Source: Paenibacillus sacheonensis
Lineage (GTDB): Bacteria > Bacillota > Bacilli > Paenibacillales > Paenibacillaceae
Direction: 5' to 3'
Length of the DNA: 64,000 bases
Assembly: GCF_009909195.1 (NCBI RefSeq)
Contig: NZ_JAAAMU010000006.1
Coordinates: 124,001 to 188,000, forward strand
The number at the start of each line of letters is the position of its first letter. The first letter of the stretch is position 1. Made by a program: the position numbers and the translations under genes. The notes below the pieces were generated by a model, which saw only the letters and a list, made by a program, of their open reading frames with translations, did not search any database and had not been told where the DNA came from. Of this stretch, positions 1 through 64,000 are shown piece after piece.

Positions 1-803
1 ATTCCTGGGACGTCGGCAAAATGTGGCATAACCGCCTCAGCTACGGCCAGGTGTGCACGGCCGAAACGCAGGCTTACTTGAACTTCGCCCGAATCACGTC
101 GCATATGCGCTACCAGAAAGACAAGTTTACTGCCGAAGACAAGGACTGGGTTCGTACCTACCTCAACCCTTACCGGGAATGGATCGGCGCCCAAATCCGG
201 GTCGACGGCTATGCCTACGGCGCGGCAGGCAACCCGGACCTGGCAGCCGAGCTGGCCTGGAAGGACTCGTCGTTCTCCCATATCAAGAACGGCATCTACG
301 GCGCCATGTTCTGCGCGGCCATGATCGCCGCCGCCTTCGTGGAAACGGACGTACGCCGCATCGTGGACATCGGGCTGGGCGTTATCCCTGCGAACAGCCG
401 GCTTGCGAGCGACATTAAGCTCGCCATCGAGATCGCGGAATCCACGAACGGCCAAGTCGAGCTGACGCAGCGCATCTGGGACGCCTTCTGCCACTACGAC
501 GCGGTGCATACGAATAACAACGCGGCATTGTGCGCGGCGGCGCTCATCTACTCCGGCGGCGATTACGAGAAGGGCATCACGACAGCCGTCCTCGGCGGCT
601 GGGATACGGACTGCAACGGCGCGACGGTCGGCTCCATCCTCGGCGCGATGCTGGGCGGCAGCGCGCTGCCTTCGTCCTGGACGGCTCCGCTCAACGACCA
701 GCTGTATGCGGCCGTGAACGGCTTCCATCCCATCGCGATCTCGGAATGCGCGCGCCGCAGCTATGAAGTATTCCGCAAGCTGCAGGCGGTACCGGCGGTA
801 TAG
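1..803 (+). CDS. ADP-ribosylglycohydrolase family protein (5' truncated by window edge)
   Basis: The reading frame is open from base 3, so the true start lies upstream of the window; 266 residues are visible. Family members hydrolyse ADP-ribose from proteins or small molecules using two magnesium ions bound by aspartates. The C-terminal signature GGWDTDCNGATVGSILGAML is clear near base 600, with the Asp-Thr-Asp metal-binding residues intact. An earlier Ala-rich helix (KNGIYGAMFCAAMIAAAF) and an HTNNNAALCAAAL segment also fit the all-helical fold. Whether the target is protein ADP-ribose, ADP-ribosyl-arginine or a nucleoside derivative cannot be read from this part. A hairpin follows 37 bp after the stop. 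Confidence 0.85.
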   Translation, partial: SWDVGKMWHNRLSYGQVCTAETQAYLNFARITSHMRYQKDKFTAEDKDWVRTYLNPYREWIGAQIRVDGYAYGAAGNPDLAAELAWKDSSFSHIKNGIYGAMFCAAMIAAAFVETDVRRIVDIGLGVIPANSRLASDIKLAIEIAESTNGQVELTQRIWDAFCHYDAVHTNNNAALCAAALIYSGGDYEKGITTAVLGGWDTDCNGATVGSILGAMLGGSALPSSWTAPLNDQLYAAVNGFHPIAISECARRSYEVFRKLQAVPAV

Positions 804-840
804 ATCGTTAAGTCGGCATAGCTGAGCAGAAGAAAACCGA

Positions 841-894
841 AAAACAGTGGCGCCCCGGACGCGAGAAATGATCGTCTTGGGGCGCCACTGTTTT
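841..894. terminator. Bidirectional Rho-independent terminator
   Basis: A perfect 16-bp inverted repeat (AAAACAGTGGCGCCCC at 841-856, its complement at 879-894) has a 22-nt loop and A/T runs at both ends. It lies between two convergent genes and can serve both. Confidence 0.85.
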
Positions 895-939
895 AATTTG
901 CTCCCAGCAATCTTGCTTGCTGCGTGCTTCCCGCCTCGC

Positions 940-1974
940 TTAGCGGCTTCCATCCCTCAGCCATTGTTGGATGTCCGCCGCCCGGTCCGCATAACGCCGA
1001 AGCGCATGCAGGGTTGCCGTCGCTTGCTCCGTCCCCAGCTGTTGTTCCTCGTCGTCCGTGCATTCGATTCGCAGCGACCGCTTCAAGCTGTAGGCCAGCC
1101 AGCCCAGCATGCCGAGGCAGCCATGGGCCACGACCGCCTGCCAATCGGCCTGCAAAGGACCCGACCGCCGCGAATAGGCGCGCACGAAGGCCGAAAATTT
1201 GTCCTTGTCCAAATCGCCCGTCCCGTCTTCCGACCAGTACACGGCGGTGTCGGACAGATTCTGCATCGGATTCACGGATCCCGATGCTTCCCAATCGATC
1301 AGGATCGGACCGTCTTGATTCCACAGCACATTCTTCGCGTCTAAATCCAAGTGACTGATGACGGTGTCTGCCGCAAGCAACCGCGCGGCATGATTCGCTT
1401 GCGCCTCCCAGTCGTACAACGCGTTCACGGACGCCTGCACCGCGTCCGCCCAAGGGGCACGTTGGGCCTGACCTTGCTGCAAGTAGGCGCGCCAATCCGT
1501 CGTTTTTGCTTGATTTGGACCAGCCGCTTCGCGTTCTGCCAGCGAAAAATCCGTCCAATGGATATCCGCCAATAGCCCGCCTATCGTCTCGCAGTGATCC
1601 ACGGTGATCTCGCTCGGCTTCAAGCTTCTTCCCTCGACCCAATCGAACACCAGATAGTACCGGCCGTCCGCATGCTGCACGGAAGTCCCGTTGAATCGCT
1701 TGGCCGGAAGTGCCGGAACGGTACGGGCCGCAATCGCGGCGATTTCTTCCGAACGGAGGAAGTTTCGCATCGCTTCAGGCCTCGTCATGATGTGGGGGTT
1801 CAACGCTTTGACCGCGAATTTCCCCGCCGTGGTCTCGAGTGCATACATGCGATGCAATAACCCGCCCGTGACGGCGTGCGGCGTGCGGACCAACGCCCCT
1901 AATTGCAGATTCGCACACAGCCGGGCGAATTCCGCGCCGTCCTGATCCGATCTGATTTCAATATGCTCGCCCAT
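940..1974 (-). CDS. Aminoglycoside phosphotransferase (APH)/choline kinase-family protein
   Basis: The 344-residue protein has the kinase-like APH fold. The catalytic loop reads HLDLDAKN (about residues 208-215), followed by the metal-binding LIDWE (about 224-228). This enzyme class transfers phosphate from ATP to small hydroxylated substrates. The N-terminal lobe contains FAVKAL, which would hold the ATP-binding lysine. Two in-frame ATGs are available at 1980 and 1974; the AAGGAG box abuts the first and lies 6 nt before the second, so 1974 is chosen. The substrate is unknown: such proteins are common in Paenibacillus and need not confer antibiotic resistance. It stands alone. Confidence 0.8.
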   Translation of the reverse strand: MGEHIEIRSDQDGAEFARLCANLQLGALVRTPHAVTGGLLHRMYALETTAGKFAVKALNPHIMTRPEAMRNFLRSEEIAAIAARTVPALPAKRFNGTSVQHADGRYYLVFDWVEGRSLKPSEITVDHCETIGGLLADIHWTDFSLAEREAAGPNQAKTTDWRAYLQQGQAQRAPWADAVQASVNALYDWEAQANHAARLLAADTVISHLDLDAKNVLWNQDGPILIDWEASGSVNPMQNLSDTAVYWSEDGTGDLDKDKFSAFVRAYSRRSGPLQADWQAVVAHGCLGMLGWLAYSLKRSLRIECTDDEEQQLGTEQATATLHALRRYADRAADIQQWLRDGSR

Positions 1975-2043
1975 GCGCATCTCCTTGATTCGTCCGGCTG
2001 CATCGGCATGGAATCGGGCATCGTCCCGGCCGTGAAGACAATG

Positions 2044-2086
2044 CCCGCTTTATCGCCAAGCCCGCTTTATCGCCAAGCCCGCTTTA
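2044..2086. repeat. 17-bp tandem repeat, about 2.5 copies
   Basis: CCCGCTTTATCGCCAAG occurs at 2044-2060 and 2061-2077, with a partial third copy from 2078. It is upstream of the phosphotransferase gene and downstream of the helveticin-like gene. Confidence 0.8.
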
Positions 2087-2119
2087 TGGGAATTACACCA
2101 ACTCCATTATACGTGGCGT

Positions 2120-3109
2120 TCACTTGAACTTGCTATCCGAAACGTAATAGATTTTCTGCGTATTTTGCTTATTCACGGGATCCGTCACGATCGTAAAATA
2201 AACGTTGCCGTTCTTCGTCTGCACGCCCTCGATCTCGTGTTTCCCCACGTTCGTGATTTTCACGAGGCTTTTGAAAGCCCCTCTGTTCGACATCATCGCC
2301 AGCTGCGGAACTTGGCCTTCCGCGCCGCCCGACGTATAGAGCTCCGTCTTGCCCAGCATGTCGAGCCCCTGGAAGGATCCGTTCGGTCTGACGATTCCGC
2401 TGCCGGACTGCGTAAAGCTGGCGACGCAGGCGCTCTTCGCCGCCTTGCTGTCCAATCGGACCAGCTCGTTGCCGTCGAGAAGCTTGTTCAAGGCAACCGT
2501 GTCGTAAATGGACCATGTTACGGCGCCTGCTTTCGTTTGCACCCGGAATATCGTATGCGTGCTGTTGCCCCCGCCGTCGACGCGATAGGTATCGCCGAGC
2601 CGCGTTCCGGTCCGATTGGCGTAATTCATGTAAGTAATGCGGTGAAGACTCGTATAGTCGACCGTCTTGCCGGCCGAGTACTGCATTCTGGCGACCTGAA
2701 GCGACCAGTAATAAGAGGTCGACGGATCCGACTTCGAGCTGAAGTAGAAGTAATCAACGCCTTTGTACGTGTACATATCGAGGCTTTGGCAGTGTCCCGA
2801 ATTGGTAACGGCCATCTCGTCGACGTAGGAAGCGTTCTTGCCGCCGATGAGCAGTCTGGAGAGATAGCATTTCCCGCCGGACCGCTGGGTAACGTACACG
2901 TATTTGGTCGCGATATACGCTTTTTGAACGGCCGCGTTGTGCTTCAGTCCTTTGAGATTGTACGCGAGCGCTGCCTTGGCGCTGACCGTCTTCCCGGGGG
3001 ATGCCGCCACTGCGGGCAAGGCCGACAGGCTGAACATCAGAATGGCGAGCAGGACGGATGCGAGCATCTTCAGCGGCTTTCTCGGTCCGTTCGCTTGAAG
3101 CTTCATCAT
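2120..3109 (-). CDS. Secreted helveticin J-like protein (candidate class III bacteriocin family)
   Basis: The 329-residue protein begins with a classical signal peptide (LASVLLAILMFSLSALPAVAA, cleavage near residue 36) and has no lipobox. The rest has no transmembrane segment. Its pattern follows helveticin J as I remember it: an early KYVYVTQR segment, central YYWSLQVARMQY and RITYMNYANR, a QGLDMLGK segment, and a C-terminal GKHEIEGVQTKNGNVYFTIV resembling the KHSEVESIQI/CYLTVAYH region of helveticin J. That family probably forms a beta-propeller and includes large heat-labile bacteriocins of lactobacilli. No immunity or export gene is adjacent. A GGAGGT box 7 nt before the ATG supports the start. 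The family call is from memory and moderate; the secreted nature is clear. Confidence 0.5.
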   Translation of the reverse strand: MMKLQANGPRKPLKMLASVLLAILMFSLSALPAVAASPGKTVSAKAALAYNLKGLKHNAAVQKAYIATKYVYVTQRSGGKCYLSRLLIGGKNASYVDEMAVTNSGHCQSLDMYTYKGVDYFYFSSKSDPSTSYYWSLQVARMQYSAGKTVDYTSLHRITYMNYANRTGTRLGDTYRVDGGGNSTHTIFRVQTKAGAVTWSIYDTVALNKLLDGNELVRLDSKAAKSACVASFTQSGSGIVRPNGSFQGLDMLGKTELYTSGGAEGQVPQLAMMSNRGAFKSLVKITNVGKHEIEGVQTKNGNVYFTIVTDPVNKQNTQKIYYVSDSKFK

Positions 3110-3252
3110 GGGGGATACCTCCGTTAGATAGGATTGAAAGGAGTTCGATTATCGCGCGGCTGTCATGGGACTGCCGGAATGCCGGACTGCCGGAACGCCG
3201 TTTTATTTACCCGATTTTGGCAAGTTTGAATAGGCAAAAGCAAAAAAAAACA

Positions 3253-3297
3253 GCAGCCGAGCACGAGGCGCTTCGAAACGCCGATGCTTGCTGCCGT
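3253..3297 (-). terminator. Probable terminator hairpin after the secreted repeat-protein gene
   Basis: The arms CAGCA...AGCAC-GAGGCG and CGCC-GATGCTTGCTG form an imperfect stem around CTTCG. On the minus strand it is followed by a long T run (the A9 tract at 3242-3250). Confidence 0.55.
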
Positions 3298-3303
3298 TTA
3301 TGG

Positions 3304-3807
3304 TTACGCGGGTTCTTTGGCTTTCGCGTCCGCGGACGGCTTGTCGCCTTTTTCCTTGATCATGCGGTTCTTGCATTTCTCGCGGATTTCCTCGTGAAGC
3401 TGCTTGGCCGTCTTGCCTTCCGTCGAGATGCCGAGCTGCTTGGCCGTCTCCTGCATGCGAAGCATGCGCTGCGCCTTCTTCTGGGCTTTGAATTTTTCCC
3501 ATTTGGCCGGATTCGCATCGCGGGCGGCCTTCAATTCCTTATGCAGCTGCTCGGCGGTTTTGCCCTCCGTGGAGATGCCGAAATATTGCGCCGCTTCCGT
3601 CATGAACTCCAGCTTGCGGGCTTTGCGCTCCTCTTTGTTGTGACCGTGCCCGCCAAAACGCCAATGGTCCCGCTCCTGCTCGTGCTGCGCCTGCAGCTGC
3701 TCGGAGGAAGGCGTCGCGGCTTGCGCGAACGCCGGCATTGCCGTCAATAGAAGCGCCGCGGCCGTTCCGAGTACGACCGCTTGTCTGCGCCATAAAGAAT
3801 GTTTCAT
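3304..3807 (-). CDS. Secreted highly charged protein with an internal duplication
   Basis: The 167-residue protein has a Sec signal peptide (residues about 1-30, AAALLLTAMPAFAQAA). The mature part is very rich in Lys, Glu, Gln and Ala. Two copies of a helical unit are visible, about 45 residues apart: AAQYFGISTEGKTAEQLHKEL and a diverged second copy containing LGISTEGKTAKQLHEEI. A short His/Gly stretch (RFGGHGHNKEE) precedes the first copy. Similar secreted helical repeat proteins are common and mostly uncharacterised in Paenibacillus. I do not recognise a function. It has its own hairpin and appears monocistronic. Confidence 0.6.
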   Translation of the reverse strand: MKHSLWRRQAVVLGTAAALLLTAMPAFAQAATPSSEQLQAQHEQERDHWRFGGHGHNKEERKARKLEFMTEAAQYFGISTEGKTAEQLHKELKAARDANPAKWEKFKAQKKAQRMLRMQETAKQLGISTEGKTAKQLHEEIREKCKNRMIKEKGDKPSADAKAKEPA

Positions 3808-3901
3808 CTTCTGTCAGCTCCCTTCGCGGGCCATGCTTCGACCCATTCTGAGGTAGCTTGTCCAACAGGGAAACGATTTATCCAACAATACCCAATTTAT
3901 T

Positions 3902-5011
3902 TCAGCGCTGCAGCTTCGCTAGCTCCGCCAAGAGCGCGTCCTTGTCGAAATGCTCGCCGATAAAAACCGCCACGTCGTGCACGTCTCCCTGCGGGGTAAT
4001 GCGGATGAACTCCGTCTCGCGGTAGGCGAATTGGAACAAGAACCGGCTGTTGGTATCGTTGAACGTCACGATTCCTTTGGCTCGATACACGTCCTGCGGG
4101 AGTCCGTTCAACAGCTCCTCGAAGTCGTGGCTGTTGATCGGTCCGGCAAAATAATGCGTCAGCGTCATCACGTGCGAATGCGAGTCATGGGCATGGGAAT
4201 GATGGCTGTGGTCATGTTCATGGCTGTGACTGTGAACATGGTCGTTACCGTGTTCATGGTCATGGTCATGGTCCTCATGAAGGCAATCCGCGCCGCATGC
4301 ATGGCTGGCTGAATCGTCCGCCGCTTGCCGCGCTGCCGGCCGTGCCGCCGCAGGCTGATCGGCCGCCGGCGCATCGAAGATCGCAAGATCGATCACGCTG
4401 CGTACCGTCACCGTCAGCGGAGCGAAGGCGTTCAGCCCGCGTACGAGCTGCTGCACCTCGACAAGCTCCTCCGGCTGCAGCTTGTCCGCCTTGTTCACGA
4501 TTAGATCGGTCGCGCAGCGGATCTGCTCCTGCATCAGCTTGAACGTGCGCCCGCCGCGCTTGCTGCGCGCAAGCAGCTCCGGTCCGTCGACGACGGTGGC
4601 GATCGTGCGCAAATCGATGCGCATCAGCAGCGCGGCTTCCGTCACGGCGTCGATGATTTCCATCGGATTCGCCGCGCCCGTCGATTCGATCAGCACGACG
4701 TCCGGCGCATGCTCGTCGATCAGCTCCTTCAGCTCGATGCCGAGATCGCCGCGGATCGTGCAGCAGATGCAGCCGCCCAGCATTTCGGCCATCGGAACCT
4801 CGCCGTCGATCAATTGTCCGTCCAGGTTGACGTCGCCAAGCTCGTTCATGATGACCGCCGCTTTAATATCCTGCTCTTTATAGTAATCGATGACCTGGTT
4901 CAGCAGCGTCGTCTTGCCGCTTCCCAGGAAGCCGGACAGCAAATGCACCGCGACCGCGCGGCTGTCCCGCCCCTTCGTTTCGTTGTTGGGTTGTCCGTCT
5001 GATGGGGTCAT
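3902..5011 (-). CDS. CobW/COG0523-family metal-chaperone GTPase with His-rich loop
   Basis: The 369-residue protein is a G3E-class P-loop GTPase. Walker A is GFLGSGKTT (about residues 28-36), the metal-binding CICC (CXCC) motif lies about residues 81-84, and the guanine-specificity motif is NKAD (about 174). Between the GTPase and the C-terminal CobW_C domain is a His/Asp/Glu-rich loop (about residues 240-285, 17 histidines), typical of members that handle Zn, Co or Ni. Known relatives (YciC, ZNG1, CobW, HypB-like proteins) insert metal into client proteins or act under zinc starvation. A second CobW-family gene is divergent, 143 bp away. Which metal is handled cannot be decided from the sequence. 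Confidence 0.9.
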   Translation of the reverse strand: MTPSDGQPNNETKGRDSRAVAVHLLSGFLGSGKTTLLNQVIDYYKEQDIKAAVIMNELGDVNLDGQLIDGEVPMAEMLGGCICCTIRGDLGIELKELIDEHAPDVVLIESTGAANPMEIIDAVTEAALLMRIDLRTIATVVDGPELLARSKRGGRTFKLMQEQIRCATDLIVNKADKLQPEELVEVQQLVRGLNAFAPLTVTVRSVIDLAIFDAPAADQPAAARPAARQAADDSASHACGADCLHEDHDHDHEHGNDHVHSHSHEHDHSHHSHAHDSHSHVMTLTHYFAGPINSHDFEELLNGLPQDVYRAKGIVTFNDTNSRFLFQFAYRETEFIRITPQGDVHDVAVFIGEHFDKDALLAELAKLQR

Positions 5012-5079
5012 GCGCTTCTTCCTCTCTTCAATAAACTGGCACCATTATACCGTTCTCCGCTCGAATTTAACAGACATGC

Positions 5080-5098
5080 CGAAATCGGTGTTATTTCG
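5080..5098. promoter_or_regulatory. Inverted repeat between divergent CobW genes, possible metalloregulator site
   Basis: CGAAAT at 5080-5085 and ATTTCG at 5093-5098 are separated by 7 nt in the divergent intergenic region. It resembles an operator in position and symmetry but does not match the B. subtilis Zur box closely enough to name it. Confidence 0.25.
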
Positions 5099-5154
5099 TG
5101 CCCGAGCCGCATATTGTTCATGGATGTGAACCTTGGAGGGAGGGTGTGGCCAAC

Positions 5155-6369
5155 ATGGAGCAACATGCGATACCGGTGATCGTCCTGAGCGGCTTTCTGG
5201 GCAGCGGCAAAACGACCCTGCTGCTAAGGCTGCTGCAGCACGCCAAATCCAGCGGTCTGCGGGCGTCCGTGCTCATGAACGAGATCGGATCCGTCGACGT
5301 GGACGGCACGCAGGTGAGCAGCGAATCCGCCTACCAGCTGCTGGAGCGCGTTACCGAGGGCTGCCTGTGCTGCACGAAGAAGAGCGAGCTGGCGCAGTGC
5401 CTCGAGCGGCTGGCGCTCATGCGCCCCGACGTCATCGTGATGGAGCTGACCGGCGTAGCGAATCCGGAGGAAATTGTGGACGCGATGACCGAGCCGTCCG
5501 TCATCGGCAAAGCGGCGCTGCATCGCATCGTCACCGTGCTCGACGCGGAGCATGCGCTTGACTATAACAGCATATTCTCCTCGGACCGGGAGCTGATCCG
5601 CACGCTGCGCCGGCAAATCGAGGTGGCCGATATCATCGTAGCCAACAAATTCGACTTGATCTCGAACCGTACCGCGGACAAAGTCAGAGCGCTCGTCAAG
5701 GATCGCAACGGCTCTGCCATGTTCGTCAGCGCTGTGCGCTGCGAGCTGGATGCGGCCCCCATCTTCGAAGGCATCTCGGCCGCGGCCGAGCGGCGGCAGC
5801 CCGTCATCTCCGGCACGCGGCCGTCCGCGTCGATCGCGCGCGCCGCGGCAGGCTCCGCGGGCTTGCCGCAGGCAGCGGTGCCGCGCGGCGGCAGCGCGTT
5901 CGCCGGCGCCGGCGGAGCAGCGGCGCAGCCGATCGTGCGCGTGAGCGCCGGAGCCGGCGCGGCTCGAAGCGGCGCTCCCGGCGGCGCGGGCCCGGCCGAC
6001 CAGCCAGCAGCCGGCAGCGGGCCATCCTCGGCTGGCAAGACCTCGCGCGGGAATGCGGCCGCGGCATCCGCACCCGGCGGTTCGTTCTCGCGCATTCGAA
6101 CGGCTGCGATCTATCCCGACGCGGAGGCGGCCGGCGTCACTCGCCGCCAATTCGAAGCCTTCCTTGGCGGGAGAGGCAGCGTCTGCCTGCGCGCCAAAGG
6201 ATATATGCCGTACGGCAAAGACGGCCGCTTGATGCTCTTCCAGCTGGCGGGCAAGCGGCTCGAATGGTCGCCGAGCACCTACGAAGGCGCCCCGTATTTC
6301 GTCATGATCGGCATCGACTTGGACGAAGCCAAGATCAAGCAGGAGTGGGAGCGGCTCGCGCGCAAATAG
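5155..6369 (+). CDS. CobW/COG0523-family GTPase with long Ala/Gly/Pro linker
   Basis: The 404-residue protein has Walker A GFLGSGKTT (about residues 12-20), the CXCC metal motif as CLCC (about 70-73), and NKFD (about 163). It lacks a His-rich loop. Instead about 100 residues (roughly 212-312, bases 5790-6090) are a low-complexity Ala/Gly/Pro/Arg linker coded by extremely GC-rich DNA, before a normal CobW_C domain (CLRAKGYMPYGKDGRLMLFQLAG). The frame is open upstream, but GGAGGGAGGG at 5135-5144 sits 10 nt before ATG 5155, which fixes the start. It is divergent from the His-rich paralogue; the two probably serve related metal-delivery tasks. Confidence 0.85.
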   Translation: MEQHAIPVIVLSGFLGSGKTTLLLRLLQHAKSSGLRASVLMNEIGSVDVDGTQVSSESAYQLLERVTEGCLCCTKKSELAQCLERLALMRPDVIVMELTGVANPEEIVDAMTEPSVIGKAALHRIVTVLDAEHALDYNSIFSSDRELIRTLRRQIEVADIIVANKFDLISNRTADKVRALVKDRNGSAMFVSAVRCELDAAPIFEGISAAAERRQPVISGTRPSASIARAAAGSAGLPQAAVPRGGSAFAGAGGAAAQPIVRVSAGAGAARSGAPGGAGPADQPAAGSGPSSAGKTSRGNAAAASAPGGSFSRIRTAAIYPDAEAAGVTRRQFEAFLGGRGSVCLRAKGYMPYGKDGRLMLFQLAGKRLEWSPSTYEGAPYFVMIGIDLDEAKIKQEWERLARK

Positions 6370-6390
6370 GCGCGCGGCAGGCGAATAATC

Positions 6391-6430
6391 GGCGGGGAAG
6401 GCGACGCAGCTCGCCTTCCCCGCCTTTTTT
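6391..6430 (+). terminator. Rho-independent terminator
   Basis: A perfect 14-bp stem (GGCGGGGAAGGCGA and its complement) with loop CGCAGC is followed by six T. It lies 21 bp after the CobW-family stop codon. Confidence 0.9.
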
Positions 6431-6540
6431 CAAGACGGCGCGGCTTCGGGCGGCAGGAAGGAATTCGCCGGCGGGCGGGGAACTACATATACGAAGCATG
6501 TTCACATTCCGCGCCTAGAGCACCAAGAAAGGTAACTTCC

Positions 6541-7716
6541 ATGCCGGTTAATCTCGTTTATTTTCTGCTCTTCTACTTCTTCTTCTACATGGGCAACGCC
6601 GTTTACGGCACGTTTATTCCGCTGTACTTCCAGCACGCCGGCTTCACGCAGTCGCAGATCGGAACCCTATTAGGCTTGGGTCCGCTAATCGCAGTTTTGG
6701 CCCAGCCGTTCTGGGGCTTGCTCAGCGACCGCGCGAAGACCAAGAACAGCATTCTGATCCTGCTGCTTATCTGCACCGGCCTCTCGTCGCTGCTCTATCC
6801 GCTGACCAGCCAGTTCACGCTGCTGCTGCTGATCATCTGCGTCTTTACGTTCTTCCAATCCTCGATCTTCCCGCTCAGCGACGCCGTCACGCTGGAGGCG
6901 CTGGACAAGCGCGGACGAGGGGATTTCAGCCGCATTCGCCTAGGGGGCACGGTTGGCTTCGCGATCATGTCGATTCTGTTCGGCATCCTCGCCGAGAAAC
7001 GCATCGATCTCCTGTTCGGCGTGTATGCCGCGCTGCTGGCGATCTGCCTGCTGCTCGTGCTGCGCTTCCCGGCGATCGAAGGGCACCAGACGAGAAGCCG
7101 CCAGCGCATGTCCGTTTGGGCATTGATGCGCAACCGCAAGCTGATGCTCTGCATCGGCGCGAACTTCGTCTTCCAAGTAACGCTGGGTTACTACTACGCC
7201 TTCTTCCCGCTCTACTTCAAGGAGATGGGCGGCGACAGCGCCTGGCTCGGCTGGTCCATGGTCATCTCGTCCCTAAGCGAGGTTCCGTTCCTGCTGCTCT
7301 CGAGCCGTATTTTCAAACGTTTCCGAACCTGGCATATCCTGCTTGCGGCGGGAGCGGCCGCGGCGCTGCGGTGGTACCTGTTCTCGGTAATCCACAGTCC
7401 CGTCTGGCTGCTGCCGACGCAAGCGCTGCACGGGTTGATCTTCATCGTGCTGACCGTCACGATGGCGAACTTCATCAACAAGGAAGTGCCGAACGAGCTG
7501 AAGGCCAGCGGGCAAACGCTGAACGGACTGATCACCATGGGTCTCGCGCGCATCATCGGCAGCCTGGTCGGCGGCGTCGGCAGCGAAGCGTTCGGCATGC
7601 GCAGCATGTTCTTCTATAATTCGCTGGCTGCCGTCTTCTGCGTCCTCGTGTTCGCGCTCGTCTTCCGGTCGCAGGAGCGCAAGGAAGCGGCCGATTCGCG
7701 GCATGCCGCGGTCTAA
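6541..7716 (+). CDS. Major facilitator superfamily transporter (MFS_1-like)
   Basis: The 391-residue protein is strongly hydrophobic with about 12 membrane segments. The loop between helices 2 and 3 reads GLLSDRAKTK, a good match to the MFS G-x-x-x-D-R motif. The N-terminus (YFLLFYFFFYMGNAVYGTFI) and overall length fit the MFS_1-like group that includes HsrA/PPP-type transporters. Substrate cannot be inferred; the short terminal tails argue against extra domains. The start ATG is preceded by AAGAAAGGTAACTTCC, a modest ribosome binding site. It is separated from the upstream CobW gene by a terminator, so it is probably its own unit. Confidence 0.85.
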   Translation: MPVNLVYFLLFYFFFYMGNAVYGTFIPLYFQHAGFTQSQIGTLLGLGPLIAVLAQPFWGLLSDRAKTKNSILILLLICTGLSSLLYPLTSQFTLLLLIICVFTFFQSSIFPLSDAVTLEALDKRGRGDFSRIRLGGTVGFAIMSILFGILAEKRIDLLFGVYAALLAICLLLVLRFPAIEGHQTRSRQRMSVWALMRNRKLMLCIGANFVFQVTLGYYYAFFPLYFKEMGGDSAWLGWSMVISSLSEVPFLLLSSRIFKRFRTWHILLAAGAAAALRWYLFSVIHSPVWLLPTQALHGLIFIVLTVTMANFINKEVPNELKASGQTLNGLITMGLARIIGSLVGGVGSEAFGMRSMFFYNSLAAVFCVLVFALVFRSQERKEAADSRHAAV

Positions 7717-7760
7717 AGACCGTATAGGGCTGCCGCGCAGGACATGCCGAGCGAGCAATT

Positions 7761-7802
7761 TGTCCGTTGTCCGTTTTCCGTTGTCCGTTTTCCGTTGTCC
7801 GT
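7761..7802. repeat. Heptamer tandem array (TGTCCGT/TTTCCGT), 6 units
   Basis: Six consecutive 7-bp units: TGTCCGT, TGTCCGT, TTTCCGT, TGTCCGT, TTTCCGT, TGTCCGT, directly downstream of the MFS gene and upstream of a terminator hairpin. Confidence 0.9.
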
Positions 7803-7814
7803 TCCCGCTCGCCG

Positions 7815-7863
7815 AAAAAGCCTTCAAACCCATAAAACGAATCATGGGGATGAAGGCTTTTTT
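7815..7863. terminator. Terminator hairpin
   Basis: AAAAAGCCTTCA (7815-7826) pairs with TGAAGGCTTTTT (7851-7862), with a T run on the plus strand and an A run before the stem, so it can act in both directions between convergent genes. Confidence 0.8.
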
Positions 7864-7933
7864 CTTTGGCTTCATGAAATCCTGCAGAGTGCCGATTGGT
7901 CTCTACTGCGCGGCAGCAGCTGCGCGCCTGCTG

Positions 7934-9526
7934 TCACTTTTCGAAATACCCTCGCGTATACGCCACGCTGCCGCCCGAATCCAAGTACACCTGCTTCAAT
8001 GTCGCGCGATGCACGATGTTGGACACGTAATAGTAAAGCGGAAGGAGGACCATATTGTCCATCAGCTGCTTCTCCGCCCTGGCATAAAGCTTATTCCTCG
8101 CGACGATATCCGTCGTTCGGTTGGCTTGCCTCAGGATGGCGTCGTAAGCCGGGCTGCTCCAGCCGGAATCGTTGTCGGCGCTCCAGGATGAGAAATACGT
8201 CAGGAAGCTGGCGGGGTCGTTATAATCGGCGCCCCATCCCGCCCTCGCGATATCGAAGTGCTGCTCGCGGCGGTTCTTCAGCAGTTCGCCCCACTCCAGC
8301 ACCTTGACGGAGGCCGACACGCCCAAATTGCGCTTCCACGCTGCGGCAACGGTCTTTGCAACCGATTCATGAGCCCCTGCGTTCAGGCTGATCGCGATGG
8401 GAGGCAATTTCTTCAGTCCCTCTTCCGCCAAGCCTTTGGCCAGCAGCTGCCGGGCCAGCGCCGCGTCTTCCGCGAAATACGCCCCATCGGGCACTTCGGC
8501 GCGGAAGGATTGTTTCGCTCCCGCGATTCCGTCGGCAACGAAGCCGAACGCCGGTGTCCCGTACCCGATCGAACGGCGATCGATCGCCATGGCCAGCGCC
8601 TTGCGAATGTTCAGGTTCGTAAAGGGCCGTTTGTTTAGATTGATTTGGTAGTAATAGGTAGAACCGCTCGGCATGGCCTCCATGGCCGTATCCATCGCCA
8701 CGGCTGATTTGACCAGAATACTCGCCAGATCCATCCCGGTTGCGTCGAACCAGTCGAGCTTCCCTTCCCCGTACCGCGTCGCCTGCGATTCTCCCGTAGA
8801 AGCGTCGAATCTTACGGTGGCAAAATGAACGGAGGCTGCGTCGTAATAATCCGCGTTCTTGGCGAGCTTCACTCCGCTCTCGTCCCAAGCCATCAGCTTG
8901 AAAGGCCCGTTGGTCGCAAGGTCTCCCCGCCTTTGCGCCCATCCCGGGTCGGCTTTCGCCCCCGGCGCGTAGACGGGATCGAAGATTGGTTCAGCCAACA
9001 TCCGCGGAAAATACGCGAGCGGCTCCTTCAGCGTTACCCGCAGCGTATGCTCGTCGACGGCCTTGACGCCGATCTTGGCGTCATCCTTCAACGAGCCCGT
9101 ATTGTACGACTCGGCGTTCTCCAAGACATACAGCTTGTAGACCGTGGGTTTGATCGACGCCGGCGCCAGACTGTTCTTCCAGGCGTATTCGAAATCCGAA
9201 GCCTTCACCGGCTGCTTGTTGCTCCACCTTGCGCCGGCACGAAGCGTAAATGTATAGGTCCTTCCATCGGCCGAGACGGTCCAGCCTGCCGCCATGCCCG
9301 GAACGGCTTTTCCCGTTTCGTCCAGCCGGACCAAACCCTCGAACAGCCCGCCCACGACCGATATGGTGTTCGAATCAGCCGCATCCGAGGGATCTAGCGA
9401 CGCGGGGCTCGAGTATGACCCGATCGCAAGCTGCTGCTTCCACGCCGGCGCAGGTTCGGAGCTTACACCGGCTCCTGCCGTACCGAATCCGAGCACGCCC
9501 GCCAATAATAACTTGATTCCAATCAC
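7934..9526 (-). CDS. Oligopeptide ABC transporter substrate-binding protein (SBP_bac_5), no lipobox
   Basis: The 530-residue protein is a family-5 extracellular solute-binding protein (OppA/DppA type). Recognisable segments are LDPSDAADSNTISVVGGLFEGLVRLD near the N-terminus, GRTYTFTLRAGARWSNKQPVKASDFEYAWK, and INLNKRPFTNLNIRKALAMAIDR in the middle. These proteins capture peptides outside the membrane. The start is taken as GTG 9526, 7 nt after GGAGG; an upstream GTG overlaps that box. The short signal (MIGIKLLLAGVLGFGTAGAG) carries no cysteine, so the protein would not be lipid-anchored as Gram-positive OppA normally is. No permease or ATPase gene is adjacent. Confidence 0.85.
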   Translation of the reverse strand: MIGIKLLLAGVLGFGTAGAGVSSEPAPAWKQQLAIGSYSSPASLDPSDAADSNTISVVGGLFEGLVRLDETGKAVPGMAAGWTVSADGRTYTFTLRAGARWSNKQPVKASDFEYAWKNSLAPASIKPTVYKLYVLENAESYNTGSLKDDAKIGVKAVDEHTLRVTLKEPLAYFPRMLAEPIFDPVYAPGAKADPGWAQRRGDLATNGPFKLMAWDESGVKLAKNADYYDAASVHFATVRFDASTGESQATRYGEGKLDWFDATGMDLASILVKSAVAMDTAMEAMPSGSTYYYQINLNKRPFTNLNIRKALAMAIDRRSIGYGTPAFGFVADGIAGAKQSFRAEVPDGAYFAEDAALARQLLAKGLAEEGLKKLPPIAISLNAGAHESVAKTVAAAWKRNLGVSASVKVLEWGELLKNRREQHFDIARAGWGADYNDPASFLTYFSSWSADNDSGWSSPAYDAILRQANRTTDIVARNKLYARAEKQLMDNMVLLPLYYYVSNIVHRATLKQVYLDSGGSVAYTRGYFEK

Positions 9527-9626
9527 GTTAAGTCCTCCCACGTTGTCTAATCTTCCAAAACTATAGCATGCATAGGAAGCCGTTGGTAGAACAATCTCGG
9601 TTGGAACACTTCGGCCCGGTCAGCGC

Positions 9627-9670
9627 AAAAAGGACCTCAAGTCCGCCAAGACGGCGAACCCGGGTCCTTT
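9627..9670 (-). terminator. Terminator hairpin after uxaC
   Basis: AAAAGGACC (9627-9635) pairs with GGTCCTTT (9663-9670); on the minus strand the stem is followed by T's. It lies about 50 bp beyond the uxaC stop. Confidence 0.6.
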
Positions 9671-9722
9671 GGTATTTTCGGTCCGTTCACGCGAATCATT
9701 CAAAACTCTCAAGAGCTATGTC

Positions 9723-11132
9723 CTAAAACCTAAAATACGCCTTCGCGTTGTTATAACAAACGCCCTGCACGATCTCGCGCAGCAGCTCGGGATCGTTCGG
9801 CGCTTCGCCCTGCTCCACCCATTCGCCGAGCAGATTGCAGAAGATCCGGCGGAAATATTCATGCCGCGTGTACGACAGGAAGCTGCGGGAATCCGTGAGC
9901 ATGCCGACGAAACGAGGCAGCAGCCCCATATTGCCGAGCGACTTGAGCTGCTCCAGCATGCCGTCCTTCGTATCGTTGAACCACCATGCGGCGCCAAGCT
10001 GGATTTTGCCCGGGATGCCGCCGCCCTGGAAACTGCCGATGAGCGCGGCCAGGACGTTGTTGTCCGACGGATTCAGCGAATAAACGATCGTGCGCGGCAG
10101 TTGGTCGTCGGCGTCCAATCGGTCCAGCAGCCGGACGAGCGCCACCGCCACCGGGCTGTCTCCGATGGAATCGAAGCCCGTATCCACGCCGAGCGATGCC
10201 AGCCGGCGCGCGTTGTTATTGCGATGCGCGTTCATATGGTACTGCATGGACCAGCCGAGTTCCGCATAGAGCCGCCCCAGGAACAGCAGCGTGTAGGTCT
10301 TGTATTTCCGCTCCTCTTCCGGCGTTACGCCATTGCCCAGCAGCGCTTTCTCGTAGATAAGCGCCGCTTCCTCGTGCGTCGTCTCCGCCCAAGGCACGTA
10401 ATCGAGCGCATGGTCGGATACCCGGCCGCCGACGGCATGGAAGAACCTCGCCCGCGCCTCCAGCGCATGAAGCAGATCGTCGTAGCTCGCCAGCTCGCGA
10501 TCTGCCGACTCGCCGAGTTTCTCGAGATAGCCTAGAAAAGCGGGACGGTTGATTTCCAGCGCCTTGTCCGGACGGAAAGAAGGCAGAACGCGGAAGCCGA
10601 GCTCCGCTTCCTGCTCGGCGAGCAGACGGTGATGCTCCAGCGAATCGGCCGGATCGTCCGTCGTGCACACGACCTCCACGCCAGCTCCGCGGATAAAATC
10701 CTGAACCGAGAAGCCCCCGCCCTGCAGCTTGGCGTTCGCTTTCTCCCAGATGACCGGCGCGTTCCGCTCGTTGATGAGCTCCTCGATGCCGAACAGCCGC
10801 CGCAGCTCGAGATGCGACCAGTGGTACAGCGGGTTGCCGACCGTCATCGGCACCGTCCGGGCATAAGCCAGGAACCGGTCGTAGTCGCTGACGCCTTCGC
10901 CGCCGGTAATATATTTCTCCTCGACCCCGTTCGCGCGCATCGCCCGCCATTTATAATGGTCGCCGTACAGCCATACTTCCGTCAGGTTGGCATAGCTGCG
11001 ATTTTCGTAAATCTCCTGCTGGCTCAGATGGCAGTGGTAATCGATAATCGGCATGCCGGCCGCGTAATCGCGGTACAATTGCTTGGCAGTCTCGTTATTC
11101 AGCATAAAGTCGTGATCCATAAACGCTTTCAT
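9723..11132 (-). CDS. uxaC: Glucuronate isomerase (uronate isomerase)
   Basis: The 469-residue protein matches UxaC in length and in conserved blocks: MPIIDYHCHLSQQEIYENRSYANLTEVWLYGDHYKWRAMRANGV, NPLYHWSHLELRRLFGI, and the C-terminal SFLSYTRHEYFRRIFCNLLGEWVE. It interconverts D-glucuronate and D-fructuronate, or D-galacturonate and D-tagaturonate, the first cytosolic step of pectin and glucuronoxylan uronate use. H33 and H35 in YHCH are expected metal ligands of this amidohydrolase-superfamily enzyme. A divergent AraC-family gene starts 190 bp away and is the natural candidate regulator. No other uronate pathway genes (uxaA, uxuA, kdgK) are adjacent. Confidence 0.95.
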   Translation of the reverse strand: MKAFMDHDFMLNNETAKQLYRDYAAGMPIIDYHCHLSQQEIYENRSYANLTEVWLYGDHYKWRAMRANGVEEKYITGGEGVSDYDRFLAYARTVPMTVGNPLYHWSHLELRRLFGIEELINERNAPVIWEKANAKLQGGGFSVQDFIRGAGVEVVCTTDDPADSLEHHRLLAEQEAELGFRVLPSFRPDKALEINRPAFLGYLEKLGESADRELASYDDLLHALEARARFFHAVGGRVSDHALDYVPWAETTHEEAALIYEKALLGNGVTPEEERKYKTYTLLFLGRLYAELGWSMQYHMNAHRNNNARRLASLGVDTGFDSIGDSPVAVALVRLLDRLDADDQLPRTIVYSLNPSDNNVLAALIGSFQGGGIPGKIQLGAAWWFNDTKDGMLEQLKSLGNMGLLPRFVGMLTDSRSFLSYTRHEYFRRIFCNLLGEWVEQGEAPNDPELLREIVQGVCYNNAKAYFRF

Positions 11133-11321
11133 AAGCGGCGGACACCATCCTTTTTCCTATCGTTTATTGCCAGCATACCGCAACATTTGCTTCGAATCGC
11201 GGCTTTTCTTGCGCAATGCCATTCAATCTTCGCTTATTTTGCGATAAAATCAACCTAGAATAATAGGCTGCTTATCGACCAAAACCATGTGGGCAAGCTC
11301 GAGAACGATTGGAGGACCGTC

Positions 11322-12179
11322 ATGAAGCTTATACCGGACCAGCCCGTCACGTTCGGGGACGAGGAAGGGGATTTCCATATCCATCAGGTGCATCGGACGA
11401 AGCCGTTCGGGCGCGTGAACCATTTTCACCCCACCTACGAAATCTACTACTTGCGGTCCGGAGAGCGGGTGCATTTTATCGACCGCCGAACCGTGCGACT
11501 GGTGGCTGGCGATCTCGTCCTCGTGAATAAAGGCGTCGTGCATAACGCTTCGGATATCGGACCGCCGGAGCATGAGCGCATCGTCGTCAATTTCAGCGAC
11601 GCTTTCCTCGGCGCGGGCCATCCGCTTCATGATCCGCTGCTCCTCGGGCCGTTCGCGCATCAGGCCTGCGTGCTCAAGCTAAGCTCCCAGGAACGCGTCT
11701 TCGTCGAGCAGCTGCTTGCCAAGCTTGTCGCCGAAGCGGCCCAGCGTCGCCCCGGCCGCGAGGTTTATCTGCGCGTGCTGCTCACGGAGCTGCTGCTGTT
11801 CGCCGCGCGCCATCCGATCGACGATCGGCCCGAGGACGGCGGACAGCGGGACTCGCTGCATCGGAAGATCACCGAGGTCGCCGCGTTCATCGGCGGCAGC
11901 TTCGCGACGAAGCTCACGCTGCCGGACCTTGCCGGCCGATTCTTCGTCAGCCCGTATTACCTCAGCCGCTCCTTCAAGGCGGTGACCGGCTTCACGCTGA
12001 TCGAATACGTCAATCTGACCCGCGTCCGCGAAGCGCAGCGGCTGCTTAGGGAGACGAACCTCAAGGTCATCTCCGTCGCGGAGCAGACCGGCTTCGAGAG
12101 CGCGGGTCATTTCGACCGCATGTTCAAGAAGCTGACGGGCACGACGCCGCTGCTCTATCGGAAGCTGAACCGGCTTTGA
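11322..12179 (+). CDS. AraC-family regulator with cupin sensor domain
   Basis: The 285-residue protein has an N-terminal cupin-like sugar-sensing domain (HQVHRTKPFGRVNHFHPTYEIYYLRSGERVHFIDRR, residues about 18-60) and a C-terminal double helix-turn-helix AraC domain (about 185-285; FVSPYYLSRSFKAVTGFTLIEYVNLTRVREAQRLL, then VISVAEQTGFESAGHFDRMFKKLTGTTPLLYR). GGAGG at 11311 lies 6 nt before ATG 11322; an in-frame GTG at 11289 has no comparable box. It is divergent from uxaC, and regulation of uxaC by a uronate is the simplest guess. A plain transcriptional regulator of other sugar genes remains possible. Confidence 0.9.
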   Translation: MKLIPDQPVTFGDEEGDFHIHQVHRTKPFGRVNHFHPTYEIYYLRSGERVHFIDRRTVRLVAGDLVLVNKGVVHNASDIGPPEHERIVVNFSDAFLGAGHPLHDPLLLGPFAHQACVLKLSSQERVFVEQLLAKLVAEAAQRRPGREVYLRVLLTELLLFAARHPIDDRPEDGGQRDSLHRKITEVAAFIGGSFATKLTLPDLAGRFFVSPYYLSRSFKAVTGFTLIEYVNLTRVREAQRLLRETNLKVISVAEQTGFESAGHFDRMFKKLTGTTPLLYRKLNRL

Positions 12180-12550
12180 AGCGGCACCGAACGAGGGGAG
12201 TAAATCGAACGAGGGAGTAATTGGGTGCTTTTAGCGTTTAAGTTGGCGTAGTTAGTATGAGGCTGACAGCCGTCATGCGCCGTCACACCTCGCAGGGGAG
12301 CCGCGCGAGGTGCCGAAAGTATGCTTTTGAAGCGCAGTTAGGCGTGGTAAGTCGTAGTTGTGCGTGGTTAGTCGCAGTTAGGCGCAGTTGGCTTGCTTAG
12401 CTGGACGCAATAATCGCATCCGCGTGCCGAATGATCAAGGGGACGAAAGTTATGTCAGTTTATCTAACATATACATCTAGCCATTCGGAGCCGATTACGC
12501 TATACTTCTAACCATAGCTTACCCAGCGATGAAGCGAGGTGCATAGTAAA
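12180..12550. other. Gene-free stretch with a hairpin and degenerate decamer repeats
   Basis: No coding sequence is supported in these 371 bp. CACCTCGC (12286-12293) pairs with GCGAGGTG (12305-12312), a possible weak terminator for the AraC gene. The degenerate 10-bp array at 12332-12391 follows. Confidence 0.6.
12332..12391. repeat. Degenerate 10-bp tandem repeat, 6 units
   Basis: Units GCGCAGTTAG, GCGTGGTAAG, TCGTAGTTGT, GCGTGGTTAG, TCGCAGTTAG, GCGCAGTTGG follow one another without gaps. Confidence 0.7.
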
Positions 12551-12718
12551 GTGAATCCGCGTTTGCTTGTGGTTGTCAGCATCTTCTTTATCGGATACGG
12601 AATCGTCGATATTTTGTTCGTGAATTACGTGCTCGGCGTCGCATTGCTGCTGATTGGCGTTTGGATGAACGTGAGCGCGTACAAGAAGCGTAAGGCGGCG
12701 CGCGCGGCGAAGGAATAG
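12551..12718 (+). CDS. Small membrane protein, 55 residues
   Basis: A short frame from GTG 12551 to TAG encodes MNPRLLVVVSIFFIGYGIVD and onward, with two hydrophobic stretches (about residues 4-20 and 25-42) joined by a tight turn, then a basic Lys/Arg/Ala tail. This is a typical two-pass mini-membrane protein with the tail in the cytoplasm by the positive-inside rule. A weak GAGGTG box is about 10 nt upstream. I do not recognise a family, and no neighbour suggests a role. Confidence 0.5.
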   Translation: MNPRLLVVVSIFFIGYGIVDILFVNYVLGVALLLIGVWMNVSAYKKRKAARAAKE

Positions 12719-12852
12719 CGTTTTTGAATGCGAGGCAGGATGAATACCGCGCAGCTTCCGGTCGGAGGCTGCTTTTTCGTGCCTTGATGTCGAATATAAT
12801 TAGAACTTAATGTATTAGCCCGTCGTCTGTAAGGAAGAACGAAGGGAATTCC

Positions 12853-13325
12853 ATGATACGCAAATCGCTGCCTGTAATCGTTGCTCTTGCCTTGTTACTG
12901 AGCGCATGCCGATTAGGAGAACGCACGATCCATCTGAGCGATTCGCCCCCGCAGCCTTTGGTAACCGCTAACGGAAAAGCGGTTCAGGTCTATCAAAGCA
13001 GCTACTGCTGGGGCGACGAATGTGCGGATTACGTCAGCGCGGAAGAGATGTTACAAGATAAAAAGAAAGATGCGATAGCCGCAAATGCAACCTTTACGTT
13101 CCAATACGAAGGAAAACAGCCGAAACCAGCTTGACCCAATTCCATGACGGCGCATATAAACAAATAACGATAACCGATAACGCCTTTCAAGGCCCTGGAG
13201 AACATGGAATCTATTACTATGCGCTGTCCGCGACATGGCTGAAAAACAAGAAGAAGCGAATCGCCGAGGGGGATTCGAGCTCCGTTTTCGCGATCGAAAT
13301 CACCGGAGATGCTGAAGGGAAATGA
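12853..13325 (+). pseudogene. Lipoprotein gene broken by a frameshift
   Basis: The first frame (12853-13134) encodes a lipoprotein start (VALALLLSAC, lipobox Cys19) and ends at a TGA. A second frame, offset by -1, runs from TTG 13131 to 13325 and continues the same protein: TQFHDGAYKQITI through GIYYYALSATWLKNKKKRI to FAIEIT. I recall intact Paenibacillus lipoproteins in which these two halves are contiguous (SYCWGNECAD..., FDYKPQP..., GVYYYALSA...SSVFVIEV). Adding one A to the AAA at 13122-13124 would join the frames as QPK-TSLTQF. It is either a true frameshift or a sequencing error. The function of the family is unknown to me. Confidence 0.7.
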
Positions 13326-13414
13326 CGAAGGGGCGTGATGCGCGCGTCCGTTTCGAATCCATTCGATAAGTGAGCAGTCGACTGCGAACTTCATCGCAGT
13401 GCTCGCTCGCCTTC

Positions 13415-13607
13415 CATAGAAATAAGTGCAGATCTGCACTTATTTCTATGATTTCGCACCGTAATTCGGAAATAGGTGCATTTCTGCAACTAATCCATAA
13501 ATAAGGTGCAGTTGTGACGATGAATTGGAGGAATAGTTGCAGTTTTGCACTTATTTGCTCCCATTTCGCTAATAGTCGCAAAATAAGTGCAGATTAGCAC
13601 TTATTTT
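13415..13607. repeat. Cluster of palindromic AAATAAGTGCA/TGCACTTATTT elements
   Basis: The first unit (13415-13450) is a perfect 36-bp palindrome with half-site CATAGAAATAAGTGCAGA. Degenerate units follow at about 13469-13496, 13498-13522, 13531-13556 and 13571-13607. The same element recurs at 41041-41229. Confidence 0.85.
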
Positions 13608-13657
13608 CCAATATTGTTGGCTGTTGCGTCCCCCGCTGGCTTCTTCGCGAGCGGCTT

Positions 13658-13729
13658 CTACTGCAAAATCTACTGCGACATTTACTGTGACATTTACTGC
13701 GACATTTACTGCGACACTTTCTGCGACAT
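13658..13729. repeat. 12-bp tandem repeat, 6 units
   Basis: Units are CTACTGCAAAAT, CTACTGCGACAT, TTACTGTGACAT, TTACTGCGACAT, TTACTGCGACAC and TTTCTGCGACAT. Confidence 0.85.
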
Positions 13730-13787
13730 AAGGATACACGCCGTTTCCGATGCCGACAGTTCGTATCCGTTCCTCAAAACAAATAAC

Positions 13788-13821
13788 AACAGCGTGTCCG
13801 GTTATCTTCGGACACGCTGTT
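13788..13821 (-). terminator. Terminator of the phosphodiester glycosidase gene
   Basis: AACAGCGTGTCCG (13788-13800) pairs perfectly with its complement (13809-13821) around an 8-nt loop; the minus-strand product is followed by TTGTTATTTGTTTT. Confidence 0.85.
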
Positions 13822-13855
13822 AAGTTGCGCCAGCAAGACCTTGCACTGCAACGCT

Positions 13856-14701
13856 TCACTTCAGCAGCCGCAGCATCTGCACCACCGGCCGCCCGTCGCC
13901 GCTCAGCCGGATTTCGCGGCTGCGAAGCTGCGAGGAGCCGTCCCCGTCGAGGAAGATGCCGCCGGAGAGCCTTCCTCCGCCGATCCGCTCCACGATCGCG
14001 GAACGGAAGTCGGCGAGCGTTCCTCTCGTCGTGCTGACGACGAGATACAGGCTGCCGGCGTCGTCGTAGACCGCCGCGGAACGCAGCCGTTTGTCCTCGA
14101 TGTTCGGCGCCTGCTCCGCTTCCGCCTGCGCCAGCCACTTATCGTCTCGGCCGAGGCTCATGGAGATCCCGCCTTGGGCCCAATAATGCGAGCGGTCCGT
14201 GACGCGAAGGTCGGATGCGGAGCTGACGGTTTGCACGCTCAGCTTTCCCGCCGCTTCGTCCCACACGAGCGTTCCGCGCGCGTATTTGGCATTGAGATCG
14301 CCCGCTCCGTAGACATTCGGCGCCGCATTGACGGGCATGTCGTCCACGACGGCGATGCTGAGCAGCGACTCTTGGAAGAAGAAGCCGCCGTTCACGCCGT
14401 AATACGGTCCAAGCGATACGTTCTTATGAATCGACTCCGGGCGGACGTTGTCCGGACGCGTCATCAAGTAGTGCAAGTCCATTCCGTTCGCGGCCGAGAC
14501 CTCGCCGTAGACATAGGCATGGGGCATGCTCAGCTCGTCGTCCTCCGGCTGCCCGCCGAACGGACGAATCAGCAGGAACAGCACGGCGCCCAGCATGAAT
14601 ATAAAAGCAAACCCGCCGCAGAGGACGGGCGCCAGCAGCGATCGATTGTCTTGAGGCGCCTTGCCGCGCGCGCCTTCCTCAACGGTCGGTTTATCCGTCA
14701 T
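13856..14701 (-). CDS. Membrane-anchored phosphodiester glycosidase-domain protein (NAGPA/DUF2233)
   Basis: The 281-residue protein has a short cytoplasmic N-terminus, one membrane segment (LLAPVLCGGFAFIFMLGAVLFLLI, about residues 22-46), and an extracellular domain. Conserved NAGPA-type blocks are visible: GVNGGFFF (about 104), the ARGTLVWDEA segment, AQGGISM, and the C-terminal GGIFLDGDGSSQLRSR. The family cleaves phosphodiester-linked sugars, as in the mammalian mannose-6-phosphate uncovering enzyme; bacterial relatives act on cell-wall or exopolysaccharide phosphodiesters. ATG 14701 is chosen because GAGG lies 9 nt upstream; an ATG at 14719 is the alternative. It appears monocistronic. 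Confidence 0.75.
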   Translation of the reverse strand: MTDKPTVEEGARGKAPQDNRSLLAPVLCGGFAFIFMLGAVLFLLIRPFGGQPEDDELSMPHAYVYGEVSAANGMDLHYLMTRPDNVRPESIHKNVSLGPYYGVNGGFFFQESLLSIAVVDDMPVNAAPNVYGAGDLNAKYARGTLVWDEAAGKLSVQTVSSASDLRVTDRSHYWAQGGISMSLGRDDKWLAQAEAEQAPNIEDKRLRSAAVYDDAGSLYLVVSTTRGTLADFRSAIVERIGGGRLSGGIFLDGDGSSQLRSREIRLSGDGRPVVQMLRLLK

Positions 14702-14814
14702 TTCTTCTGACCTCATCATTCCATTGTATGCGACGCTTCGTTTCCTGCATTGTAAAGGAAATCATCGGCAGCGTCACGGCCCATCCCGTTTCTTCAGCTC
14801 TTCCGGCTTCCCGT

Positions 14815-15183
14815 TCATTCCGTCCCGTGCCATTCCGAGAAGTGCCAGCAGACCCCTGAAGGATCGATCAGATGCACTTCGCGCTTGCCCCACGGATAAC
14901 GCGTCGGTTCCTTTGCCTTGATCCGGTAAGCCCCGCGCTGCGAGACGGCTTGAATACGGCTCCACCAGCCGTCCAGATCCTCGACCGCCAGCTCCAGCAT
15001 GAACTGGTTCTGGAACGCTTGGTCATGGAAGTTCTGCAAATAAAACTCCTGTTCTCCGACCCTGAAAATGCTGATCGACTCATCCGCATAGCGCTTCTCG
15101 AAACCGAGCTCTTCGAAGAACCGCTGCGCGAGCGCGTAATCTTCCCCCGACGGCACGAATGGCCTGAGCTTACGCGCGTCCAT
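14815..15183 (-). CDS. VOC/glyoxalase superfamily protein
   Basis: The 122-residue protein has the two-part VOC layout: KLRPFVPSGEDYALAQRFFEELGFEKRY at the start, EFYLQNF in the middle and the terminal HLIDPSGVCWHFSEW, typical of the second beta-alpha-beta-beta-beta module. VOC proteins include glyoxalases, dioxygenases, epimerases and antibiotic-binding proteins; this single-domain form usually dimerises. The function is not determinable. Its start overlaps the end of the upstream esterase gene by 14 bp, indicating translational coupling in one operon. The frame extends upstream to 15306, but that portion is antisense-like and lies inside the esterase gene. Confidence 0.75.
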   Translation of the reverse strand: MDARKLRPFVPSGEDYALAQRFFEELGFEKRYADESISIFRVGEQEFYLQNFHDQAFQNQFMLELAVEDLDGWWSRIQAVSQRGAYRIKAKEPTRYPWGKREVHLIDPSGVCWHFSEWHGTE

Positions 15184-16207
15184 CGTCGTCCGCCTTCCGA
15201 GTTTGCCAGATGCTTCCGAACCAGTCGAACGCGACCTTCCCCGATATCTCGTGCTTGCCCTCGAAACGGTCGTAAACCAAATTCGTCTCCGCGTCCAGCA
15301 GATCATAGATGCCGCTCAGCTTATCGACCGCCGCGTCGGCTGCTTGAATCGGGAAGATGTGATCCTTTGTTCCCGCCTCGATCAGCAGCGGGCGCGGAGC
15401 GATCAACCCGAGCAAATCCGGCATCTCCGCGAGCTGCGACAGTCCCGGTACGAAGTTGTCGATGCAGTGCGGAACGGCCAGCACGCTCGCTTGGAACGTG
15501 TTGGCATAGCCGCTGACGACGGCGGCCGACAGCCGCTCGTCGATGGCCGCGGCGAACGCCGAGACCAGCCCCCCGCCGGAAATGCCCATGCAGCCGATCC
15601 GGTCCGCCGCCACGTCCCCGCGCGCAAGCGCGTAATCGACGCAGCGCAGCGTCTCGAACACGCGGTGGCCGGCCATCGTCTGTCCCATCGCGAGCAGATT
15701 CGTGGACAAGCGGTAGCACGAATCGCCCTTCTCGGCATCCTCGGCAAGCTTGCGGTCGCCGAAGCCGAGCAGCTCGGGCGCGATGACGAGATGGCCGCGC
15801 CGTACCAGCTCGACGGCGAAGTTCTTATGATAGCCCGGTTCGCGCGCCTTCTCCGTCCCGTCCGGCTCCAGCCCGACAAGATCGCGGCTGCCGTAGCCGT
15901 GCCCGTGAATGGCAATAACGGCGCCTCGCTCCGGCTCATATTCCTTCGGAATCAAGACGTACACCGGCATGACCAGCGGACCGTACGTCGCGATGTTGAT
16001 CCGTTCCCTCGTGTAATCGCCGCAGTCAACCGACTCCAGCAGCACGGGCGAGAGCTCCCGCTTCCCGTCCGGTTCTACGAGCAGCCCCTCAAACCGCTCC
16101 CGCAGGCGCGCCTGCCATGCCTGCCATTCCCCGCGCGTCCGGGCGCCGAAGCGCTCCTCGGGCGCGATCGCATACAAATGCTCCAAATAATCGTCCGTCT
16201 GCCACAT
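15170..16207 (-). CDS. Alpha/beta hydrolase (dienelactone hydrolase or acetyl-xylan esterase-like)
   Basis: The 345-residue protein has a canonical alpha/beta-hydrolase core: oxyanion region IHGHGYGSRDLVG, nucleophile elbow GISGGG (about residue 207), catalytic acid in GTKDHIFP (about 285) and histidine in GKHEISG (about 318). It lacks a signal peptide, so it is cytosolic. The layout resembles the Abhydrolase_7/acetyl-xylan-esterase-like proteins common in plant-polysaccharide degraders, which suggests deacetylation of imported sugars; that is inference from context. GGGAGG 8-12 nt upstream of ATG 16207 fixes the start; the longer open frame to 16354 includes a dispersed repeat and is rejected. 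Confidence 0.75.
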   Translation of the reverse strand: MWQTDDYLEHLYAIAPEERFGARTRGEWQAWQARLRERFEGLLVEPDGKRELSPVLLESVDCGDYTRERINIATYGPLVMPVYVLIPKEYEPERGAVIAIHGHGYGSRDLVGLEPDGTEKAREPGYHKNFAVELVRRGHLVIAPELLGFGDRKLAEDAEKGDSCYRLSTNLLAMGQTMAGHRVFETLRCVDYALARGDVAADRIGCMGISGGGLVSAFAAAIDERLSAAVVSGYANTFQASVLAVPHCIDNFVPGLSQLAEMPDLLGLIAPRPLLIEAGTKDHIFPIQAADAAVDKLSGIYDLLDAETNLVYDRFEGKHEISGKVAFDWFGSIWQTRKADDDGRA

Positions 16208-16611
16208 GACCGAATCCCTCCCAGGGTGAATGCGCTCGATACGCGCTCTGAACTTTGTTCGCGGCTCGCGGCGGAACTCCTGTCTCGCGCGGAAATTATC
16301 CGGCGCTGCCGCTTTGCTAACAAGCGGTCCGCCATGCGTTACAGAAGGTCGCATAAACGGCGTTCGTCGCCGACATCCCTGTTTAAATTCGGGATATTGC
16401 GGTACGAAGTCCGCTTTTTATAGTGCCTTATCGCGATATTAAACTACTAAATCAAAATCGCGCAGTGCTATTATAACGGAGCATAAATGACAGCGTTTGC
16501 AAAAAATGTATCGATTCTGCCGTGCGCCTTAGAAGGAACTGCGGTCTGGCATTTCAGCATGATTAGCGCACGCGGCAAGTCGAACGTTAACAAATGGAGG
16601 AGGAACGGTCC
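16208..16611. other. Divergent intergenic region with a dispersed repeat copy
   Basis: 404 bp without a gene between the divergent esterase and the large SLH protein. It holds copy A of a 64-bp dispersed repeat (16271-16334) and an AT-rich part (about 16410-16480) containing CGCGAT/ATCGCG arms, where the promoter of the large gene probably lies. I cannot assign -35/-10 boxes. Confidence 0.5.
16271..16334. repeat. Dispersed 64-bp repeat, copy A
   Basis: Roughly 84 per cent identical by eye to 21999-22062; the core GGAACTCCTGTC-N-CGCGCGGAAATTATCC differs at one position. Confidence 0.8.
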
Positions 16612-19600
16612 GTGAAACAAATCGGAAACAAACGGCTTAGAAGCTGGCTCGGAGGCGCATTGGCGGCAATCATCGCGATCTCGCCCCTGACGGCCTATGC
16701 CGAAGAAGGAGGCGCAGGAGCCGCAAGCGCATCGGCGGCTTCGATTTATGCGTACGACACGGCGACGAAAGGCGCCTGGAACGGAACCTATGGAAGCGAC
16801 GGCTACGTCCTGTTCGGCTACGACGGAAGAGAGGCCGAAGCCATAGAGAACCAGGGCGATGGCAAAGAAACGGCTTTATACGACAGCGACGTGGCCGCGC
16901 GTCCTTCCTACGTGGACGAGCAAGACGGTCATATGTACAGCGTGGATCCAAATGCCCGCGCCTGGGTCAAACTGACGGATCAGAGCGCCAATACGGATGT
17001 TCTCGCTCCCCCGGCCGGCAGCGGTCTGACGAAAACCGATGCCTTTATCTCCAGAGGAACACCGGGAGACGACGGCGATATCAGGCAATTCAAGTTTGTG
17101 CTGAACGATAACGAAGAGCATCTATTCACCGTTTACTTCGCTCAAGATATGAACCATAAGTATTATTCCGTCAAGGATTTGGACGGCAAGGCGCTTGTCG
17201 GCACGTTCCGCGGCATGAAGACTCACACTCCGCCTCTACCCGACGCGCCGGGACTTCCCGAAGGCTGGAACGGGCTGGGTTCCGCCGCTTACATCACGTT
17301 CAAGGTCAAGGGCAGCTTCGTCTTCGAAGTCATGGGCCCATGGAGCGAGGGACCTGCCGGCATGTTCTTCGATCCGGTGCCAAGCGATCATCCGCCGGCG
17401 GATGCCGCCGAAGCGGGATTGGTTGCGACCGACAACGACACGCATGGCGACTGGATCGGCCATTACGGAGCGGACGGCCATATTTTGTTCGGCTATAACT
17501 ATACGGGCGCTGTTCCGGGAGACAATCCCGCTTGGGGCACCTGGTTATTGATGAAGGCCGCGCAATACGATTATGCGGTCAAGCCGGGCTATCTGAATAA
17601 GTTCACTTACAACATTAACGGCGACCTGTGGGCAAAAAGCTCCGCCTCGGACGACGCGAGTCTGACGCTGCCGAGCGACGCCGCCTCTCCAGCGAAACAC
17701 GACACGTATGGCGCGGGCGGGGGCCCGGGATTGTTTTCCTTTGAACTAAACGACAATGAATGGCATCAGTTCACGTTCTATTCCAACCAGGTTCCGAACA
17801 ACGACATTCAAGTCACTTTCCAGGGCAATCAGGGGCAAACTTTAATTCCGAAGCATGCCATTCCGAAAAACACGTTCGATGGCGGCGCCTATGTCACGTA
17901 TTTCGTGAAGGGAAGCTTCACCATGCGCCTGGATAAAGCGGACAGCGATATGACGTTCGGCCCGCAAGCCTTCTTCTTCGATGAATTGGCCGATAACGCC
18001 TTGTCCGATTTTAGCGCAGCGTACGAAGACCCGCGTTCCGCCTCGCTGCAGTGGACGAACGGCAATCCGTCCTCGAACGTGCTAATCGAGCGTGCCGAGC
18101 AGCCGGAAGGCCCATTTGTCCAAATCGGCCGGGCCGAGTCCGGCGTTCATGCGTATACGGACGCCAATCTGAACGCCGGCACCACCTACTACTACCGTCT
18201 GCGCATCCAAGAAGGCACGCGCTACTCCATGCCTTCCGCAGGCGTAGCGAGCGTTACGACTCCAGCTTATCGGCAGGCCGAGCTTGCGTTCTCCTCCGAT
18301 GCCTATCGATCGCCGGACGCAGGCGCGCCTATTCGATTAACCGCGACGCTGGAAGCGAACGGCGAACCCGTCGCCGGCAAATCGATCGTATTCGAGCTGT
18401 CCGGGCCAACCGTCGGCGATTACATCCCCGCCAATCTTGGCACAGCCGTAACGAATCAGGACGGAATCGCCGCATTCGAGTTTACGCCTGGTTATTTGGG
18501 CGCATTCCAGGTACAGGCTTCCTCCGGGGCGGACGACGTTTTGCAAATCGCGGCAGCTTCGGCGGAAGCTTCGTTGACGATCGGCAATCCGTCATGGGAA
18601 CATCCTCCCGTCGTGTACAAGGTATCCGACGCGGTCAAGCCGGGAGAACTGATCTCCATTAACGGCTACGGCATGAAGGCCGACGATCCGGACGACATCC
18701 AAGTGAAACTCCAGGCGCATACCGGCGTATCGGGCAGCCTCCCTTCCGACTCTGCCGTATCGCTCGCCATCGCGCAGCGCGATCAACGCGACGGTTATTT
18801 CCTCATGACCGAGTTCTCGGAAAACCTGCCCGCGGGACTCTATGACCTCTGGGTCGGGAACGAATACGGCTGGAGCAAGCCGACCGTGCTGAATATCGCG
18901 AGGCCGCTGTTCATCTCCGAATACGAGGCATGGACCGGTCAAAGCATCGAGATTTCGGGAAGAAACATGCTTGCCGAGCAATTCGGGCTCCAATCCTCCA
19001 CGAAGGTTCGGTTAACTCGACCAAGCGGAACGATCGAGCAGAAGCTTATCCGCTATACGCCGTATTCCCTTACGTTCGAGGTGAAAGCTCCGCAGGGCGT
19101 CTACGGCGTAGAGGTCAGCAATGACGGCGGGACCGCATGGAACGCTCTATCCAGCGGCCAAACCTTGACCGTCGTACCGAAGAAGCAGGATCCGCTGCAG
19201 CTGGGCGTCGCCTGGGCGGGCGATTTCAACTGGGATGCGCGCTTCAGCGTCCTGTCCTACGGCGCCGTGAACGATGACGACAAGGACGATACCGCCGCGG
19301 TCATCGATGCAATCGAAGCCGCCAAAACGGCGGGCGGAGGCGTCGTGTACTTCCCTGCGGGCGATTATTACGTCGGCCGAATTCCGATGTACGCGGATAT
19401 CGTGCTTCTGGGCGAGAATAGGGACAGCACGCATTTAATCTATAACAGCGCCCGCGCCAACATGTTCGAGTCCGAAGGAGACGGCGCGGTAAACGGGCAT
19501 TACGGCGTGTCGGGCTTTACCGTAAGCTTGAAGGACGAGGCCAAGCGCCCCGATATGTTCTTCGCTTGGGGTCAGCCTTGGAGCGATGCGGCAGGCAATA

Positions 19601-21837
19601 TGAAGCTCCGCACGGCTAGCGAGATGTTCATCCATAACGTCAAACTGGACTATGATCTGGACAGCGGCTTCGGCCAAGCCACTCCGGATCCGTATGCCGG
19701 CATGCGTGGACTCGGGGTCGTCATCATCGGCCAGGAACGCTTCCTCGTGAAGGACTCCGACTTCAGCGGCTGGTCCGCAGGCATTACCCATGCGTATTTG
19801 AACGAGTACACGTCTTATCTGGGCAACGACTTCCGTTATTCGCACGAAGGCTACTTGCAGACGGTTTCCAATTATTCCTTCGCGGTCGGCAATACCATTC
19901 ACGGTCCCGGTTGGAAACGAGGAATGATGAAGGACAACCACGGCATATTCGGCCGCGCGAACGTGCACATGGAGAACAACGAGGTCTATGACGTCGGCAG
20001 CGATTACAACGACGGCGAAACGTATGCCGTGGACAGCCCTGCCGGAAATTTCAATATGGGCTACGTCACGAATGCGACAGCCGATACGCTGACCACCGCG
20101 CCCATCGCGCCTTATCAGGATTACGCCGTCATGTTTAACGAGCTGGCCGTCCAAATCGTCAGCGGACGCGGCATGGGACAGCTTCGGGAGGTCACCGGCA
20201 TCGAGGGCAACCGGTTGACGATCGAGGGAACCTGGGATGTCATACCGGACGGCACCAGCAGATTCACGCTGATTTCGCCCAACGACAACGTCACGATTTA
20301 TAACAATTACGCCGAAAACGCATCCAAGGGCATTTATATTTTCGGAAATTCCTTCGACGTGGTTGCCGCCAACAATCATCAGAAGGATACGGAGGGCGCT
20401 TTCGTCTGGACGGCGCTGATCCAAGACGCGCCGGCTTTCGTGCCTGCCGCGCATGTCGCGATCCGGGACAACGATTTCTCCGGCGTCTCCCCGAAGACGC
20501 AGACGGGCGGAATCTTGCTGAATACGCAGCGGTACGGATCGTCGGGCCGCTATTTCTCCGTCGGCGCCTACAATATCGAGCTTCGCAATAATCAGCTCGT
20601 CGGCGTTCCCTCCGCCGTACCGAACAATTTATCCGAGGCTCCTTACGAATCCGGCATCGTCTTCTGGTCGGGATTGAAAAGCTCCGATCTGATTACCGAC
20701 GGATACAGCGGAGACGCGACCAACCTGCTCGTTCAGAATAATAAGCTGAGCGGCTTCAATCGCGGAATCAGCTTGACGCTCGGCGACTACGGCATCCTTA
20801 TGGCCGATAATACGTTCAATCAGGTCGGCGAGCCCGTCTACAATGCCGGGAAGGATCGCGTGGCAGGAGAAGCGGAGAATGTGATCAATCTAGGCGGAGA
20901 AGCGAGCGTGGACAAGGGCACCTTGCAGCAGCTGTACGCAGCGGAAATCGCTTTGAACCGCTCGGAGGCAAGTTACGAGGTGCCATCGTGGACCGCCTAT
21001 TCCGTGGCGCTGGGTTCGGCAGAGGCCGTTCTGAATGACGGAACGGCTACCGAGCGGACGGCGCAAACGGCGCTTCACGCCTTGCGTTCCGCCATCGCTT
21101 CCCTGGCGCCGATAAGCGTATCGCCGCCTGGCGGAGGCGAGAACCCGAATACCGCGCCGCCCCGCGGAAACGAAACCGCCGTGCCGCCTAGCGGAGGCGA
21201 AGACCCGGACGTGACGCAGCCCGCAGCTGAAAAAGCTTGGCCTGCCAAAGGCGAAGCGGTTCACTACAACGGACCGTATCTATCCGGCTACAGCAAGGAC
21301 AAGATCGGCCCGGACAACAAGCTTACCCGCGCAGAAGCGGTCCAATTGGCTTACAATCTCTACGAGCGGCCGACATCGCAGCTGAAGCTTGGCGCATTGA
21401 GCCCTTATCCGGATCTCGACGATGCGGCATGGTATGCGCAAGCGGCCGCGTTCAGCATCCAGCTGGAGCTGGTCAGAGGCTACCGGGACGGAACGTTCCG
21501 ACCGGACCGCGATATAACGCGAGCGGAATTCCTATCCTTGATTCTTCATTTGCGACAGCTTGAGCCTGCGGCAACCGCCGCTCCGTTCGTGGACGCGCAG
21601 CTGCACTGGGCCAAGCCTATCCTCGACATCGCTTATTCGAACGGCCTGATTCAAGGATACCCGGACGGAAGCTTCAAGCCCGACAGTCCGATTACGAGAG
21701 CGGAAGCCGCGGCGCTCGTTAACCGCTTGCTGCAGCGCGGCGAGGAATGGACGGGAACCCGCGCCTTCGCCGATTTGCCCGAGAGCCATTGGGCATACGA
21801 TGCGCTTATGAACGCCGCAAACGGAAATAATCAGTAG
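16612..21837 (+). CDS. S-layer-anchored multidomain protein with pectate-lyase-3-type beta-helix
   Basis: The 1741-residue secreted protein starts at GTG 16612 after GGAGGAGGA. A signal peptide (about 1-29, ending LTAYAEE) is followed by two homologous beta-sandwich modules (about 37-255 and 270-455; compare GAWNGTYGSDGYVLFGYDG with GDWIGHYGADGHILFGYNY). Next come a fibronectin-III-like domain (about 465-560), a Big_1-like domain (about 565-650), two IPT/TIG-like domains (about 660-860), and a long right-handed beta-helix beginning FSVLSYGAVNDDDKDDTAAVIDAIEAA...GGGVVYFPAGDYYVG (about 876-1420), the hallmark of Pectate_lyase_3/GH55-like folds. A FIVAR-like helical pair (about 1436-1500), a Pro-rich linker and three SLH repeats (from about 1556; GYPDGSFKPDSPITRAEAAALVNRLL in the second or third) complete it. 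The SLH domains should bind pyruvylated cell-wall polymer. The substrate is unknown; a plant polysaccharide is likely. Confidence 0.85.
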   Translation: MKQIGNKRLRSWLGGALAAIIAISPLTAYAEEGGAGAASASAASIYAYDTATKGAWNGTYGSDGYVLFGYDGREAEAIENQGDGKETALYDSDVAARPSYVDEQDGHMYSVDPNARAWVKLTDQSANTDVLAPPAGSGLTKTDAFISRGTPGDDGDIRQFKFVLNDNEEHLFTVYFAQDMNHKYYSVKDLDGKALVGTFRGMKTHTPPLPDAPGLPEGWNGLGSAAYITFKVKGSFVFEVMGPWSEGPAGMFFDPVPSDHPPADAAEAGLVATDNDTHGDWIGHYGADGHILFGYNYTGAVPGDNPAWGTWLLMKAAQYDYAVKPGYLNKFTYNINGDLWAKSSASDDASLTLPSDAASPAKHDTYGAGGGPGLFSFELNDNEWHQFTFYSNQVPNNDIQVTFQGNQGQTLIPKHAIPKNTFDGGAYVTYFVKGSFTMRLDKADSDMTFGPQAFFFDELADNALSDFSAAYEDPRSASLQWTNGNPSSNVLIERAEQPEGPFVQIGRAESGVHAYTDANLNAGTTYYYRLRIQEGTRYSMPSAGVASVTTPAYRQAELAFSSDAYRSPDAGAPIRLTATLEANGEPVAGKSIVFELSGPTVGDYIPANLGTAVTNQDGIAAFEFTPGYLGAFQVQASSGADDVLQIAAASAEASLTIGNPSWEHPPVVYKVSDAVKPGELISINGYGMKADDPDDIQVKLQAHTGVSGSLPSDSAVSLAIAQRDQRDGYFLMTEFSENLPAGLYDLWVGNEYGWSKPTVLNIARPLFISEYEAWTGQSIEISGRNMLAEQFGLQSSTKVRLTRPSGTIEQKLIRYTPYSLTFEVKAPQGVYGVEVSNDGGTAWNALSSGQTLTVVPKKQDPLQLGVAWAGDFNWDARFSVLSYGAVNDDDKDDTAAVIDAIEAAKTAGGGVVYFPAGDYYVGRIPMYADIVLLGENRDSTHLIYNSARANMFESEGDGAVNGHYGVSGFTVSLKDEAKRPDMFFAWGQPWSDAAGNMKLRTASEMFIHNVKLDYDLDSGFGQATPDPYAGMRGLGVVIIGQERFLVKDSDFSGWSAGITHAYLNEYTSYLGNDFRYSHEGYLQTVSNYSFAVGNTIHGPGWKRGMMKDNHGIFGRANVHMENNEVYDVGSDYNDGETYAVDSPAGNFNMGYVTNATADTLTTAPIAPYQDYAVMFNELAVQIVSGRGMGQLREVTGIEGNRLTIEGTWDVIPDGTSRFTLISPNDNVTIYNNYAENASKGIYIFGNSFDVVAANNHQKDTEGAFVWTALIQDAPAFVPAAHVAIRDNDFSGVSPKTQTGGILLNTQRYGSSGRYFSVGAYNIELRNNQLVGVPSAVPNNLSEAPYESGIVFWSGLKSSDLITDGYSGDATNLLVQNNKLSGFNRGISLTLGDYGILMADNTFNQVGEPVYNAGKDRVAGEAENVINLGGEASVDKGTLQQLYAAEIALNRSEASYEVPSWTAYSVALGSAEAVLNDGTATERTAQTALHALRSAIASLAPISVSPPGGGENPNTAPPRGNETAVPPSGGEDPDVTQPAAEKAWPAKGEAVHYNGPYLSGYSKDKIGPDNKLTRAEAVQLAYNLYERPTSQLKLGALSPYPDLDDAAWYAQAAAFSIQLELVRGYRDGTFRPDRDITRAEFLSLILHLRQLEPAATAAPFVDAQLHWAKPILDIAYSNGLIQGYPDGSFKPDSPITRAEAAALVNRLLQRGEEWTGTRAFADLPESHWAYDALMNAANGNNQ

Positions 21838-21865
21838 CCTGTTAGAACGGTACGTCAAGGACAAA

Positions 21866-21918
21866 ACAAACAAAGCCCTTTCGTTTCCCGTGCGGGAAGC
21901 CGAAAGGGCCTTGTTTTG
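21866..21918. terminator. Bidirectional terminator
   Basis: CAAAGCCCTTTCG pairs with CGAAAGGGCCTTG around an inner TTCCCG/CGGGAA stem, with T-rich and A-rich flanks. It separates the SLH protein gene from the convergent binding-protein gene. Confidence 0.85.
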
Positions 21919-21998
21919 TTACGCGGATCAAGACATGCACGCGAACCGCATTGCGGCCCCGCAACCCGAGCGGCCATGTTATTGTTGACGGGGTAGCG

Positions 21999-22062
21999 CC
22001 GGAACTCCTGTCACGCGCGGAAATTATCCAGCGCTTCCGCTCTGCGAACGGGCGGCCCGCCA
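21999..22062. repeat. Dispersed 64-bp repeat, copy B
   Basis: Matches 16271-16334. This copy covers the last 12 codons and the stop of the adjacent solute-binding-protein gene. Confidence 0.8.
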
Positions 22063-23628
22063 AGCATCAAGCTGCCGCTGCACCTCGGCCCGCAGCTCGT
22101 CGACGCCAGCCTGCCGCAGCTCCCGATTGAACTTCGGCAGCTCCGTATCGACATCCACGCTGCCTGTCATCAGGCTGGGAAAGTATTTGTCCCATACCAT
22201 CTGGACGTTCTGCATCTGGATCGGCAGGCGCGACAAGTCCGGGGTAAAGCCCAGCGTGCTCGAATTGACGGCTTCCTTGTTGGCGGCGCGGAACTGATCC
22301 CATTTGTCCAGCGGATCCGGGAATTGGCCGCCCATCGTCTTCAGGATGAACCAGTTGCCCTGCGTATACTGTACGCCCGCATAGCTTCGGGGCGCGTCCG
22401 GGATCGGTTTGCCCTTGCTGTCCATTGGCGAGATCGGCACCACCTGGCCGTTGCGGTCGAGCGTATAGTGAACGCCCTCGATGCCGAAATTGATCAGATT
22501 CCGAACCTCGGGATCCGTGTTCAGCAGATTGAGAAACTTGACGGCCTCCACGGGATGCTTCGTATCCGCGCTGACGGCCATGACCCCTCCCCGAATCGAT
22601 GTCGTCGTAATCAATGCGGGCGTTACGGGGTAGGCCACCAGCTTGTAGCCGCGATCCTTGCTCCAGCTGTTCTCCGACAGCGGACCGCCTCCCGCCGCTT
22701 TCCAGAAGACCGGCGCGCCCCGTTCCAAGCCTTGGCTCTCCCGCATGGCCGCATCTTCATTGATATAGCCCGCCACATAATAGCGCCGAAGAATATCAAG
22801 CACCTTCCGGGCTTCCGCGGTTTCGAATATATTCACGACCCTGGAGTCGGGATCCGTGGCCTTCACCATGAGCGGAAACGGTTGATCCGATAAGTATTCG
22901 TAACCGTCCAGGGCGAAGAAGTTCTGCGAGCCCTTGTCCAGCTCCATCGGCTGATACGACGGTTCCTTCTGCTTGATCATCTTGAGCAAGGGTTCAAGCG
23001 AGGCCAAGGTGTCGTACTTCGAGATGTCGATGCCGTACTTCTTGACCAGCGCATCCGGGTACATCCACTGATCGCGCACGGCCAGCTCCTTGTTGGTCGG
23101 CACGCCGTAGATGCCGCCGTCGTCCATGCGCACCCCTTGCCAGAACAGCGGATCGATCGCGTCGTACATGTCCTTCCCCACGCTGGATAAATAGTCGTTC
23201 AGCTTCAGCCACGCGCCGCGCTGCGCATAGGTCGTATATTCCGGCGCAAACGCGATATCGAAAGGCGTCCCTGCAGACACGAGGGTGTTGAGCCGGCCCT
23301 CATACTCCTGCCAGCCTACCTTGATATACGTGACGGTAACGCCGATTTTCTTGGCCAGAATCTCGTTAAGCTTGTCGTTGACCATCCGCAGGTCCGGATC
23401 GGGATCCCCGATCGTGTAATAGATCAAGTTCACCGTGCTGCCGGGCGATACGGGATTCTCGGGATTATCGGACCCGGAGAAACAGCCCGCCAGCGGCATC
23501 AACAGCATGGCGGCAAGCACGCAGCCGCCAACGAGGCGAAGCCATCCCCGATTGCGATCCCGTTGCGACTTCCAATTCAATGGCCATTGCCATGTCCATC
23601 CCACATTCCATTTCCATTGTCGTCGCAT
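22024..23628 (-). CDS. Carbohydrate ABC transporter substrate-binding lipoprotein (second of the locus)
   Basis: The 534-residue lipoprotein has lipobox LAGC (Cys49) after an unusually long, Trp-rich N-terminus (WKWNVGWTWQW). The mature part matches the large LplA-type family-1 binding proteins: INLIYYTIGDPDPDLRMVNDKLNEILAKKIGVTV-like start, KVGWQEYEGRLNTLVSAGTPFDIAF, and a C-terminal ANKEAVNSSTLGFTPDLSRLPIQMQNVQMVWDKY that resembles the paralogue at 26282. GAAGGA 9 nt upstream, within the response-regulator stop region, supports ATG 23628. It follows the YesN gene by 6 bp, so it belongs to the two-component operon. The last 12 codons lie in a dispersed repeat. Confidence 0.85.
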   Translation of the reverse strand: MRRQWKWNVGWTWQWPLNWKSQRDRNRGWLRLVGGCVLAAMLLMPLAGCFSGSDNPENPVSPGSTVNLIYYTIGDPDPDLRMVNDKLNEILAKKIGVTVTYIKVGWQEYEGRLNTLVSAGTPFDIAFAPEYTTYAQRGAWLKLNDYLSSVGKDMYDAIDPLFWQGVRMDDGGIYGVPTNKELAVRDQWMYPDALVKKYGIDISKYDTLASLEPLLKMIKQKEPSYQPMELDKGSQNFFALDGYEYLSDQPFPLMVKATDPDSRVVNIFETAEARKVLDILRRYYVAGYINEDAAMRESQGLERGAPVFWKAAGGGPLSENSWSKDRGYKLVAYPVTPALITTTSIRGGVMAVSADTKHPVEAVKFLNLLNTDPEVRNLINFGIEGVHYTLDRNGQVVPISPMDSKGKPIPDAPRSYAGVQYTQGNWFILKTMGGQFPDPLDKWDQFRAANKEAVNSSTLGFTPDLSRLPIQMQNVQMVWDKYFPSLMTGSVDVDTELPKFNRELRQAGVDELRAEVQRQLDAWRAARSQSGSAG

Positions 23629-23634
23629 CGGGCG

Positions 23635-24396
23635 CTATTCCTTCTTTCGCAAATCCGATGGCGATTTGCCGAAATACGCATGGAAGTGGGAGTAAAAATA
23701 GTTGACGTTGGGATAGCCGACGGAAAGGGCGATATTCGCGATCTTCTCGTCGGTGTTCTGAATGTGCTCCTGGGCCCGAAGCATCCGGTAGGCCATCAGA
23801 TACTCCGAAAACTTCATGTGCGCCTCCTTGAGGAACAGCTGTCCGAGATAAGTCCCGTTCATGCGAAACCGCTCTGCAACCGATTTCAAGTTGATGTTCT
23901 GGTCGTACTCCGCTTTGACGATCAGCAGAATCCGGTTCGTCAGCTTGGACAGGCTGTCGTAACGTACGCCGAGTACTGGATCCATGTCCAGATCGCCGCA
24001 ATCCGCTCCCTCGACCGTGCCGTGCAAATCCTCGACGATAATCCGCTCGACCAGATGCTGCAGCTTCGTGCGGTCCACGGGCTTGAGCAGGTAGTCCTTC
24101 GCCCCGCAGCGCAGCGCCTCCAGCGCATACTGGAATTCGCCATAGCCGCTCATGATGATATATTTCGCGGGGAGCCGCAGCTCGTTAAGCTTATGGATCG
24201 CGTCATAGCCGCGCTTCTTGCCGATGCAGACGTCGAAGATCGCCAGGTCGGGCATGAACTCCACCGATTTCGCGATCGCGCCCTCGTAGGTCTCGCTCGT
24301 CTCGATCTGCCCGAAGCCGTATTTCTCCCAATCCAGCGTTGCCTTCATACCCTCCAAAATCTGCGGCTCGTCATCTACGATGAGCAGTTTGTACAT
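23635..24396 (-). CDS. YesN-type response regulator with AraC output domain
   Basis: The 253-residue protein has an N-terminal receiver domain (LLIVDDEPQILEGMKATLDWEKYGF; phosphorylatable Asp54 in LAIFDVCIG; Lys about 102 in LLKPVDR) and a C-terminal AraC-type double helix-turn-helix (INLKSVAERFRMNGTYLGQLFLKEAHMKFSEYLMAYRMLRA, SVGYPNVNYFYSHFHAYFGKSPSDLRK). It is the cognate of the upstream YesM kinase, whose gene it overlaps by 26 bp. In this family the regulator usually activates nearby sugar-transport and glycan-degradation genes, here probably the lplB/lplC-type operon. Confidence 0.93.
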   Translation of the reverse strand: MYKLLIVDDEPQILEGMKATLDWEKYGFGQIETSETYEGAIAKSVEFMPDLAIFDVCIGKKRGYDAIHKLNELRLPAKYIIMSGYGEFQYALEALRCGAKDYLLKPVDRTKLQHLVERIIVEDLHGTVEGADCGDLDMDPVLGVRYDSLSKLTNRILLIVKAEYDQNINLKSVAERFRMNGTYLGQLFLKEAHMKFSEYLMAYRMLRAQEHIQNTDEKIANIALSVGYPNVNYFYSHFHAYFGKSPSDLRKKE

Positions 24397-26137
24397 CTCG
24401 AATCGCCCCCTTGGACAGGATAACGGATATTTTGACGCCGGCTTGCTCGTTATTGTCGATGGTCATGAAGAACCCCTGCCCATAGAAGAAATGCAGGCGG
24501 GTATAAACGTTGCGCAGGCCGATGCTTGCGGTATTCGCGTCGTCGTCCCTGGCAAGGCTGTTGCGGATTTCGGACAGACGCTCCTCGGAGATCGAGTTGC
24601 CGTTGTCCGTGATCTCCAGCACGAAGCGCTCCTCTTCCTCCCAGCCGCTGACGACGATCAGGTTGAACTCGCTCTCCGGGTTGAACCCGTGGATGAAGAA
24701 ATTCTCCGCAAGCGGCTGCATCCAGAACTTGACGGTCGGCAGGGCAAGCAGCGATTCTTCCACGTTGACCTGATAATAGAATCGGTCCGGATATTTGAAC
24801 TCCATGATTTTCAAGTATTTCTGAAGCAGCGCCATCTCGCCGCCGAGCGTAATGATGTTCTCGTTCTTCACGATGTCCCGGTACAGCGCGCCCAGCGTGG
24901 CGATGGCATCCGCCGTGTCGGAGGCTCGGTTCACGAGCGCGAAGGAACGAATCACTTCAAGCGTATTATACAGAAAATGCGGATTGATCTGATGCTGGAG
25001 CGCCTTCATCTCGGTCTCCTGCTGCTTGAGCTTCAGCAAATAATTGGTGCGGATATGCCGATCGAGCTGATGGATCATATCGTCGAGCTCCCGGGCGATC
25101 ATGCCGTATTCGTTGCGCCGGTAGCTGGCCGGATGGACCGGCGTGAAATCCGCGGATTTTACGCGGCCGATGGAATTGATGATCCGCCGCAGGAAATTCG
25201 CGTCCTCGCGCAGATTGTATACGATGAGCAGCAGCACGCTGATCATCGCCGCCAGCACGATGAGAAACACGATGAGCAGCACGTCCGCCTTCTGACGAAT
25301 CAGCGAAGCCAGATCCACGATGCTGACGAATTGATAATCGAACTCGGTGGAATGAAAGGTAACGAAATACGCGCGGTCCAGCAACCCTGTCGATAGGAAG
25401 CCATGACCTCGCCCGTCGGCCGCCGCCCGGCGAACCAGCTCCTCGGTACTGCTGCTGCGGTTGCTGCCCGCTATGAGATATACGTCTCCGGAGCCGCTGA
25501 CTGCCGCCGCTTCGTTCAAGGCGTACTGCTGCGCGGTCTTAAATATCCGGTCGCTGCTGACGAGGAACCGGAATTCGCCCAATTGGCGGGAGATTCGGTT
25601 CGGATCCGACAGCTTCTTGCGGTAAACGAAGCCGTTTTGAATCGTCTCCTTGAACGTTGCATCCGCGTTCGGCAGCCGGAACGCGAAGCTCGTATTCCCG
25701 TTGCTGTCGAAGCGCACGACGTTGCCTTCCTGCGCGGTATGCAGGCTGACCTGCGTAATATCTCCCTGTCCGCCGCTGCTCAGGAAGGACTTCAAATCGT
25801 CGGGGAAGGAGACGAGCGGCCGGTTATAGCGGCTGTCCTGCAGCCTGTTCGTCAAGTAACCCTGCGCGCTGTTGCCCAGGAAATTGCGTATATCGGTTAC
25901 CAATCCGTCATTGGAATAGACCCGCTGCATGTAAGCTTCGATACGGTCGGCATCGTATTGAAGGGTATTTTCCACGCGTGAGAATGCGCCGTCGGCCTCG
26001 TTCCGCGAACTGCTCACCCATTGATCCAGCAGCACCGCGCAGGTGAGCGCGCCTAACGCCAAGCCGATGAACACGACGAATATCGCATAGGCAATGAATT
26101 TGCCGCGGTAGATCTTGATCTGCATAAATGAACGCAT
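24371..26137 (-). CDS. YesM-type sensor histidine kinase
   Basis: The 588-residue protein has two membrane helices (about residues 10-33 and 295-318) flanking a large extracellular sensor domain, a HAMP-like region (INSIGRVKSADFTPVHP), and the His_kinase motif HQINPHFLYNTLEVIRSFAL (about residue 378). The N-box QPLAENFFIHGFNP and G-box DNGNSISEERL of the HATPase domain follow. Such kinases sense extracellular oligosaccharides directly or via binding proteins. An AAGGAG box before ATG 26137 (MRSFMQIKIYRGKF) is preferred to the upstream ATG at 26176. It is followed directly by its response regulator. Confidence 0.92.
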   Translation of the reverse strand: MRSFMQIKIYRGKFIAYAIFVVFIGLALGALTCAVLLDQWVSSSRNEADGAFSRVENTLQYDADRIEAYMQRVYSNDGLVTDIRNFLGNSAQGYLTNRLQDSRYNRPLVSFPDDLKSFLSSGGQGDITQVSLHTAQEGNVVRFDSNGNTSFAFRLPNADATFKETIQNGFVYRKKLSDPNRISRQLGEFRFLVSSDRIFKTAQQYALNEAAAVSGSGDVYLIAGSNRSSSTEELVRRAAADGRGHGFLSTGLLDRAYFVTFHSTEFDYQFVSIVDLASLIRQKADVLLIVFLIVLAAMISVLLLIVYNLREDANFLRRIINSIGRVKSADFTPVHPASYRRNEYGMIARELDDMIHQLDRHIRTNYLLKLKQQETEMKALQHQINPHFLYNTLEVIRSFALVNRASDTADAIATLGALYRDIVKNENIITLGGEMALLQKYLKIMEFKYPDRFYYQVNVEESLLALPTVKFWMQPLAENFFIHGFNPESEFNLIVVSGWEEEERFVLEITDNGNSISEERLSEIRNSLARDDDANTASIGLRNVYTRLHFFYGQGFFMTIDNNEQAGVKISVILSKGAIRDVQTAHRR

Positions 26138-26222
26138 GCGGCGTCTCCTTTGCACCAGGCTTTTGTCGTATCTCACCGTTCAACCATATAACGTCATGAT
26201 GCCTAAAATCAAATCTTCGGCG

Positions 26223-26260
26223 CAGAAAACCCGAACGGCAAGATCCGTTCGGGTTTTCTG
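26223..26260 (-). terminator. Terminator of the lpl-type operon
   Basis: A perfect 16-bp inverted repeat (CAGAAAACCCGAACGG at 26223-26238, complement at 26245-26260) with a 6-nt loop. It separates the permease/binding-protein operon from the yesMN genes. Confidence 0.9.
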
Positions 26261-26281
26261 GATGCCGATCACATGCCGGAC

Positions 26282-27799
26282 TTATTTGAAATAAGCGTCG
26301 ATTTGTTCTTGAGCCGCTTTCGTGATCGTATCCATGCCGGCAGCTTTCAGTTCCGTCATGATTTTCGGAATCGTTTTCTCCGGATCCGAAGCGCCCGTCA
26401 TCAGTTCATAACGGTATTTGTCCCATACGGCCTTCGTATTGGCCACTTCCGTGCTCAGCTTGCTGATATCCAGCGCGAAGCCGAGGGCAGTGGAGGACGT
26501 CGCTTGATCGTTCAGCTTGCGAACTTGATCCCATTGATCGACCGGAGCGCCTTTGGTCACGGCCAGGTCGAAGAACGTACCTTGTGTGTAAGCAGCCAGC
26601 GGCCACGTATCCGTTTTGCGCTCGATGACTTTCTCGCCGTCCACGCTGTCGTAGTCGACGCCCAGCTCGCCGAAGGCCAGCATGTTGCGCAGTTTCGGAT
26701 CGGTGTTGACCAATTGCAGGTATTTCAGCGCTTCGCTCTTGTATTTCGAGTTAGCCGAGATCGCGTTCAGCGAGCCTTGGATCGTGCTCGTCGTGTAGAT
26801 CGGGCCGAAGATTTGGAACATGTCGTACTTCGCTACGCCTTCGTTGATCTGCCAGCTTGCTTCCGCGCCGGGGAATGCTTGCGCCGCGAAGAACGGGCGG
26901 CCTTTGTCCGCTTCCGTCTTCGTCGGAGCGTCCGGGTTGATGATGCCGTCTTGGTACCATTTGTGCAGCAATTTCAGGCCGTCCATTACGTCCGGCTGTT
27001 CCAGCACGGAGACGACTTTGCGGGAAGCGTCGTCGACTTTCACGCCGATCGGCGGCAGACCCAGCGTCATGTCGTCGTAGCCGTTGAAGAAGCCGTTGAA
27101 GCCGTCGCCTTGCGTAAGCGGAAGCGGATAGAAGCTTTTGCCTTCGCCGGCCTTGATATCGTGAAGCGGTTTGTCGAGATCCGCCAACGACTTGATTTTG
27201 GTCGTATCGATCGCGTATTTCTGCACATACTTGTCATCGAATACCCAATACTGCGTCAATGAAGAGTCTTTATACGTTGGAACGGAATAGACTTTGCCGC
27301 CGACCTTCGTGCCATCCCAAACCTTCTCCGGGATAAGCTTGTAGAGATCGGGCGTCTCGCTTTGCACCAAGTCGGTTAGGTCCGCGAAAGCGCCCATGTT
27401 TACTTGTTGGTTGTACTTGCCGTTGTTCGTGAACATGATGTCGAACGGCTCGCCGGTGTTCACGATCGTATTGATCTTCGTGTCCCAATCGCCCCAGCTC
27501 GCTACCTTGATATCGACCTTCACGCCGATTTTCTCGGCCGTGTATTCGTTCATTGCCGCGATGGCTTTGTCGAAGTTCGCCGGCACTTGGCCGCCGATCG
27601 TCCACCATACCAGCGTAGGCACTTCGCCGGAAGCCGGCGCGTTCGCATTGGTTCCAGCGTTGGCGTTCGCATTGGCGTTCGTGTTGGCAGGCGCATTGCT
27701 TGACTCGGCATTGTTATTCGAGTTACCGCAGCCGGCAAGCGCGGTTGTCAGCAGCGCCGCGGCGCTGACGGCAACCAATTTTTTCTTTGTCTTGTTCAT
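26282..27799 (-). CDS. Carbohydrate ABC transporter substrate-binding lipoprotein
   Basis: The 505-residue lipoprotein has lipobox LAGC (Cys24), then an Asn/Ala-rich spacer (NANANANAGTNANAPAS) that tethers the domain. The mature part fits LplA-type binding proteins (VPTLVWWTIGGQVPANFDKAIAAMNEYTAEKIGVKV; SWGDWDTKINTIVNTGEPFDIMFTNNGKYNQQV). GGAGG lies 8 nt before ATG 27799; ATGs further upstream are too close to or beyond it. It follows the two permease genes, completing an importer that lacks its own ATPase, as is usual for this group, which shares MsmK/MsmX-type ATPases. Confidence 0.9.
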   Translation of the reverse strand: MNKTKKKLVAVSAAALLTTALAGCGNSNNNAESSNAPANTNANANANAGTNANAPASGEVPTLVWWTIGGQVPANFDKAIAAMNEYTAEKIGVKVDIKVASWGDWDTKINTIVNTGEPFDIMFTNNGKYNQQVNMGAFADLTDLVQSETPDLYKLIPEKVWDGTKVGGKVYSVPTYKDSSLTQYWVFDDKYVQKYAIDTTKIKSLADLDKPLHDIKAGEGKSFYPLPLTQGDGFNGFFNGYDDMTLGLPPIGVKVDDASRKVVSVLEQPDVMDGLKLLHKWYQDGIINPDAPTKTEADKGRPFFAAQAFPGAEASWQINEGVAKYDMFQIFGPIYTTSTIQGSLNAISANSKYKSEALKYLQLVNTDPKLRNMLAFGELGVDYDSVDGEKVIERKTDTWPLAAYTQGTFFDLAVTKGAPVDQWDQVRKLNDQATSSTALGFALDISKLSTEVANTKAVWDKYRYELMTGASDPEKTIPKIMTELKAAGMDTITKAAQEQIDAYFK

Positions 27800-27956
27800 G
27801 TACATTTCCTCCCTATAATTCTTACTGGTTCCCACCTTCAGCAATGTGCGGCGGGTATCATAAACGAGGCAGAGCCAGGTTTATTTCGGAAGTCCTTGTT
27901 ACCGGTGTAATTACGAAATGCATCTTGTTACCCTTTTTAATTATGAAGTGCTCCCG

Positions 27957-28886
27957 TTACCCTTTCACGGCGCCGACCGTCAGACCGGAAATAAAGTATT
28001 TCTGGAAGAACGGGTAGGCGACGGCGACGGGAACGACGATCACGATCGCCACGGCCATGCGCGCGGATTCCTTCGGCATGGTGGCGACAAGCTCCGCGTA
28101 GCTGATGCCCATGGTGGACGCGTTCTTCGCCAGGGCGTCGACGTTGCTCATCAAGCTGTTCAGCAGCGCCTGCAGCGAGTACAGGTCCTGGTTGTTGATG
28201 TACAGCATGGATTGGAACCAATCGTTCCAATACGAGAAGCAGAGGAACAATCCGATGGTAGCCAGTACCGGCAGCGAGATCGGCAGCACGATCGAGAAGA
28301 AGATGCGCAGCTGGCTCGAGCCGTCGATCTCGGCGGATTCGATCAGGGCATCCGGAATGGTGCTCCTGAAGAAGGTTTTGCAGATAATGACGTTGAAGGA
28401 CGAGACGGCCAGCGGCAGAATAAGCGCCCATACCGTATCCTTCAAGCCCAGCAAATTCGAGTTGATGTAGTAGCTGGACACCAAGCCGCCGTTGAACACC
28501 ATCGGGATGAAGACGATCCAGGTCAGCAGCCCTTTGAGCTTGTAATTCGGCCTGGAGAGCGCGTAGCCCATCGTCGTCGTAAGGATGACGCCGAGTATGG
28601 TGCCGACGCCGGTCACGAGCACGGAGATGCCGAGCGCTTTCGTGATCATGGCGCCTTGCTGCGCGATATAACGGTACGCGTCTCCGGAGAATGCCGCCGG
28701 GAAAATATGGTATCCGCTGCTGCGAATCGAATCTTCGCTCGTCAGCGATATGGACAGCACCACCAGGACGGGGATGAGGCAAAGCAGCGCCAGGATGATA
28801 AAGATTAGATTGAAAACAACGTTCGTGCCGGTTCCGATCCGGTTGAATTTATCCAGACCCGATTCGTATTTCGCTTTCGTAGACAT
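27957..28886 (-). CDS. Carbohydrate ABC transporter permease, LplC/YtcP type
   Basis: The 309-residue inner-membrane permease has six predicted helices and the EAA loop motif ESAEIDGSSQLRIFFSIVLPISLPVLATIGLF (about residues 195-225) that docks the ATPase. The N-terminus KFNRIGTGTNVVFNLIFIILALLCLIPVLVVLSISLT is typical of LplC. It lies 16 bp after the LplB-type gene and shares its transcript. GGGAGGAAGCCAGAT precedes ATG. Confidence 0.92.
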   Translation of the reverse strand: MSTKAKYESGLDKFNRIGTGTNVVFNLIFIILALLCLIPVLVVLSISLTSEDSIRSSGYHIFPAAFSGDAYRYIAQQGAMITKALGISVLVTGVGTILGVILTTTMGYALSRPNYKLKGLLTWIVFIPMVFNGGLVSSYYINSNLLGLKDTVWALILPLAVSSFNVIICKTFFRSTIPDALIESAEIDGSSQLRIFFSIVLPISLPVLATIGLFLCFSYWNDWFQSMLYINNQDLYSLQALLNSLMSNVDALAKNASTMGISYAELVATMPKESARMAVAIVIVVPVAVAYPFFQKYFISGLTVGAVKG

Positions 28887-28902
28887 ATCTGGCTTCCTCC
28901 CT

Positions 28903-29847
28903 TTACATCATTGCGCTCTCTCGGTCTACGCGACGAACGACCCAGTTGGCAATCAGAATGGTCACACAACCCATCACGGATTGTACGAATGCGGAAGCCG
29001 AAGCCATGCCTACCGTAGCGGTCTTAAGCTGCTTGTACACGAGAACGTCGATGGTCGTCGCTACGTTGAACAGCGAGTTGGAATCCCGCGGCACTTGGAA
29101 GAACAGCCCGAAATCCGTGTAGAAAATGCGACCGACGGCCAAAATGAACATCATGACGATAACCAGCTTCATCAGCGGAAGCGTAATGTATCTGGCCTGC
29201 TGCCACTTGGAAGCGCCGTCGATGACTGCGGCTTCGTAGTACGTGCTGTCGATGCCGGTGATCGTCGCCAAGTAGACGACCATGCCGTAGCCGAGGCCTT
29301 TCCAGACGTTCATGAACACGAGGAAGTACGGCCAATATTTCGGTTCCATGTACCAGTTCACGGGATCCTTGCCCAAGCTGCCCAGGAACTGATTGGCGAT
29401 CCCTTTATCGAAGCTCAGGAACGCCCAAGCGACGGCGGAGACGACGACCCAGGATAAGAAGTAAGGCAGGAACATCATCGTTTGATACATTTTTCCGGCC
29501 TTGCCGCTGTGCAGCTGGCCGATCATCAGGGCCAATGTAACCGGTACCAAAATACCCAAAATGATAAAGATCAAATTATAGCCGAGCGTGTTGCGAATGA
29601 CGACCCATGCGTCGTTCGACTTGAACAGAAACTCGAAGTTTTTGAAGCCGGACCATTTGCTGTGGATGACATTGCTCAGGAAGCCCCCGTGGATCTTGAA
29701 ATCCTTAAAGGCGATAATGAGGCCGAACATCGGCAGGAAACAGAACAAGATGTACCAGATCGTTGTCGGTAAAGCCAGAAGCGTGAGTTCGGTATCTTGC
29801 GTGCGCCAGCGCGTACGCCAGCGTTTTCGCCCGCTCTTCGTGTCCAT
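28903..29847 (-). CDS. Carbohydrate ABC transporter permease, LplB type
   Basis: The 314-residue permease has six helices, the LplB-like opening LLALPTTIWYILFCFLPMFGLIIAFKDFKI, and EAA loop YEAAVIDGASKWQQARYITLPLMK. It is the first gene of the operon (LplB, LplC, binding protein). AAGGAG is 8 nt before ATG 29847 (MDTKSGRKRWRTRWR); a GTG at 29856 falls inside the Shine-Dalgarno and is rejected. A cre-like site lies 34 bp upstream of the start. Confidence 0.92.
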   Translation of the reverse strand: MDTKSGRKRWRTRWRTQDTELTLLALPTTIWYILFCFLPMFGLIIAFKDFKIHGGFLSNVIHSKWSGFKNFEFLFKSNDAWVVIRNTLGYNLIFIILGILVPVTLALMIGQLHSGKAGKMYQTMMFLPYFLSWVVVSAVAWAFLSFDKGIANQFLGSLGKDPVNWYMEPKYWPYFLVFMNVWKGLGYGMVVYLATITGIDSTYYEAAVIDGASKWQQARYITLPLMKLVIVMMFILAVGRIFYTDFGLFFQVPRDSNSLFNVATTIDVLVYKQLKTATVGMASASAFVQSVMGCVTILIANWVVRRVDRESAMM

Positions 29848-29881
29848 GTTAGCCACTCCTTACGTTTGTTCATATTCAGTG

Positions 29882-29895
29882 TGTACACGCTTTCA
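29882..29895 (-). promoter_or_regulatory. cre-like site (CcpA) upstream of the lpl-type operon
   Basis: Read on the minus strand the site is TGAAAGCGTGTACA, 13 of 14 positions of the consensus TGWNANCGNTNWCA. Its position just upstream of the first gene suggests carbon catabolite control. Confidence 0.4.
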
Positions 29896-30155
29896 GATTC
29901 CGGTAAGATCGAGGGCCGGCGTTCATGCAGCGTTCGAACCGCCCCGATCCGGATTGCGCGGTTACAGCGCTCAAGTAAGCGGTATGCCCAACGGGGCTCA
30001 TCCAACTTTTGTCGCGAATTCCATATACAGCGTCATCAATTCGTGCTTCTTGATGTTATTGTAAAGAATCCGGGCGGCCTCATTCTAGACAACAAACATG
30101 AGACCGCAGTCAACAAACGTTAGGTTTATAGGAATAAAGTTGGAGAAAGCCAATA

Positions 30156-30202
30156 AAAAAGAAGCCTCCGCTGCCGTAATTCGACAGTTCGAAGGCTTCT
30201 TT
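30156..30202 (-). terminator. Terminator of the TetM-like gene
   Basis: AAAGAAGCCTCC and GAAGGCTTCTTT pair with one mismatch; the minus-strand product ends in a T run (A6 at 30155-30160 on plus). Confidence 0.7.
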
Positions 30203-30252
30203 CGGTCATGGTTGGAAACAATTCCTTACAATAGAAATGTGGAGAACGAAGG

Positions 30253-32208
30253 CTATAAGAGATGCATTTTCTCTTCCGCTTCCTCCCACGGCACCGTATA
30301 CCCATGGCCCTTGGCGCAAAAAATCGATGACGAGCTGTACAGCGGGTCCGCGTCTTTGCGGTAACCGCGCTGCTCGATCACCTCGCGTTCGTTATGGCAG
30401 CGCTCGTAACCGCCGAAGGTCAGACGAACCATGCCTCTGCCATGCGTAAACGAAGCCAGCTCCTTGCTGTAGTCCATGAACGTGGCGACGGGAACTTGAC
30501 CCGTGATGACTGCATGGGCGGCCGTCGTCTGCGGCGGGTCGAATCGCCCGGAGGCCCGTTCGATATCGGACAGCACCCTGCCCATATCGTCGATCTCGAC
30601 TTTGATCTTATACGCGTAATAGGGCTCGAGCAGCACGTTCTCCGCTTTCTCCAAGCCTTGCCGCAAGGCACGGAAGGTCGCTTCGCGAAAATCGCCGCCG
30701 TGCGTATGCTCGTTGTGCGCGCCGCCCTTCAGCAGCGTAATCCGGATATCGGTGAGCGGCATTCCCGTTAACAGCCCGTGATGGTCGCGCTCGTAGAGAT
30801 GCGTCTTGACGAGATTTTGATTGCCCGCGCTTAGATCGCTCGCGTGGCAGGCATTCGCGAACGTGATTCCGCTGCCCCGCTCCCCCGGTTCCAGGCGCAG
30901 ATGCACTTCGGCATAATGCTTGAGCGGCTCGAAGTGCCCGTAGCCGTTCACCGCGGACGCGATCGTTTCTTTATACAGAATTTCCGGTCTGCCGAAGGAG
31001 ACGGCGATCTGGAATCGTTCGCTCACCAGCTGCTCCAGCACTTCAAGCTGAATAAGGCCCATCACGTGGATGTGGATTTCCTGCAGGCTTTCCTCCCAGA
31101 CGACGTTCAAGGAAGGGTCTTCGGCATTCAGGATTCGAAAGGCTCCCAGTACGTCCTTCACGTTCAGGGAATCCGCAAATTCCACCTTCGACGTCAACGT
31201 CGGCACCAGCTCGTAGACCAGCTTGTCCGAATAGATGCCCAGACCTTGGCCTGCCTCTGCGCCCGACAGTCCGGTCACCGCGAACAAATCACCGGCCGAG
31301 ACCTGGTCGACGGCATGCATTTTGCTCCCGTTGACGATGAGAATCCGGGTCGCTTTCTCGCAAACGCGAACCTCCCCGCTGTCATAGCACAATTCGTCGC
31401 GAACCTTGAGCGTTCCGCTTAACGCCTTGACGTAGGTCAAGCGCACGCCTTTCGGATCATGGCGAATTTTATAGATGCGTCCCCCGAAGGGCGTCCCATC
31501 GTCATAGTCGACGGTCGCCAGCCGATGAAGCTGATCCATGAATTCGATCACGCCGACATCCTGCAGGGCGGAGCCGCTCGCGCAAGGAAAGAGCCGATGT
31601 CCGCGAATCTGCGCCTGCAGCGTCCGCAGCCAGAAGGCCTGGTCTCCCGTACCCGCCAGAAACGTTTCCAATAACGACTCGTCCCGCTCCGCCATGAATT
31701 CCAACAATCCTTCTCCTACGATGCCGTCCGCGAAGCTGCCGGTCAGCATGCAGACATCCGCCGTCAGGTGCATGCGAATGTCCTCGGTCACGCGTTCAAC
31801 GTCCGCGCCGACCCGATCGGTCTTATTGATGAAGAAGAACGTCGGAATGCGATGCTTATGAAGCAGCTGCCAGACCGTCTCGGTGTGGCTCTGAATGCCT
31901 TCCACCGCGCTGATGACGAGAATCGCGGCATCCATCACTTGGACCGCCCGTTCCATCTCCGGCGAGAAGTCGACGTGACCCGGCGTATCGATCAGATAAT
32001 AGGTCGCCCCTTTATACGTCATGACCGCCTGATCCGCGAACACCGTGATGCCTCTGGCCCGTTCGATATCATGACTGTCGAGGTAGGCGTCCTTGTGATC
32101 GACCCTGCCCCGCTCCCGAATGCTGTTCGTATGGTAAAGCAGCTGCTCGGCAAACGTGGTCTTCCCCGCATCCACGTGAGCGAACAGACCAATGGTTGTA
32201 GGTTTCAT
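30253..32208 (-). CDS. TetM/TetO-like ribosomal-protection-type translational GTPase
   Basis: The 651-residue protein is an EF-G-like GTPase of the TetM class. G1 is AHVDAGKTT (residues about 10-18), G3 is DTPGHVDF, and G4 is NKTDR. Domain II/III and the C-terminal domain (ITLLKGGAHNEHTHGGDFREATFRALRQGLEKAENVLLEPYYAYKI) follow the TetM plan. Acquired TetM proteins release tetracycline from the ribosome; many soil Firmicutes carry chromosomal homologues of uncertain role, and the base composition here matches the surroundings, so recent acquisition is unlikely. AAGGGG precedes ATG 32208. It is divergent, by 216 bp, from the KAS III fusion operon. Confidence 0.88.
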   Translation of the reverse strand: MKPTTIGLFAHVDAGKTTFAEQLLYHTNSIRERGRVDHKDAYLDSHDIERARGITVFADQAVMTYKGATYYLIDTPGHVDFSPEMERAVQVMDAAILVISAVEGIQSHTETVWQLLHKHRIPTFFFINKTDRVGADVERVTEDIRMHLTADVCMLTGSFADGIVGEGLLEFMAERDESLLETFLAGTGDQAFWLRTLQAQIRGHRLFPCASGSALQDVGVIEFMDQLHRLATVDYDDGTPFGGRIYKIRHDPKGVRLTYVKALSGTLKVRDELCYDSGEVRVCEKATRILIVNGSKMHAVDQVSAGDLFAVTGLSGAEAGQGLGIYSDKLVYELVPTLTSKVEFADSLNVKDVLGAFRILNAEDPSLNVVWEESLQEIHIHVMGLIQLEVLEQLVSERFQIAVSFGRPEILYKETIASAVNGYGHFEPLKHYAEVHLRLEPGERGSGITFANACHASDLSAGNQNLVKTHLYERDHHGLLTGMPLTDIRITLLKGGAHNEHTHGGDFREATFRALRQGLEKAENVLLEPYYAYKIKVEIDDMGRVLSDIERASGRFDPPQTTAAHAVITGQVPVATFMDYSKELASFTHGRGMVRLTFGGYERCHNEREVIEQRGYRKDADPLYSSSSIFCAKGHGYTVPWEEAEEKMHLL

Positions 32209-32424
32209 CGTATCCCCTTGATTTCGTTATGTCTTGGCTTGCCTGCAACTATCCTAACATAGTCATGGACGATGTTCATGAAACATTTCGCGGTCCCGAT
32301 CGTCTCTTAGCGGTCGCACCCATGCTCCACATGCAGGTACCAGAACAATTTAGTACTAGGCATTCAACCTCATATAGCCGATGATAGAGCATAGTATACA
32401 AATTTTCCATAAAGGAGAATTGCT

Positions 32425-34293
32425 ATGAATGCCGTTTATATAACCAGCATCGGGAAGTTCCTGCCCGGCGCGCCCATCGGTAACGACGCTATCGAAGCCT
32501 ATCTCGGGCAGATCGGCGGAAAAAGCTCGAAAGCCATGCGGCGCGTGCTGGACCAAAATAAGATCCGCACCCGTTATTACGCCATCGATACCGATCAGAA
32601 GAGTCTCTATTCCAATGCGGAGATGGCTGCCCATGCGATTCGCGATTCGCTGGAACGGAATCACGACGATCTCGCCGATCGCATCGACTTCTTGGCCGTC
32701 GGCACGACGCAGGGCGATCTGCTGGTTCCCGGGTTTGCCAGCATGGTTCACGCGGAGACCCGCCTGCCCGCCATGGAAATCGCAACGCATCACGGCGTCT
32801 GCGGCAGCGGCATGCAGGCGATCAAGAATGCCTTCCTCCAGGTGCAGTCCGGGGAGAAGAAAGCCGCCGTCTCTTGTGCCAGCGAGTTCTCCAGCCGCGT
32901 CTTCAAGCACACCCGCTTCGAGGCGCAGGCCAAATTCATGGACCATGCGATTCCGTTCGATACGGACTTCCTTCGCTTCATGCTGTCCGATGGCGCCGGT
33001 GCAGCCGTGCTCCAGCATAAACCGAGCGATCAGGGGCTGTCCCTCCGCATCGAATGGATCGACAACAAGTCGTACGCCAATCTCTACGATACCTGCATGT
33101 ATGCGGGCATGAATAAAGACGCCGGCGCGGAAAGTCAGCCCGGCTGGCTCGATTATGCATCCATCCATGAAGCGGCAAACGACGGAGCCATTAATTTGAA
33201 GCAGGACATCCGCCTCGTCAACGAAATGCCGAAGGTCGGCGTGAACCGGTTCTTCGAGCTCGTGGACGAAGGAAAAGTGAATCCGTCCGACATCGATTGG
33301 ATGGTGTGCCACTACTCGTCCCATTATTTCCGCGAAGAGATCTTCCGGCTCATGCAGCTTGGCGGGATGACCATTCCCGAAGACAGATGGTTTACGAACC
33401 TCTATACGAAGGGCAATACGGGCGCCGCTTCGATCTATATCATGCTGGAGGAACTGTTCAACGAAGGGCATCTGAAACCGGGCGAGAAGGTGCTCTGCAT
33501 GGTGCCGGAGAGCGGAAGATTTCAGACCTCGTATATGCTGTTGACGGTCGTCGGCACAGAGAGCAGGATCGTCGCCGACGCCATGGAGCGTCAGCCCGAA
33601 GCACCGCATTTGGACTACGACGCATCCAACTCGGTTCAGTCCCATCTGGTGCGGAAGCTGGTCAACGTATGGATCGATTTTGAACAAAAGCTTGCTCGCG
33701 TGCCAATCATTCATAAGCTGTATCGGGGCAAATTCACGTTGGACGATTACAAGCTGCTCATGGAGAACATTCGGCAGCAGGTCATCGACGGGTCCCAGTG
33801 GATCGCGCGCGCGGCCTCCTACATCGCGATCGAGCATATCGAGCTGCGCTCGATGTTTATCGCCCATGCCCGCGACGAGCATCGCGATTTTCAAATGCTG
33901 GAACGCAATTACGCGGCCGTGGGAGGGGATCTGGCAGTCATTCAATCCGGGGAGAAAAACATCGGCAGCGAGGCGCTGTCCGCCTACCTGTTCCAACGGG
34001 CAAGCCGGGAGAATCCGGTTGATCTGATGGGCGCGATGTGGATTATCGAGGGTCTCGGATGCCGCATGGCGAGGCATTGGGGCGAGGCGATCCGCGACCA
34101 GCTCCGCTTGAACGACGATCAGGTTTCCTTCCTGCTCTATCACAGCGACTCGGACGAGAAGCATTTCGAGCGTCTCGAGGCCGGCATTCAGCATCCGATG
34201 CTTACGATGGCGCTTGCCGAGCGGATCGTAAAAACCGCGAAAACGACAGCACGGCTGTACTTATTACAGTTAGAGGAGCTGGGCAACGTATGA
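32425..34293 (+). CDS. Fusion: KAS III-type ketosynthase plus haem-oxygenase-like diiron oxidase domain
   Basis: The 622-residue protein joins two enzymes. Residues about 1-375 form a 3-oxoacyl-ACP-synthase-III thiolase fold with the full Cys-His-Asn set: C126 in HHGVCGSGMQ, H296 in VCHYSSHYF and N331 in KGNTGAAS. Residues about 400-622 are all-helical with metal-ligand-like residues E470, H481, E485/H486 (ARDEHRDF), E542 (IIEGLGCRMARH) and H573/D577/H580 (YHSDSDEKHFERL), the pattern of TenA-like, iron-containing HDO oxidases (UndA/SznF fold). I recall StlD/DarB-type ketosynthases as relatives, but from memory only. No signal peptide is present. AAAGGAGAATTGCT precedes ATG. It overlaps the next gene by ATGA. 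It probably makes a modified beta-keto lipid or aryl-polyene-like metabolite; the reaction is unknown. Confidence 0.8.
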   Translation: MNAVYITSIGKFLPGAPIGNDAIEAYLGQIGGKSSKAMRRVLDQNKIRTRYYAIDTDQKSLYSNAEMAAHAIRDSLERNHDDLADRIDFLAVGTTQGDLLVPGFASMVHAETRLPAMEIATHHGVCGSGMQAIKNAFLQVQSGEKKAAVSCASEFSSRVFKHTRFEAQAKFMDHAIPFDTDFLRFMLSDGAGAAVLQHKPSDQGLSLRIEWIDNKSYANLYDTCMYAGMNKDAGAESQPGWLDYASIHEAANDGAINLKQDIRLVNEMPKVGVNRFFELVDEGKVNPSDIDWMVCHYSSHYFREEIFRLMQLGGMTIPEDRWFTNLYTKGNTGAASIYIMLEELFNEGHLKPGEKVLCMVPESGRFQTSYMLLTVVGTESRIVADAMERQPEAPHLDYDASNSVQSHLVRKLVNVWIDFEQKLARVPIIHKLYRGKFTLDDYKLLMENIRQQVIDGSQWIARAASYIAIEHIELRSMFIAHARDEHRDFQMLERNYAAVGGDLAVIQSGEKNIGSEALSAYLFQRASRENPVDLMGAMWIIEGLGCRMARHWGEAIRDQLRLNDDQVSFLLYHSDSDEKHFERLEAGIQHPMLTMALAERIVKTAKTTARLYLLQLEELGNV

Positions 34294-35165
34294 GCCGGTC
34301 CGATTATTTCAAGAACATGCCGCACGACAAGCAGAACCCGAATCCGTTCCTGGCGATCTACCTGGACCAAAGCATCCCGTTCAACGAAGAAGCGAAGGCC
34401 TCGTACCTAAAGGACTGCTCGAGCAAATCCAGGCAATTCGTGCTTCCGATCTTGAGGCCGCTGTCCCGGCTGATGATCATTCTGTTCCAAATCTACAAAA
34501 TCATCGTCCCGAAAGCATTCACGTCCTCCAAATTACTGCATCGTTTCTTGTATTGGGGCATGAAGACCTTCGTGAGCCCGGACGCCAACTTTATGATTCT
34601 CCGTCACTTTTATCTCGGTTCCGAGATTCTGCAGTTCATCCGGGACAACATTCCCGGCGTCCAGATCGAGATGAATCCGCTGAAACCGATGAATCTCGAG
34701 CCGGTCAAGGACGATTTATTTCTCGTTCACGACCTCAACTTATACAATTTCATCATCAATCTGAATATCCAAATCCGCGAGAATAACATCGAAGTGACCA
34801 AGCAGGAACGGCTTCGTTTCGATGCCATCACTTCGTCCCCCATTCCGATCGAACGGATGCCCGATCGGTGGACCAACAAGCTCGATCTGATGACGGCGAT
34901 CGAGTGCTTCACGCCGGTCTATCAGTTTTTCTTGACCGATAACGACTTTTGGCGGGCCACGAACTCCTTGCAGCTCGATGAGACGATCGGCATTTTGGCC
35001 TCCAAGCTGATCGGCAGCAACGACAGGCTGGCCTTGATCAACAACAAGCACCCGATGGTGCCGCTCTCCACGCTTCGGGCCGGATTCCGGCTCGTGCTTC
35101 ACGGACTCGCGACCGAGCAGCTCCACGCGCTGCTCGTGGAGTTGAAAAACAAACAGGCTGCTTAA
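34290..35165 (+). CDS. Unknown protein coupled to the KAS III-oxidase fusion
   Basis: The 291-residue protein starts within an ATGA overlap with the fusion gene, so the two are translationally coupled; GAGGAG lies about 11 nt upstream. It begins MSRSDYFKNMPHDKQNPNPF, has one hydrophobic amphipathic stretch (FVLPILRPLSRLMIILFQIYKIIV, about residues 50-73) and is otherwise soluble and helical. Aromatic- and Asn-rich segments (FLVHDLNLYNFIINLNIQIREN; ECFTPVYQFFLTDNDFWRATNSLQLDETIG) contain His/Asp/Glu residues that might bind metal, but no known motif is clear. I do not recognise the family. The strict coupling suggests a partner, membrane-associated accessory or downstream enzyme for the fusion product. 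Confidence 0.8.
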   Translation: MSRSDYFKNMPHDKQNPNPFLAIYLDQSIPFNEEAKASYLKDCSSKSRQFVLPILRPLSRLMIILFQIYKIIVPKAFTSSKLLHRFLYWGMKTFVSPDANFMILRHFYLGSEILQFIRDNIPGVQIEMNPLKPMNLEPVKDDLFLVHDLNLYNFIINLNIQIRENNIEVTKQERLRFDAITSSPIPIERMPDRWTNKLDLMTAIECFTPVYQFFLTDNDFWRATNSLQLDETIGILASKLIGSNDRLALINNKHPMVPLSTLRAGFRLVLHGLATEQLHALLVELKNKQAA

Positions 35166-35181
35166 CGGCAGCCTGTTTGTT
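35148..35181 (+). terminator. Terminator of the fusion operon
   Basis: A perfect 14-bp stem (AACAAACAGGCTGC and complement) with a 6-nt loop that contains the TAA stop codon of the upstream gene; TTCTTG follows. Confidence 0.85.
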
Positions 35182-35226
35182 CTTGATCGGGGTATGGTCA
35201 GGAGCGCGGTCCGGTTGGTTAACGCG

Positions 35227-35934
35227 TTAACACCTCACGTATTTGCGTTTGAAGCCGAGCCGTCCTTTATCGACCGTCTTCTGGATATTGACGGATGCAT
35301 CCAGAAGCTTGCTCTTCGCAGTCCCTTGATTCACTTCCACCGGACCTGTCTCCTGCGCGATTCGGACCGCCATGTCGTGGAGCGGCGCATAGGATACGGC
35401 CACCGTGTACAAGAACATGTTCATCGCGTATTTCGCGCGGTCGGGGGCTTCATGTATCGTGTCCCGAACGAGCCCCAGCATATCGGCTAGTTTGGCCTCC
35501 GCGAATTCGCTGTCCGGACGGCTGCCGAGCAGCCAGCAATAACAGCTCCAGCCAGCCGAGCGGCGCAGCTCGCCATCGCTTGCGATCCATTTGTCGGCCA
35601 CCTCTTGCGCGATATCCGTCTCGGCCAAGCTAACGGCCACCACGTAATCCGACAGCATATAGAAATAAGCGCTCTCCAGCCAACGTTCGAAATCCGCTTC
35701 CGTCATCGTTTTCGGATCCGCGATCACCCCGGCGAAGTACATGGCGTCGTAGTTCCCCGTGGCATACAGCTCCTCGGCCAACGGCTGATTGCGTTTGATT
35801 TTCCGGAAGATCGGCTTCATCTCGCCCGTAGCCACGCCGAACAGCGGTTCGCGCGCGCCGTTGGACTGGTAGATCTTCTTGGTTCGTTCCTTGCCGAGCG
35901 CTTCGAGCTCCTGCATGACCGCTTCTAGATTCAT
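35227..35934 (-). CDS. DNA alkylation repair protein (AlkD-like HEAT-repeat family)
   Basis: The 235-residue protein matches the AlkD-like family: an N-terminal GATGEMKPIFRKIKRNQPLAEELYATGNYDAMYFAGVIADP-like segment, then helical HEAT-like repeats including WLESAYFYMLSDYVVAVSLAE and SAGWSCYCWLLGSRPD. AlkD enzymes excise alkylated purines; this subgroup (short, with C-terminal SYAPLHDMAVRIAQETGPVEVNQGTAKSKLLDA) is common in Firmicutes. A start at 35958 has no ribosome binding site; ATG 35934 has AAAGGA, though 14 nt away, so the start is uncertain. It stands alone. Confidence 0.75.
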   Translation of the reverse strand: MNLEAVMQELEALGKERTKKIYQSNGAREPLFGVATGEMKPIFRKIKRNQPLAEELYATGNYDAMYFAGVIADPKTMTEADFERWLESAYFYMLSDYVVAVSLAETDIAQEVADKWIASDGELRRSAGWSCYCWLLGSRPDSEFAEAKLADMLGLVRDTIHEAPDRAKYAMNMFLYTVAVSYAPLHDMAVRIAQETGPVEVNQGTAKSKLLDASVNIQKTVDKGRLGFKRKYVRC

Positions 35935-36161
35935 GGTTGGATCGCACGTCCTTTTCATGGAATTAACAGTAGGAAGAATGCCTCTTCCTTGAATATATCA
36001 CAAAGCGGATCGGCGCGTTAAATCTCCCGACATTCCGGTCGATGCGCACGCAAATAACCCGCCTGGAGGCAGGTTAGCCAACGCACTTGCTCCCATGCAG
36101 GACATCCCGTTTCGAACCGTCTCTTCTTCGCGGCCATCCGAAAATTCCCGAGCACCCGGGG

Positions 36162-36192
36162 TTGACTTAGAGCGAGCTTTAAGTCGTAAGCT
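36162..36192 (+). promoter_or_regulatory. MerR-type promoter with 19-bp spacer and palindromic operator
   Basis: TTGACT (36162-36167) and TAAGCT (36187-36192) are separated by 19 bp. The inverted repeat ACTTAGAGC/GCTTTAAGT (36165-36173 and 36176-36184, one mismatch) fills the spacer. This is the arrangement of MerR-family-activated promoters. It lies 41 bp upstream of the SDR gene. Confidence 0.65.
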
Positions 36193-36233
36193 AATGAGGT
36201 CAAAAAGCAGAATAAAGGAGACGTGAAACGACC

Positions 36234-36995
36234 ATGAAACTATCGGGAAATACGATTCTCATTACGGGCGGCGGCACGGGCATAGGATTCGCTTTTGCGG
36301 AACGTTTCATGAAAGCCGGAAATACCGTTATCGCGACCGGACGGCGCGAACGCGTTCTTGAGCAGGCCAAAGAACGACTGCCCGGCCTCATTACGCGCGT
36401 CAGCGATTTGGATATCGAATCCGAGCGGATCGCGCTGTTCGATTGGGTGACGACGCATTATCCGGACGTGAACGCGTTAGTGAACAATGCCGGCATTCAG
36501 CAGCGCTTCAATGCGTTGACTGTCGATGCGAGAACCGATTGGAAGGCATATAACAAAGAAATCACGACCAACCTGGAAGCCCCTGTCCATCTGGCCCTGC
36601 TGTTCGCGCCCTGGTTTGCGGCCCGCGAAGCGGCAGCGATCCTGAACGTGACTTCCGGGCTCGCATTCACTCCGTTTGCGATCGCTCCGATCTACTCGGC
36701 GACTAAAGCGGCGCTTCATTCCTTTACGATGAGCCTCCGGCTTCAGCTTTCCGCTACGTCCGTAGAAGTCATCGAGGTTGCTCCCCCGGCGGTCAACACG
36801 GATCTGGGAGGAACGGGGCTGCATGTGCACGGCGAACCGTTGGATGCCTTCGCGGACGGCATCTTCAAGGGATTGGAAGAGGGCAAAGCGGAAGTGGGCT
36901 ACGGCACTTCCGTCGATCGCCTGCGCATGTCGCGCGACGATATCGATGCCTATGCAGCCAAAATGTACGAGTCGTCGAAGGGCCTCATCGAATAA
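36234..36995 (+). CDS. Short-chain dehydrogenase/reductase (DltE-like)
   Basis: The 253-residue Rossmann-fold oxidoreductase has cofactor motif GGGTGIG (residues about 12-18), the NNAG structural motif (about 84) and catalytic YSATK (about 148-152) preceded by a conserved serine (NVTSGLAF). An Arg pair in TGRRERV after beta-2 suggests NADP preference. It resembles the DltE/YwfD-like group of unknown substrate. AAGGAG is 13 nt before the ATG, somewhat long. The MerR-type promoter upstream suggests induction by a small electrophile, drug or metal, but no merR gene is in the window next to it. Confidence 0.88.
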   Translation: MKLSGNTILITGGGTGIGFAFAERFMKAGNTVIATGRRERVLEQAKERLPGLITRVSDLDIESERIALFDWVTTHYPDVNALVNNAGIQQRFNALTVDARTDWKAYNKEITTNLEAPVHLALLFAPWFAAREAAAILNVTSGLAFTPFAIAPIYSATKAALHSFTMSLRLQLSATSVEVIEVAPPAVNTDLGGTGLHVHGEPLDAFADGIFKGLEEGKAEVGYGTSVDRLRMSRDDIDAYAAKMYESSKGLIE

Positions 36996-37042
36996 CGATC
37001 GGAAGCTTGCCACGAGCCGGCGATAACATCTGGAAAGACAAG

Positions 37043-37084
37043 GAAACCCCGTTCCGCGCTTCCTCAAGCGCGGGACGGGGTTTC
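37043..37084. terminator. Shared terminator between SDR and ugpB-type genes
   Basis: GAAACCCCGTTCCGCGCT pairs with AGCGCGGGACGGGGTTTC (one G-U/mismatch), loop TCCTCA, flanked by T-rich sequence on both strands. Confidence 0.85.
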
Positions 37085-37116
37085 TCGCTTCATGCCGGCA
37101 TGCCGGCCGACTCGTC

Positions 37117-38559
37117 TTACTTAACGGTCTTGTTATACGTCTCGATCTTCTCCGTAATCGCCTTGGCGGCATCATCGAGAGCCTTCTTCGAATCCTTCTG
37201 GCCGCCGATCGTTTCTTCGATGGCGCCCTCCACGATCTGGCGGGCTTCCGGGAACACGCCCATAACGGCACCCTGCGTAGCCGGAGTCAGCGTCGTCGCG
37301 TGCAGTTGGTCGACGGCCGTCTTGAACTGCGGGTACGCCGCCATGTTGTCCTTCACGCTTTGTTCGTCGTAAGCCTTCTTCGTAATCGGGAAATAGCCCG
37401 TGTTGATATGCCACTTGGCCTGCGTGTCCGGTTGGGCCAAGTATTTGATGAATTCCCATGCGGCCTTCTGCTCCTCGGCCGGCTTGTTGTTCATGATCCA
37501 GAGGCTCGCGCCGCCGACCACGACGCCGCCGCCCGATGCGCCTTCCGGCTTCGGCAGGAACGCCGTGCCGACCTCGAACTTATCCTTCGCTCCGTCGACG
37601 ATGCCGCGCAGGCTCGCCGTGGAATCCAGCGTCATGCCGATTTGGCCGGCCAGGAACGCTTTCTTCGTATCGTCGGTTTTGCGGCCGAGATTGAGCGCGT
37701 CCTTGCTGTCGATGAGGTCCTTCAGCCAGTCCATCGTCTTCAGGCCAGCTTCGCTGTCGAGGAGCGACTTGGTCGCCATGCCGGTCCGGCCGTTGCCGTT
37801 ATCGAGGTACTCCGCGCCTTGGTTCGCGAAGAACTGCTCCATGAACCAGCCGTAGATGGCGAACGACGCGCCCGTCTTGCCGTCCTTCGTCAACGCCTGC
37901 GCATCCTTCTTCACGTCTTCGTACGTTACCGGCGGCTTCTCGGGGTCGAGGCCCGCTGCCTTGAACATGTCCTTGTTATAGTAGAGGATCGGATTGGACG
38001 TGTTGAACGGCATGGAGTACAGCTTGTTATTGAACGTATAGTAACCGAGAATGTTCGGCTCCAGGTTCGATACGTCATAGCTTTCCGCATCGATGAAGTC
38101 CTGTACCGGCGTAATCGCCTTGGAGTCGACCATAAATTTGGAGCCGATTTCGTAGACTTGGATGAGCGATGGCCCGGACTTGGAATCGAGCGAAGCCTTC
38201 ATTTTGTTCAGGCTGTCGTCGTAGGTGCCTTGATAGGCTTCCTCCACTTGGATGTCGGGATGCGAAGCGTTGAAATCCGCCACCAGCTCCGTGACTGCCT
38301 TGCCCAGCTCGCCGCTCATGGAGTGCCACCAGACGACCTTTACCGGTTCCTTCTGCGTGTCTGCAGCCGCATTCGCCGTATTCGCGCCGCTATTCGCGGC
38401 CGCCGCCGCGTCGGCATTCGCTGTGTTCGCGGCCGCCGCATTCGTCTTGTCCGTACCGTTTGCATCGTCAGCCGCGTTAGTCGTTCCGCAGGCGGCCAGC
38501 AGCACCATCAAGCTTGCCGTTGCCAGCGGCAGCCCCGCTTGTCGCTTCAGTGATTTCAT
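37117..38559 (-). CDS. ugpB: UgpB-type ABC transporter substrate-binding lipoprotein
   Basis: The 480-residue lipoprotein has lipobox LAAC (Cys24) and a long Ala/Asn-rich tether (about residues 28-70). The mature domain (VKVVWWHSMSGELGKAVTELVADFNASHPDIQVEEAYQGTYDDSLNKMKASLDSKSGPSLIQVYEIGSKFMVDSK) matches the binding protein of the sn-glycerol-3-phosphate importer UgpBAEC closely. It is the last gene of a three-gene unit with the two permeases; no UgpC ATPase is present, so a shared ATPase is expected. Substrate could be glycerol-3-phosphate, a glycerophosphodiester or another polyol phosphate. Confidence 0.8.
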   Translation of the reverse strand: MKSLKRQAGLPLATASLMVLLAACGTTNAADDANGTDKTNAAAANTANADAAAAANSGANTANAAADTQKEPVKVVWWHSMSGELGKAVTELVADFNASHPDIQVEEAYQGTYDDSLNKMKASLDSKSGPSLIQVYEIGSKFMVDSKAITPVQDFIDAESYDVSNLEPNILGYYTFNNKLYSMPFNTSNPILYYNKDMFKAAGLDPEKPPVTYEDVKKDAQALTKDGKTGASFAIYGWFMEQFFANQGAEYLDNGNGRTGMATKSLLDSEAGLKTMDWLKDLIDSKDALNLGRKTDDTKKAFLAGQIGMTLDSTASLRGIVDGAKDKFEVGTAFLPKPEGASGGGVVVGGASLWIMNNKPAEEQKAAWEFIKYLAQPDTQAKWHINTGYFPITKKAYDEQSVKDNMAAYPQFKTAVDQLHATTLTPATQGAVMGVFPEARQIVEGAIEETIGGQKDSKKALDDAAKAITEKIETYNKTVK

Positions 38560-38660
38560 TCTCGTTTTTCACTCCCGTTACTTTTTTTATATATGGATGC
38601 ACGTCCGAGGACGATTCCCCCAATCCAAGGCGTCCGAATGGACAAAGCTGCTCGCTGGCC

Positions 38661-39506
38661 TCAGCCTTTGACGGCGCCGGCGGTCAAACCGCCCACCAGC
38701 TGCTTAAGCCCGAGCGCGAGCAGGAGCATCGACGGCAGCAGGACGAGCGTGACGCCCGCGAGCACGAGATTCCACACGGTCACTTCCTGAAACTGCAGCA
38801 TGCTGATGCCGATCTGGACCGTACGCATCGTGTCGCTGTTCGTGACCAGCAGCGGCCATAAGTACATGTTCCAAGCATTCAGAAACGCATAGACTCCCAG
38901 CGAAGCGAGCGCCGGTCGCGACAGCGGCAGCACGATGCCCGTGAAATGCCGAACATGGCCGCAGCCGTCGATTTTCGCCGCCTCGTGCAATTCGCGGGGC
39001 AGCTGTAGAAAGAACTGACGGAGCAGGAACACGCCGAAACCCGATGCAAGGAACGGCACGATCATGCCTTGATACGTATCGAGCCAGCCCCATGCTTTGA
39101 CGGTGAGGTAATTCGGGATGACCGTCACCTCCCAAGGGATCATCATCGTGGCGATGAACACCGCGAACCAGAAGGCCCTGCCGCGAAACGACACGTACAC
39201 GAAGGCATACGCCGCCATGCTCGCGGTGATGATTTGTCCGAGCATGACCGCCGCGGAGATGACGAAGCTGTTCAGCACGAACGTTTGAAGCGGTACGAGA
39301 TCCAGCACCGTTCGGAAGCTCCCCAGGTAGAGATGGGACGGCAGCAGCTTAGGCGGATATTGAGCCGATTCGTCCGGCGTCATGAACGACGCGAACGCGG
39401 TATAGACCAGCGGGTAGATAACGGCCAACGCGCAAATCGCGAGAATCGCGTAATGCATCAGGCGGCGCAGCAGCAGGAGCGCCGGACGCGGCAGCAGGGT
39501 CGTCAA
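38661..39506 (-). CDS. ugpE: UgpE-type ABC transporter permease (TTG start)
   Basis: The 281-residue permease has six helices and EAA loop HEAAKIDGCGHVRHFTGIVLPLSRPALASLGVYAFLNAWN (about residues 180-220). Its start is read as TTG 39506, in a TTGA overlap with the upstream permease stop; GGAAGG lies about 11 nt before. The next ATG (39458) would remove the N-terminal basic segment (PRPALLLLRR). NSFVISAAVMLGQIITASMAAYAFVYVSFRGR and the C-terminal KQLVGGLTAGAVKG are typical of UgpE/MalG-type permeases. Confidence 0.85.
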   Translation of the reverse strand: MTTLLPRPALLLLRRLMHYAILAICALAVIYPLVYTAFASFMTPDESAQYPPKLLPSHLYLGSFRTVLDLVPLQTFVLNSFVISAAVMLGQIITASMAAYAFVYVSFRGRAFWFAVFIATMMIPWEVTVIPNYLTVKAWGWLDTYQGMIVPFLASGFGVFLLRQFFLQLPRELHEAAKIDGCGHVRHFTGIVLPLSRPALASLGVYAFLNAWNMYLWPLLVTNSDTMRTVQIGISMLQFQEVTVWNLVLAGVTLVLLPSMLLLALGLKQLVGGLTAGAVKG

Positions 39507-40450
39507 TGGTAATGCACCTTCCTTTCGCCGAGTCGGAACTGCAGCAGCGTCAGCAGCAGGATGAATGCGAACAATACCAAGGCCAGCGCGCTGCCCGTGC
39601 CGAATTGATAATTAATGAACGCTTCCTTATAGATGGAGTAAACGAATACCTCCGTGGAGCCCGCCGGCCCGCCTTTGGTCAAGATGTTCATTTGCCCGAA
39701 GGATTGGAAGGCGCTCATGACGGAGATGACGCACAGGAAGAAAAGCGTCGGCGATACGAGCGGCACCAGAATCTGGACGAAGCTGCGGAACGGCCCGGCA
39801 CCGTCGATGCGCGCGCTGTCGAAGATATCGTCGGCTATGCCCTGCAGGCCGCTCAGCAGCACGATGTACGAGAAGCCGGAATTCATCCAGATCGTCATGA
39901 TGGAGACGGAGACGAGCGCCCAGGCCGGATCGGTCAGCCATTGCACGGGCGCGATGCCGAGCTTGGACAGGAAATAATTGAGCGTGCCCGTGGTCGGATG
40001 GTACAGCATGGACCAAATGACGGAAGAGGTGCTCACGGAGAGCGCCACCGGCAGGGAGAAAATAAACCGGAACGCGCGCATGCCCCGCAGCCGGCCGAAG
40101 GTCAACGCCGCCAGCAGCAGCGCGGCCAGCAGGCCCGTCGGCACGGTGAACGCCGTGAATTTCAGCGTGACGAGCAGGCTGTTCCAGAACGCGTCCGCGC
40201 GAAACAGCGAGATGAAATTATCGAGTCCGACGAACATCGCGACACGGCCGCGGGGATCCGTTAAGTACATGCTCAAGTAAACCGATTTTGCCAGGGGGTA
40301 GAAGAGAAACACCGCGAACAGCACCAGCGAAGGCGCCATAAAGAGGTACCCTGCCGCCGTTTCTTTGCCGATGACAGCCAGGGAGCGCCTCGTTCCCCGC
40401 GTCCGTGCGTTCACGCGCTTTACGGCTAGCTCGGCTTCTGTCGTATTCAT
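39503..40450 (-). CDS. ugpA: UgpA-type ABC transporter permease
   Basis: The 315-residue permease has six helices (YLFMAPSLVLFAVFLFYPLAKSVYLSMYLTDP near the start) and EAA loop FDSARIDGAGPFRSFVQILVPLVSPTLFFLCVISVMSAFQ. The segment GQMNILTKGGPAGSTEVFVYSIYKEAFINYQFGTGSALALVLF is characteristic of UgpA. It is first in the ugpA-ugpE-ugpB unit. An 11-bp tandem array occupies the DNA just upstream of its ribosome binding site. Confidence 0.87.
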   Translation of the reverse strand: MNTTEAELAVKRVNARTRGTRRSLAVIGKETAAGYLFMAPSLVLFAVFLFYPLAKSVYLSMYLTDPRGRVAMFVGLDNFISLFRADAFWNSLLVTLKFTAFTVPTGLLAALLLAALTFGRLRGMRAFRFIFSLPVALSVSTSSVIWSMLYHPTTGTLNYFLSKLGIAPVQWLTDPAWALVSVSIMTIWMNSGFSYIVLLSGLQGIADDIFDSARIDGAGPFRSFVQILVPLVSPTLFFLCVISVMSAFQSFGQMNILTKGGPAGSTEVFVYSIYKEAFINYQFGTGSALALVLFAFILLLTLLQFRLGERKVHYH

Positions 40451-40465
40451 TGCCAGCCACCTTTC

Positions 40466-40597
40466 CTCGTAATTTCCTCGTAATTTCCTCGTGGATTGCT
40501 CGTAGATTGCTCGTGAATCCCTCGTAGATGCCTCGTGGATGACTCGTAGGTTCCTTGTAGATTACTCGTAGATTGCTCGTGGATTCCTCGTAGGTTC
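40466..40597. repeat. 11-bp tandem array, 12 units, upstream of ugpA
   Basis: Consensus CCTCGTAGATT; twelve consecutive 11-bp units from CCTCGTAATTT to CCTCGTAGGTT, ending 16 bp from the ugpA start codon. The 11-bp period is close to one helical turn. Confidence 0.9.
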
Positions 40598-41040
40598 CTT
40601 TCGTAGGATAAGCCCAGCATGTTCGACGGATGTTTTCCGCAGGTGAAGAAATTGTAACCGCGATCCAATTCTAGAAATAAAGGGAGAATAGAAGTGCTAG
40701 GAAGAGTGGATTGAGAGATGGGGCAAGAGGGGAAGGTGAGGGGATGGAGAGGGGAGGGCATGAGGAAGGCAGGCTTGAGCATAGGGCTGAGGACGGGCGT
40801 ATGCGTGCAAGGGGATTCCTTCCGCTTCTTCGAGCCAGTGAAGGAATGGAGCAGTCCGACTGCCTTCTCGAATAAGGCAGGTAGGCAGCAGTCCCGCTTC
40901 CCCAGTCAAAGGAGCGTACGATCCCCTTATCCTCGAAGCCGGTAAAGGATGCACTACTCCGACCGTTCCTCGAAGCCAGATCAGGATGCACATCTCCCGC
41001 TTCCCCAAATAGGACTGGAAGGCAGCAGAATCTGCCCATA

Positions 41041-41229
41041 GAAATAAGTGCTACTATGCACTTATTTTCAAGTAACAACGTGATTTCAGCGGAATAAGTG
41101 CAACTATGCAACTATTCCTTCGATTTCAGGCCAAAATGACTCGAAGTCGACCCAATAGTTGCAGATTTGCACCTATTTCAGATTTCCGGGCTTAAACCTC
41201 AAAAATAAGTGCACATATGCACGTATTTG
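41041..41229. repeat. Second cluster of AAATAAGTGCA/TGCACTTATTT elements
   Basis: Four units: 41041-41069 (GAAATAAGTGC-TACTA-TGCACTTATTTTC), 41091-41118, 41152-41178 and 41201-41229, spaced 49-62 bp apart. Half-sites match the cluster at 13415-13607. Confidence 0.85.
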
Positions 41230-41280
41230 ATATAGAAGCTGCCTACGATCGCAGCGCCCCGGATCGCCGGAAAGCAAAAA

Positions 41281-41316
41281 AAGAAACCCGCCGTTTGGGA
41301 AAACGGCAGGTTTCTT
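41281..41316 (-). terminator. Terminator of the sugar isomerase/dehydrogenase operon
   Basis: AAGAAACCCGCCGTT pairs with AACGGCAGGTTTCTT with one mismatch; on the minus strand the T7 run (A7 at 41276-41282) follows. Confidence 0.8.
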
Positions 41317-41424
41317 TCGCATACGGCAGGTCGCTCGGCTAGTTAACGGCCGCCATCCGGCCGTGAACTCCATCTGCGCTCATACCACCTTCGCATTGCA
41401 AGCGAGCGAAGCTGCAAATCCGAG

Positions 41425-42258
41425 TTACGCTTCGACGCTATAGGCCGCCTTCAATGCCGCCAGGCCTTTCTCCGCAACGTCTGCCGCCGTTAGGCCGCCG
41501 AAGTCTGCAATGAAAAGCTCCAGCGACAGGAAGCCGCGGTAGCCCGAGTCGTAGAGCTGCCGCGCGATTGCCGCAGACGGCGCCACGCCTTCGCCCGGGA
41601 AGACGCGTTCCGCGTCCGTGATGACCGCCCGCGGCGGATTCGCCGGATAATCGTTCACATGGAAGATGCCGATGCCGCTTCCATTCACCTGCTTCAAATC
41701 ATCGACTTCGCTGCCCCCGGTATACATGTGGAAAGGATCAAGGAGCAGCTTTGCCCCGTTGACGCCGCTTTCCCGCTGCACGATGACCGCTTCGTCGATC
41801 CGCGACAGCGTGCTTGCGCGACCCCAGAATTCCAGGTACACGTCTATGCCGATGCTGCGCCCAAGTGCCGCAAGACGCGCGTAGTGGCGGGCCATATCGG
41901 CCAGTGGCACGTCCGCCACGTCGCCGAACGGCGGCGCGGCAACGGCCGCGCAGCCGAGCTCCGCCAGCATGCGCATCTCGCGTTCGGCCTGAGCGAAGCC
42001 CTCCTCGCGCACTGCCTCGTCGTTGTCCGCCCATTTGAAGAACGCAATTGCATTCGCCAGCACGACGCCCGAACTCTCGAGGCATTCCCGAAGTTCCGCC
42101 GTCGTACCGCCATCGCGCAAGTAAGCTTCGATCTCGCCAACCCACAGCTCAATGCCCTCGTACCCTGCGTTAGCCGCCACGCGAACCTGCTCAAGCACGT
42201 TCAGCTTGAACGGGAACAAGGTCGAGGCGTTAAGGGCCGCTTTGAATGGAAACATCAT
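41425..42258 (-). CDS. Sugar phosphate isomerase/epimerase (xylose-isomerase-like TIM barrel)
   Basis: The 277-residue protein is an AP-endonuclease-2/IolE-type TIM barrel: NASTLFPFKLNVLEQVRVAANAGYEGIELWVGEIEAYL at the N-terminus, then ELGCAAVAAPP, YLEFWGR, KLLLDPFHMYTGGS (metal-ligand Asp/His), IGIFHVNDYP and the terminal GFLSLELFIADF. Metal-binding Glu, Asp, His and Glu are therefore present. The group isomerises or epimerises keto-sugars and inositols. It closes a four-gene operon with two Gfo/Idh/MocA dehydrogenases and a second isomerase. Confidence 0.85.
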   Translation of the reverse strand: MMFPFKAALNASTLFPFKLNVLEQVRVAANAGYEGIELWVGEIEAYLRDGGTTAELRECLESSGVVLANAIAFFKWADNDEAVREEGFAQAEREMRMLAELGCAAVAAPPFGDVADVPLADMARHYARLAALGRSIGIDVYLEFWGRASTLSRIDEAVIVQRESGVNGAKLLLDPFHMYTGGSEVDDLKQVNGSGIGIFHVNDYPANPPRAVITDAERVFPGEGVAPSAAIARQLYDSGYRGFLSLELFIADFGGLTAADVAEKGLAALKAAYSVEA

Positions 42259-42282
42259 CGTTATCGCTCCTTCTTCTGCTTC

Positions 42283-43362
42283 TTAGATGATCGACGCCGC
42301 AGCGGCGAACGGGACAGGCAATGCCCGGCCGTCCTTGCTGCTCTGGAGCGCCAGCTCGATGAGCTGAATGGCGAGCCTTGCTTCCTCCGGCTTCACTTCC
42401 AGTTCCGCTTTTCCGTTGATATGCTCCATCACGTTGCGATAGTAATCCACGTAGGATCCAGCGATCGTCTCGATGACGCCTTCGACGTGCAGCCCGCCGA
42501 CGGACGTGTTGATTTTGCCCCACAGCTCCTTCGGTTCCTTGCCCCAATGGCGCGCCGTGGATGGCTGCAACCCCGCGATCAGCGCCGCTTCCTGCGGATC
42601 GATGCCGTATTTGACGAACGAGCCCTTCGTGCCATGCAAGGAATAACGCGGGAAAGCTTCCCGCACGAACTTCGACGACTTCAGCCGCACCTTCAATCCG
42701 CTGTCGTACAGCAGCGTCACGTCGAAATAATCATGCGCTTCGGCATCGTCGCGCTGGATTTGGACATCGCCGGCGATGGAAGCCGGAACGCCGAACAGCT
42801 TGACGGCTTGATCGAGGAGATGGACGCCGAGATCGTAAAACACGCCCGTTCCCGGCTCGTTGCCTTCGCGCCAGTTGGTCGAACGCATGACCGGATCGAA
42901 GCCGTCCCAGTGGAATTCGGCTTCTTTCACTTCGCCGAGCAGCTCCTGGCGGAGCAGCTCGCGAAGCGTCAGAAAATCGCCGTCGAAGCGGCGGTTGTGA
43001 TAGACCGTCAGCACTTTGCCCTGCTTCTTCGCCAGCTCGATCAGTTCCTCCGCGTCGGCGGAGGAAGGAGTGAACGGCTTCTCGACGACGACATGCTTGC
43101 CCGCGAGCAGCGCTTTCTTCACGAAAGCATAGTGGTCCGTGCTCGGCGTCGTCACGACCACGAGATCGATCGCGTCATCCGCATAGAGCTCTTCCGCGTC
43201 CCGCACGACTTCCACCCACGGATAACGCTCCTTCGACTTCGCGCTTCGGCGCTCGACGACTTTGGTCAGCTCCAGGCCCGGCACGGACGTGATGACAGGC
43301 GCGTGAAAGACGCTTCCCGCAAAACCGTACCCGATCAGACCGACCTTGACCGTATCGCTCAT
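42283..43362 (-). CDS. Gfo/Idh/MocA-family oxidoreductase
   Basis: The 359-residue protein has an N-terminal Rossmann domain (KVGLIGYGFAGSVFHAPVI, GxGxxG-like) and the family motif EKPFTPSS (Lys of EKP about residue 95). The middle segment VLTVYHNRRFDGDFLTLRELL and GTGVFYDLGVHLLDQAVKLFG (catalytic Asp/His) fit the YvaA/IolW-like scyllo-inositol or sugar dehydrogenases. Such enzymes oxidise or reduce a sugar or inositol hydroxyl with NAD(P). ATG 43362 lies in an ATGA overlap with the upstream isomerase; the longer frame to 43458 is rejected. Confidence 0.9.
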   Translation of the reverse strand: MSDTVKVGLIGYGFAGSVFHAPVITSVPGLELTKVVERRSAKSKERYPWVEVVRDAEELYADDAIDLVVVTTPSTDHYAFVKKALLAGKHVVVEKPFTPSSADAEELIELAKKQGKVLTVYHNRRFDGDFLTLRELLRQELLGEVKEAEFHWDGFDPVMRSTNWREGNEPGTGVFYDLGVHLLDQAVKLFGVPASIAGDVQIQRDDAEAHDYFDVTLLYDSGLKVRLKSSKFVREAFPRYSLHGTKGSFVKYGIDPQEAALIAGLQPSTARHWGKEPKELWGKINTSVGGLHVEGVIETIAGSYVDYYRNVMEHINGKAELEVKPEEARLAIQLIELALQSSKDGRALPVPFAAAASII

Positions 43363-44117
43363 TGCGCGGCAACCCCCATTCGGCTCAAATTGTTGTAGCT
43401 GATCGCAATGCTCTCGAACGGCGAACGGCGGCAGGCATCCTGCTCGACCACGAGCCATTCCGTACCGATATCCTCCGCCGCCGCGAGAATGGCCGCGAAG
43501 TCCAGCACGCCCTCTCCGACTTCCGCGAAGAAACGCTCGTCGCCCGGTTCCATATCCTTCACATGCAGCACCGGGCAGCGCCCCTTCAGCTTGCGAATAT
43601 AGGCGGCCGGATCCACGCCGCCCTTCTGCGCCCAGTAGACGTCGAGCTCCAGCTTCACCAGCTCGGGATCGGTCGCTTGCAGCAGAATATCCAGCGCGGA
43701 CTCGCCGTCGAATTCGTTGAATTCCCAGTCATGGTTATGATAGAGGAATTGTATGCCCCGCTCGCGCAAGGCCCCGCCGACGGCGTTGAATCGCTTCGCC
43801 GCCTCCAGCACGGCCTCGCGGGATTCGAAGCGGTAGGACAGCGCGACATAGCGCGCGCCGAACAGCTCCAGGAAGTCGACCAGCGCCTTGCGCTCGTTCT
43901 CGTCGGTCAGCTGATCCAGACCGGCATGGCAGCCCATCACTTGAAGACCTAACTCGTCAAAATGAGCCTTCATCTCGTCAATCGTCACGCCTGCCGGCGG
44001 CGGTCCCGCTTCGACGGCTTGATAGCCGATTTCGGCCACTTTCGTAAAGCTGCCTAGAAAATCCTGCTTCAGTTCCTCGCGAATCGTATACGGCTGCAGC
44101 GCAATCGGAAATTTCAT
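43359..44117 (-). CDS. Sugar phosphate isomerase/epimerase
   Basis: The 252-residue TIM-barrel protein shows QPYTIREELKQDFLGSFTKVAEIGYQAVEAGPPPAG at the start, FLYHNHDWEF (metal-ligand His), LELDVYWAQKGGVDPAAYI (metal Asp) and LVVEQDACRRSPFESI (metal Glu), the IolE/xylose-isomerase-like set. It is coupled by ATGA to the dehydrogenase behind it. Together they could interconvert a keto-sugar or keto-inositol and its reduced form; the actual substrate is unknown. Confidence 0.87.
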   Translation of the reverse strand: MKFPIALQPYTIREELKQDFLGSFTKVAEIGYQAVEAGPPPAGVTIDEMKAHFDELGLQVMGCHAGLDQLTDENERKALVDFLELFGARYVALSYRFESREAVLEAAKRFNAVGGALRERGIQFLYHNHDWEFNEFDGESALDILLQATDPELVKLELDVYWAQKGGVDPAAYIRKLKGRCPVLHVKDMEPGDERFFAEVGEGVLDFAAILAAAEDIGTEWLVVEQDACRRSPFESIAISYNNLSRMGVAAQ

Positions 44118-44198
44118 GGTTTACTCAACCTTTCTGTTCGGGAATGGGAAGGGAGCGACGACGACGAACAAAGAACAGGAACAATCTTCCAGCAAAAT

Positions 44199-45305
44199 TT
44201 AATCCAGCAGACCGTATTTCAACCCGAGCGGCAGCGGCGCCGGCTGCTCGCATCCGGCCTCGATCGCGACATGGCGGCCTTCCTTGGAGGAAGCCAGGAT
44301 GCCCAGCTGAATATCGAGCACGTGACTGGCCAGCTCGCCGCTTGCCCGGTGCTTGCGGTCCGAACGGATGGCATGCGCCATGTCGGCCACGCCGATCCCT
44401 CGGCTGTTCTTGGCGAATTCATGCGAATACGGAAAGCTTTGCGTCGTCCCGTTGCGCTGCTGCAGCGTCACCGCGCCGTCGAACGCATTCGGGTCCGGAA
44501 CGTGCAGGATGCCCTCCGTTCCGTAAATTTCAAGCCGCGGCGTGTAGCCGAAGCTTTCTTTGGCCGCCTGCAGCGCTGCAGTAGCGCCATTCGCAAAGTC
44601 GAGTATTGCGCTCACGTGCATCGGCGCTCCGATCGGCACCGTCTCGCCGTATCTAGGCGATAACGGGTTCGTCACCGTATGCTCGCCCTTCACGCTTCCG
44701 GCCGATCCGCTGACGCTCCGCACCGGACCGAGCAGATGAATGAGCGCAGTAATATAGTAAGGGGCCATATCGAACAGCGGATCCCATCCGAACTGCAAAT
44801 AATTGTGGAAGCCCGGATGCATCCCGTCGTAAGCGTTTCCCATAAGAATCAAGCCGCTTGCCGCATAAGGCGTTCCAATCCAGCCGTCATCGATCAGCTT
44901 CCGGCTCGTTTGCAAGCCAGCTCCAAGGAACGTATCCGGCGCGCTTCCAATCCGCAGCCCTTTCTCCTTCGCGAGCGCCAGCACGCGGTCGGCATCCGCC
45001 CGGTTAAGCGCGAACGGCTTCTCCGCATAGACATGCTTGCCCGCCGCCAGAATCTGCAAATTCACTTCCGTATGCGCCTGAGGCGCGGTCAAATTCACGA
45101 CCAACTCGATCTCGGGGTCAGCCAACAGTTCCGCGGGGGTGCACGCTTTCGGAATACCGAATTCCTCCGCCCGTTTTCTGGCAAGATCGACCGCTAGATC
45201 GGCAACCGCAACGACTTCAAGGATCCCGAATGTTTTCGTGCAGTTTTCCAAATAGATACCGCTGATAAAGCCGCAGCCGATTATGCCGATTTTCGTCTTC
45301 TGCAT
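44199..45305 (-). CDS. Gfo/Idh/MocA-family oxidoreductase
   Basis: The 368-residue protein has Rossmann start KIGIIGCGFISGIYLENC, the EKPFALNRADADRVL motif (Lys about residue 95) and YNYLQFGWDPLFDMAPYYITALIHLLGP-type catalytic Asp/Tyr/His region. The C-terminal half (HVSAILDFANGATAALQAAKESFGYTPRLEIYGTEGILHVPDPNAF) is typical of sugar dehydrogenases acting on galactose, glucose or related substrates. GGAAGGTGAG precedes ATG 45305. It is first in the operon 44199-41425 and divergent from the secreted CBM32 protein, with shared operators between. Confidence 0.9.
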   Translation of the reverse strand: MQKTKIGIIGCGFISGIYLENCTKTFGILEVVAVADLAVDLARKRAEEFGIPKACTPAELLADPEIELVVNLTAPQAHTEVNLQILAAGKHVYAEKPFALNRADADRVLALAKEKGLRIGSAPDTFLGAGLQTSRKLIDDGWIGTPYAASGLILMGNAYDGMHPGFHNYLQFGWDPLFDMAPYYITALIHLLGPVRSVSGSAGSVKGEHTVTNPLSPRYGETVPIGAPMHVSAILDFANGATAALQAAKESFGYTPRLEIYGTEGILHVPDPNAFDGAVTLQQRNGTTQSFPYSHEFAKNSRGIGVADMAHAIRSDRKHRASGELASHVLDIQLGILASSKEGRHVAIEAGCEQPAPLPLGLKYGLLD

Positions 45306-45400
45306 CACACTCACCTTCCATCTGCGTATTCGTATTAACAATTCAGCTTAGGCGTCCGGAATCCTCCCCCTTTTCTTATAAAAATCAATTTGCTTTTTCC

Positions 45401-45412
45401 TAAAACGTTTTA
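45401..45412. promoter_or_regulatory. LacI-type operator, copy 1
   Basis: TAAAACGTTTTA, a perfect palindrome with the central CG common to LacI-family operators. It lies 96 bp upstream of the dehydrogenase start on the minus strand, near a TATAAG -10-like element. Confidence 0.6.
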
Positions 45413-45509
45413 CGCAGGAATGGCGATTCGCTTGGCTTTCCTTATCAGAAGAGCAGCGAAACGACCTAAAACAAGGAAATTTTCCAACCCTCTCGCAATT
45501 CTGAAGCGA

Positions 45510-45557
45510 TTGACAATCATAAAACGTTTTACTATCCTCATAATGAAAGCGCTTTTA
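45510..45557 (+). promoter_or_regulatory. Promoter with LacI-type operator copy 2 and cre-like site
   Basis: TTGACA (45510-45515) and TATCCT (45533-45538) are 17 bp apart. The palindrome TAAAACGTTTTA (45520-45531) lies in the spacer, where a bound repressor would block polymerase. TGAAAGCGCTTTTA (45544-45557) matches the cre consensus at 13 of 14 positions. It drives the secreted CBM32 protein gene. Confidence 0.6.
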
Positions 45558-45639
45558 TTTTTCGTTTCATGCCGTTTCCATTTGGGGGAGGTGAAGATCC
45601 GTTTATCGGTTTTATCCCATTCGCAAAGGACGTGTTTGA

Positions 45640-48015
45640 ATGAAAAAAGCAACCGTGTTCCTCCTGTCCATCCTGCTGTCCGTCACTCTCCTGCTCCCTG
45701 CATCCGTCTATGCCGCCATCACCGGCACCTTATCTTCCGGCTCGGTCATCTATACGGCCGGCCAATACCGCTACGGCCCTTCGATTATCATGAACAGCGA
45801 CGGCAGCGCGGATATGTGGACCTGCGCGCCCGGCTCCGGCGGCGCATGGGACTTCGTATATTACCGCCATTCCACGAACGGCGGAGCGACATGGTCCGCC
45901 GACAGCGTCGCCATCCAGCCGAACCCGGGCAGCCGCGACCAATTCTCCGCCTGCGATCCCGGCGCCGTGAAGTTCGGCGGCTACTATTACATCGGCTATA
46001 CCTCGACCGAAGATAGCCGCGGCACGGACAACGACGTATACGTCGCCCGCTCCACGAGCCCGTCCGGACCGTGGGAAAAATGGAACGGCTCCGGCTGGGG
46101 CGGCAATCCGCAGCCGTTTATCGTCTTCGACGATCCGTACACCGACCCCTACGGCGCCGGCGAGCCAAGCCTCGTCGTCAAAGGCACGACGCTCTACATC
46201 TATTACACCTGGATGACCAAGGACGCCGGCGGCAATTCCGTCGAGCAGACCCGCGTCCGCACCGCTTCGACGGCCAACGCGAACTGGCCGGGCAGCACGA
46301 CCTATCAAGGCGTCGCGATCAACCGCGTACCGAACAACGGCGAAGACTCCACCGACCACAAATACGTGCCCTCACTGAACAAATTCATCGCGGTCGGCAC
46401 CGCGCAGCGCTTCACGGACAGCGGCTACGTCAAGCTCTACGAATCGACGGACGGCATCACCTACACGCTGTCCAGCACGATCACGAGCGGCCTGCAAACG
46501 AAAATCCACAACATGGGCATCAGCGGCAACGAGCTCGGCCAGCTGGACCCGGCGCAAAATAACTTCATCGCCTATGCCTATGGCGACAACTGGGGCCAAT
46601 GGAATACGTACGAGAATCCGATCTCGATCGCCACGGGAACATTTGCGGGGACGGCCACGGCGTCCTCGTCGCTCTCGGGATGGGCGGCGTCCCGCATCGT
46701 CGACGGCGACTCCTCGACGAACTGGTCCAGCAACCCGAGCGGCTCCGCGGCCGGCACGGAATGGGTGTACCTTGACCTCGGCAGCGCCAAAACGGTGAAT
46801 AACGTCGTCTTAACGCCGCGCAGCTCCGGCGAATGCTTCCCGGTCGACTTCAAGTTCCAAACGAGCAGCGACGCGGTCAACTGGACGGACGTGCCGGGAC
46901 AATCGTACACGAACTACGTCAATCCGGGCGGCGCCTCGCAGACGTTCAACTTCGCGAGCAGCGTGTCGGCGCGCTACGTCCGTCTGTATATCACGAAGCT
47001 CGGTGCCGACTCTTACGGCAACCACTACGCGCAAATGGCCGAGTTCTCGGTCAACGGCACGGCGCCTTCCGCGCCGAACCTCGCCTTGAACAAAACGGCT
47101 TCCTCCAACAGTTCGCTCGAATCGACGGACTGGGGCGTCAGCCGCGCCACCGACGGCATCAAGACGAGCACGGCCGGGTCAAACGGCTATACGAGCACGA
47201 ATTTCGGCTCGGCGAACGTTAGCGCAAGCCCGATCCGGCTTGCGGTCGATCTGGGTTCGAACCAGACCGTTAACCAATTGAAACTCTATCCGCGCACGAA
47301 CGCGACGGGCGTAGGCGGCGGTTCCGCCGACTTCCCGGTGAATTTCACGATCGAGACCTCAACGGACGGCACGAACTACGCGGCCGTTTCCACCATTACG
47401 GGCCAAGCGAATCCGAACGGCTCAGCGCAGACGTATAATTTCGCGGCGACGACGGCACGTTACGTTCGCGTCAACGTCACGGGACTTGGCGCTCCGGCCT
47501 CCGACGAGCCGAGCTTCTATCGCCTGCAGCTGGCGGAGCTCGAAGCCTACAACGTTGCCTCCGCCGGACCGCTGAATACGTTCGTCAACGCCGGCTTCGA
47601 ATCCCCCGCCGTGAGCGACTTCCAGTACGGACCGTTCACGAACGGCTGGAACTTCCTGAACGGCGCCGGCGTGCAGCATAACGGCGGCTCCTTCAATACG
47701 ACTTCCGTGCCGGACGGCTCGCAGACGGCGTTTCTGCAGAACAGCTCGGAGATGAACCAAGCCGTCAATTTCTCGGCTGGCGCGCACACGATCAGCTTCA
47801 GCGCGGCCAAGCGCGCCACGTATCCCGGCACGCAATCGGTCACCGTCTATTACGATTCCACGGTCATCGGCACCTTCGCGCCGTCGTCGTCGACGTTCGC
47901 CACGTTCACGACGAGCAGCTTCACCGCCACGGCGGGCAACCATACGATCCGCTTCGTCGGCACGAACGCGAGCGGGGACAATACGGACCTGATCGATCAC
48001 GTCGTCGTGAACTAA
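45640..48015 (+). CDS. Secreted beta-propeller (sialidase/GH43-like) protein with two F5/8C (CBM32) domains
   Basis: The 791-residue secreted protein has a signal peptide (residues 1-26, LLPASVYAA). Residues about 27-325 look like a five-bladed beta-propeller (RYGPSIIMNSDGSADMWTCAPGSGGAWDFVYYRHSTNGGATW, a BNR-like strand; DPYGAGEPSLVVKGTTLYIYYTW, GH43-like). Two discoidin/CBM32 domains follow (about 330-470 and 480-635; ASRIVDGDSSTNWSS and SRATDGIKTST), then a C-terminal beta-sandwich (about 640-791, NAGFESPAVSDFQYGPFTNGW) resembling carbohydrate-binding modules. I see no convincing catalytic triad, so it may be a lectin-like binder or an atypical glycosidase. It faces the sugar dehydrogenase operon. 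Confidence 0.75.
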   Translation: MKKATVFLLSILLSVTLLLPASVYAAITGTLSSGSVIYTAGQYRYGPSIIMNSDGSADMWTCAPGSGGAWDFVYYRHSTNGGATWSADSVAIQPNPGSRDQFSACDPGAVKFGGYYYIGYTSTEDSRGTDNDVYVARSTSPSGPWEKWNGSGWGGNPQPFIVFDDPYTDPYGAGEPSLVVKGTTLYIYYTWMTKDAGGNSVEQTRVRTASTANANWPGSTTYQGVAINRVPNNGEDSTDHKYVPSLNKFIAVGTAQRFTDSGYVKLYESTDGITYTLSSTITSGLQTKIHNMGISGNELGQLDPAQNNFIAYAYGDNWGQWNTYENPISIATGTFAGTATASSSLSGWAASRIVDGDSSTNWSSNPSGSAAGTEWVYLDLGSAKTVNNVVLTPRSSGECFPVDFKFQTSSDAVNWTDVPGQSYTNYVNPGGASQTFNFASSVSARYVRLYITKLGADSYGNHYAQMAEFSVNGTAPSAPNLALNKTASSNSSLESTDWGVSRATDGIKTSTAGSNGYTSTNFGSANVSASPIRLAVDLGSNQTVNQLKLYPRTNATGVGGGSADFPVNFTIETSTDGTNYAAVSTITGQANPNGSAQTYNFAATTARYVRVNVTGLGAPASDEPSFYRLQLAELEAYNVASAGPLNTFVNAGFESPAVSDFQYGPFTNGWNFLNGAGVQHNGGSFNTTSVPDGSQTAFLQNSSEMNQAVNFSAGAHTISFSAAKRATYPGTQSVTVYYDSTVIGTFAPSSSTFATFTTSSFTATAGNHTIRFVGTNASGDNTDLIDHVVVN

Positions 48016-48033
48016 GACGCTATCGCTTCGCAG

Positions 48034-48068
48034 GCCGCTTGGGAGTACGCGCTCCCGAGCGGCTTTTT
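48034..48068 (+). terminator. Terminator of the CBM32 protein gene
   Basis: GCCGCT-T-GGGAG pairs with CTCCC-G-AGCGGC around TACGCG, followed by T5. Confidence 0.85.
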
Positions 48069-48250
48069 CGGCTTTCTTGCTCAGACATCAGACTGCCTTC
48101 CCCAACGAATAAAAAGCCTCCAACGGAGGCTAGTAGAATGTCGAGAAAGTAAAAAATGTGGAACTCTATTGGATTGTAAATCATCGATGCGAGCCATGAA
48201 AGTCCTGTTTGCGAAAATGTCCCTAAGGTTATGCCTAAGCGCCCTGGGGC

Positions 48251-48378
48251 TAACGCTTGCACGGATGCCTATTCGGCTCGAAATGCATCTTTTATAACGC
48301 TAACGATTACCAGGAGGCTTATTCGGCTTGAAATGCCCCAATTATTTCGCTAACGATTACCAGGAGGCCTATTCGGGA
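48251..48378. repeat. 50-bp tandem repeat, about 2.5 copies
   Basis: TAACGATTACCAGGAGGCTT begins units at 48301 and 48351 (last two bases vary); a diverged unit begins at 48251. ATTCGGCT-GAAATGC follows in the first two. Confidence 0.85.
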
Positions 48379-48490
48379 GATTAGCCGTGTGAATCGGTGC
48401 TTAAACGGCAAATAACGTCTGTCAGAATCGTTAAAGATTAATTCACCGTGTTTTTGAGAGATTAGCGTCGCTGAGAGTCGTTAGAATTTT

Positions 48491-48546
48491 AGAAGCTAGA
48501 AGCTAGAAGCTAGAAGCTAGAAGCTAGAAGCTAGAAGCTAGAAGTT
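48491..48546. repeat. Heptamer tandem array (AGAAGCT), 8 units
   Basis: Seven perfect AGAAGCT units and a final AGAAGTT. Confidence 0.95.
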
Positions 48547-48805
48547 AAACGTTAGAGTTAGACGTGGAATCAGCCCAACCAAACTCACGCGTTATACGAT
48601 CAGCAGCCTCCGCCGCTAGCTGATATGTCTACCACCGTCTTAGACGTCCCCTAATTGGACCTGAATACGTCTCCCATTATTGTTCCTGAAACTAAATAAA
48701 GAAACCTGCCATTAAAACCGCAGGTTCCTCTACCATCAGAGAGCCTCCGTGGAGGCTCCTCTCTCGTAATCATGACAACGACGCATCCAAGCAGTCCGGA
48801 TACCT

Positions 48806-49204
48806 TTAACGCTCGGCCTGAACGGTCGTTTTCTCGGGCAAGTGCGAAGCCACAAGCTTGTAGACGGTCACTTTGTTGCCGACAATCGGACCGTTCGCAG
48901 CATCCTTCGGAGCTTCACCGCCGCCTTCGCCGTGCGTGCGGCCGTGTTCGCCGCCCTGCGCGGCTTCCCGGCGCGCATGCGCGTGGCGGAAGGAATCGCT
49001 GTTGGCCCACGCATGAAAATCCTCTTCCTTCTCCCACGTCGTGCATACGCGGACTTCTTCCGTGCCTTCGGAGGTTGCCGCATGCAGGACGTCCATCCGC
49101 ACGAAGCCTTGGAACGTATGCACGCTCTTCGGCGCCTTGAACCGCTCCATGACCGCCTCGGCAAACCCGGCCTTCACTTCGATTCGATTCTCCACTACGA
49201 TCAT
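48806..49204 (-). CDS. Haem-degrading monooxygenase (HmoB/IsdG-like ABM domain)
   Basis: The 132-residue protein carries an antibiotic-biosynthesis-monooxygenase (ABM) fold: MIVVENRIEVKAGFAEAVMERF, GFVRMDVLHA and VRVCTTWEKEEDFHAWANSDSFRHAHARRE. A linker rich in Gly, Glu and His precedes the C-terminal NKVTVYKLVAS. This is the layout of HmoA/HmoB and IsdG, which open haem to release iron. The upstream transporter genes fit haem-iron use. Its frame continues upstream, without a stop, into the shifted part of the ankyrin gene. ATG 49204 has GGGGA about 8 nt before it and is chosen as the start. Confidence 0.75.
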   Translation of the reverse strand: MIVVENRIEVKAGFAEAVMERFKAPKSVHTFQGFVRMDVLHAATSEGTEEVRVCTTWEKEEDFHAWANSDSFRHAHARREAAQGGEHGRTHGEGGGEAPKDAANGPIVGNKVTVYKLVASHLPEKTTVQAER

Positions 49205-49628
49205 CGCCTGATCCCCGCTCTCTCCGCTTCCCAGAAGCGATTTCAAATAGTTAACGACCTCTACCGCCTGCTCTCCGCCCATCATCGCGTGCTGAAGCAG
49301 CGAGATGCCATGCGGTCCGCGCGCGCAGCGAATCCGGATAATGCGAGAGGGCCGTGCGAATGAATGCCAAATCTCCGAGCATCGCGGCCGCGGACAAGTC
49401 GATCCTCGCTCCCTGCGATAACAGGAATTGTACGATATCCCGGCGTCCGACATGCGAAGCCGCACCGAGCGCCGTCTCCCAATCGTCCCCGCCCCAGTTC
49501 ATCGAGGCATGAAGCAAGGCCGGCTCTTGCGACAGCAGCGACCGAACTTTATCCAAATCCGCATGCGCCGCGCCGACAAACTCTCGTACCAACTCATTTT
49601 GAAGCGCTTGTTTGGCCATTCCCCTCAT
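49205..49628 (-). pseudogene. Ankyrin-repeat protein gene with a frameshift
   Basis: Residues from 49628 encode ankyrin-like repeats (QNELVREFVGAAHADLDKVRSLL, GDDWETALGAASHVGRRDIVQFLLSQGARIDLSAAAMLGDLAFIRTALSHYPDSLRAR). The frame then reads nonsense to a stop at 49251, while the next frame continues sensibly: GPHGISLLQHAMMGGEQAVEVVNYLKSLLG. The switch lies in a CG run at about 49325-49333 and can be explained by loss of one CG. The restored frame has no stop before the haem monooxygenase, so either a stop was lost or the two were fused. A sequencing error is possible. Confidence 0.65.
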
Positions 49629-49651
49629 CACTCATTCCGTTTAAATTTAGC

Positions 49652-50452
49652 TCATCCATTATGCTGGCGGCTGACGACACCGTGCGGCAAATACACCGGA
49701 ATGCCGTTATCCAGATGGATCTTCGCTTCGATGCCGAATACTTCCCGGAAGAAATCCGTCTCGAACAATTCGACCGGCGTGCCGCTACGTACGACTTCTC
49801 CTTGCTTCATCGCCACGATGCGATCGCAATAACGGGCCGCTTGATTCAAATCATGCAGGACCATGACAACGGTAATGCCTTGATCCCGATTCAAACTGCG
49901 GATGAGCTCCATCAGCTCCAACTGATGCGCGATGTCCAAGTAAGTCGTCGGTTCATCCAGCAGCAGAATGCGCGGGGATTGCGCCATGCACATCGCAAGC
50001 CATGCCCGTTGGCGTTCGCCTCCCGACAGCGCAAGCAGCGAACGATGCTGAAGCTGCTCCATATGCGTCGCCCGAAGTGCCCAATCGACCACATCCTCAT
50101 GTTTCCATCGGCACTCTTCGTACCACTTCAGGTGAGGATTCCGCCCTCTTCGTACGAGGTCGCGGACCGTGATGTCAAGTCCGTAGTCCTGATGCTGCGT
50201 CAGCATCGTCATCACTTGGGCGGCGGATTTGGCACTCAGGTCGGCTAAATTCCGGCCCTCGATGTCGATGCTGCCTTGCTGCGGCGAGGCCAATCTGGCC
50301 AGCATGCGCAGTACCGTGGATTTGCCTGAACCGTTCGGTCCCACGATGCCCAGCCATTCCCCGGTCTCGACTTGAAGATCGAAGTCCTTCACGATCGCCG
50401 CCGAACGCTCGTAGCCGTATTTCAGTTGGACAGCCGTCAACGCCGAGCTCAT
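49652..50452 (-). CDS. Iron/haem ABC transporter ATP-binding protein (FecE/HmuV type)
   Basis: The 266-residue ATPase has Walker A GPNGSGKST (about residues 39-47), Q-loop region LTQHQDYG, signature LSGGERQRAWLAMCMAQ, Walker B ILLLDEPTTYLD and switch His in VLHDLNQAARYCDRI. These are features of siderophore/haem/B12 importers. It overlaps the permease stop by ATGA and ends the transporter part of a Fur-controlled operon. FhuC-like siderophore uptake is an alternative to haem. Confidence 0.93.
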   Translation of the reverse strand: MSSALTAVQLKYGYERSAAIVKDFDLQVETGEWLGIVGPNGSGKSTVLRMLARLASPQQGSIDIEGRNLADLSAKSAAQVMTMLTQHQDYGLDITVRDLVRRGRNPHLKWYEECRWKHEDVVDWALRATHMEQLQHRSLLALSGGERQRAWLAMCMAQSPRILLLDEPTTYLDIAHQLELMELIRSLNRDQGITVVMVLHDLNQAARYCDRIVAMKQGEVVRSGTPVELFETDFFREVFGIEAKIHLDNGIPVYLPHGVVSRQHNG

Positions 50453-51486
50453 CGTTTAACCCCTTTCCGAAGCAGGTAGAGGAAGAAAGGCGCGCCAAGC
50501 AGCGCAAGCAGAATCCCCACCGGAAACTCGATCGGATCAAACCAGCTGCGCGCCGCCGTGTCCGCCGCAATGACGAGCGTCCCTCCGCCGATTGCGGAAA
50601 CCGGCAGGAAGATCCGATAATCATTGCCGATCAGCAGCCTTACCATATGCGGCACGACAAGGCCTACGAAGCCTACCATCCCGACGATGCTGATTGCCGC
50701 TCCCGCCAGAAATGTCGACAGCAGGATGATCAGCAGTCTGCCCAGCTCCACCCGGCTGCCAAGAAGCTTAGCCGCATCATCTCCGAGCACGAGCAGGTTG
50801 GCCGTCTTCATCAAGAAGAAGGAAGCAATGACGCCGATAATCGTGTAGGGCAGCAGCGTGTCGAAATGCGGCCAGCTTCTTCCGTTGAGACTGCCGGACA
50901 TCCAAGGCAGGACGGACTGCACTTTCTCGCTGTTCAGAATCATCAGCGCCGTCATCGCCGCCCCGAGCAGCGAATTGACGGCAACCCCGGCCAGGATGAG
51001 CCGAACCGGGGACGCGCCACCTTTCCACGACAACACGTACACCACAATAGCCGCGCCCAGTGCGCCAAGGAAGGCTGCGATTGGGAGGTAGGCGATATGC
51101 TCGGGAAACAAAATCATGATGGTTACCGCCGCCAGGCCTCCGCCGGAGGATACGCCGATAATGCCGGGATCCGCGAGCGGATTACGAAACACGCCTTGGA
51201 GAAAAGCGCCGGAGATCGCCAGGCACATGCCGGCCAGCATGCCGGTCAATACGCGGGGCAGCCTCAAATTCCATACGATCTGCCTCGCTTCCGAATCGGA
51301 GGCTTGGAACAAGGACGTCCATACGTCATGCACCGGAAGGGATATGGCACCGGACATGAAGCCGTATAACGAAGCTGCCAGCAGAAGGAGCAGACTTACC
51401 AGGACAGCGCTGAAATTCCGAACCCCCTTCGCGAGAACAGCCTGCTGTTCCCGCGGCGTAGAGGTGGAGGCTGTTGTTGCGGCCAT
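50449..51486 (-). CDS. Iron/haem ABC transporter permease (FecCD/HmuU type)
   Basis: The 345-residue permease has about ten helices. Family blocks are LRLPRVLTGMLAGMCLAISGAFLQGVFRNPLADPGIIGVSSGGGLAAV, LAGVAVNSLLGAAMTALM, SLNGRSWPHF and GFVGLVVPHMVRLLIGNDYRIFLPVSAIGGGTLVIAADTAAR. It is 3 bp after the binding-protein stop, so in one operon. No second permease is present; it should homodimerise. Confidence 0.93.
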   Translation of the reverse strand: MAATTASTSTPREQQAVLAKGVRNFSAVLVSLLLLLAASLYGFMSGAISLPVHDVWTSLFQASDSEARQIVWNLRLPRVLTGMLAGMCLAISGAFLQGVFRNPLADPGIIGVSSGGGLAAVTIMILFPEHIAYLPIAAFLGALGAAIVVYVLSWKGGASPVRLILAGVAVNSLLGAAMTALMILNSEKVQSVLPWMSGSLNGRSWPHFDTLLPYTIIGVIASFFLMKTANLLVLGDDAAKLLGSRVELGRLLIILLSTFLAGAAISIVGMVGFVGLVVPHMVRLLIGNDYRIFLPVSAIGGGTLVIAADTAARSWFDPIEFPVGILLALLGAPFFLYLLRKGVKR

Positions 51487-51489
51487 GGA

Positions 51490-52764
51490 CTAATCGACCT
51501 GCTGCAGCAGCTTGTTCATCGCCGCGATCGCTTGAGGCGCTCGAATGCCCGGGTTGGCTGCGAACAAATCCGACGGCAGGACTTCGAACTTGTCGTTCTT
51601 CACGGCCGGCAGGCTCTTCCAAGCCGGGTTCGTCTCAAATTCCTTCTTGAAGCTGGCTTTCACTTCGTCGGCATCGCCGTGCGCGATGAACAGGATGAGC
51701 TCCGGGTTGGCGGCAACGATCCGCTCCAGGCTGATCTCGGCGTACTGCGGCATCGTGCTCATGCCCGGGAATTTGTCCGCGGCATTCTGGCCACCGGCCA
51801 GCGTCAGGAAGTTGCCCGGATAGCTCGTCGGTAGAGCAATCACGAAGCTGCCCGGCGCACCATAGACGATCAGCGTTTTCGGTTTCGATGCCAATTTGGG
51901 AAGCTGCGAGATTTGCGCGTTCATGCCGTTCACGATCGATTCGGCTTTTGCTTCTTGTCCCAGAATACGGCCGTAGAGTTTGATCGAAGCTTGGATCTCC
52001 GGAACGGTGTTATGCGAGTTGAACATCACCTGCGCGCCCAACTTCTCGATGGTCGCTTGCTGGGATTTTAAGGCAGGGCTTGCGATCATGAGGTCCGACT
52101 TGACGGCTGCCAGCTGCTCGAACTCGATGCCGTGCGCGCTGCCGACTTCGGGAGCCGATGCGGCCGCGGACGGAATGACCGGTCCGAGGGCTGTCGGACG
52201 TCCGACTACCGTGCCGCCGAGCGCGTAGATGATCTCCGTATCCGACGAGGTCAGCGTGACGATCCGGCTAGGCTTCTTCTTGAGCGTGAACGGACCCGTG
52301 CTGGTCGTTACCGTCAACGTGCTGTTGATGGATACGGTGCTCGCTGCCTTGCTGTACGTGACCCATTTGCCGAATGCCTCCGAGATCAAGCGAAGCGGTA
52401 CGAAGGTTTTGCCGTTGATGATATGAGGCGCGGCTTCCAGCGATTGATAAGCCCCGTTTATGTATGCAGACGTGGATCCGACGGTCAGCTTAACCGTCGT
52501 GCTTCCTTGCACGGCCGAGACGACCTTGTTCTTCGCATCCCAGGATGCTTTGCCGCCAAGCGCCGTAACCAAGCTGCTGTAAGGTACGAGCGTTCTTCCA
52601 TTGGTGATTTTCGGTGCCGAGTCCAGCGCGACGGACTTGCCGTCCAGGGTGACTTTCACAGCCGCGCTTGCTGCCTCCGCGGTTTGAAGCGCGCCTGTCG
52701 AGGCGACGGGCGTCAGCACTAAAGCTGTTGCTAATAAGGTACGGATAAATCCTTTGGAAAACAC
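51490..52764 (-). CDS. Iron/haem-binding protein fused to a copper-amine-oxidase-type N-terminal domain
   Basis: The 424-residue secreted protein starts at GTG 52764 (GGAG 7 nt upstream), downstream of Fur boxes; frames extending through the boxes are rejected. A signal peptide (about 1-35, ending LQTAEAAS) is followed by a Cu_amine_oxidN1-like stalk domain (about 36-150; VTLDGKSVALDSAPKITNGRTLVPYSSLVTALGGKASWD, INGKTFVPLRLISEAFGKWV). Residues about 165-424 form a helical-backbone class III periplasmic-binding domain (PSRIVTLTSSDTEIIYALGG; PGNFLTLAGGQNAADKFPG). There is no lipobox cysteine, so the stalk may help wall retention. The fusion is seen in some Paenibacillus haem/iron binders. Confidence 0.85.
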   Translation of the reverse strand: MFSKGFIRTLLATALVLTPVASTGALQTAEAASAAVKVTLDGKSVALDSAPKITNGRTLVPYSSLVTALGGKASWDAKNKVVSAVQGSTTVKLTVGSTSAYINGAYQSLEAAPHIINGKTFVPLRLISEAFGKWVTYSKAASTVSINSTLTVTTSTGPFTLKKKPSRIVTLTSSDTEIIYALGGTVVGRPTALGPVIPSAAASAPEVGSAHGIEFEQLAAVKSDLMIASPALKSQQATIEKLGAQVMFNSHNTVPEIQASIKLYGRILGQEAKAESIVNGMNAQISQLPKLASKPKTLIVYGAPGSFVIALPTSYPGNFLTLAGGQNAADKFPGMSTMPQYAEISLERIVAANPELILFIAHGDADEVKASFKKEFETNPAWKSLPAVKNDKFEVLPSDLFAANPGIRAPQAIAAMNKLLQQVD

Positions 52765-52786
52765 AAAACCACTCCCCGATTTATAT

Positions 52787-52801
52787 TGATAACGATTATC
52801 A
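52787..52801. promoter_or_regulatory. Fur box 1
   Basis: TGATAACGATTATCA matches the 7-1-7 consensus TGATAATNATTATCA at 14 of 15 positions. Confidence 0.85.
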
Positions 52802-52815
52802 TTATCATGGAATTG

Positions 52816-52845
52816 ATTGTAATCGATACTGATAATCATTGTCAA
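52816..52845 (-). promoter_or_regulatory. Promoter of the iron/haem operon with overlapping Fur box 2
   Basis: On the minus strand TTGACA (52840-52845) and TACAAT (52816-52821) are 18 bp apart. Fur box 2, TGATAATCATTGTCA at 52830-52844, matches 14 of 15 positions and covers the -35 region. Confidence 0.8.
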
Positions 52846-52992
52846 TTAGTATTTTTGAACGAACATGAAAGAGTGATAAGCATCGGTTATCCCCCATGAT
52901 TATGGAGCAATCGCGTCCATCGCTGCGGTTAAACGAATCCCCTACTGTAATAGATAGCCCGGGCAAACAGCGTTTGTCTCGGGCTATTCGAC

Positions 52993-53020
52993 TTTCGGCT
53001 TTCGGCTTTCGGCTTTCGGC
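52993..53020. repeat. Heptamer tandem array (TTTCGGC), 4 units
   Basis: Four perfect TTTCGGC units and a degenerate fifth (TTTCCTC). Confidence 0.9.
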
Positions 53021-53300
53021 TTTCCTCTTTAGAGCGAAAGGTTCAAATATGTGCCCACGAATCAAGTTTAAGTACGGTCAACGAGAATATAAGCTTTCAA
53101 AGTCTAAATCCTCGGACGTTACTCGAGGTTTTCTTTTGTATATTCGATTAGTTCAGATGCATCGGCTAATTCAAGTGCCACCATAATCTTATCCAATCCG
53201 GACCTCTACAAGAATCATACAAGATTACTTTGTAATTATAAGAGATTCGTCCAATCGGTCCAACCTACGTCACTGAGAAAATTGTGGTTTTCGACAAAAA

Positions 53301-53322
53301 AAGAGGCCCCTAGAGGCCTCTT
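53301..53322 (-). terminator. groESL terminator
   Basis: AAGAGGCC (53301-53308) pairs with GGCCTCTT (53315-53322); the minus-strand product is followed by a T run (A8 at 53295-53302 on plus). Confidence 0.85.
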
Positions 53323-53355
53323 CTTCGTTGCTATGACTGGTTTGTGGCCAGCAGC

Positions 53356-55011
<1,656 letters not shown>

Positions 55012-55065
55012 TTAATGGATTTAAGTAAAAAAGCTGACCATGTATGTGGAGATAAGCGCTGCGGC

Positions 55066-55347
55066 TTAGCCCAAAATCGCGTGGATGTCGCTTTCTTTCA
55101 TAATCAAAAGCTCTTTGCCTTCGTACTTCACTTCGGTTCCGGCATATTTGGAGAACAAAACGCGGTCGCCTTCCTTGACTTCAAGCGCAATGCGCGCGCC
55201 GTCTTTAAGGGCACCGCTGCCTACAGCGATTACTTTGCCTTCTTGCGGTTTTTCTTTCGCCGTGTCAGGCAGCAAAATGCCGCTTGCAGTCGTTTCTTCT
55301 TTCGCGATTGGTTCAATCAATACGCGTTCACCCAAAGGTCTGATCAT
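55066..55347 (-). CDS. groES: Co-chaperonin GroES (Hsp10)
   Basis: The 93-residue protein reads [44 protein letters not shown] and contains the mobile loop [14 protein letters not shown]; the terminal [19 protein letters not shown] is typical. GGAGG before ATG 55347 fixes the start; the frame to 55389 runs through the CIRCE region and is rejected. Confidence 0.98.
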
Positions 55348-55382
55348 GAAAATAGCCTCCTTTAAATAGTTGTGCAACTTTG

Positions 55383-55409
55383 TTAGCACTCACACTCGTT
55401 AAGTGCTAA
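55383..55409. promoter_or_regulatory. CIRCE element (HrcA operator)
   Basis: TTAGCACTC (55383-55391), nine bases, then AAGTGCTAA (55401-55409); only one arm position deviates from the consensus GAGTGCTAA. Confidence 0.95.
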
Positions 55410-55421
55410 TAACCATTTCTA

Positions 55422-55450
55422 ATAATACCGATTTCCAGGATGGATTTCAA
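55422..55450 (-). promoter_or_regulatory. Sigma-A promoter of groESL
   Basis: On the minus strand TTGAAA (55445-55450) and TATTAT (55422-55427) are separated by 17 bp, just upstream of CIRCE. Confidence 0.8.
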
Positions 55451-55525
55451 GTCTTTCGCCGCCTTTTTCATAGGAAATTTACATGCCGCTCCGCTTGTCC
55501 GCCTCTGGGTTCCATGACAGCAAAA

Positions 55526-55547
55526 AAGCCGGCGTCGCCGCCGGCTT
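55526..55547 (-). terminator. tatC terminator
   Basis: AAGCCGGC pairs with GCCGGCTT directly after the tatC stop; T's follow on the minus strand. Confidence 0.75.
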
Positions 55548-55548
55548 C

Positions 55549-56340
55549 TTAGTTTCCGTATTCTTCTTCCCAAGCCTCGTCTGCTTGAAGCTGCTTCTTA
55601 TACACCATGCTCGACAGCAGGACGCTGATTTCATAGAGCAGTATTAGCGGCGCGGCCACCAAGGAATCCGAGATGAAATCCGGCGGCGTTACGACAACTC
55701 CGATAATGATGAGCACGAAGTACGCCAGCTTCCGCATTTTCCGCAGCCGCTTCGGATTCAGGATCCGCAGCTTCGTCAGAAACATGATGACGATCGGCAG
55801 CTCGAACAGCAGGGAGATCGGGATGAGGATGTTGAACAGGAACGTAAAATATTGAATGACGCCGTACGTCTCGACGAGGTTCAAATGCTTTGCGACGTCC
55901 GTCGTAAAGTTGAACGCCATCGGGAACACGACGTAATACGAGAAGGCGAGTCCGATCAGGAACATAATGAGCACGAAGGGCACGAATTTGAGCGCCGCCC
56001 GCTGTTCCTTCCGCCCGAGAGCCGGCTTCACGAACGCCCACAGCTGGTAAGCGCCGGCGGGCAGCGCGAAGATCAGCGCGATGACGAGCGCGAACTTCAT
56101 ATATAAGCCGATCCCGTCCCAGAGGGAGAAGGCATTCAGTTTCATGCCTTTCACCGGCTCTTGGTTCACCATATAGTTGTACACCGGATCCGCAAGAAGG
56201 AGCCCAAGGATCATGCCCGCGACCAAGAAGACGAGGATGAAAATGATTCTGCGCCGCAGCTCGCCGATGTGATCGAAGATCGACATCATGCTGTCGCCGC
56301 GCTGGGTTTCTTTCGAATCGGCCGAATCCACGTTAGACAC
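55549..56340 (-). CDS. tatC: Twin-arginine translocase subunit TatC
   Basis: The 263-residue protein has six helices and the TatC blocks MSIFDHIGELRRRIIFILVFLVAGM, LWAFVKPALGRKEQRAALKFVP, YVVFPMAFNF and the conserved VVTPPDFISDSLVAAPLILLYEIS. It recognises twin-arginine signal peptides and, with TatA, exports folded proteins. It starts at GTG 56340, about 10 nt after GAGGTGG. It is followed by a hairpin. The order tatC-tatA next to moaC and groE resembles the B. subtilis tatAy-tatCy region. Confidence 0.97.
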   Translation of the reverse strand: MSNVDSADSKETQRGDSMMSIFDHIGELRRRIIFILVFLVAGMILGLLLADPVYNYMVNQEPVKGMKLNAFSLWDGIGLYMKFALVIALIFALPAGAYQLWAFVKPALGRKEQRAALKFVPFVLIMFLIGLAFSYYVVFPMAFNFTTDVAKHLNLVETYGVIQYFTFLFNILIPISLLFELPIVIMFLTKLRILNPKRLRKMRKLAYFVLIIIGVVVTPPDFISDSLVAAPLILLYEISVLLSSMVYKKQLQADEAWEEEYGN

Positions 56341-56485
56341 TGGTTGTTGCCACCTCTATTCGACACAGAATAAATCGGCCGCAGCCTGCCTTGCGGCAGC
56401 GCAGCGCGTATCTCTTCTCAGCGGCGAACGCGAGGACGCCTCCGCAGGAGAACAGCTCCCAATCAAGAAAAAAAGCGGGCCCCAC

Positions 56486-56716
56486 TTACTCTGGGAGCCG
56501 CTTGTCTTCGCCGCGATCTTCCGAACGGCTCACTTCGACCCGTTTGGATTCTTTGCGATCCTGATGATCGTCATCCATAATATCTCTTGCGCCTGCCTTG
56601 AACTCCTTCAGCGTGCGGCCGAATGCCCGGCCGAGCTCCGGAAGCTTATTCGGTCCGAACAGCAGCAGAGCCACCAATGCGATCAACAGAAAACCCGTTA
56701 CGCCTATTCCACCCAT
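56486..56716 (-). CDS. tatA: Twin-arginine translocase subunit TatA
   Basis: The 76-residue protein has one N-terminal membrane helix (GVTGFLLIALVALLLF), the hinge FGPNKLPELGRAFGRTLKEFKAG and a charged amphipathic tail, the TatA/B/E plan. It has AAGGAGG before the ATG and precedes tatC by 145 bp on the same strand, so the two form a minimal TatAC system. Confidence 0.95.
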   Translation of the reverse strand: MGGIGVTGFLLIALVALLLFGPNKLPELGRAFGRTLKEFKAGARDIMDDDHQDRKESKRVEVSRSEDRGEDKRLPE

Positions 56717-56779
56717 GGTACATACCTCCTTCTTGTTGTGCTTGCCATAGAATAAATCCGCTTCGAAAGCAGAGGTTCA

Positions 56780-57847
56780 TCAAGATCGTTGCCTGCCGAT
56801 TCCCGTATCCCAGGTGGCCGCCGTATGCAAGCCGCCATAACCCATGGTCACGATGTCTTCCCTTGTAATCGTCTCGCCGGCGAGAATTCTCGGCAGCAGG
56901 ACATTAAACGACGTGTAAGGATCGTGCATCACGCATCCGGGAAGTCCCATAATCGGCGTTTCTTCTAAATAACCCATCAGCAGCATCGAGCCCGGAAGCA
57001 TCGGCGTCCCATAGCTGACGATTTCCGCTCCGGCATCCTTAATGGCTGCGGGCGTGCGATCGTCGGGGTCGACGGACATTCCGCCAGTTACCACTATCAT
57101 ATCATAGGACTGCTGCTTCAAATAGTGTATTTCCTTGACAATTGTTTGTCGGTCGTCCGGAGCGAACCGCTGCTCGGCGACCTCCGAACCGAGCGATTCC
57201 ACGATCCGACTTACGGCAGGACCGAATTTATCCTCGATGCGCCCGGAGAACACCTCGCCGCCTGTCGTCAGCAAACCGATTCGGAATTTCCGCAAGGGCT
57301 TAAGGCCGATCGGTCCCCGCCCTTCGTGACGGGAGCGGTAATCGCGTACAAGCTGCTCGACGGCCGCGACCTTCTTCTCCGGCACGAACAATGGGATGAC
57401 GCGAGTCGCCGCAAGCTGTCCGCCAGGCAGGACAACGGCATCCGTCCGCAGCGTCGCGAGGGCGATCTCGCCGAGCTCATTAATCGCATGAACGATGGAA
57501 GGCTCGATGACGGCCAGCGCGGGAACGTCGAGCGCGGATTTGATCGCGACCTTGCCTTCATGCGGCTCCGTCAGCAGCAGACCATCGCCTTGCAGCGCGG
57601 CAGCCATCCTCCCCGCCGCATCGTCTTCATGGAGCTCGCCGTCGCCCAACTCCAGAATATAGATATGCTCCTTGCCGATATCAAGCAGCTTCGGAATATC
57701 GGCTTCCGCGACGACATGCCCTTTCTTGAATAGCCGCCCTTTGAACTGTCCGGGGATGATCTGGGTCAAATCATGCGCCAGCACGAGGCCGATCGCTTCC
57801 CTGACCGGTACTTCCTTCAGCACCGTGCCGTGCTTCCCGCCGCTCAT
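56780..57847 (-). CDS. Molybdopterin-binding protein (MoeA-like)
   Basis: The 355-residue protein has a central MoCF_biosynth/MogA-like domain (RIGLLTTGGEVFSGRIEDKFGPAVSRIVESLGSEVAEQRFAPDDRQTIVKEIHYLKQQSYDMIVVTGGMSVDPDDRTPAAI, about residues 190-275) and an N-terminal domain opening VLKEVPVREAIGLVLAHDLTQIIPGQFKGRLFKKGHVV, like MoeA domain I. The length is shorter than typical MoeA (about 400), so the metal-inserting role is uncertain. It overlaps the mogA-like gene by ATGA in a molybdenum-cofactor cluster. Confidence 0.8.
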   Translation of the reverse strand: MSGGKHGTVLKEVPVREAIGLVLAHDLTQIIPGQFKGRLFKKGHVVAEADIPKLLDIGKEHIYILELGDGELHEDDAAGRMAAALQGDGLLLTEPHEGKVAIKSALDVPALAVIEPSIVHAINELGEIALATLRTDAVVLPGGQLAATRVIPLFVPEKKVAAVEQLVRDYRSRHEGRGPIGLKPLRKFRIGLLTTGGEVFSGRIEDKFGPAVSRIVESLGSEVAEQRFAPDDRQTIVKEIHYLKQQSYDMIVVTGGMSVDPDDRTPAAIKDAGAEIVSYGTPMLPGSMLLMGYLEETPIMGLPGCVMHDPYTSFNVLLPRILAGETITREDIVTMGYGGLHTAATWDTGIGRQRS

Positions 57848-58338
57848 TCGGCGTGGTCTCCCGTTCGTCCGGACAAAATGCCCAGCGCATGCGGCAGTTG
57901 ATCCATGATCGCCATCAAATTCTCGTGCACGCCCTTCGGGCTGCCCGGCAGGTTAATGATAAGGGAACGACCGCGAATGCCGCATACGCCGCGGGAAAGC
58001 ATGGCCCGGCGCGTCCGCTGCATGGCGCCGAGGCGCATCGCTTCGGCAAGTCCGGGAACTTCGCGGTCGATCACCTTGAGCGTCGCCTCCGGCGTCAAGT
58101 CACGGGGAGCAAGGCCGGTTCCGCCCGTCGTAATGACGAGATCGGCTTGGAAATAGTCCGTCATTTCGATTAAAGCCGCCATAATCTCATCCTGCTCGTC
58201 GGGTACGATCCGATAATCGACGATTTCGCCTTGAAGTTCTTCCTCCACGAGCTCGCGGATGACCTGCGCGCTCGTATCCTCGCGTTCGCCGCGCGAACCT
58301 TTGTCGCTGGCCGTAAGCAGCGCTACTTTCCACTGCAT
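57844..58338 (-). CDS. MogA/MoaB-family molybdopterin adenylyltransferase
   Basis: The 164-residue protein is a stand-alone MoCF_biosynth domain: VALLTASDKGSRGEREDTSAQVIRELV, DLVITTGGTGLAPRDLTPEAT and LIINLPGSPKGVHENLMAIMDQLPHAL. It adenylates molybdopterin before molybdenum insertion (MogA) or belongs to the MoaB subgroup; the two are not separable by eye. GGGGGAG precedes the ATG. It is coupled to the MoeA-like gene. Confidence 0.9.
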   Translation of the reverse strand: MQWKVALLTASDKGSRGEREDTSAQVIRELVEEELQGEIVDYRIVPDEQDEIMAALIEMTDYFQADLVITTGGTGLAPRDLTPEATLKVIDREVPGLAEAMRLGAMQRTRRAMLSRGVCGIRGRSLIINLPGSPKGVHENLMAIMDQLPHALGILSGRTGDHAE

Positions 58339-58396
58339 TCGCTTCTCCCCCGATCCGATTCGTTATGATGTCGAAATGCCGATTACGGCATGAACG

Positions 58397-58873
58397 TTAA
58401 ACGCCGTTAATGGAATAATCGCCGTTCTTGCCTCCGCTCTTGGAGGTCAGGTAGGTCGGACCGATCACCATATCCTTCTGAAGCGCCTTGCACATATCGT
58501 ACACGGTAAGAGCCGCGGCGGAAACCGCCGTCAGGGCTTCCATTTCCACGCCCGTTTTACCGGTCGTCTTCACCGTTCCTTCTATATAAAGCTCGTTGGT
58601 TCCGTTATCGGCGAATACCAGGTTTACGCCGGTCAGCGGAAGCGGATGGCACATCGGAATCCAGCTCGAGGTATTCTTCGCCGCCATGATGCCGGCGACC
58701 TGGGCCACGGCGAGCACATCGCCTTTGCCGATCGTTCCTTCCTTGATGCGCCGGAGCGTCTCCTCCGCCATCGTGACGCTTGTCCGGGCGACGGCAACGC
58801 GCGCCGTTATTTCCTTGTCCGACACGTCCACCATGCGCGCGCGGCCCTGATCGTTAAAATGGGTCAGATCCAT
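58397..58873 (-). CDS. moaC: Cyclic pyranopterin monophosphate synthase MoaC
   Basis: The 158-residue protein has [28 protein letters not shown], the catalytic-region [16 protein letters not shown] and [32 protein letters not shown], diagnostic of MoaC, which forms cyclic pyranopterin monophosphate from the MoaA product. GAGGGGAAACCA precedes ATG 58873. It overlaps the end of the 5-FCL gene by 20 bp. MoaA is not in the window. Confidence 0.98.
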
Positions 58874-59498
58874 TGGTTTCCCCTCCCCGATATCCAAGCT
58901 CGGTTATCACTCCGTCGACGTAGACATCGTGTTCGTCCATCGGAACCCGTTCCTCCAGCTGCGCCTCGAAGCCGAGGCCGACCCAGCTGGGCATCGGGGA
59001 TCCGGTCAACCCTGCGGCAGCGGACAGCCGCTCATGAAACCGATCGTAGTACCCGCCGCCGTAACCGAGCCTGCCGCCCTTAAGATCGAAGGACAGTCCC
59101 GGAACGAAGACGACATCCGGTACGAACGACGCTTTGAAGCGCGCCGCCACGGCCGGATCCGGTTCACGAATGCCATAAGCGCCGGGAGCGAGCTCGTCCC
59201 ATGCGCGAACGGCGTAGAGCTCCATCGAGCGGTCTGCTCTGATGCAGCGGGGGACGATGACCGTCATTCCCATCCGCCAACACCATTCGATGAGCAGCGT
59301 CGTATCGAGCTCGGACCGGAAGGACACGTAGATCATGACGTTTTGAACCGGCACCCCCAGCTCCATTCGGCGGCGCAGCCAATCCAAGGCATGCTGGCAT
59401 ACCGTATCCGACCCTTCCATGCGGCTGCTCTCCGGCAGCCCGTCCCGCTTCAGCATCGCCGACCGGCGGGCTGCCTGCTTTTCCTCCGATCGATTCAT
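58854..59498 (-). CDS. 5-formyltetrahydrofolate cyclo-ligase
   Basis: The 214-residue protein matches 5-FCL (MTHFS/YqgN-like): [22 protein letters not shown] (ATP-site lysine and arginine), [38 protein letters not shown] and [28 protein letters not shown]. It converts 5-formyl-THF to 5,10-methenyl-THF with ATP. GGGGAATCGA precedes the ATG. It is first in the operon leading into moaC. Confidence 0.95.
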
Positions 59499-59703
59499 TC
59501 GATTCCCCGCCTTGTTCCAAGGTTCTTCGTCCTGCTTTTTCCTGCCCCTAATAGTTGTTATTTAGTTTACCACTGTTGCCCATATTTCGCCAACAGGACC
59601 GACGAAGCATAGCGGCCTCCGGGACGAACATGGTCGCGCGCCGACTTGTTTTCATGTAAACTGGTACAAAGGCATTTTCTTAAAGTTGGAGGTAACAAGA
59701 ATC

Positions 59704-61644
59704 ATGCTTCTTCAAGTTTCCGATGTATCCAAAAGCTACGGCGTCAGCAGCGTGCTCTCATCCGTCACCTTCCAGGTACTGCCCCGCGAGCGGGTCGGCC
59801 TGGTCGGGGTGAACGGCGCCGGCAAATCGACGCTGCTCCGGATTATCGCAGGCGAGATTTCGGCGGACTCCGGTACGGTGTATAAATCGAAAGAAACGAC
59901 GATCGGCTACCTGGCCCAATCCAGCGGGCTGCAGTCGGACAAAACCATCGATGCGGAGATGCGGGCCGTATTCGCCCATTTGACCGATGCCGAGCGGGAG
60001 CTCCGTTCACTGGAGCAGCAAATCGCCGATCCGGCGCTGCACGGCGACGAGAAGCAGTACGCAGCCGTACTGGAGCGTTACGCCAGGCTGTCGGACTGGT
60101 TCAGGGCGAAAGGCGGCTTCGAGATGGAGAATCGGATCCGCAGCGTGGTGCACGGGATGGGCTTCGGCCACTTTCCTCCGGATACGGTCATCTCCACCTT
60201 GAGCGGCGGCCAGAAGACGCGCCTGGCGCTGGCCAGAATCCTGCTTCAAGCGCCGGACCTGCTCATGCTCGACGAACCGACGAACTATCTCGACATCGAG
60301 ACGCTGACCTGGCTGGAGGATTATCTCCGCGGCTACGAGGGCGGCATTCTTGTCGTTTCCCATGACCGCTACTTCCTGGATGCCGTCGTGGGTACGATCG
60401 TGGAGATCGAACGCCATAACGCCAAGCGTTATACGGGCAACTACAGCCGCTTCATCGAGATCAAAGCCGCCGAATTCGAGGCGCAAATGAAGCAGTACGA
60501 CAAGCAGCAGGATGAAATCGCGAAGCTGGAGGATTTCGTGCAGCGGAACATCGTTCGCGCTTCCACGACCAAACGCGCGCAGAGCAGACGCAAGGCGCTC
60601 GAGAAAATGGACCGTCTCGACAAGCCGATGGGCGATTTGAAGAAGGCGCATTTCTCCTTCGAGATCGAGCGTCAAAGCGGCAATGACGTGCTTGACGTGC
60701 GAGAGCTGTCGATCACGTTCGCCGAGAAATCGACGCCGCTGTTCCGCGATGTGACCTTCCGCCTCGAACGGGGAGAGAACGTGGCGCTCGTCGGTCCGAA
60801 CGGGATCGGCAAATCGACGTTGCTCAAGTCGCTTGTAGGGCAGCAACCTTACGAGCAAGGCACGATCCGCTGGGGGACCAATGTCAAAATCGGCTATTAC
60901 GACCAGGAGCATACGGGCTTGAACAAGGCCAACACGGTTCTCGAGGAGCTGTGGAGCGCTTATCCGCACCTCGAAGAAGCTCGCATTCGCACCGTGCTCG
61001 GCAATTTCCTGTTCAGCGGAGAAGACGTGAAGAAGCGCGTCAGTACGCTGAGCGGCGGCGAACGCGCGCGCGTCTCGCTGTCGAAGCTGATGCTGGCGCA
61101 AGCCAATATGCTCATTTTGGACGAGCCGACCAACCATTTGGACCTGTACAGCAAGGAAGTGCTGGAGGCCGCGTTGATGGATTATGACGGTACGCTGCTC
61201 TTCATCTCCCACGACCGGTATTTCTTAAACAAGATGGCGGAGCGCATTGTCGAACTGCATCCGGAGGGCACGGAGCATTTCCTGGGAAATTATGACGAAA
61301 TGATCCAGAAAAAGCGAGAAATCGAAGAGCTTCTGCTGGAAACGCTGTCAGCCGCGCAAGGAAAACAGAGCAAATCCGCGCCGGTTGCTGAAGCAGCGCC
61401 GGTTACGGCCTATGAGGCCGACAAACAAGCGAAGCGTGACGAACGAAACAGACAGCGCAAGCAAGAACAGCTGGAAAACGACATCGCGCGCCTGGAAGGG
61501 GAAATTTCTTCGCTGGAGCAGCGGCTGACCGATCCCGAAGTCTACAACGATTACGTGCTGGTCGGTACCATTCAAAGCGATATCGATACGCGGAAAGCGG
61601 AGCTGCAAGCCGTTTACGACGCTTGGGAGGAACTGCTCGCTTGA
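59704..61644 (+). CDS. ydiF: ABC-F family ATPase (YdiF-like)
   Basis: The 646-residue cytosolic protein has two ABC domains: Walker A GVNGAGKST (about residues 35-43) and GPNGIGKST (about 364-372), signatures LSGGQKTRLALARILLQAPDLLMLDEPTNYLDIETL and LSGGERARVSLSKLMLAQANMLILDEPTNHLDLYS, a linker (FVQRNIVRASTTKRAQSRRKALEKM, the P-site tRNA interaction motif region) and a C-terminal coiled coil (KRDERNRQRKQEQLENDIARLEGEISSLEQRL). ABC-F proteins act on the ribosome. GGAGGT 10 nt before ATG 59704 fixes the start. Neighbouring moaC/tat/groE genes match the B. subtilis ydiF locus. Confidence 0.93.
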   Translation: MLLQVSDVSKSYGVSSVLSSVTFQVLPRERVGLVGVNGAGKSTLLRIIAGEISADSGTVYKSKETTIGYLAQSSGLQSDKTIDAEMRAVFAHLTDAERELRSLEQQIADPALHGDEKQYAAVLERYARLSDWFRAKGGFEMENRIRSVVHGMGFGHFPPDTVISTLSGGQKTRLALARILLQAPDLLMLDEPTNYLDIETLTWLEDYLRGYEGGILVVSHDRYFLDAVVGTIVEIERHNAKRYTGNYSRFIEIKAAEFEAQMKQYDKQQDEIAKLEDFVQRNIVRASTTKRAQSRRKALEKMDRLDKPMGDLKKAHFSFEIERQSGNDVLDVRELSITFAEKSTPLFRDVTFRLERGENVALVGPNGIGKSTLLKSLVGQQPYEQGTIRWGTNVKIGYYDQEHTGLNKANTVLEELWSAYPHLEEARIRTVLGNFLFSGEDVKKRVSTLSGGERARVSLSKLMLAQANMLILDEPTNHLDLYSKEVLEAALMDYDGTLLFISHDRYFLNKMAERIVELHPEGTEHFLGNYDEMIQKKREIEELLLETLSAAQGKQSKSAPVAEAAPVTAYEADKQAKRDERNRQRKQEQLENDIARLEGEISSLEQRLTDPEVYNDYVLVGTIQSDIDTRKAELQAVYDAWEELLA

Positions 61645-61736
61645 GCGGGCTCCGGCTGGCTTCACTCTTCCGATTTCATATCCGACAGGATTTGCACAAT
61701 ACTTCGGTTCATTAACATACCTCGTTAACCAACTCG

Positions 61737-61770
61737 AATCCGGACTGCGCCTGCGCGGACCGGATTTTTT
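61737..61770 (+). terminator. Probable ydiF terminator
   Basis: AATCCGG-ACT-GCGC pairs with GCGC-GGA-CCGGATT, followed by TTTT. Confidence 0.7.
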
Positions 61771-61814
61771 GGCGAGCAGGACATCGCATGTTTAGCATAG
61801 TAGGACTTAGTGGT

Positions 61815-61931
61815 TTAGACGACGCGCCACTCCAACCGTTTATCTCCCGAATCATTAAGGACTTTAACATCCTTTCGACATCCTCCCTTGCAATTCGCGC
61901 AGCTGCCATCATCGTTCAACGTCATTGTCAT
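61815..61931 (-). CDS. Possible 38-residue Cys-motif protein
   Basis: ATG 61931 opens a frame ending TAA at 61815. It reads MTMTLNDDGSCANCKGGCRK and onward, a C-x2-C-x3-C motif near the N-terminus and an acidic/basic C-terminus ending RLEWRVV. The motif could bind zinc or a redox centre. Evidence is the motif, sensible composition and location. A Shine-Dalgarno is weak (GAAGCG). It may equally be chance; no neighbour helps. Confidence 0.3.
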   Translation of the reverse strand: MTMTLNDDGSCANCKGGCRKDVKVLNDSGDKRLEWRVV

Positions 61932-62136
61932 CGCTTCAAGCCTTGCCATGAGCTTGCCATAGGCTTGTCTTGAGCTTCTTCAGCTTCTTTTTGTCCTGCC
62001 TCGCATCTAGCCAGCCTTCATCCACATCCGCCGCGGATCATACAAGTAGGTTATCCCAAGCCAACTAAAAACTATCTCAAAGGAGTCCTTCGGAGACTAA
62101 TCTTTCCTAGAGATGCCTTTCCATGATCTATCCCCG

Positions 62137-62407
62137 TTTTCCACAGGTTTATCCACAGCAGTGGAAGAATTGTGCGGCAATTCTGGCACCTATTCAAGCA
62201 AAAAAGACGAATAAATTTACCGTTTCTTTAATATTCCCTTTCACGTCCATTGAAAGCTGCCAAGTTTATTCCCATTATCCACATTATCCACAGGTTGGCT
62301 GTGAAAAACTTATCCGACTTTTATGCACATCGCATCTGCGCATGTTTGGCGGGTTTTTTACGGTTATACACAACTTAAATATGCGCTGTGGATATCGTTG
62401 TGGACAA
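62137..62407. promoter_or_regulatory. Cluster of DnaA boxes
   Basis: Perfect TTATCCACA at 62149-62157, 62275-62283 and 62284-62292 (the last two adjacent). TTATACACA at 62364-62372 also fits the consensus TTATNCACA. Near matches are TTTTCCACA at 62137-62145, TGTGGATAT (reverse) at 62387-62395 and TGTGGACAA (reverse) at 62399-62407. Confidence 0.8.
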
Positions 62408-62560
62408 AGAGAAATGGGGATGTAACGCCCATTTGCAGGCTGTTGAGAAGCCTCGATTACTCAGGCCGGAAGCGAACGGGGGACAATTCTCATCCGACTG
62501 CCGAAATAAGATGGCAGATGAGGTGCACCAACTACTGCTTGGCTCGGAACAGGAGCTTTC

Positions 62561-62764
62561 CAGGCCCGACCGGCCTCATTTAGCATCAACTGCTGCTCCT
62601 GGGCAGCTTTTCAGGCCCGACCGGCCTCTTTTGTCATCAAAAGCTGCTCCTGGGCAGCTTTTCAGGCCCAACCGGCCTCATCTAGCATCAAATGCTGATC
62701 CTGGGCAGCTTTTCAGGCCTAACCAGCCTCATTTAGCATCAGATGCTGCTCCACTGCAGCTTTT
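62561..62764. repeat. 51-bp tandem repeat, 4 copies
   Basis: Units start at 62561, 62612, 62663 and 62714. Each holds AGGCCCGACCGGCCT (a hairpin) and GCTGCTCCTGGGCAGC (a second hairpin). The period equals 17 codons, and one plus-strand frame reads through it. Confidence 0.9.
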
Positions 62765-62926
62765 GGGCAATCCACCTCGGAATTCCAACTGGGTGCTGGA
62801 AGACTAACGGGTTCACCGGCGAACGGTGCGCGCCTGCCTCATGCTTCGCACACCATGTTCCATATAGTAACGCAACCACTCGGCTTCGGATGGCGACCAC
62901 TTGCATGCCCGCGTCAAATGAACAAA

Positions 62927-62969
62927 AAGAACCCTGAAGCCGCTTAACCAAGCGCCATTCAGGGTTCTT
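62927..62969 (-). terminator. Terminator of the HIT-family gene
   Basis: AAGAACCCTGAA (62927-62938) pairs with TTCAGGGTTCTT (62958-62969); T's follow on the minus strand. It is about 150 bp beyond the HIT stop. Confidence 0.7.
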
Positions 62970-63121
62970 CGCATTTAACGAAAATGCTTGGGTTCCTCAA
63001 TTCGAGCAGAGGCCAACCACTTCGTTTCTTCATCTACACTCGTTTCTTCATCGATACTCGTTTCGATTCGGAGAGGCGGCACGCTCGGGAGCTCATGCCT
63101 CTTCCTGCTCCTCGCTGACGA

Positions 63122-63568
63122 CTAGCTGCCATGCAGTCTCGCCTGGAGCGCCTCCCGAATCCCCTGCAGCGCTTCGTGTCCGCCCCGCTTTGCATCCGGC
63201 CAGTGCACCAGATTCATCGGATGCCGATACTCAGGCGGCGTTCCGGCATATCGCGGGACCAGGTGGATATGAAAATGCGGAACGCCGTCGCCTTGGACGA
63301 AAGCATACACATGCTCAGCGGACTGGGTTTCTTTCAGCGCGGCGCTCACCCGGTTCATGGTCTCGCCGACCGCCCTGGCTTCCTCCGCGTTCAAGTCCCC
63401 GAGTCCTGGCGCATGCCGCTTGGTTTCCACCACCGCATATCCCAGATACGCAAGCCGCTCTTCCGCTCGGGCCGTCATCAGACTTGCACGTACATAATCA
63501 TCTTCATAAATAACGTCTGATTGAGCGGCGGCATCTCGATGCTTCTTGCAAATAAAACACGCTTCCAT
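63122..63568 (-). CDS. HIT-family protein
   Basis: The 148-residue protein has the histidine triad HFHIHLVPR (about residues 97-105) and an N-terminal CFICKKH zinc-ligand-like motif, as in HinT/Fhit-type nucleotidyl hydrolases. GGGGAAGGG precedes ATG 63568. Enzymes of this family hydrolyse AMP conjugates or diadenosine polyphosphates; this variant with long insertions (YAGTPPEYRHPMNLVHWPDAKRGG) is common in Bacillales and unassigned. It lies 40 bp downstream of leuA and may share its transcript. Confidence 0.88.
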   Translation of the reverse strand: MEACFICKKHRDAAAQSDVIYEDDYVRASLMTARAEERLAYLGYAVVETKRHAPGLGDLNAEEARAVGETMNRVSAALKETQSAEHVYAFVQGDGVPHFHIHLVPRYAGTPPEYRHPMNLVHWPDAKRGGHEALQGIREALQARLHGS

Positions 63569-63608
63569 GGATATCGGCCCTTCCCCTGGTCATTAGCCAG
63601 CTCCGAGC

Positions 63609-64000
63609 TTAACTGGACTTCGCTTCCTTATGCGATTCACTGCCGCTCGCCTGGATGCTCATAATCAGCTGATTGCATGCCGCAACATACGCCTGTGCGG
63701 AGGCCAAAATAATATCGTTGTGCACGGCCGTCCCGGTGTACCGACGATTGTCATGCACCACGCTCACGACCGCTTCGCCGCGCGCGTCTTCGCCCGTCGA
63801 CAGGGAATGCAGCTCCAGATCGTCGAATTCCGCTCCCACCGGAATCGCCTGCTGCAGGCAGTGGATGACGGCTTCGAGCGGCCCGGTGCCCGTTCCCGTA
63901 AAGGTGCCTTCCTCCTGCGTTTCGCGTTCCCGAATCGTCACGGACGCGATGCGCGAACGCTGCGTGCCGGCTAATACTTGCAGATCGACGAGTACGTACG
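63609..64000 (-). CDS. leuA: 2-isopropylmalate synthase, C-terminal part (truncated by window edge)
   Basis: The last 130 residues are visible. They carry the LeuA C-terminal regulatory domain: LVDLQVLAGTQRSRIASVTI, EGTFTGTGTGPLEAVIHCLQQAIPVGAEFDDLELHSLSTGEDARGEAVVSVVHDNRRYTGTAVHNDIILASAQAYVAACNQLI. This domain binds leucine for feedback inhibition. The frame is open to base 64000, so the catalytic part lies outside the window. Citramalate or homocitrate synthases share the domain and cannot be fully excluded. Confidence 0.7.
   Translation of the reverse strand, partial: YVLVDLQVLAGTQRSRIASVTIRERETQEEGTFTGTGTGPLEAVIHCLQQAIPVGAEFDDLELHSLSTGEDARGEAVVSVVHDNRRYTGTAVHNDIILASAQAYVAACNQLIMSIQASGSESHKEAKSS

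Follow-up and report, generated by a model that had tools for sequence, protein, structure and literature searches.

We found that the soil bacterium Paenibacillus sacheonensis carries a two-gene unit on the + strand, in which a ketosynthase (KS) is joined in one chain to a haem-oxygenase-like dimetal oxidase (HDO) domain and is followed by a protein of the family DUF6999. The unit occupies positions 32425 to 35165 of the window, by which we mean the whole 64,000-nucleotide stretch that was analyzed (Table 1). The set recurs in several phyla, and the unit probably yields an undescribed oxidized lipid. The ATG of the partner gene (34290) overlaps the TGA of the fusion gene as ATGA, and the two-gene coupling proposed in an earlier, sequence-only reading of this DNA is supported.

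Table 1. Features of the KS-HDO/DUF6999 unit, in window positions
Feature	Position	Strand	Basis or remark
Fusion gene	32425-34293	+	Single intact frame, 622 aa, ATG start
Putative RBS of fusion gene, AAAGGAG	32411..32417	+	Read from sequence; role assigned by position
KS domain, residues 1-378, StlD/DarB-type, Cys126/His296/Asn331	32425..33558	+	Profiles, PDB match, alignment
Interdomain linker	33559..33600	+	Alignment; length varies among relatives
HDO domain, from residue 393	33601..34290	+	PF14518, AF2 model, fold matches, invariant residues
Partner, DUF6999 (PF22523), 291 aa	34290-35165	+	Pfam match; helical model
15-bp hairpin, partner's TAA stop (35163-35165) in loop	35148..35181	+	Centroid -24.5 kcal/mol, z -5.96

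The fusion carries an StlD/DarB-type ketosynthase

The sequence-only reading had taken the first gene for a fusion of KAS III and a haem-oxygenase-like domain, and this was borne out by matches to NF005293, PF14518, and the PDB entries 5gk0 and 3dde. Residues 4 to 376 scored 434 bits against NF005293, the NCBIfam model of the StlD/DarB family, and did not reach its cut-off of 450 bits. Likewise, the KS domain scored 394 bits against the DarB model NF053539, the cut-off of which is 550 bits. Among the KSs of this system found by the KS search of carrier genomes, the best scored 442 bits against NF005293, and none attained 450. A match to PF08541 in the KS domain was over its cut-off, and StlD (PDB 5gk0) was matched with an E value of 5e-83. 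The NF005293 score and the 5gk0 match support the kinship with StlD and DarB, which the earlier reading had raised as a possibility.

The set of Cys126, His296, and Asn331 is complete, as had been read from the sequence: it is invariant in 24/24 aligned rows, and the three residues are also identical in 31/31 KSs of the system and in 6/6 outgroup KSs of the StlD/DarB type. Thirty-one KS positions show no variation among the 31 system proteins and the 6 outgroup proteins; 14 more, including R158, F160, and G103, are fixed within the system but differ in at least one outgroup row. The 31 system KSs make up one side of a branch of the KS tree (support 91/94, not starred). Thus, the system KS has full-length homology and the C-H-N triad in common with StlD of Photorhabdus and DarB, the 1,3-cyclohexanedione/dialkylresorcinol ketosynthases, but unlike them it is joined to an HDO, lies under both curated cut-offs, and has its own branch in the tree. 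Since it scores below the StlD/DarB and DarB cut-offs and has system-fixed positions, it may not make a cyclohexanedione.

The HDO domain has a variant candidate metal site

A profile search of the C-terminal half of the fusion, which the earlier reading had suggested as a check, identified PF14518 (Haem_oxygenas_2) at residues 494 to 612 with 35.3 bits, above the cut-off of 28.9. The fusion sequence also matched the HO-like protein of PDB entry 3dde (E 3e-5). The haem-oxygenase-like fold was supported by an AF2 model of the domain (pLDDT 92.6; alignment of 35 sequences), which VIA-align superimposed on 3dde (Sden_3740) with a Z score of 25.0 (rmsd 2.1, 216 aligned), on CADD (1rcw; Z 23.7, rmsd 2.1, 209 aligned), on HrmI (9nh9; Z 20.1), and on FlcD (9b9m; Z 19.3). 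True haem oxygenases scored about as high (Z 20.5 and less), and therefore the cofactor is not decided by the fold alone. Foldseek also listed UndA among the matches of the model (4wwj, E 3.8e-4; 6p5q).

Seven residues of the domain, H481, E485, D488, E542, H573, D577, and H580, are invariant in 31/31 aligned members. Of the metal ligands suggested from the sequence, H481, E485, E542, H573, D577, and H580 therefore hold as candidates, whereas E470 (E in 6/24 rows) and H486 (H in 17/24 rows) are unconserved and were rejected. The invariant D488 was absent from that list.

According to the accessible part of PMC13108848, the usual HDO site draws three His and as many carboxylates from the three core helices, whereas a minority of sites is of the 3H/4C kind, and helix 1 of FlcD bears a Glu and a His in the accessible part of PMC11363339. 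Ligand numbers were not found in the part of PMC11965152 that was available. In the fusion, the helix-2 carboxylate (E542) and the helix-3 motif H-x3-D-x2-H (H573, D577, H580) are kept in 31/31 members, with two extra residues between D577 and H580 in the Bacteroidota. Helix 1 was compared with a canonical pattern defined by 3dde and the HDO of genome G515 (L159) alone; four other HDOs (L160, L161, L167, and L168) gave no clear helix-1 ligand match and were excluded from the comparison. By this sequence alignment, the helix-1 Glu of 3dde and L159 corresponds to E485, kept in 31/31, and the canonical helix-1 His position to D488, also in 31/31, while the invariant H481 lies 4 residues before E485 and seven before the canonical His position. 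The residues for a three-His site are thus present in a changed arrangement, suggesting a variant candidate site. Because the usual helix-1 His is an Asp here, dimetal chemistry is not assured. In summary, the domain has the HO-like fold, the helix-2 carboxylate, and the helix-3 His/Asp/His in common with 3dde and the HDO superfamily (UndA, SznF, CADD, HrmI, and FlcD); unlike that superfamily, it is fused or adjacent to a ketosynthase, with Asp488 at the helix-1 His position. DtpC of Acinetobacter is, as far as the accessible text of PMC13232832 shows, an HDO protein of another kind.

The partner belongs to DUF6999

The statement that the partner matches no known family proved wrong: it matched PF22523 (DUF6999) with 418.2 bits, against a gathering cut-off of 27. 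This family has a name and no known function and is apparently unstudied; a full-text search of the open-licence literature found no paper naming it. The model of the partner (34 sequences; pLDDT 88.7) is helical throughout. It had no match in the PDB, the best E value in Foldseek being 0.79, and the best VIA superposition had a Z score of 3.6 (rmsd 5.2, 146 aligned), by which a new fold is not established. The membrane-binding-like segment noticed earlier is consistent with residues 49 to 67, the most hydrophobic 19-residue stretch (Kyte-Doolittle mean 1.69).

We compared 91 DUF6999 sequences, namely, those of the window, the Pseudoalteromonas plasmid locus L020, the 80 loci L023 to L102, and the nine loci L115 to L123 (see below). 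Numbered from the residue after the start Met, N99, R104, H105, H146, D147, D198, D229, N251, R266, H270, and E275 are invariant in all of them, and H253 is kept in 90/91. To judge from this conservation, the invariant residues look like an active site, which possibly binds metal.

The unit recurs across phyla in fused and split forms

Two degenerate patterns derived from a DUF6999 alignment, when run against 84,980 species genomes, revealed at least 112 relatives, the best 80 of which were kept as loci L023 to L102. They comprise 38 loci of Bacillota (Paenibacillus, Cohnella, and one filed as Bacillus), 26 of Bacteroidota, 14 of Pseudomonadota, one of Acidobacteriota, and one contig labelled Myxococcota. 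The Bacteroidota, Pseudomonadota, and other carriers rule out a Firmicutes-specific system. With L020 and the nine loci from a whole-genome search (L115 to L123), 90 intact loci were available. At 90/90 loci, DUF6999 is preceded on its own strand by an HDO of this type, and at 89/90 also by a KS, the exception (L102) stopping at a contig border. Thus, while the partner is a DUF6999 member by sequence, at the loci examined it is also tied to an upstream HDO. About 3 kb separate the fusion from DUF6999 at L090, the HDO extends over two frames at L050, and the KS does so at L078.

At three loci, all of Pseudomonadota (L020, L121, and L122), KS and HDO are separate neighboring genes. The branch of L121 is long, and the frames called for its KS and HDO overlap slightly; there may be a frameshift. 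In the KS tree, the fused rows fail to form a single clade (AU p 0.013, the group having been named after the tree was seen), and in the HDO tree they make up one side of a branch with a support of 35/0. A single origin of the fusion is thus rejected by the KS tree, yet it is compatible with the HDO tree.

Outside the 90 loci are eight further Bacillota loci (L011 to L018), mostly from genomes already represented, 8/8 of which have the fusion and DUF6999. Also outside are a remnant in genome G003 and a weak partial DUF6999 match in genome G1139 (L124) that contains a stop and has no HDO. In a sample of Bacillota at large, DUF6999 was detected in 1/398 genomes, the one being the window itself, and in a Bacteroidota sample in 3/247, including the weak G1139 match. 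In viral contigs, no DUF6999 was confirmed. Caulobacter vibrioides, a control genome, had matches to DUF6999, PF04116, NF005293, and PF14518 at the whole-genome level.

HDO and DUF6999 co-occur

Among 398 Pseudomonadota genomes, 9 contain DUF6999. With a threshold of 1e-10, the HDO profile had matches in 82 of these genomes (in many genomes, only 7 candidates were scored), and the 82 fall into two clearly separate groups, 9 genomes at 283 to 336 bits and 73 at 51.8 to 89.7 bits. An HDO of at least 283 bits was present in 9/9 genomes with DUF6999 versus 0/389 of the other Pseudomonadota, where the next best score was 89.7. Of 98 genomes related to that of the window, 9 have the HDO and 10 have DUF6999; both were present in 9, and the HDO alone in none. 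The tenth DUF6999 genome, G003, has the remnant, which contains an internal stop. The fusion is absent from the 19-kb stretch examined there, and such an HDO was not found elsewhere in that genome. Because of the kinship among the genomes, the counts should not be read as independent events.

Neighboring genes suggest a lipid product

The operon, described earlier as standing alone, does so in the window, but in many relatives it has neighbors of the hydroxylase or desaturase type. Neighbors were counted by their similarity to a small number of queries. By this count, 20/26 Bacteroidota loci (of the 80), L123, and 15/23 Pseudomonadota loci have a membrane fatty-acid-hydroxylase-type gene upstream and in the same orientation. 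A fatty-acid-desaturase-type gene accompanies 13/23 Pseudomonadota loci, and 11 of these have it between the hydroxylase and the KS; the upstream DNA of L098 and L099 was too short for this count. A Pfam scan detected PF04116 in 5/5 hydroxylase-type and PF00487 in 3/3 desaturase-type proteins scanned. Five Chitinophaga and Flavihumibacter loci and one Flagellimonas locus are without the hydroxylase, and at L115 and L116 a PLD-type gene (PF13091) is also present upstream. In some Lysobacteraceae, the fusion appeared to have an N-terminal extension; as a domain it was rejected, and it is read instead as an out-of-frame run-through in GC-rich DNA, spanning the hydroxylase and desaturase genes that lie upstream.

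In Bacillota, the hydroxylase lies directly downstream on the opposite strand at 3/38 loci. PF04116 had no match in the window's genome or in 11/15 of the Bacillota carriers searched, suggesting that such tailoring is accessory and outside the core. The PF04116- and PF00487-type neighbors suggest that the product is a lipid.

Most carriers have no DarA match

In the characterized dialkylresorcinol pathway, DarB works with DarA, which is both DAR-cyclase and DAR-aromatase according to the accessible parts of PMC3992019 and PMC3949708. We recognized DarA by its position beside the true DarB of genome G504 and beside the counterparts of that DarB in two other genomes, and used one Chitinophaga sequence as the query, with which a very distant aromatase could be missed. 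This one-query search revealed DarA in 3/30 carrier genomes (G504, G511, and G902) and not in the other 27, which include the window's genome. A second KS, over the StlD/DarB cut-off and taken as a true DarB, was present in the same 3 genomes only, of 22 carriers searched, and it adjoins DarA. DarB is usually paired with DarA, while the system KS has no DarA match in 27/30 carriers. This fits the view that the HDO supplies the oxidation, but does not prove it.

Proposed function

We tentatively propose, as a reading that is quite possible if somewhat short of probable, that the KS makes a beta-dicarbonyl, the HDO oxidizes it in cis with O2, and DUF6999 acts next. The KS would join two fatty-acyl-derived thioesters to a beta-dicarbonyl; by analogy with its characterized relatives, a long-chain cyclohexane-1,3-dione is the likeliest product. 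The HDO domain of the same chain would bind a dimetal, probably diiron, center and oxidize the KS product while it is being formed. It would replace the separate aromatase DarA, giving a resorcinol-like or otherwise oxidized ring lipid; aromatization is one choice among several oxidations. That the product is oxidized in place, as the sequence-only reading had it, is a reasonable inference, helped by the loci with separate KS and HDO genes and by the lack of a DarA match in most carriers. DUF6999 would either be a second, obligate enzyme or help to handle the substrate, and the membrane hydroxylases of many Bacteroidota and Pseudomonadota, together with the desaturases of Pseudomonadota, could tailor the product further.

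Instead, the KS might perform an OleA-like head-to-head or a chain-extending Claisen condensation, and a UndA-like HDO might then decarboxylate or cleave the product oxidatively to a long-chain alkene, a ketone, or a shortened lipid. UndA is among the fold matches (4wwj and 6p5q), and its decarboxylation of fatty acids was the first validated HDO activity according to the accessible part of PMC13108848. The KS, however, is closest to the StlD/DarB group among the families compared, and a hydrocarbon product poorly explains the recurring hydroxylase and desaturase genes and the strict pairing with DUF6999; we consider this route unlikely. The HDO could also hydroxylate the product of the condensation, for instance, at the carbon flanked by two ketones, to a hydroxylated dione or acyloin-type lipid, which DUF6999 would rearrange or transfer. 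HDOs catalyze oxygenations as well as oxidations (accessible part of PMC13108848), and the constant presence of DUF6999 with the HDO is what an unstable intermediate would lead one to expect. Yet no residue or neighbor separates this monooxygenation from a desaturation, and PMC13108848, in the same part, describes C-C cleavage, N-oxygenation, rearrangement, and radical transfer rather than hydroxylation of a ring carbon; monooxygenation seems unlikely to a similar degree. The non-canonical ligand pattern of helix 1 would suit an HDO that does not act on the KS product and serves as an O2 or redox sensor or a metal store controlling the KS. This is very unlikely, as seven His and carboxylate residues are invariant in 31/31 distant members and some lineages keep the HDO as a stand-alone gene, a pattern more in line with an enzyme than with a regulatory domain.

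The proposal of cis oxidation by the HDO can be extended to a joint reading, which we hold to be doubtful: a widespread, unrecognized lipid pathway with an invariant core of KS, HDO, and DUF6999 would make a new class of oxidized, possibly quinone-like, membrane lipids. Its HDO would be a new ligand variant, with the helix-1 His moved by seven residues, that aromatizes or oxygenates the nascent ring in place of DarA. DUF6999 would be a second metal-dependent enzyme (invariant H105, H146, D147, D198, D229, H270, and E275) with a fold absent from the PDB.

Both enzyme halves are members of known superfamilies, and the joint KS, HDO, and DUF6999 system was not found among the matches listed from the accessible parts of the open-licence literature. 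No paper in that literature was found for heme oxygenase-like, ketosynthase, and DarB together, a KS-HDO pair was not among the matches listed, and a search on the annotation names returned only unrelated plant and yeast lipid work. The data link DUF6999 to a condensing enzyme and an oxidase of the O2-activating type with near-perfect co-occurrence across phyla, which makes the function of DUF6999 directly testable. Furthermore, the system suggests an alternative route for oxidizing cyclohexanedione-type lipids, and if the HDO ligand set truly differs, it would widen the known repertoire of dimetal sites.

A hairpin at the end of the unit

The terminator postulated in the sequence-only reading, with the stop codon in its loop, was confirmed as a hairpin with the stop in the loop, but it has a weak T-tail and is absent from the sites listed by the terminator scan. 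Promoter and terminator scanning of the window gave about as many sites as in shuffled sequences (terminator-like sites, 3 versus a shuffle mean of 3.0). The hairpin stands between convergent genes, the next gene being of the DNA-alkylation-repair type (PF08713).

Remnant and interrupted copies of the unit

In genome G003, one of the 98 relatives of the window's genome, DUF6999 is reduced to a remnant with an internal stop codon. Neither a fusion of the StlD/DarB-type ketosynthase (KS) to the haem-oxygenase-like dimetal oxidase (HDO) in the 19-kb stretch examined nor such an HDO elsewhere in the genome was found. Since the remnant is disrupted and KS-HDO is absent, these results suggest that G003 lost the entire KS-HDO and DUF6999 unit. 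In two other loci, L078 and L050, one domain was split across two frames, perhaps by assembly or sequencing frameshifts.

Table. Coordinates of features in the window and in fetched loci
Locus	Position	Strand	Feature
Window	30253-32208	-	Gene for an EF-G-family GTPase (Pfam: EF-G domains)
L019 (G003, C23)	9928-10281		DUF6999 remnant
L078 (Taibaiella MAG)	8095-9971		KS in two frames
L050 (Paenibacillus gorillae draft)	8135-10001		HDO in two frames
L081 (Sinomicrobium)	10887-11615		Second, distant hydroxylase-like gene
L083 (Sinomicrobium)	10892-11605		Second, distant hydroxylase-like gene
L020 (split system)	11439-11996		Upstream gene
L122 (split system)	8441-9007		Upstream gene
L022 (plasmid)	6989-8131		StlD/DarB-type KS
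L125 (plasmid)	7992-9128		StlD/DarB-type KS
L021 (Streptomyces plasmid)	6712-15110		Cluster with StlD-like KS

Neighboring genes and related proteins

In its size, the GTPase encoded in the window recalls ribosomal protection proteins. The second hydroxylase-like genes of L081 and L083 lie directly 3' of DUF6999. In L020 and L122, two of the systems with KS and HDO as separate neighboring genes, the upstream genes each encode ~185-188 aa and were without a match in a Pfam search.

The KS genes of L022 and L125 (Bacteroides and Prevotella plasmids) are preceded by a regulator-type gene, helix-turn-helix and TetR, respectively, and no annotated DarA, the usual DarB partner, was found in the displayed stretch of either. 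The annotated Streptomyces cluster additionally comprises two ACPs, FabF, FabG, a P450 and an FAD oxidoreductase.

HDO-like frames of a second tier (~52-90 bits to the HDO profile), often 220-235 aa long, occur in 73 of the 398 Pseudomonadota genomes; many of these 73 genomes measure just 1.3-3 Mb.
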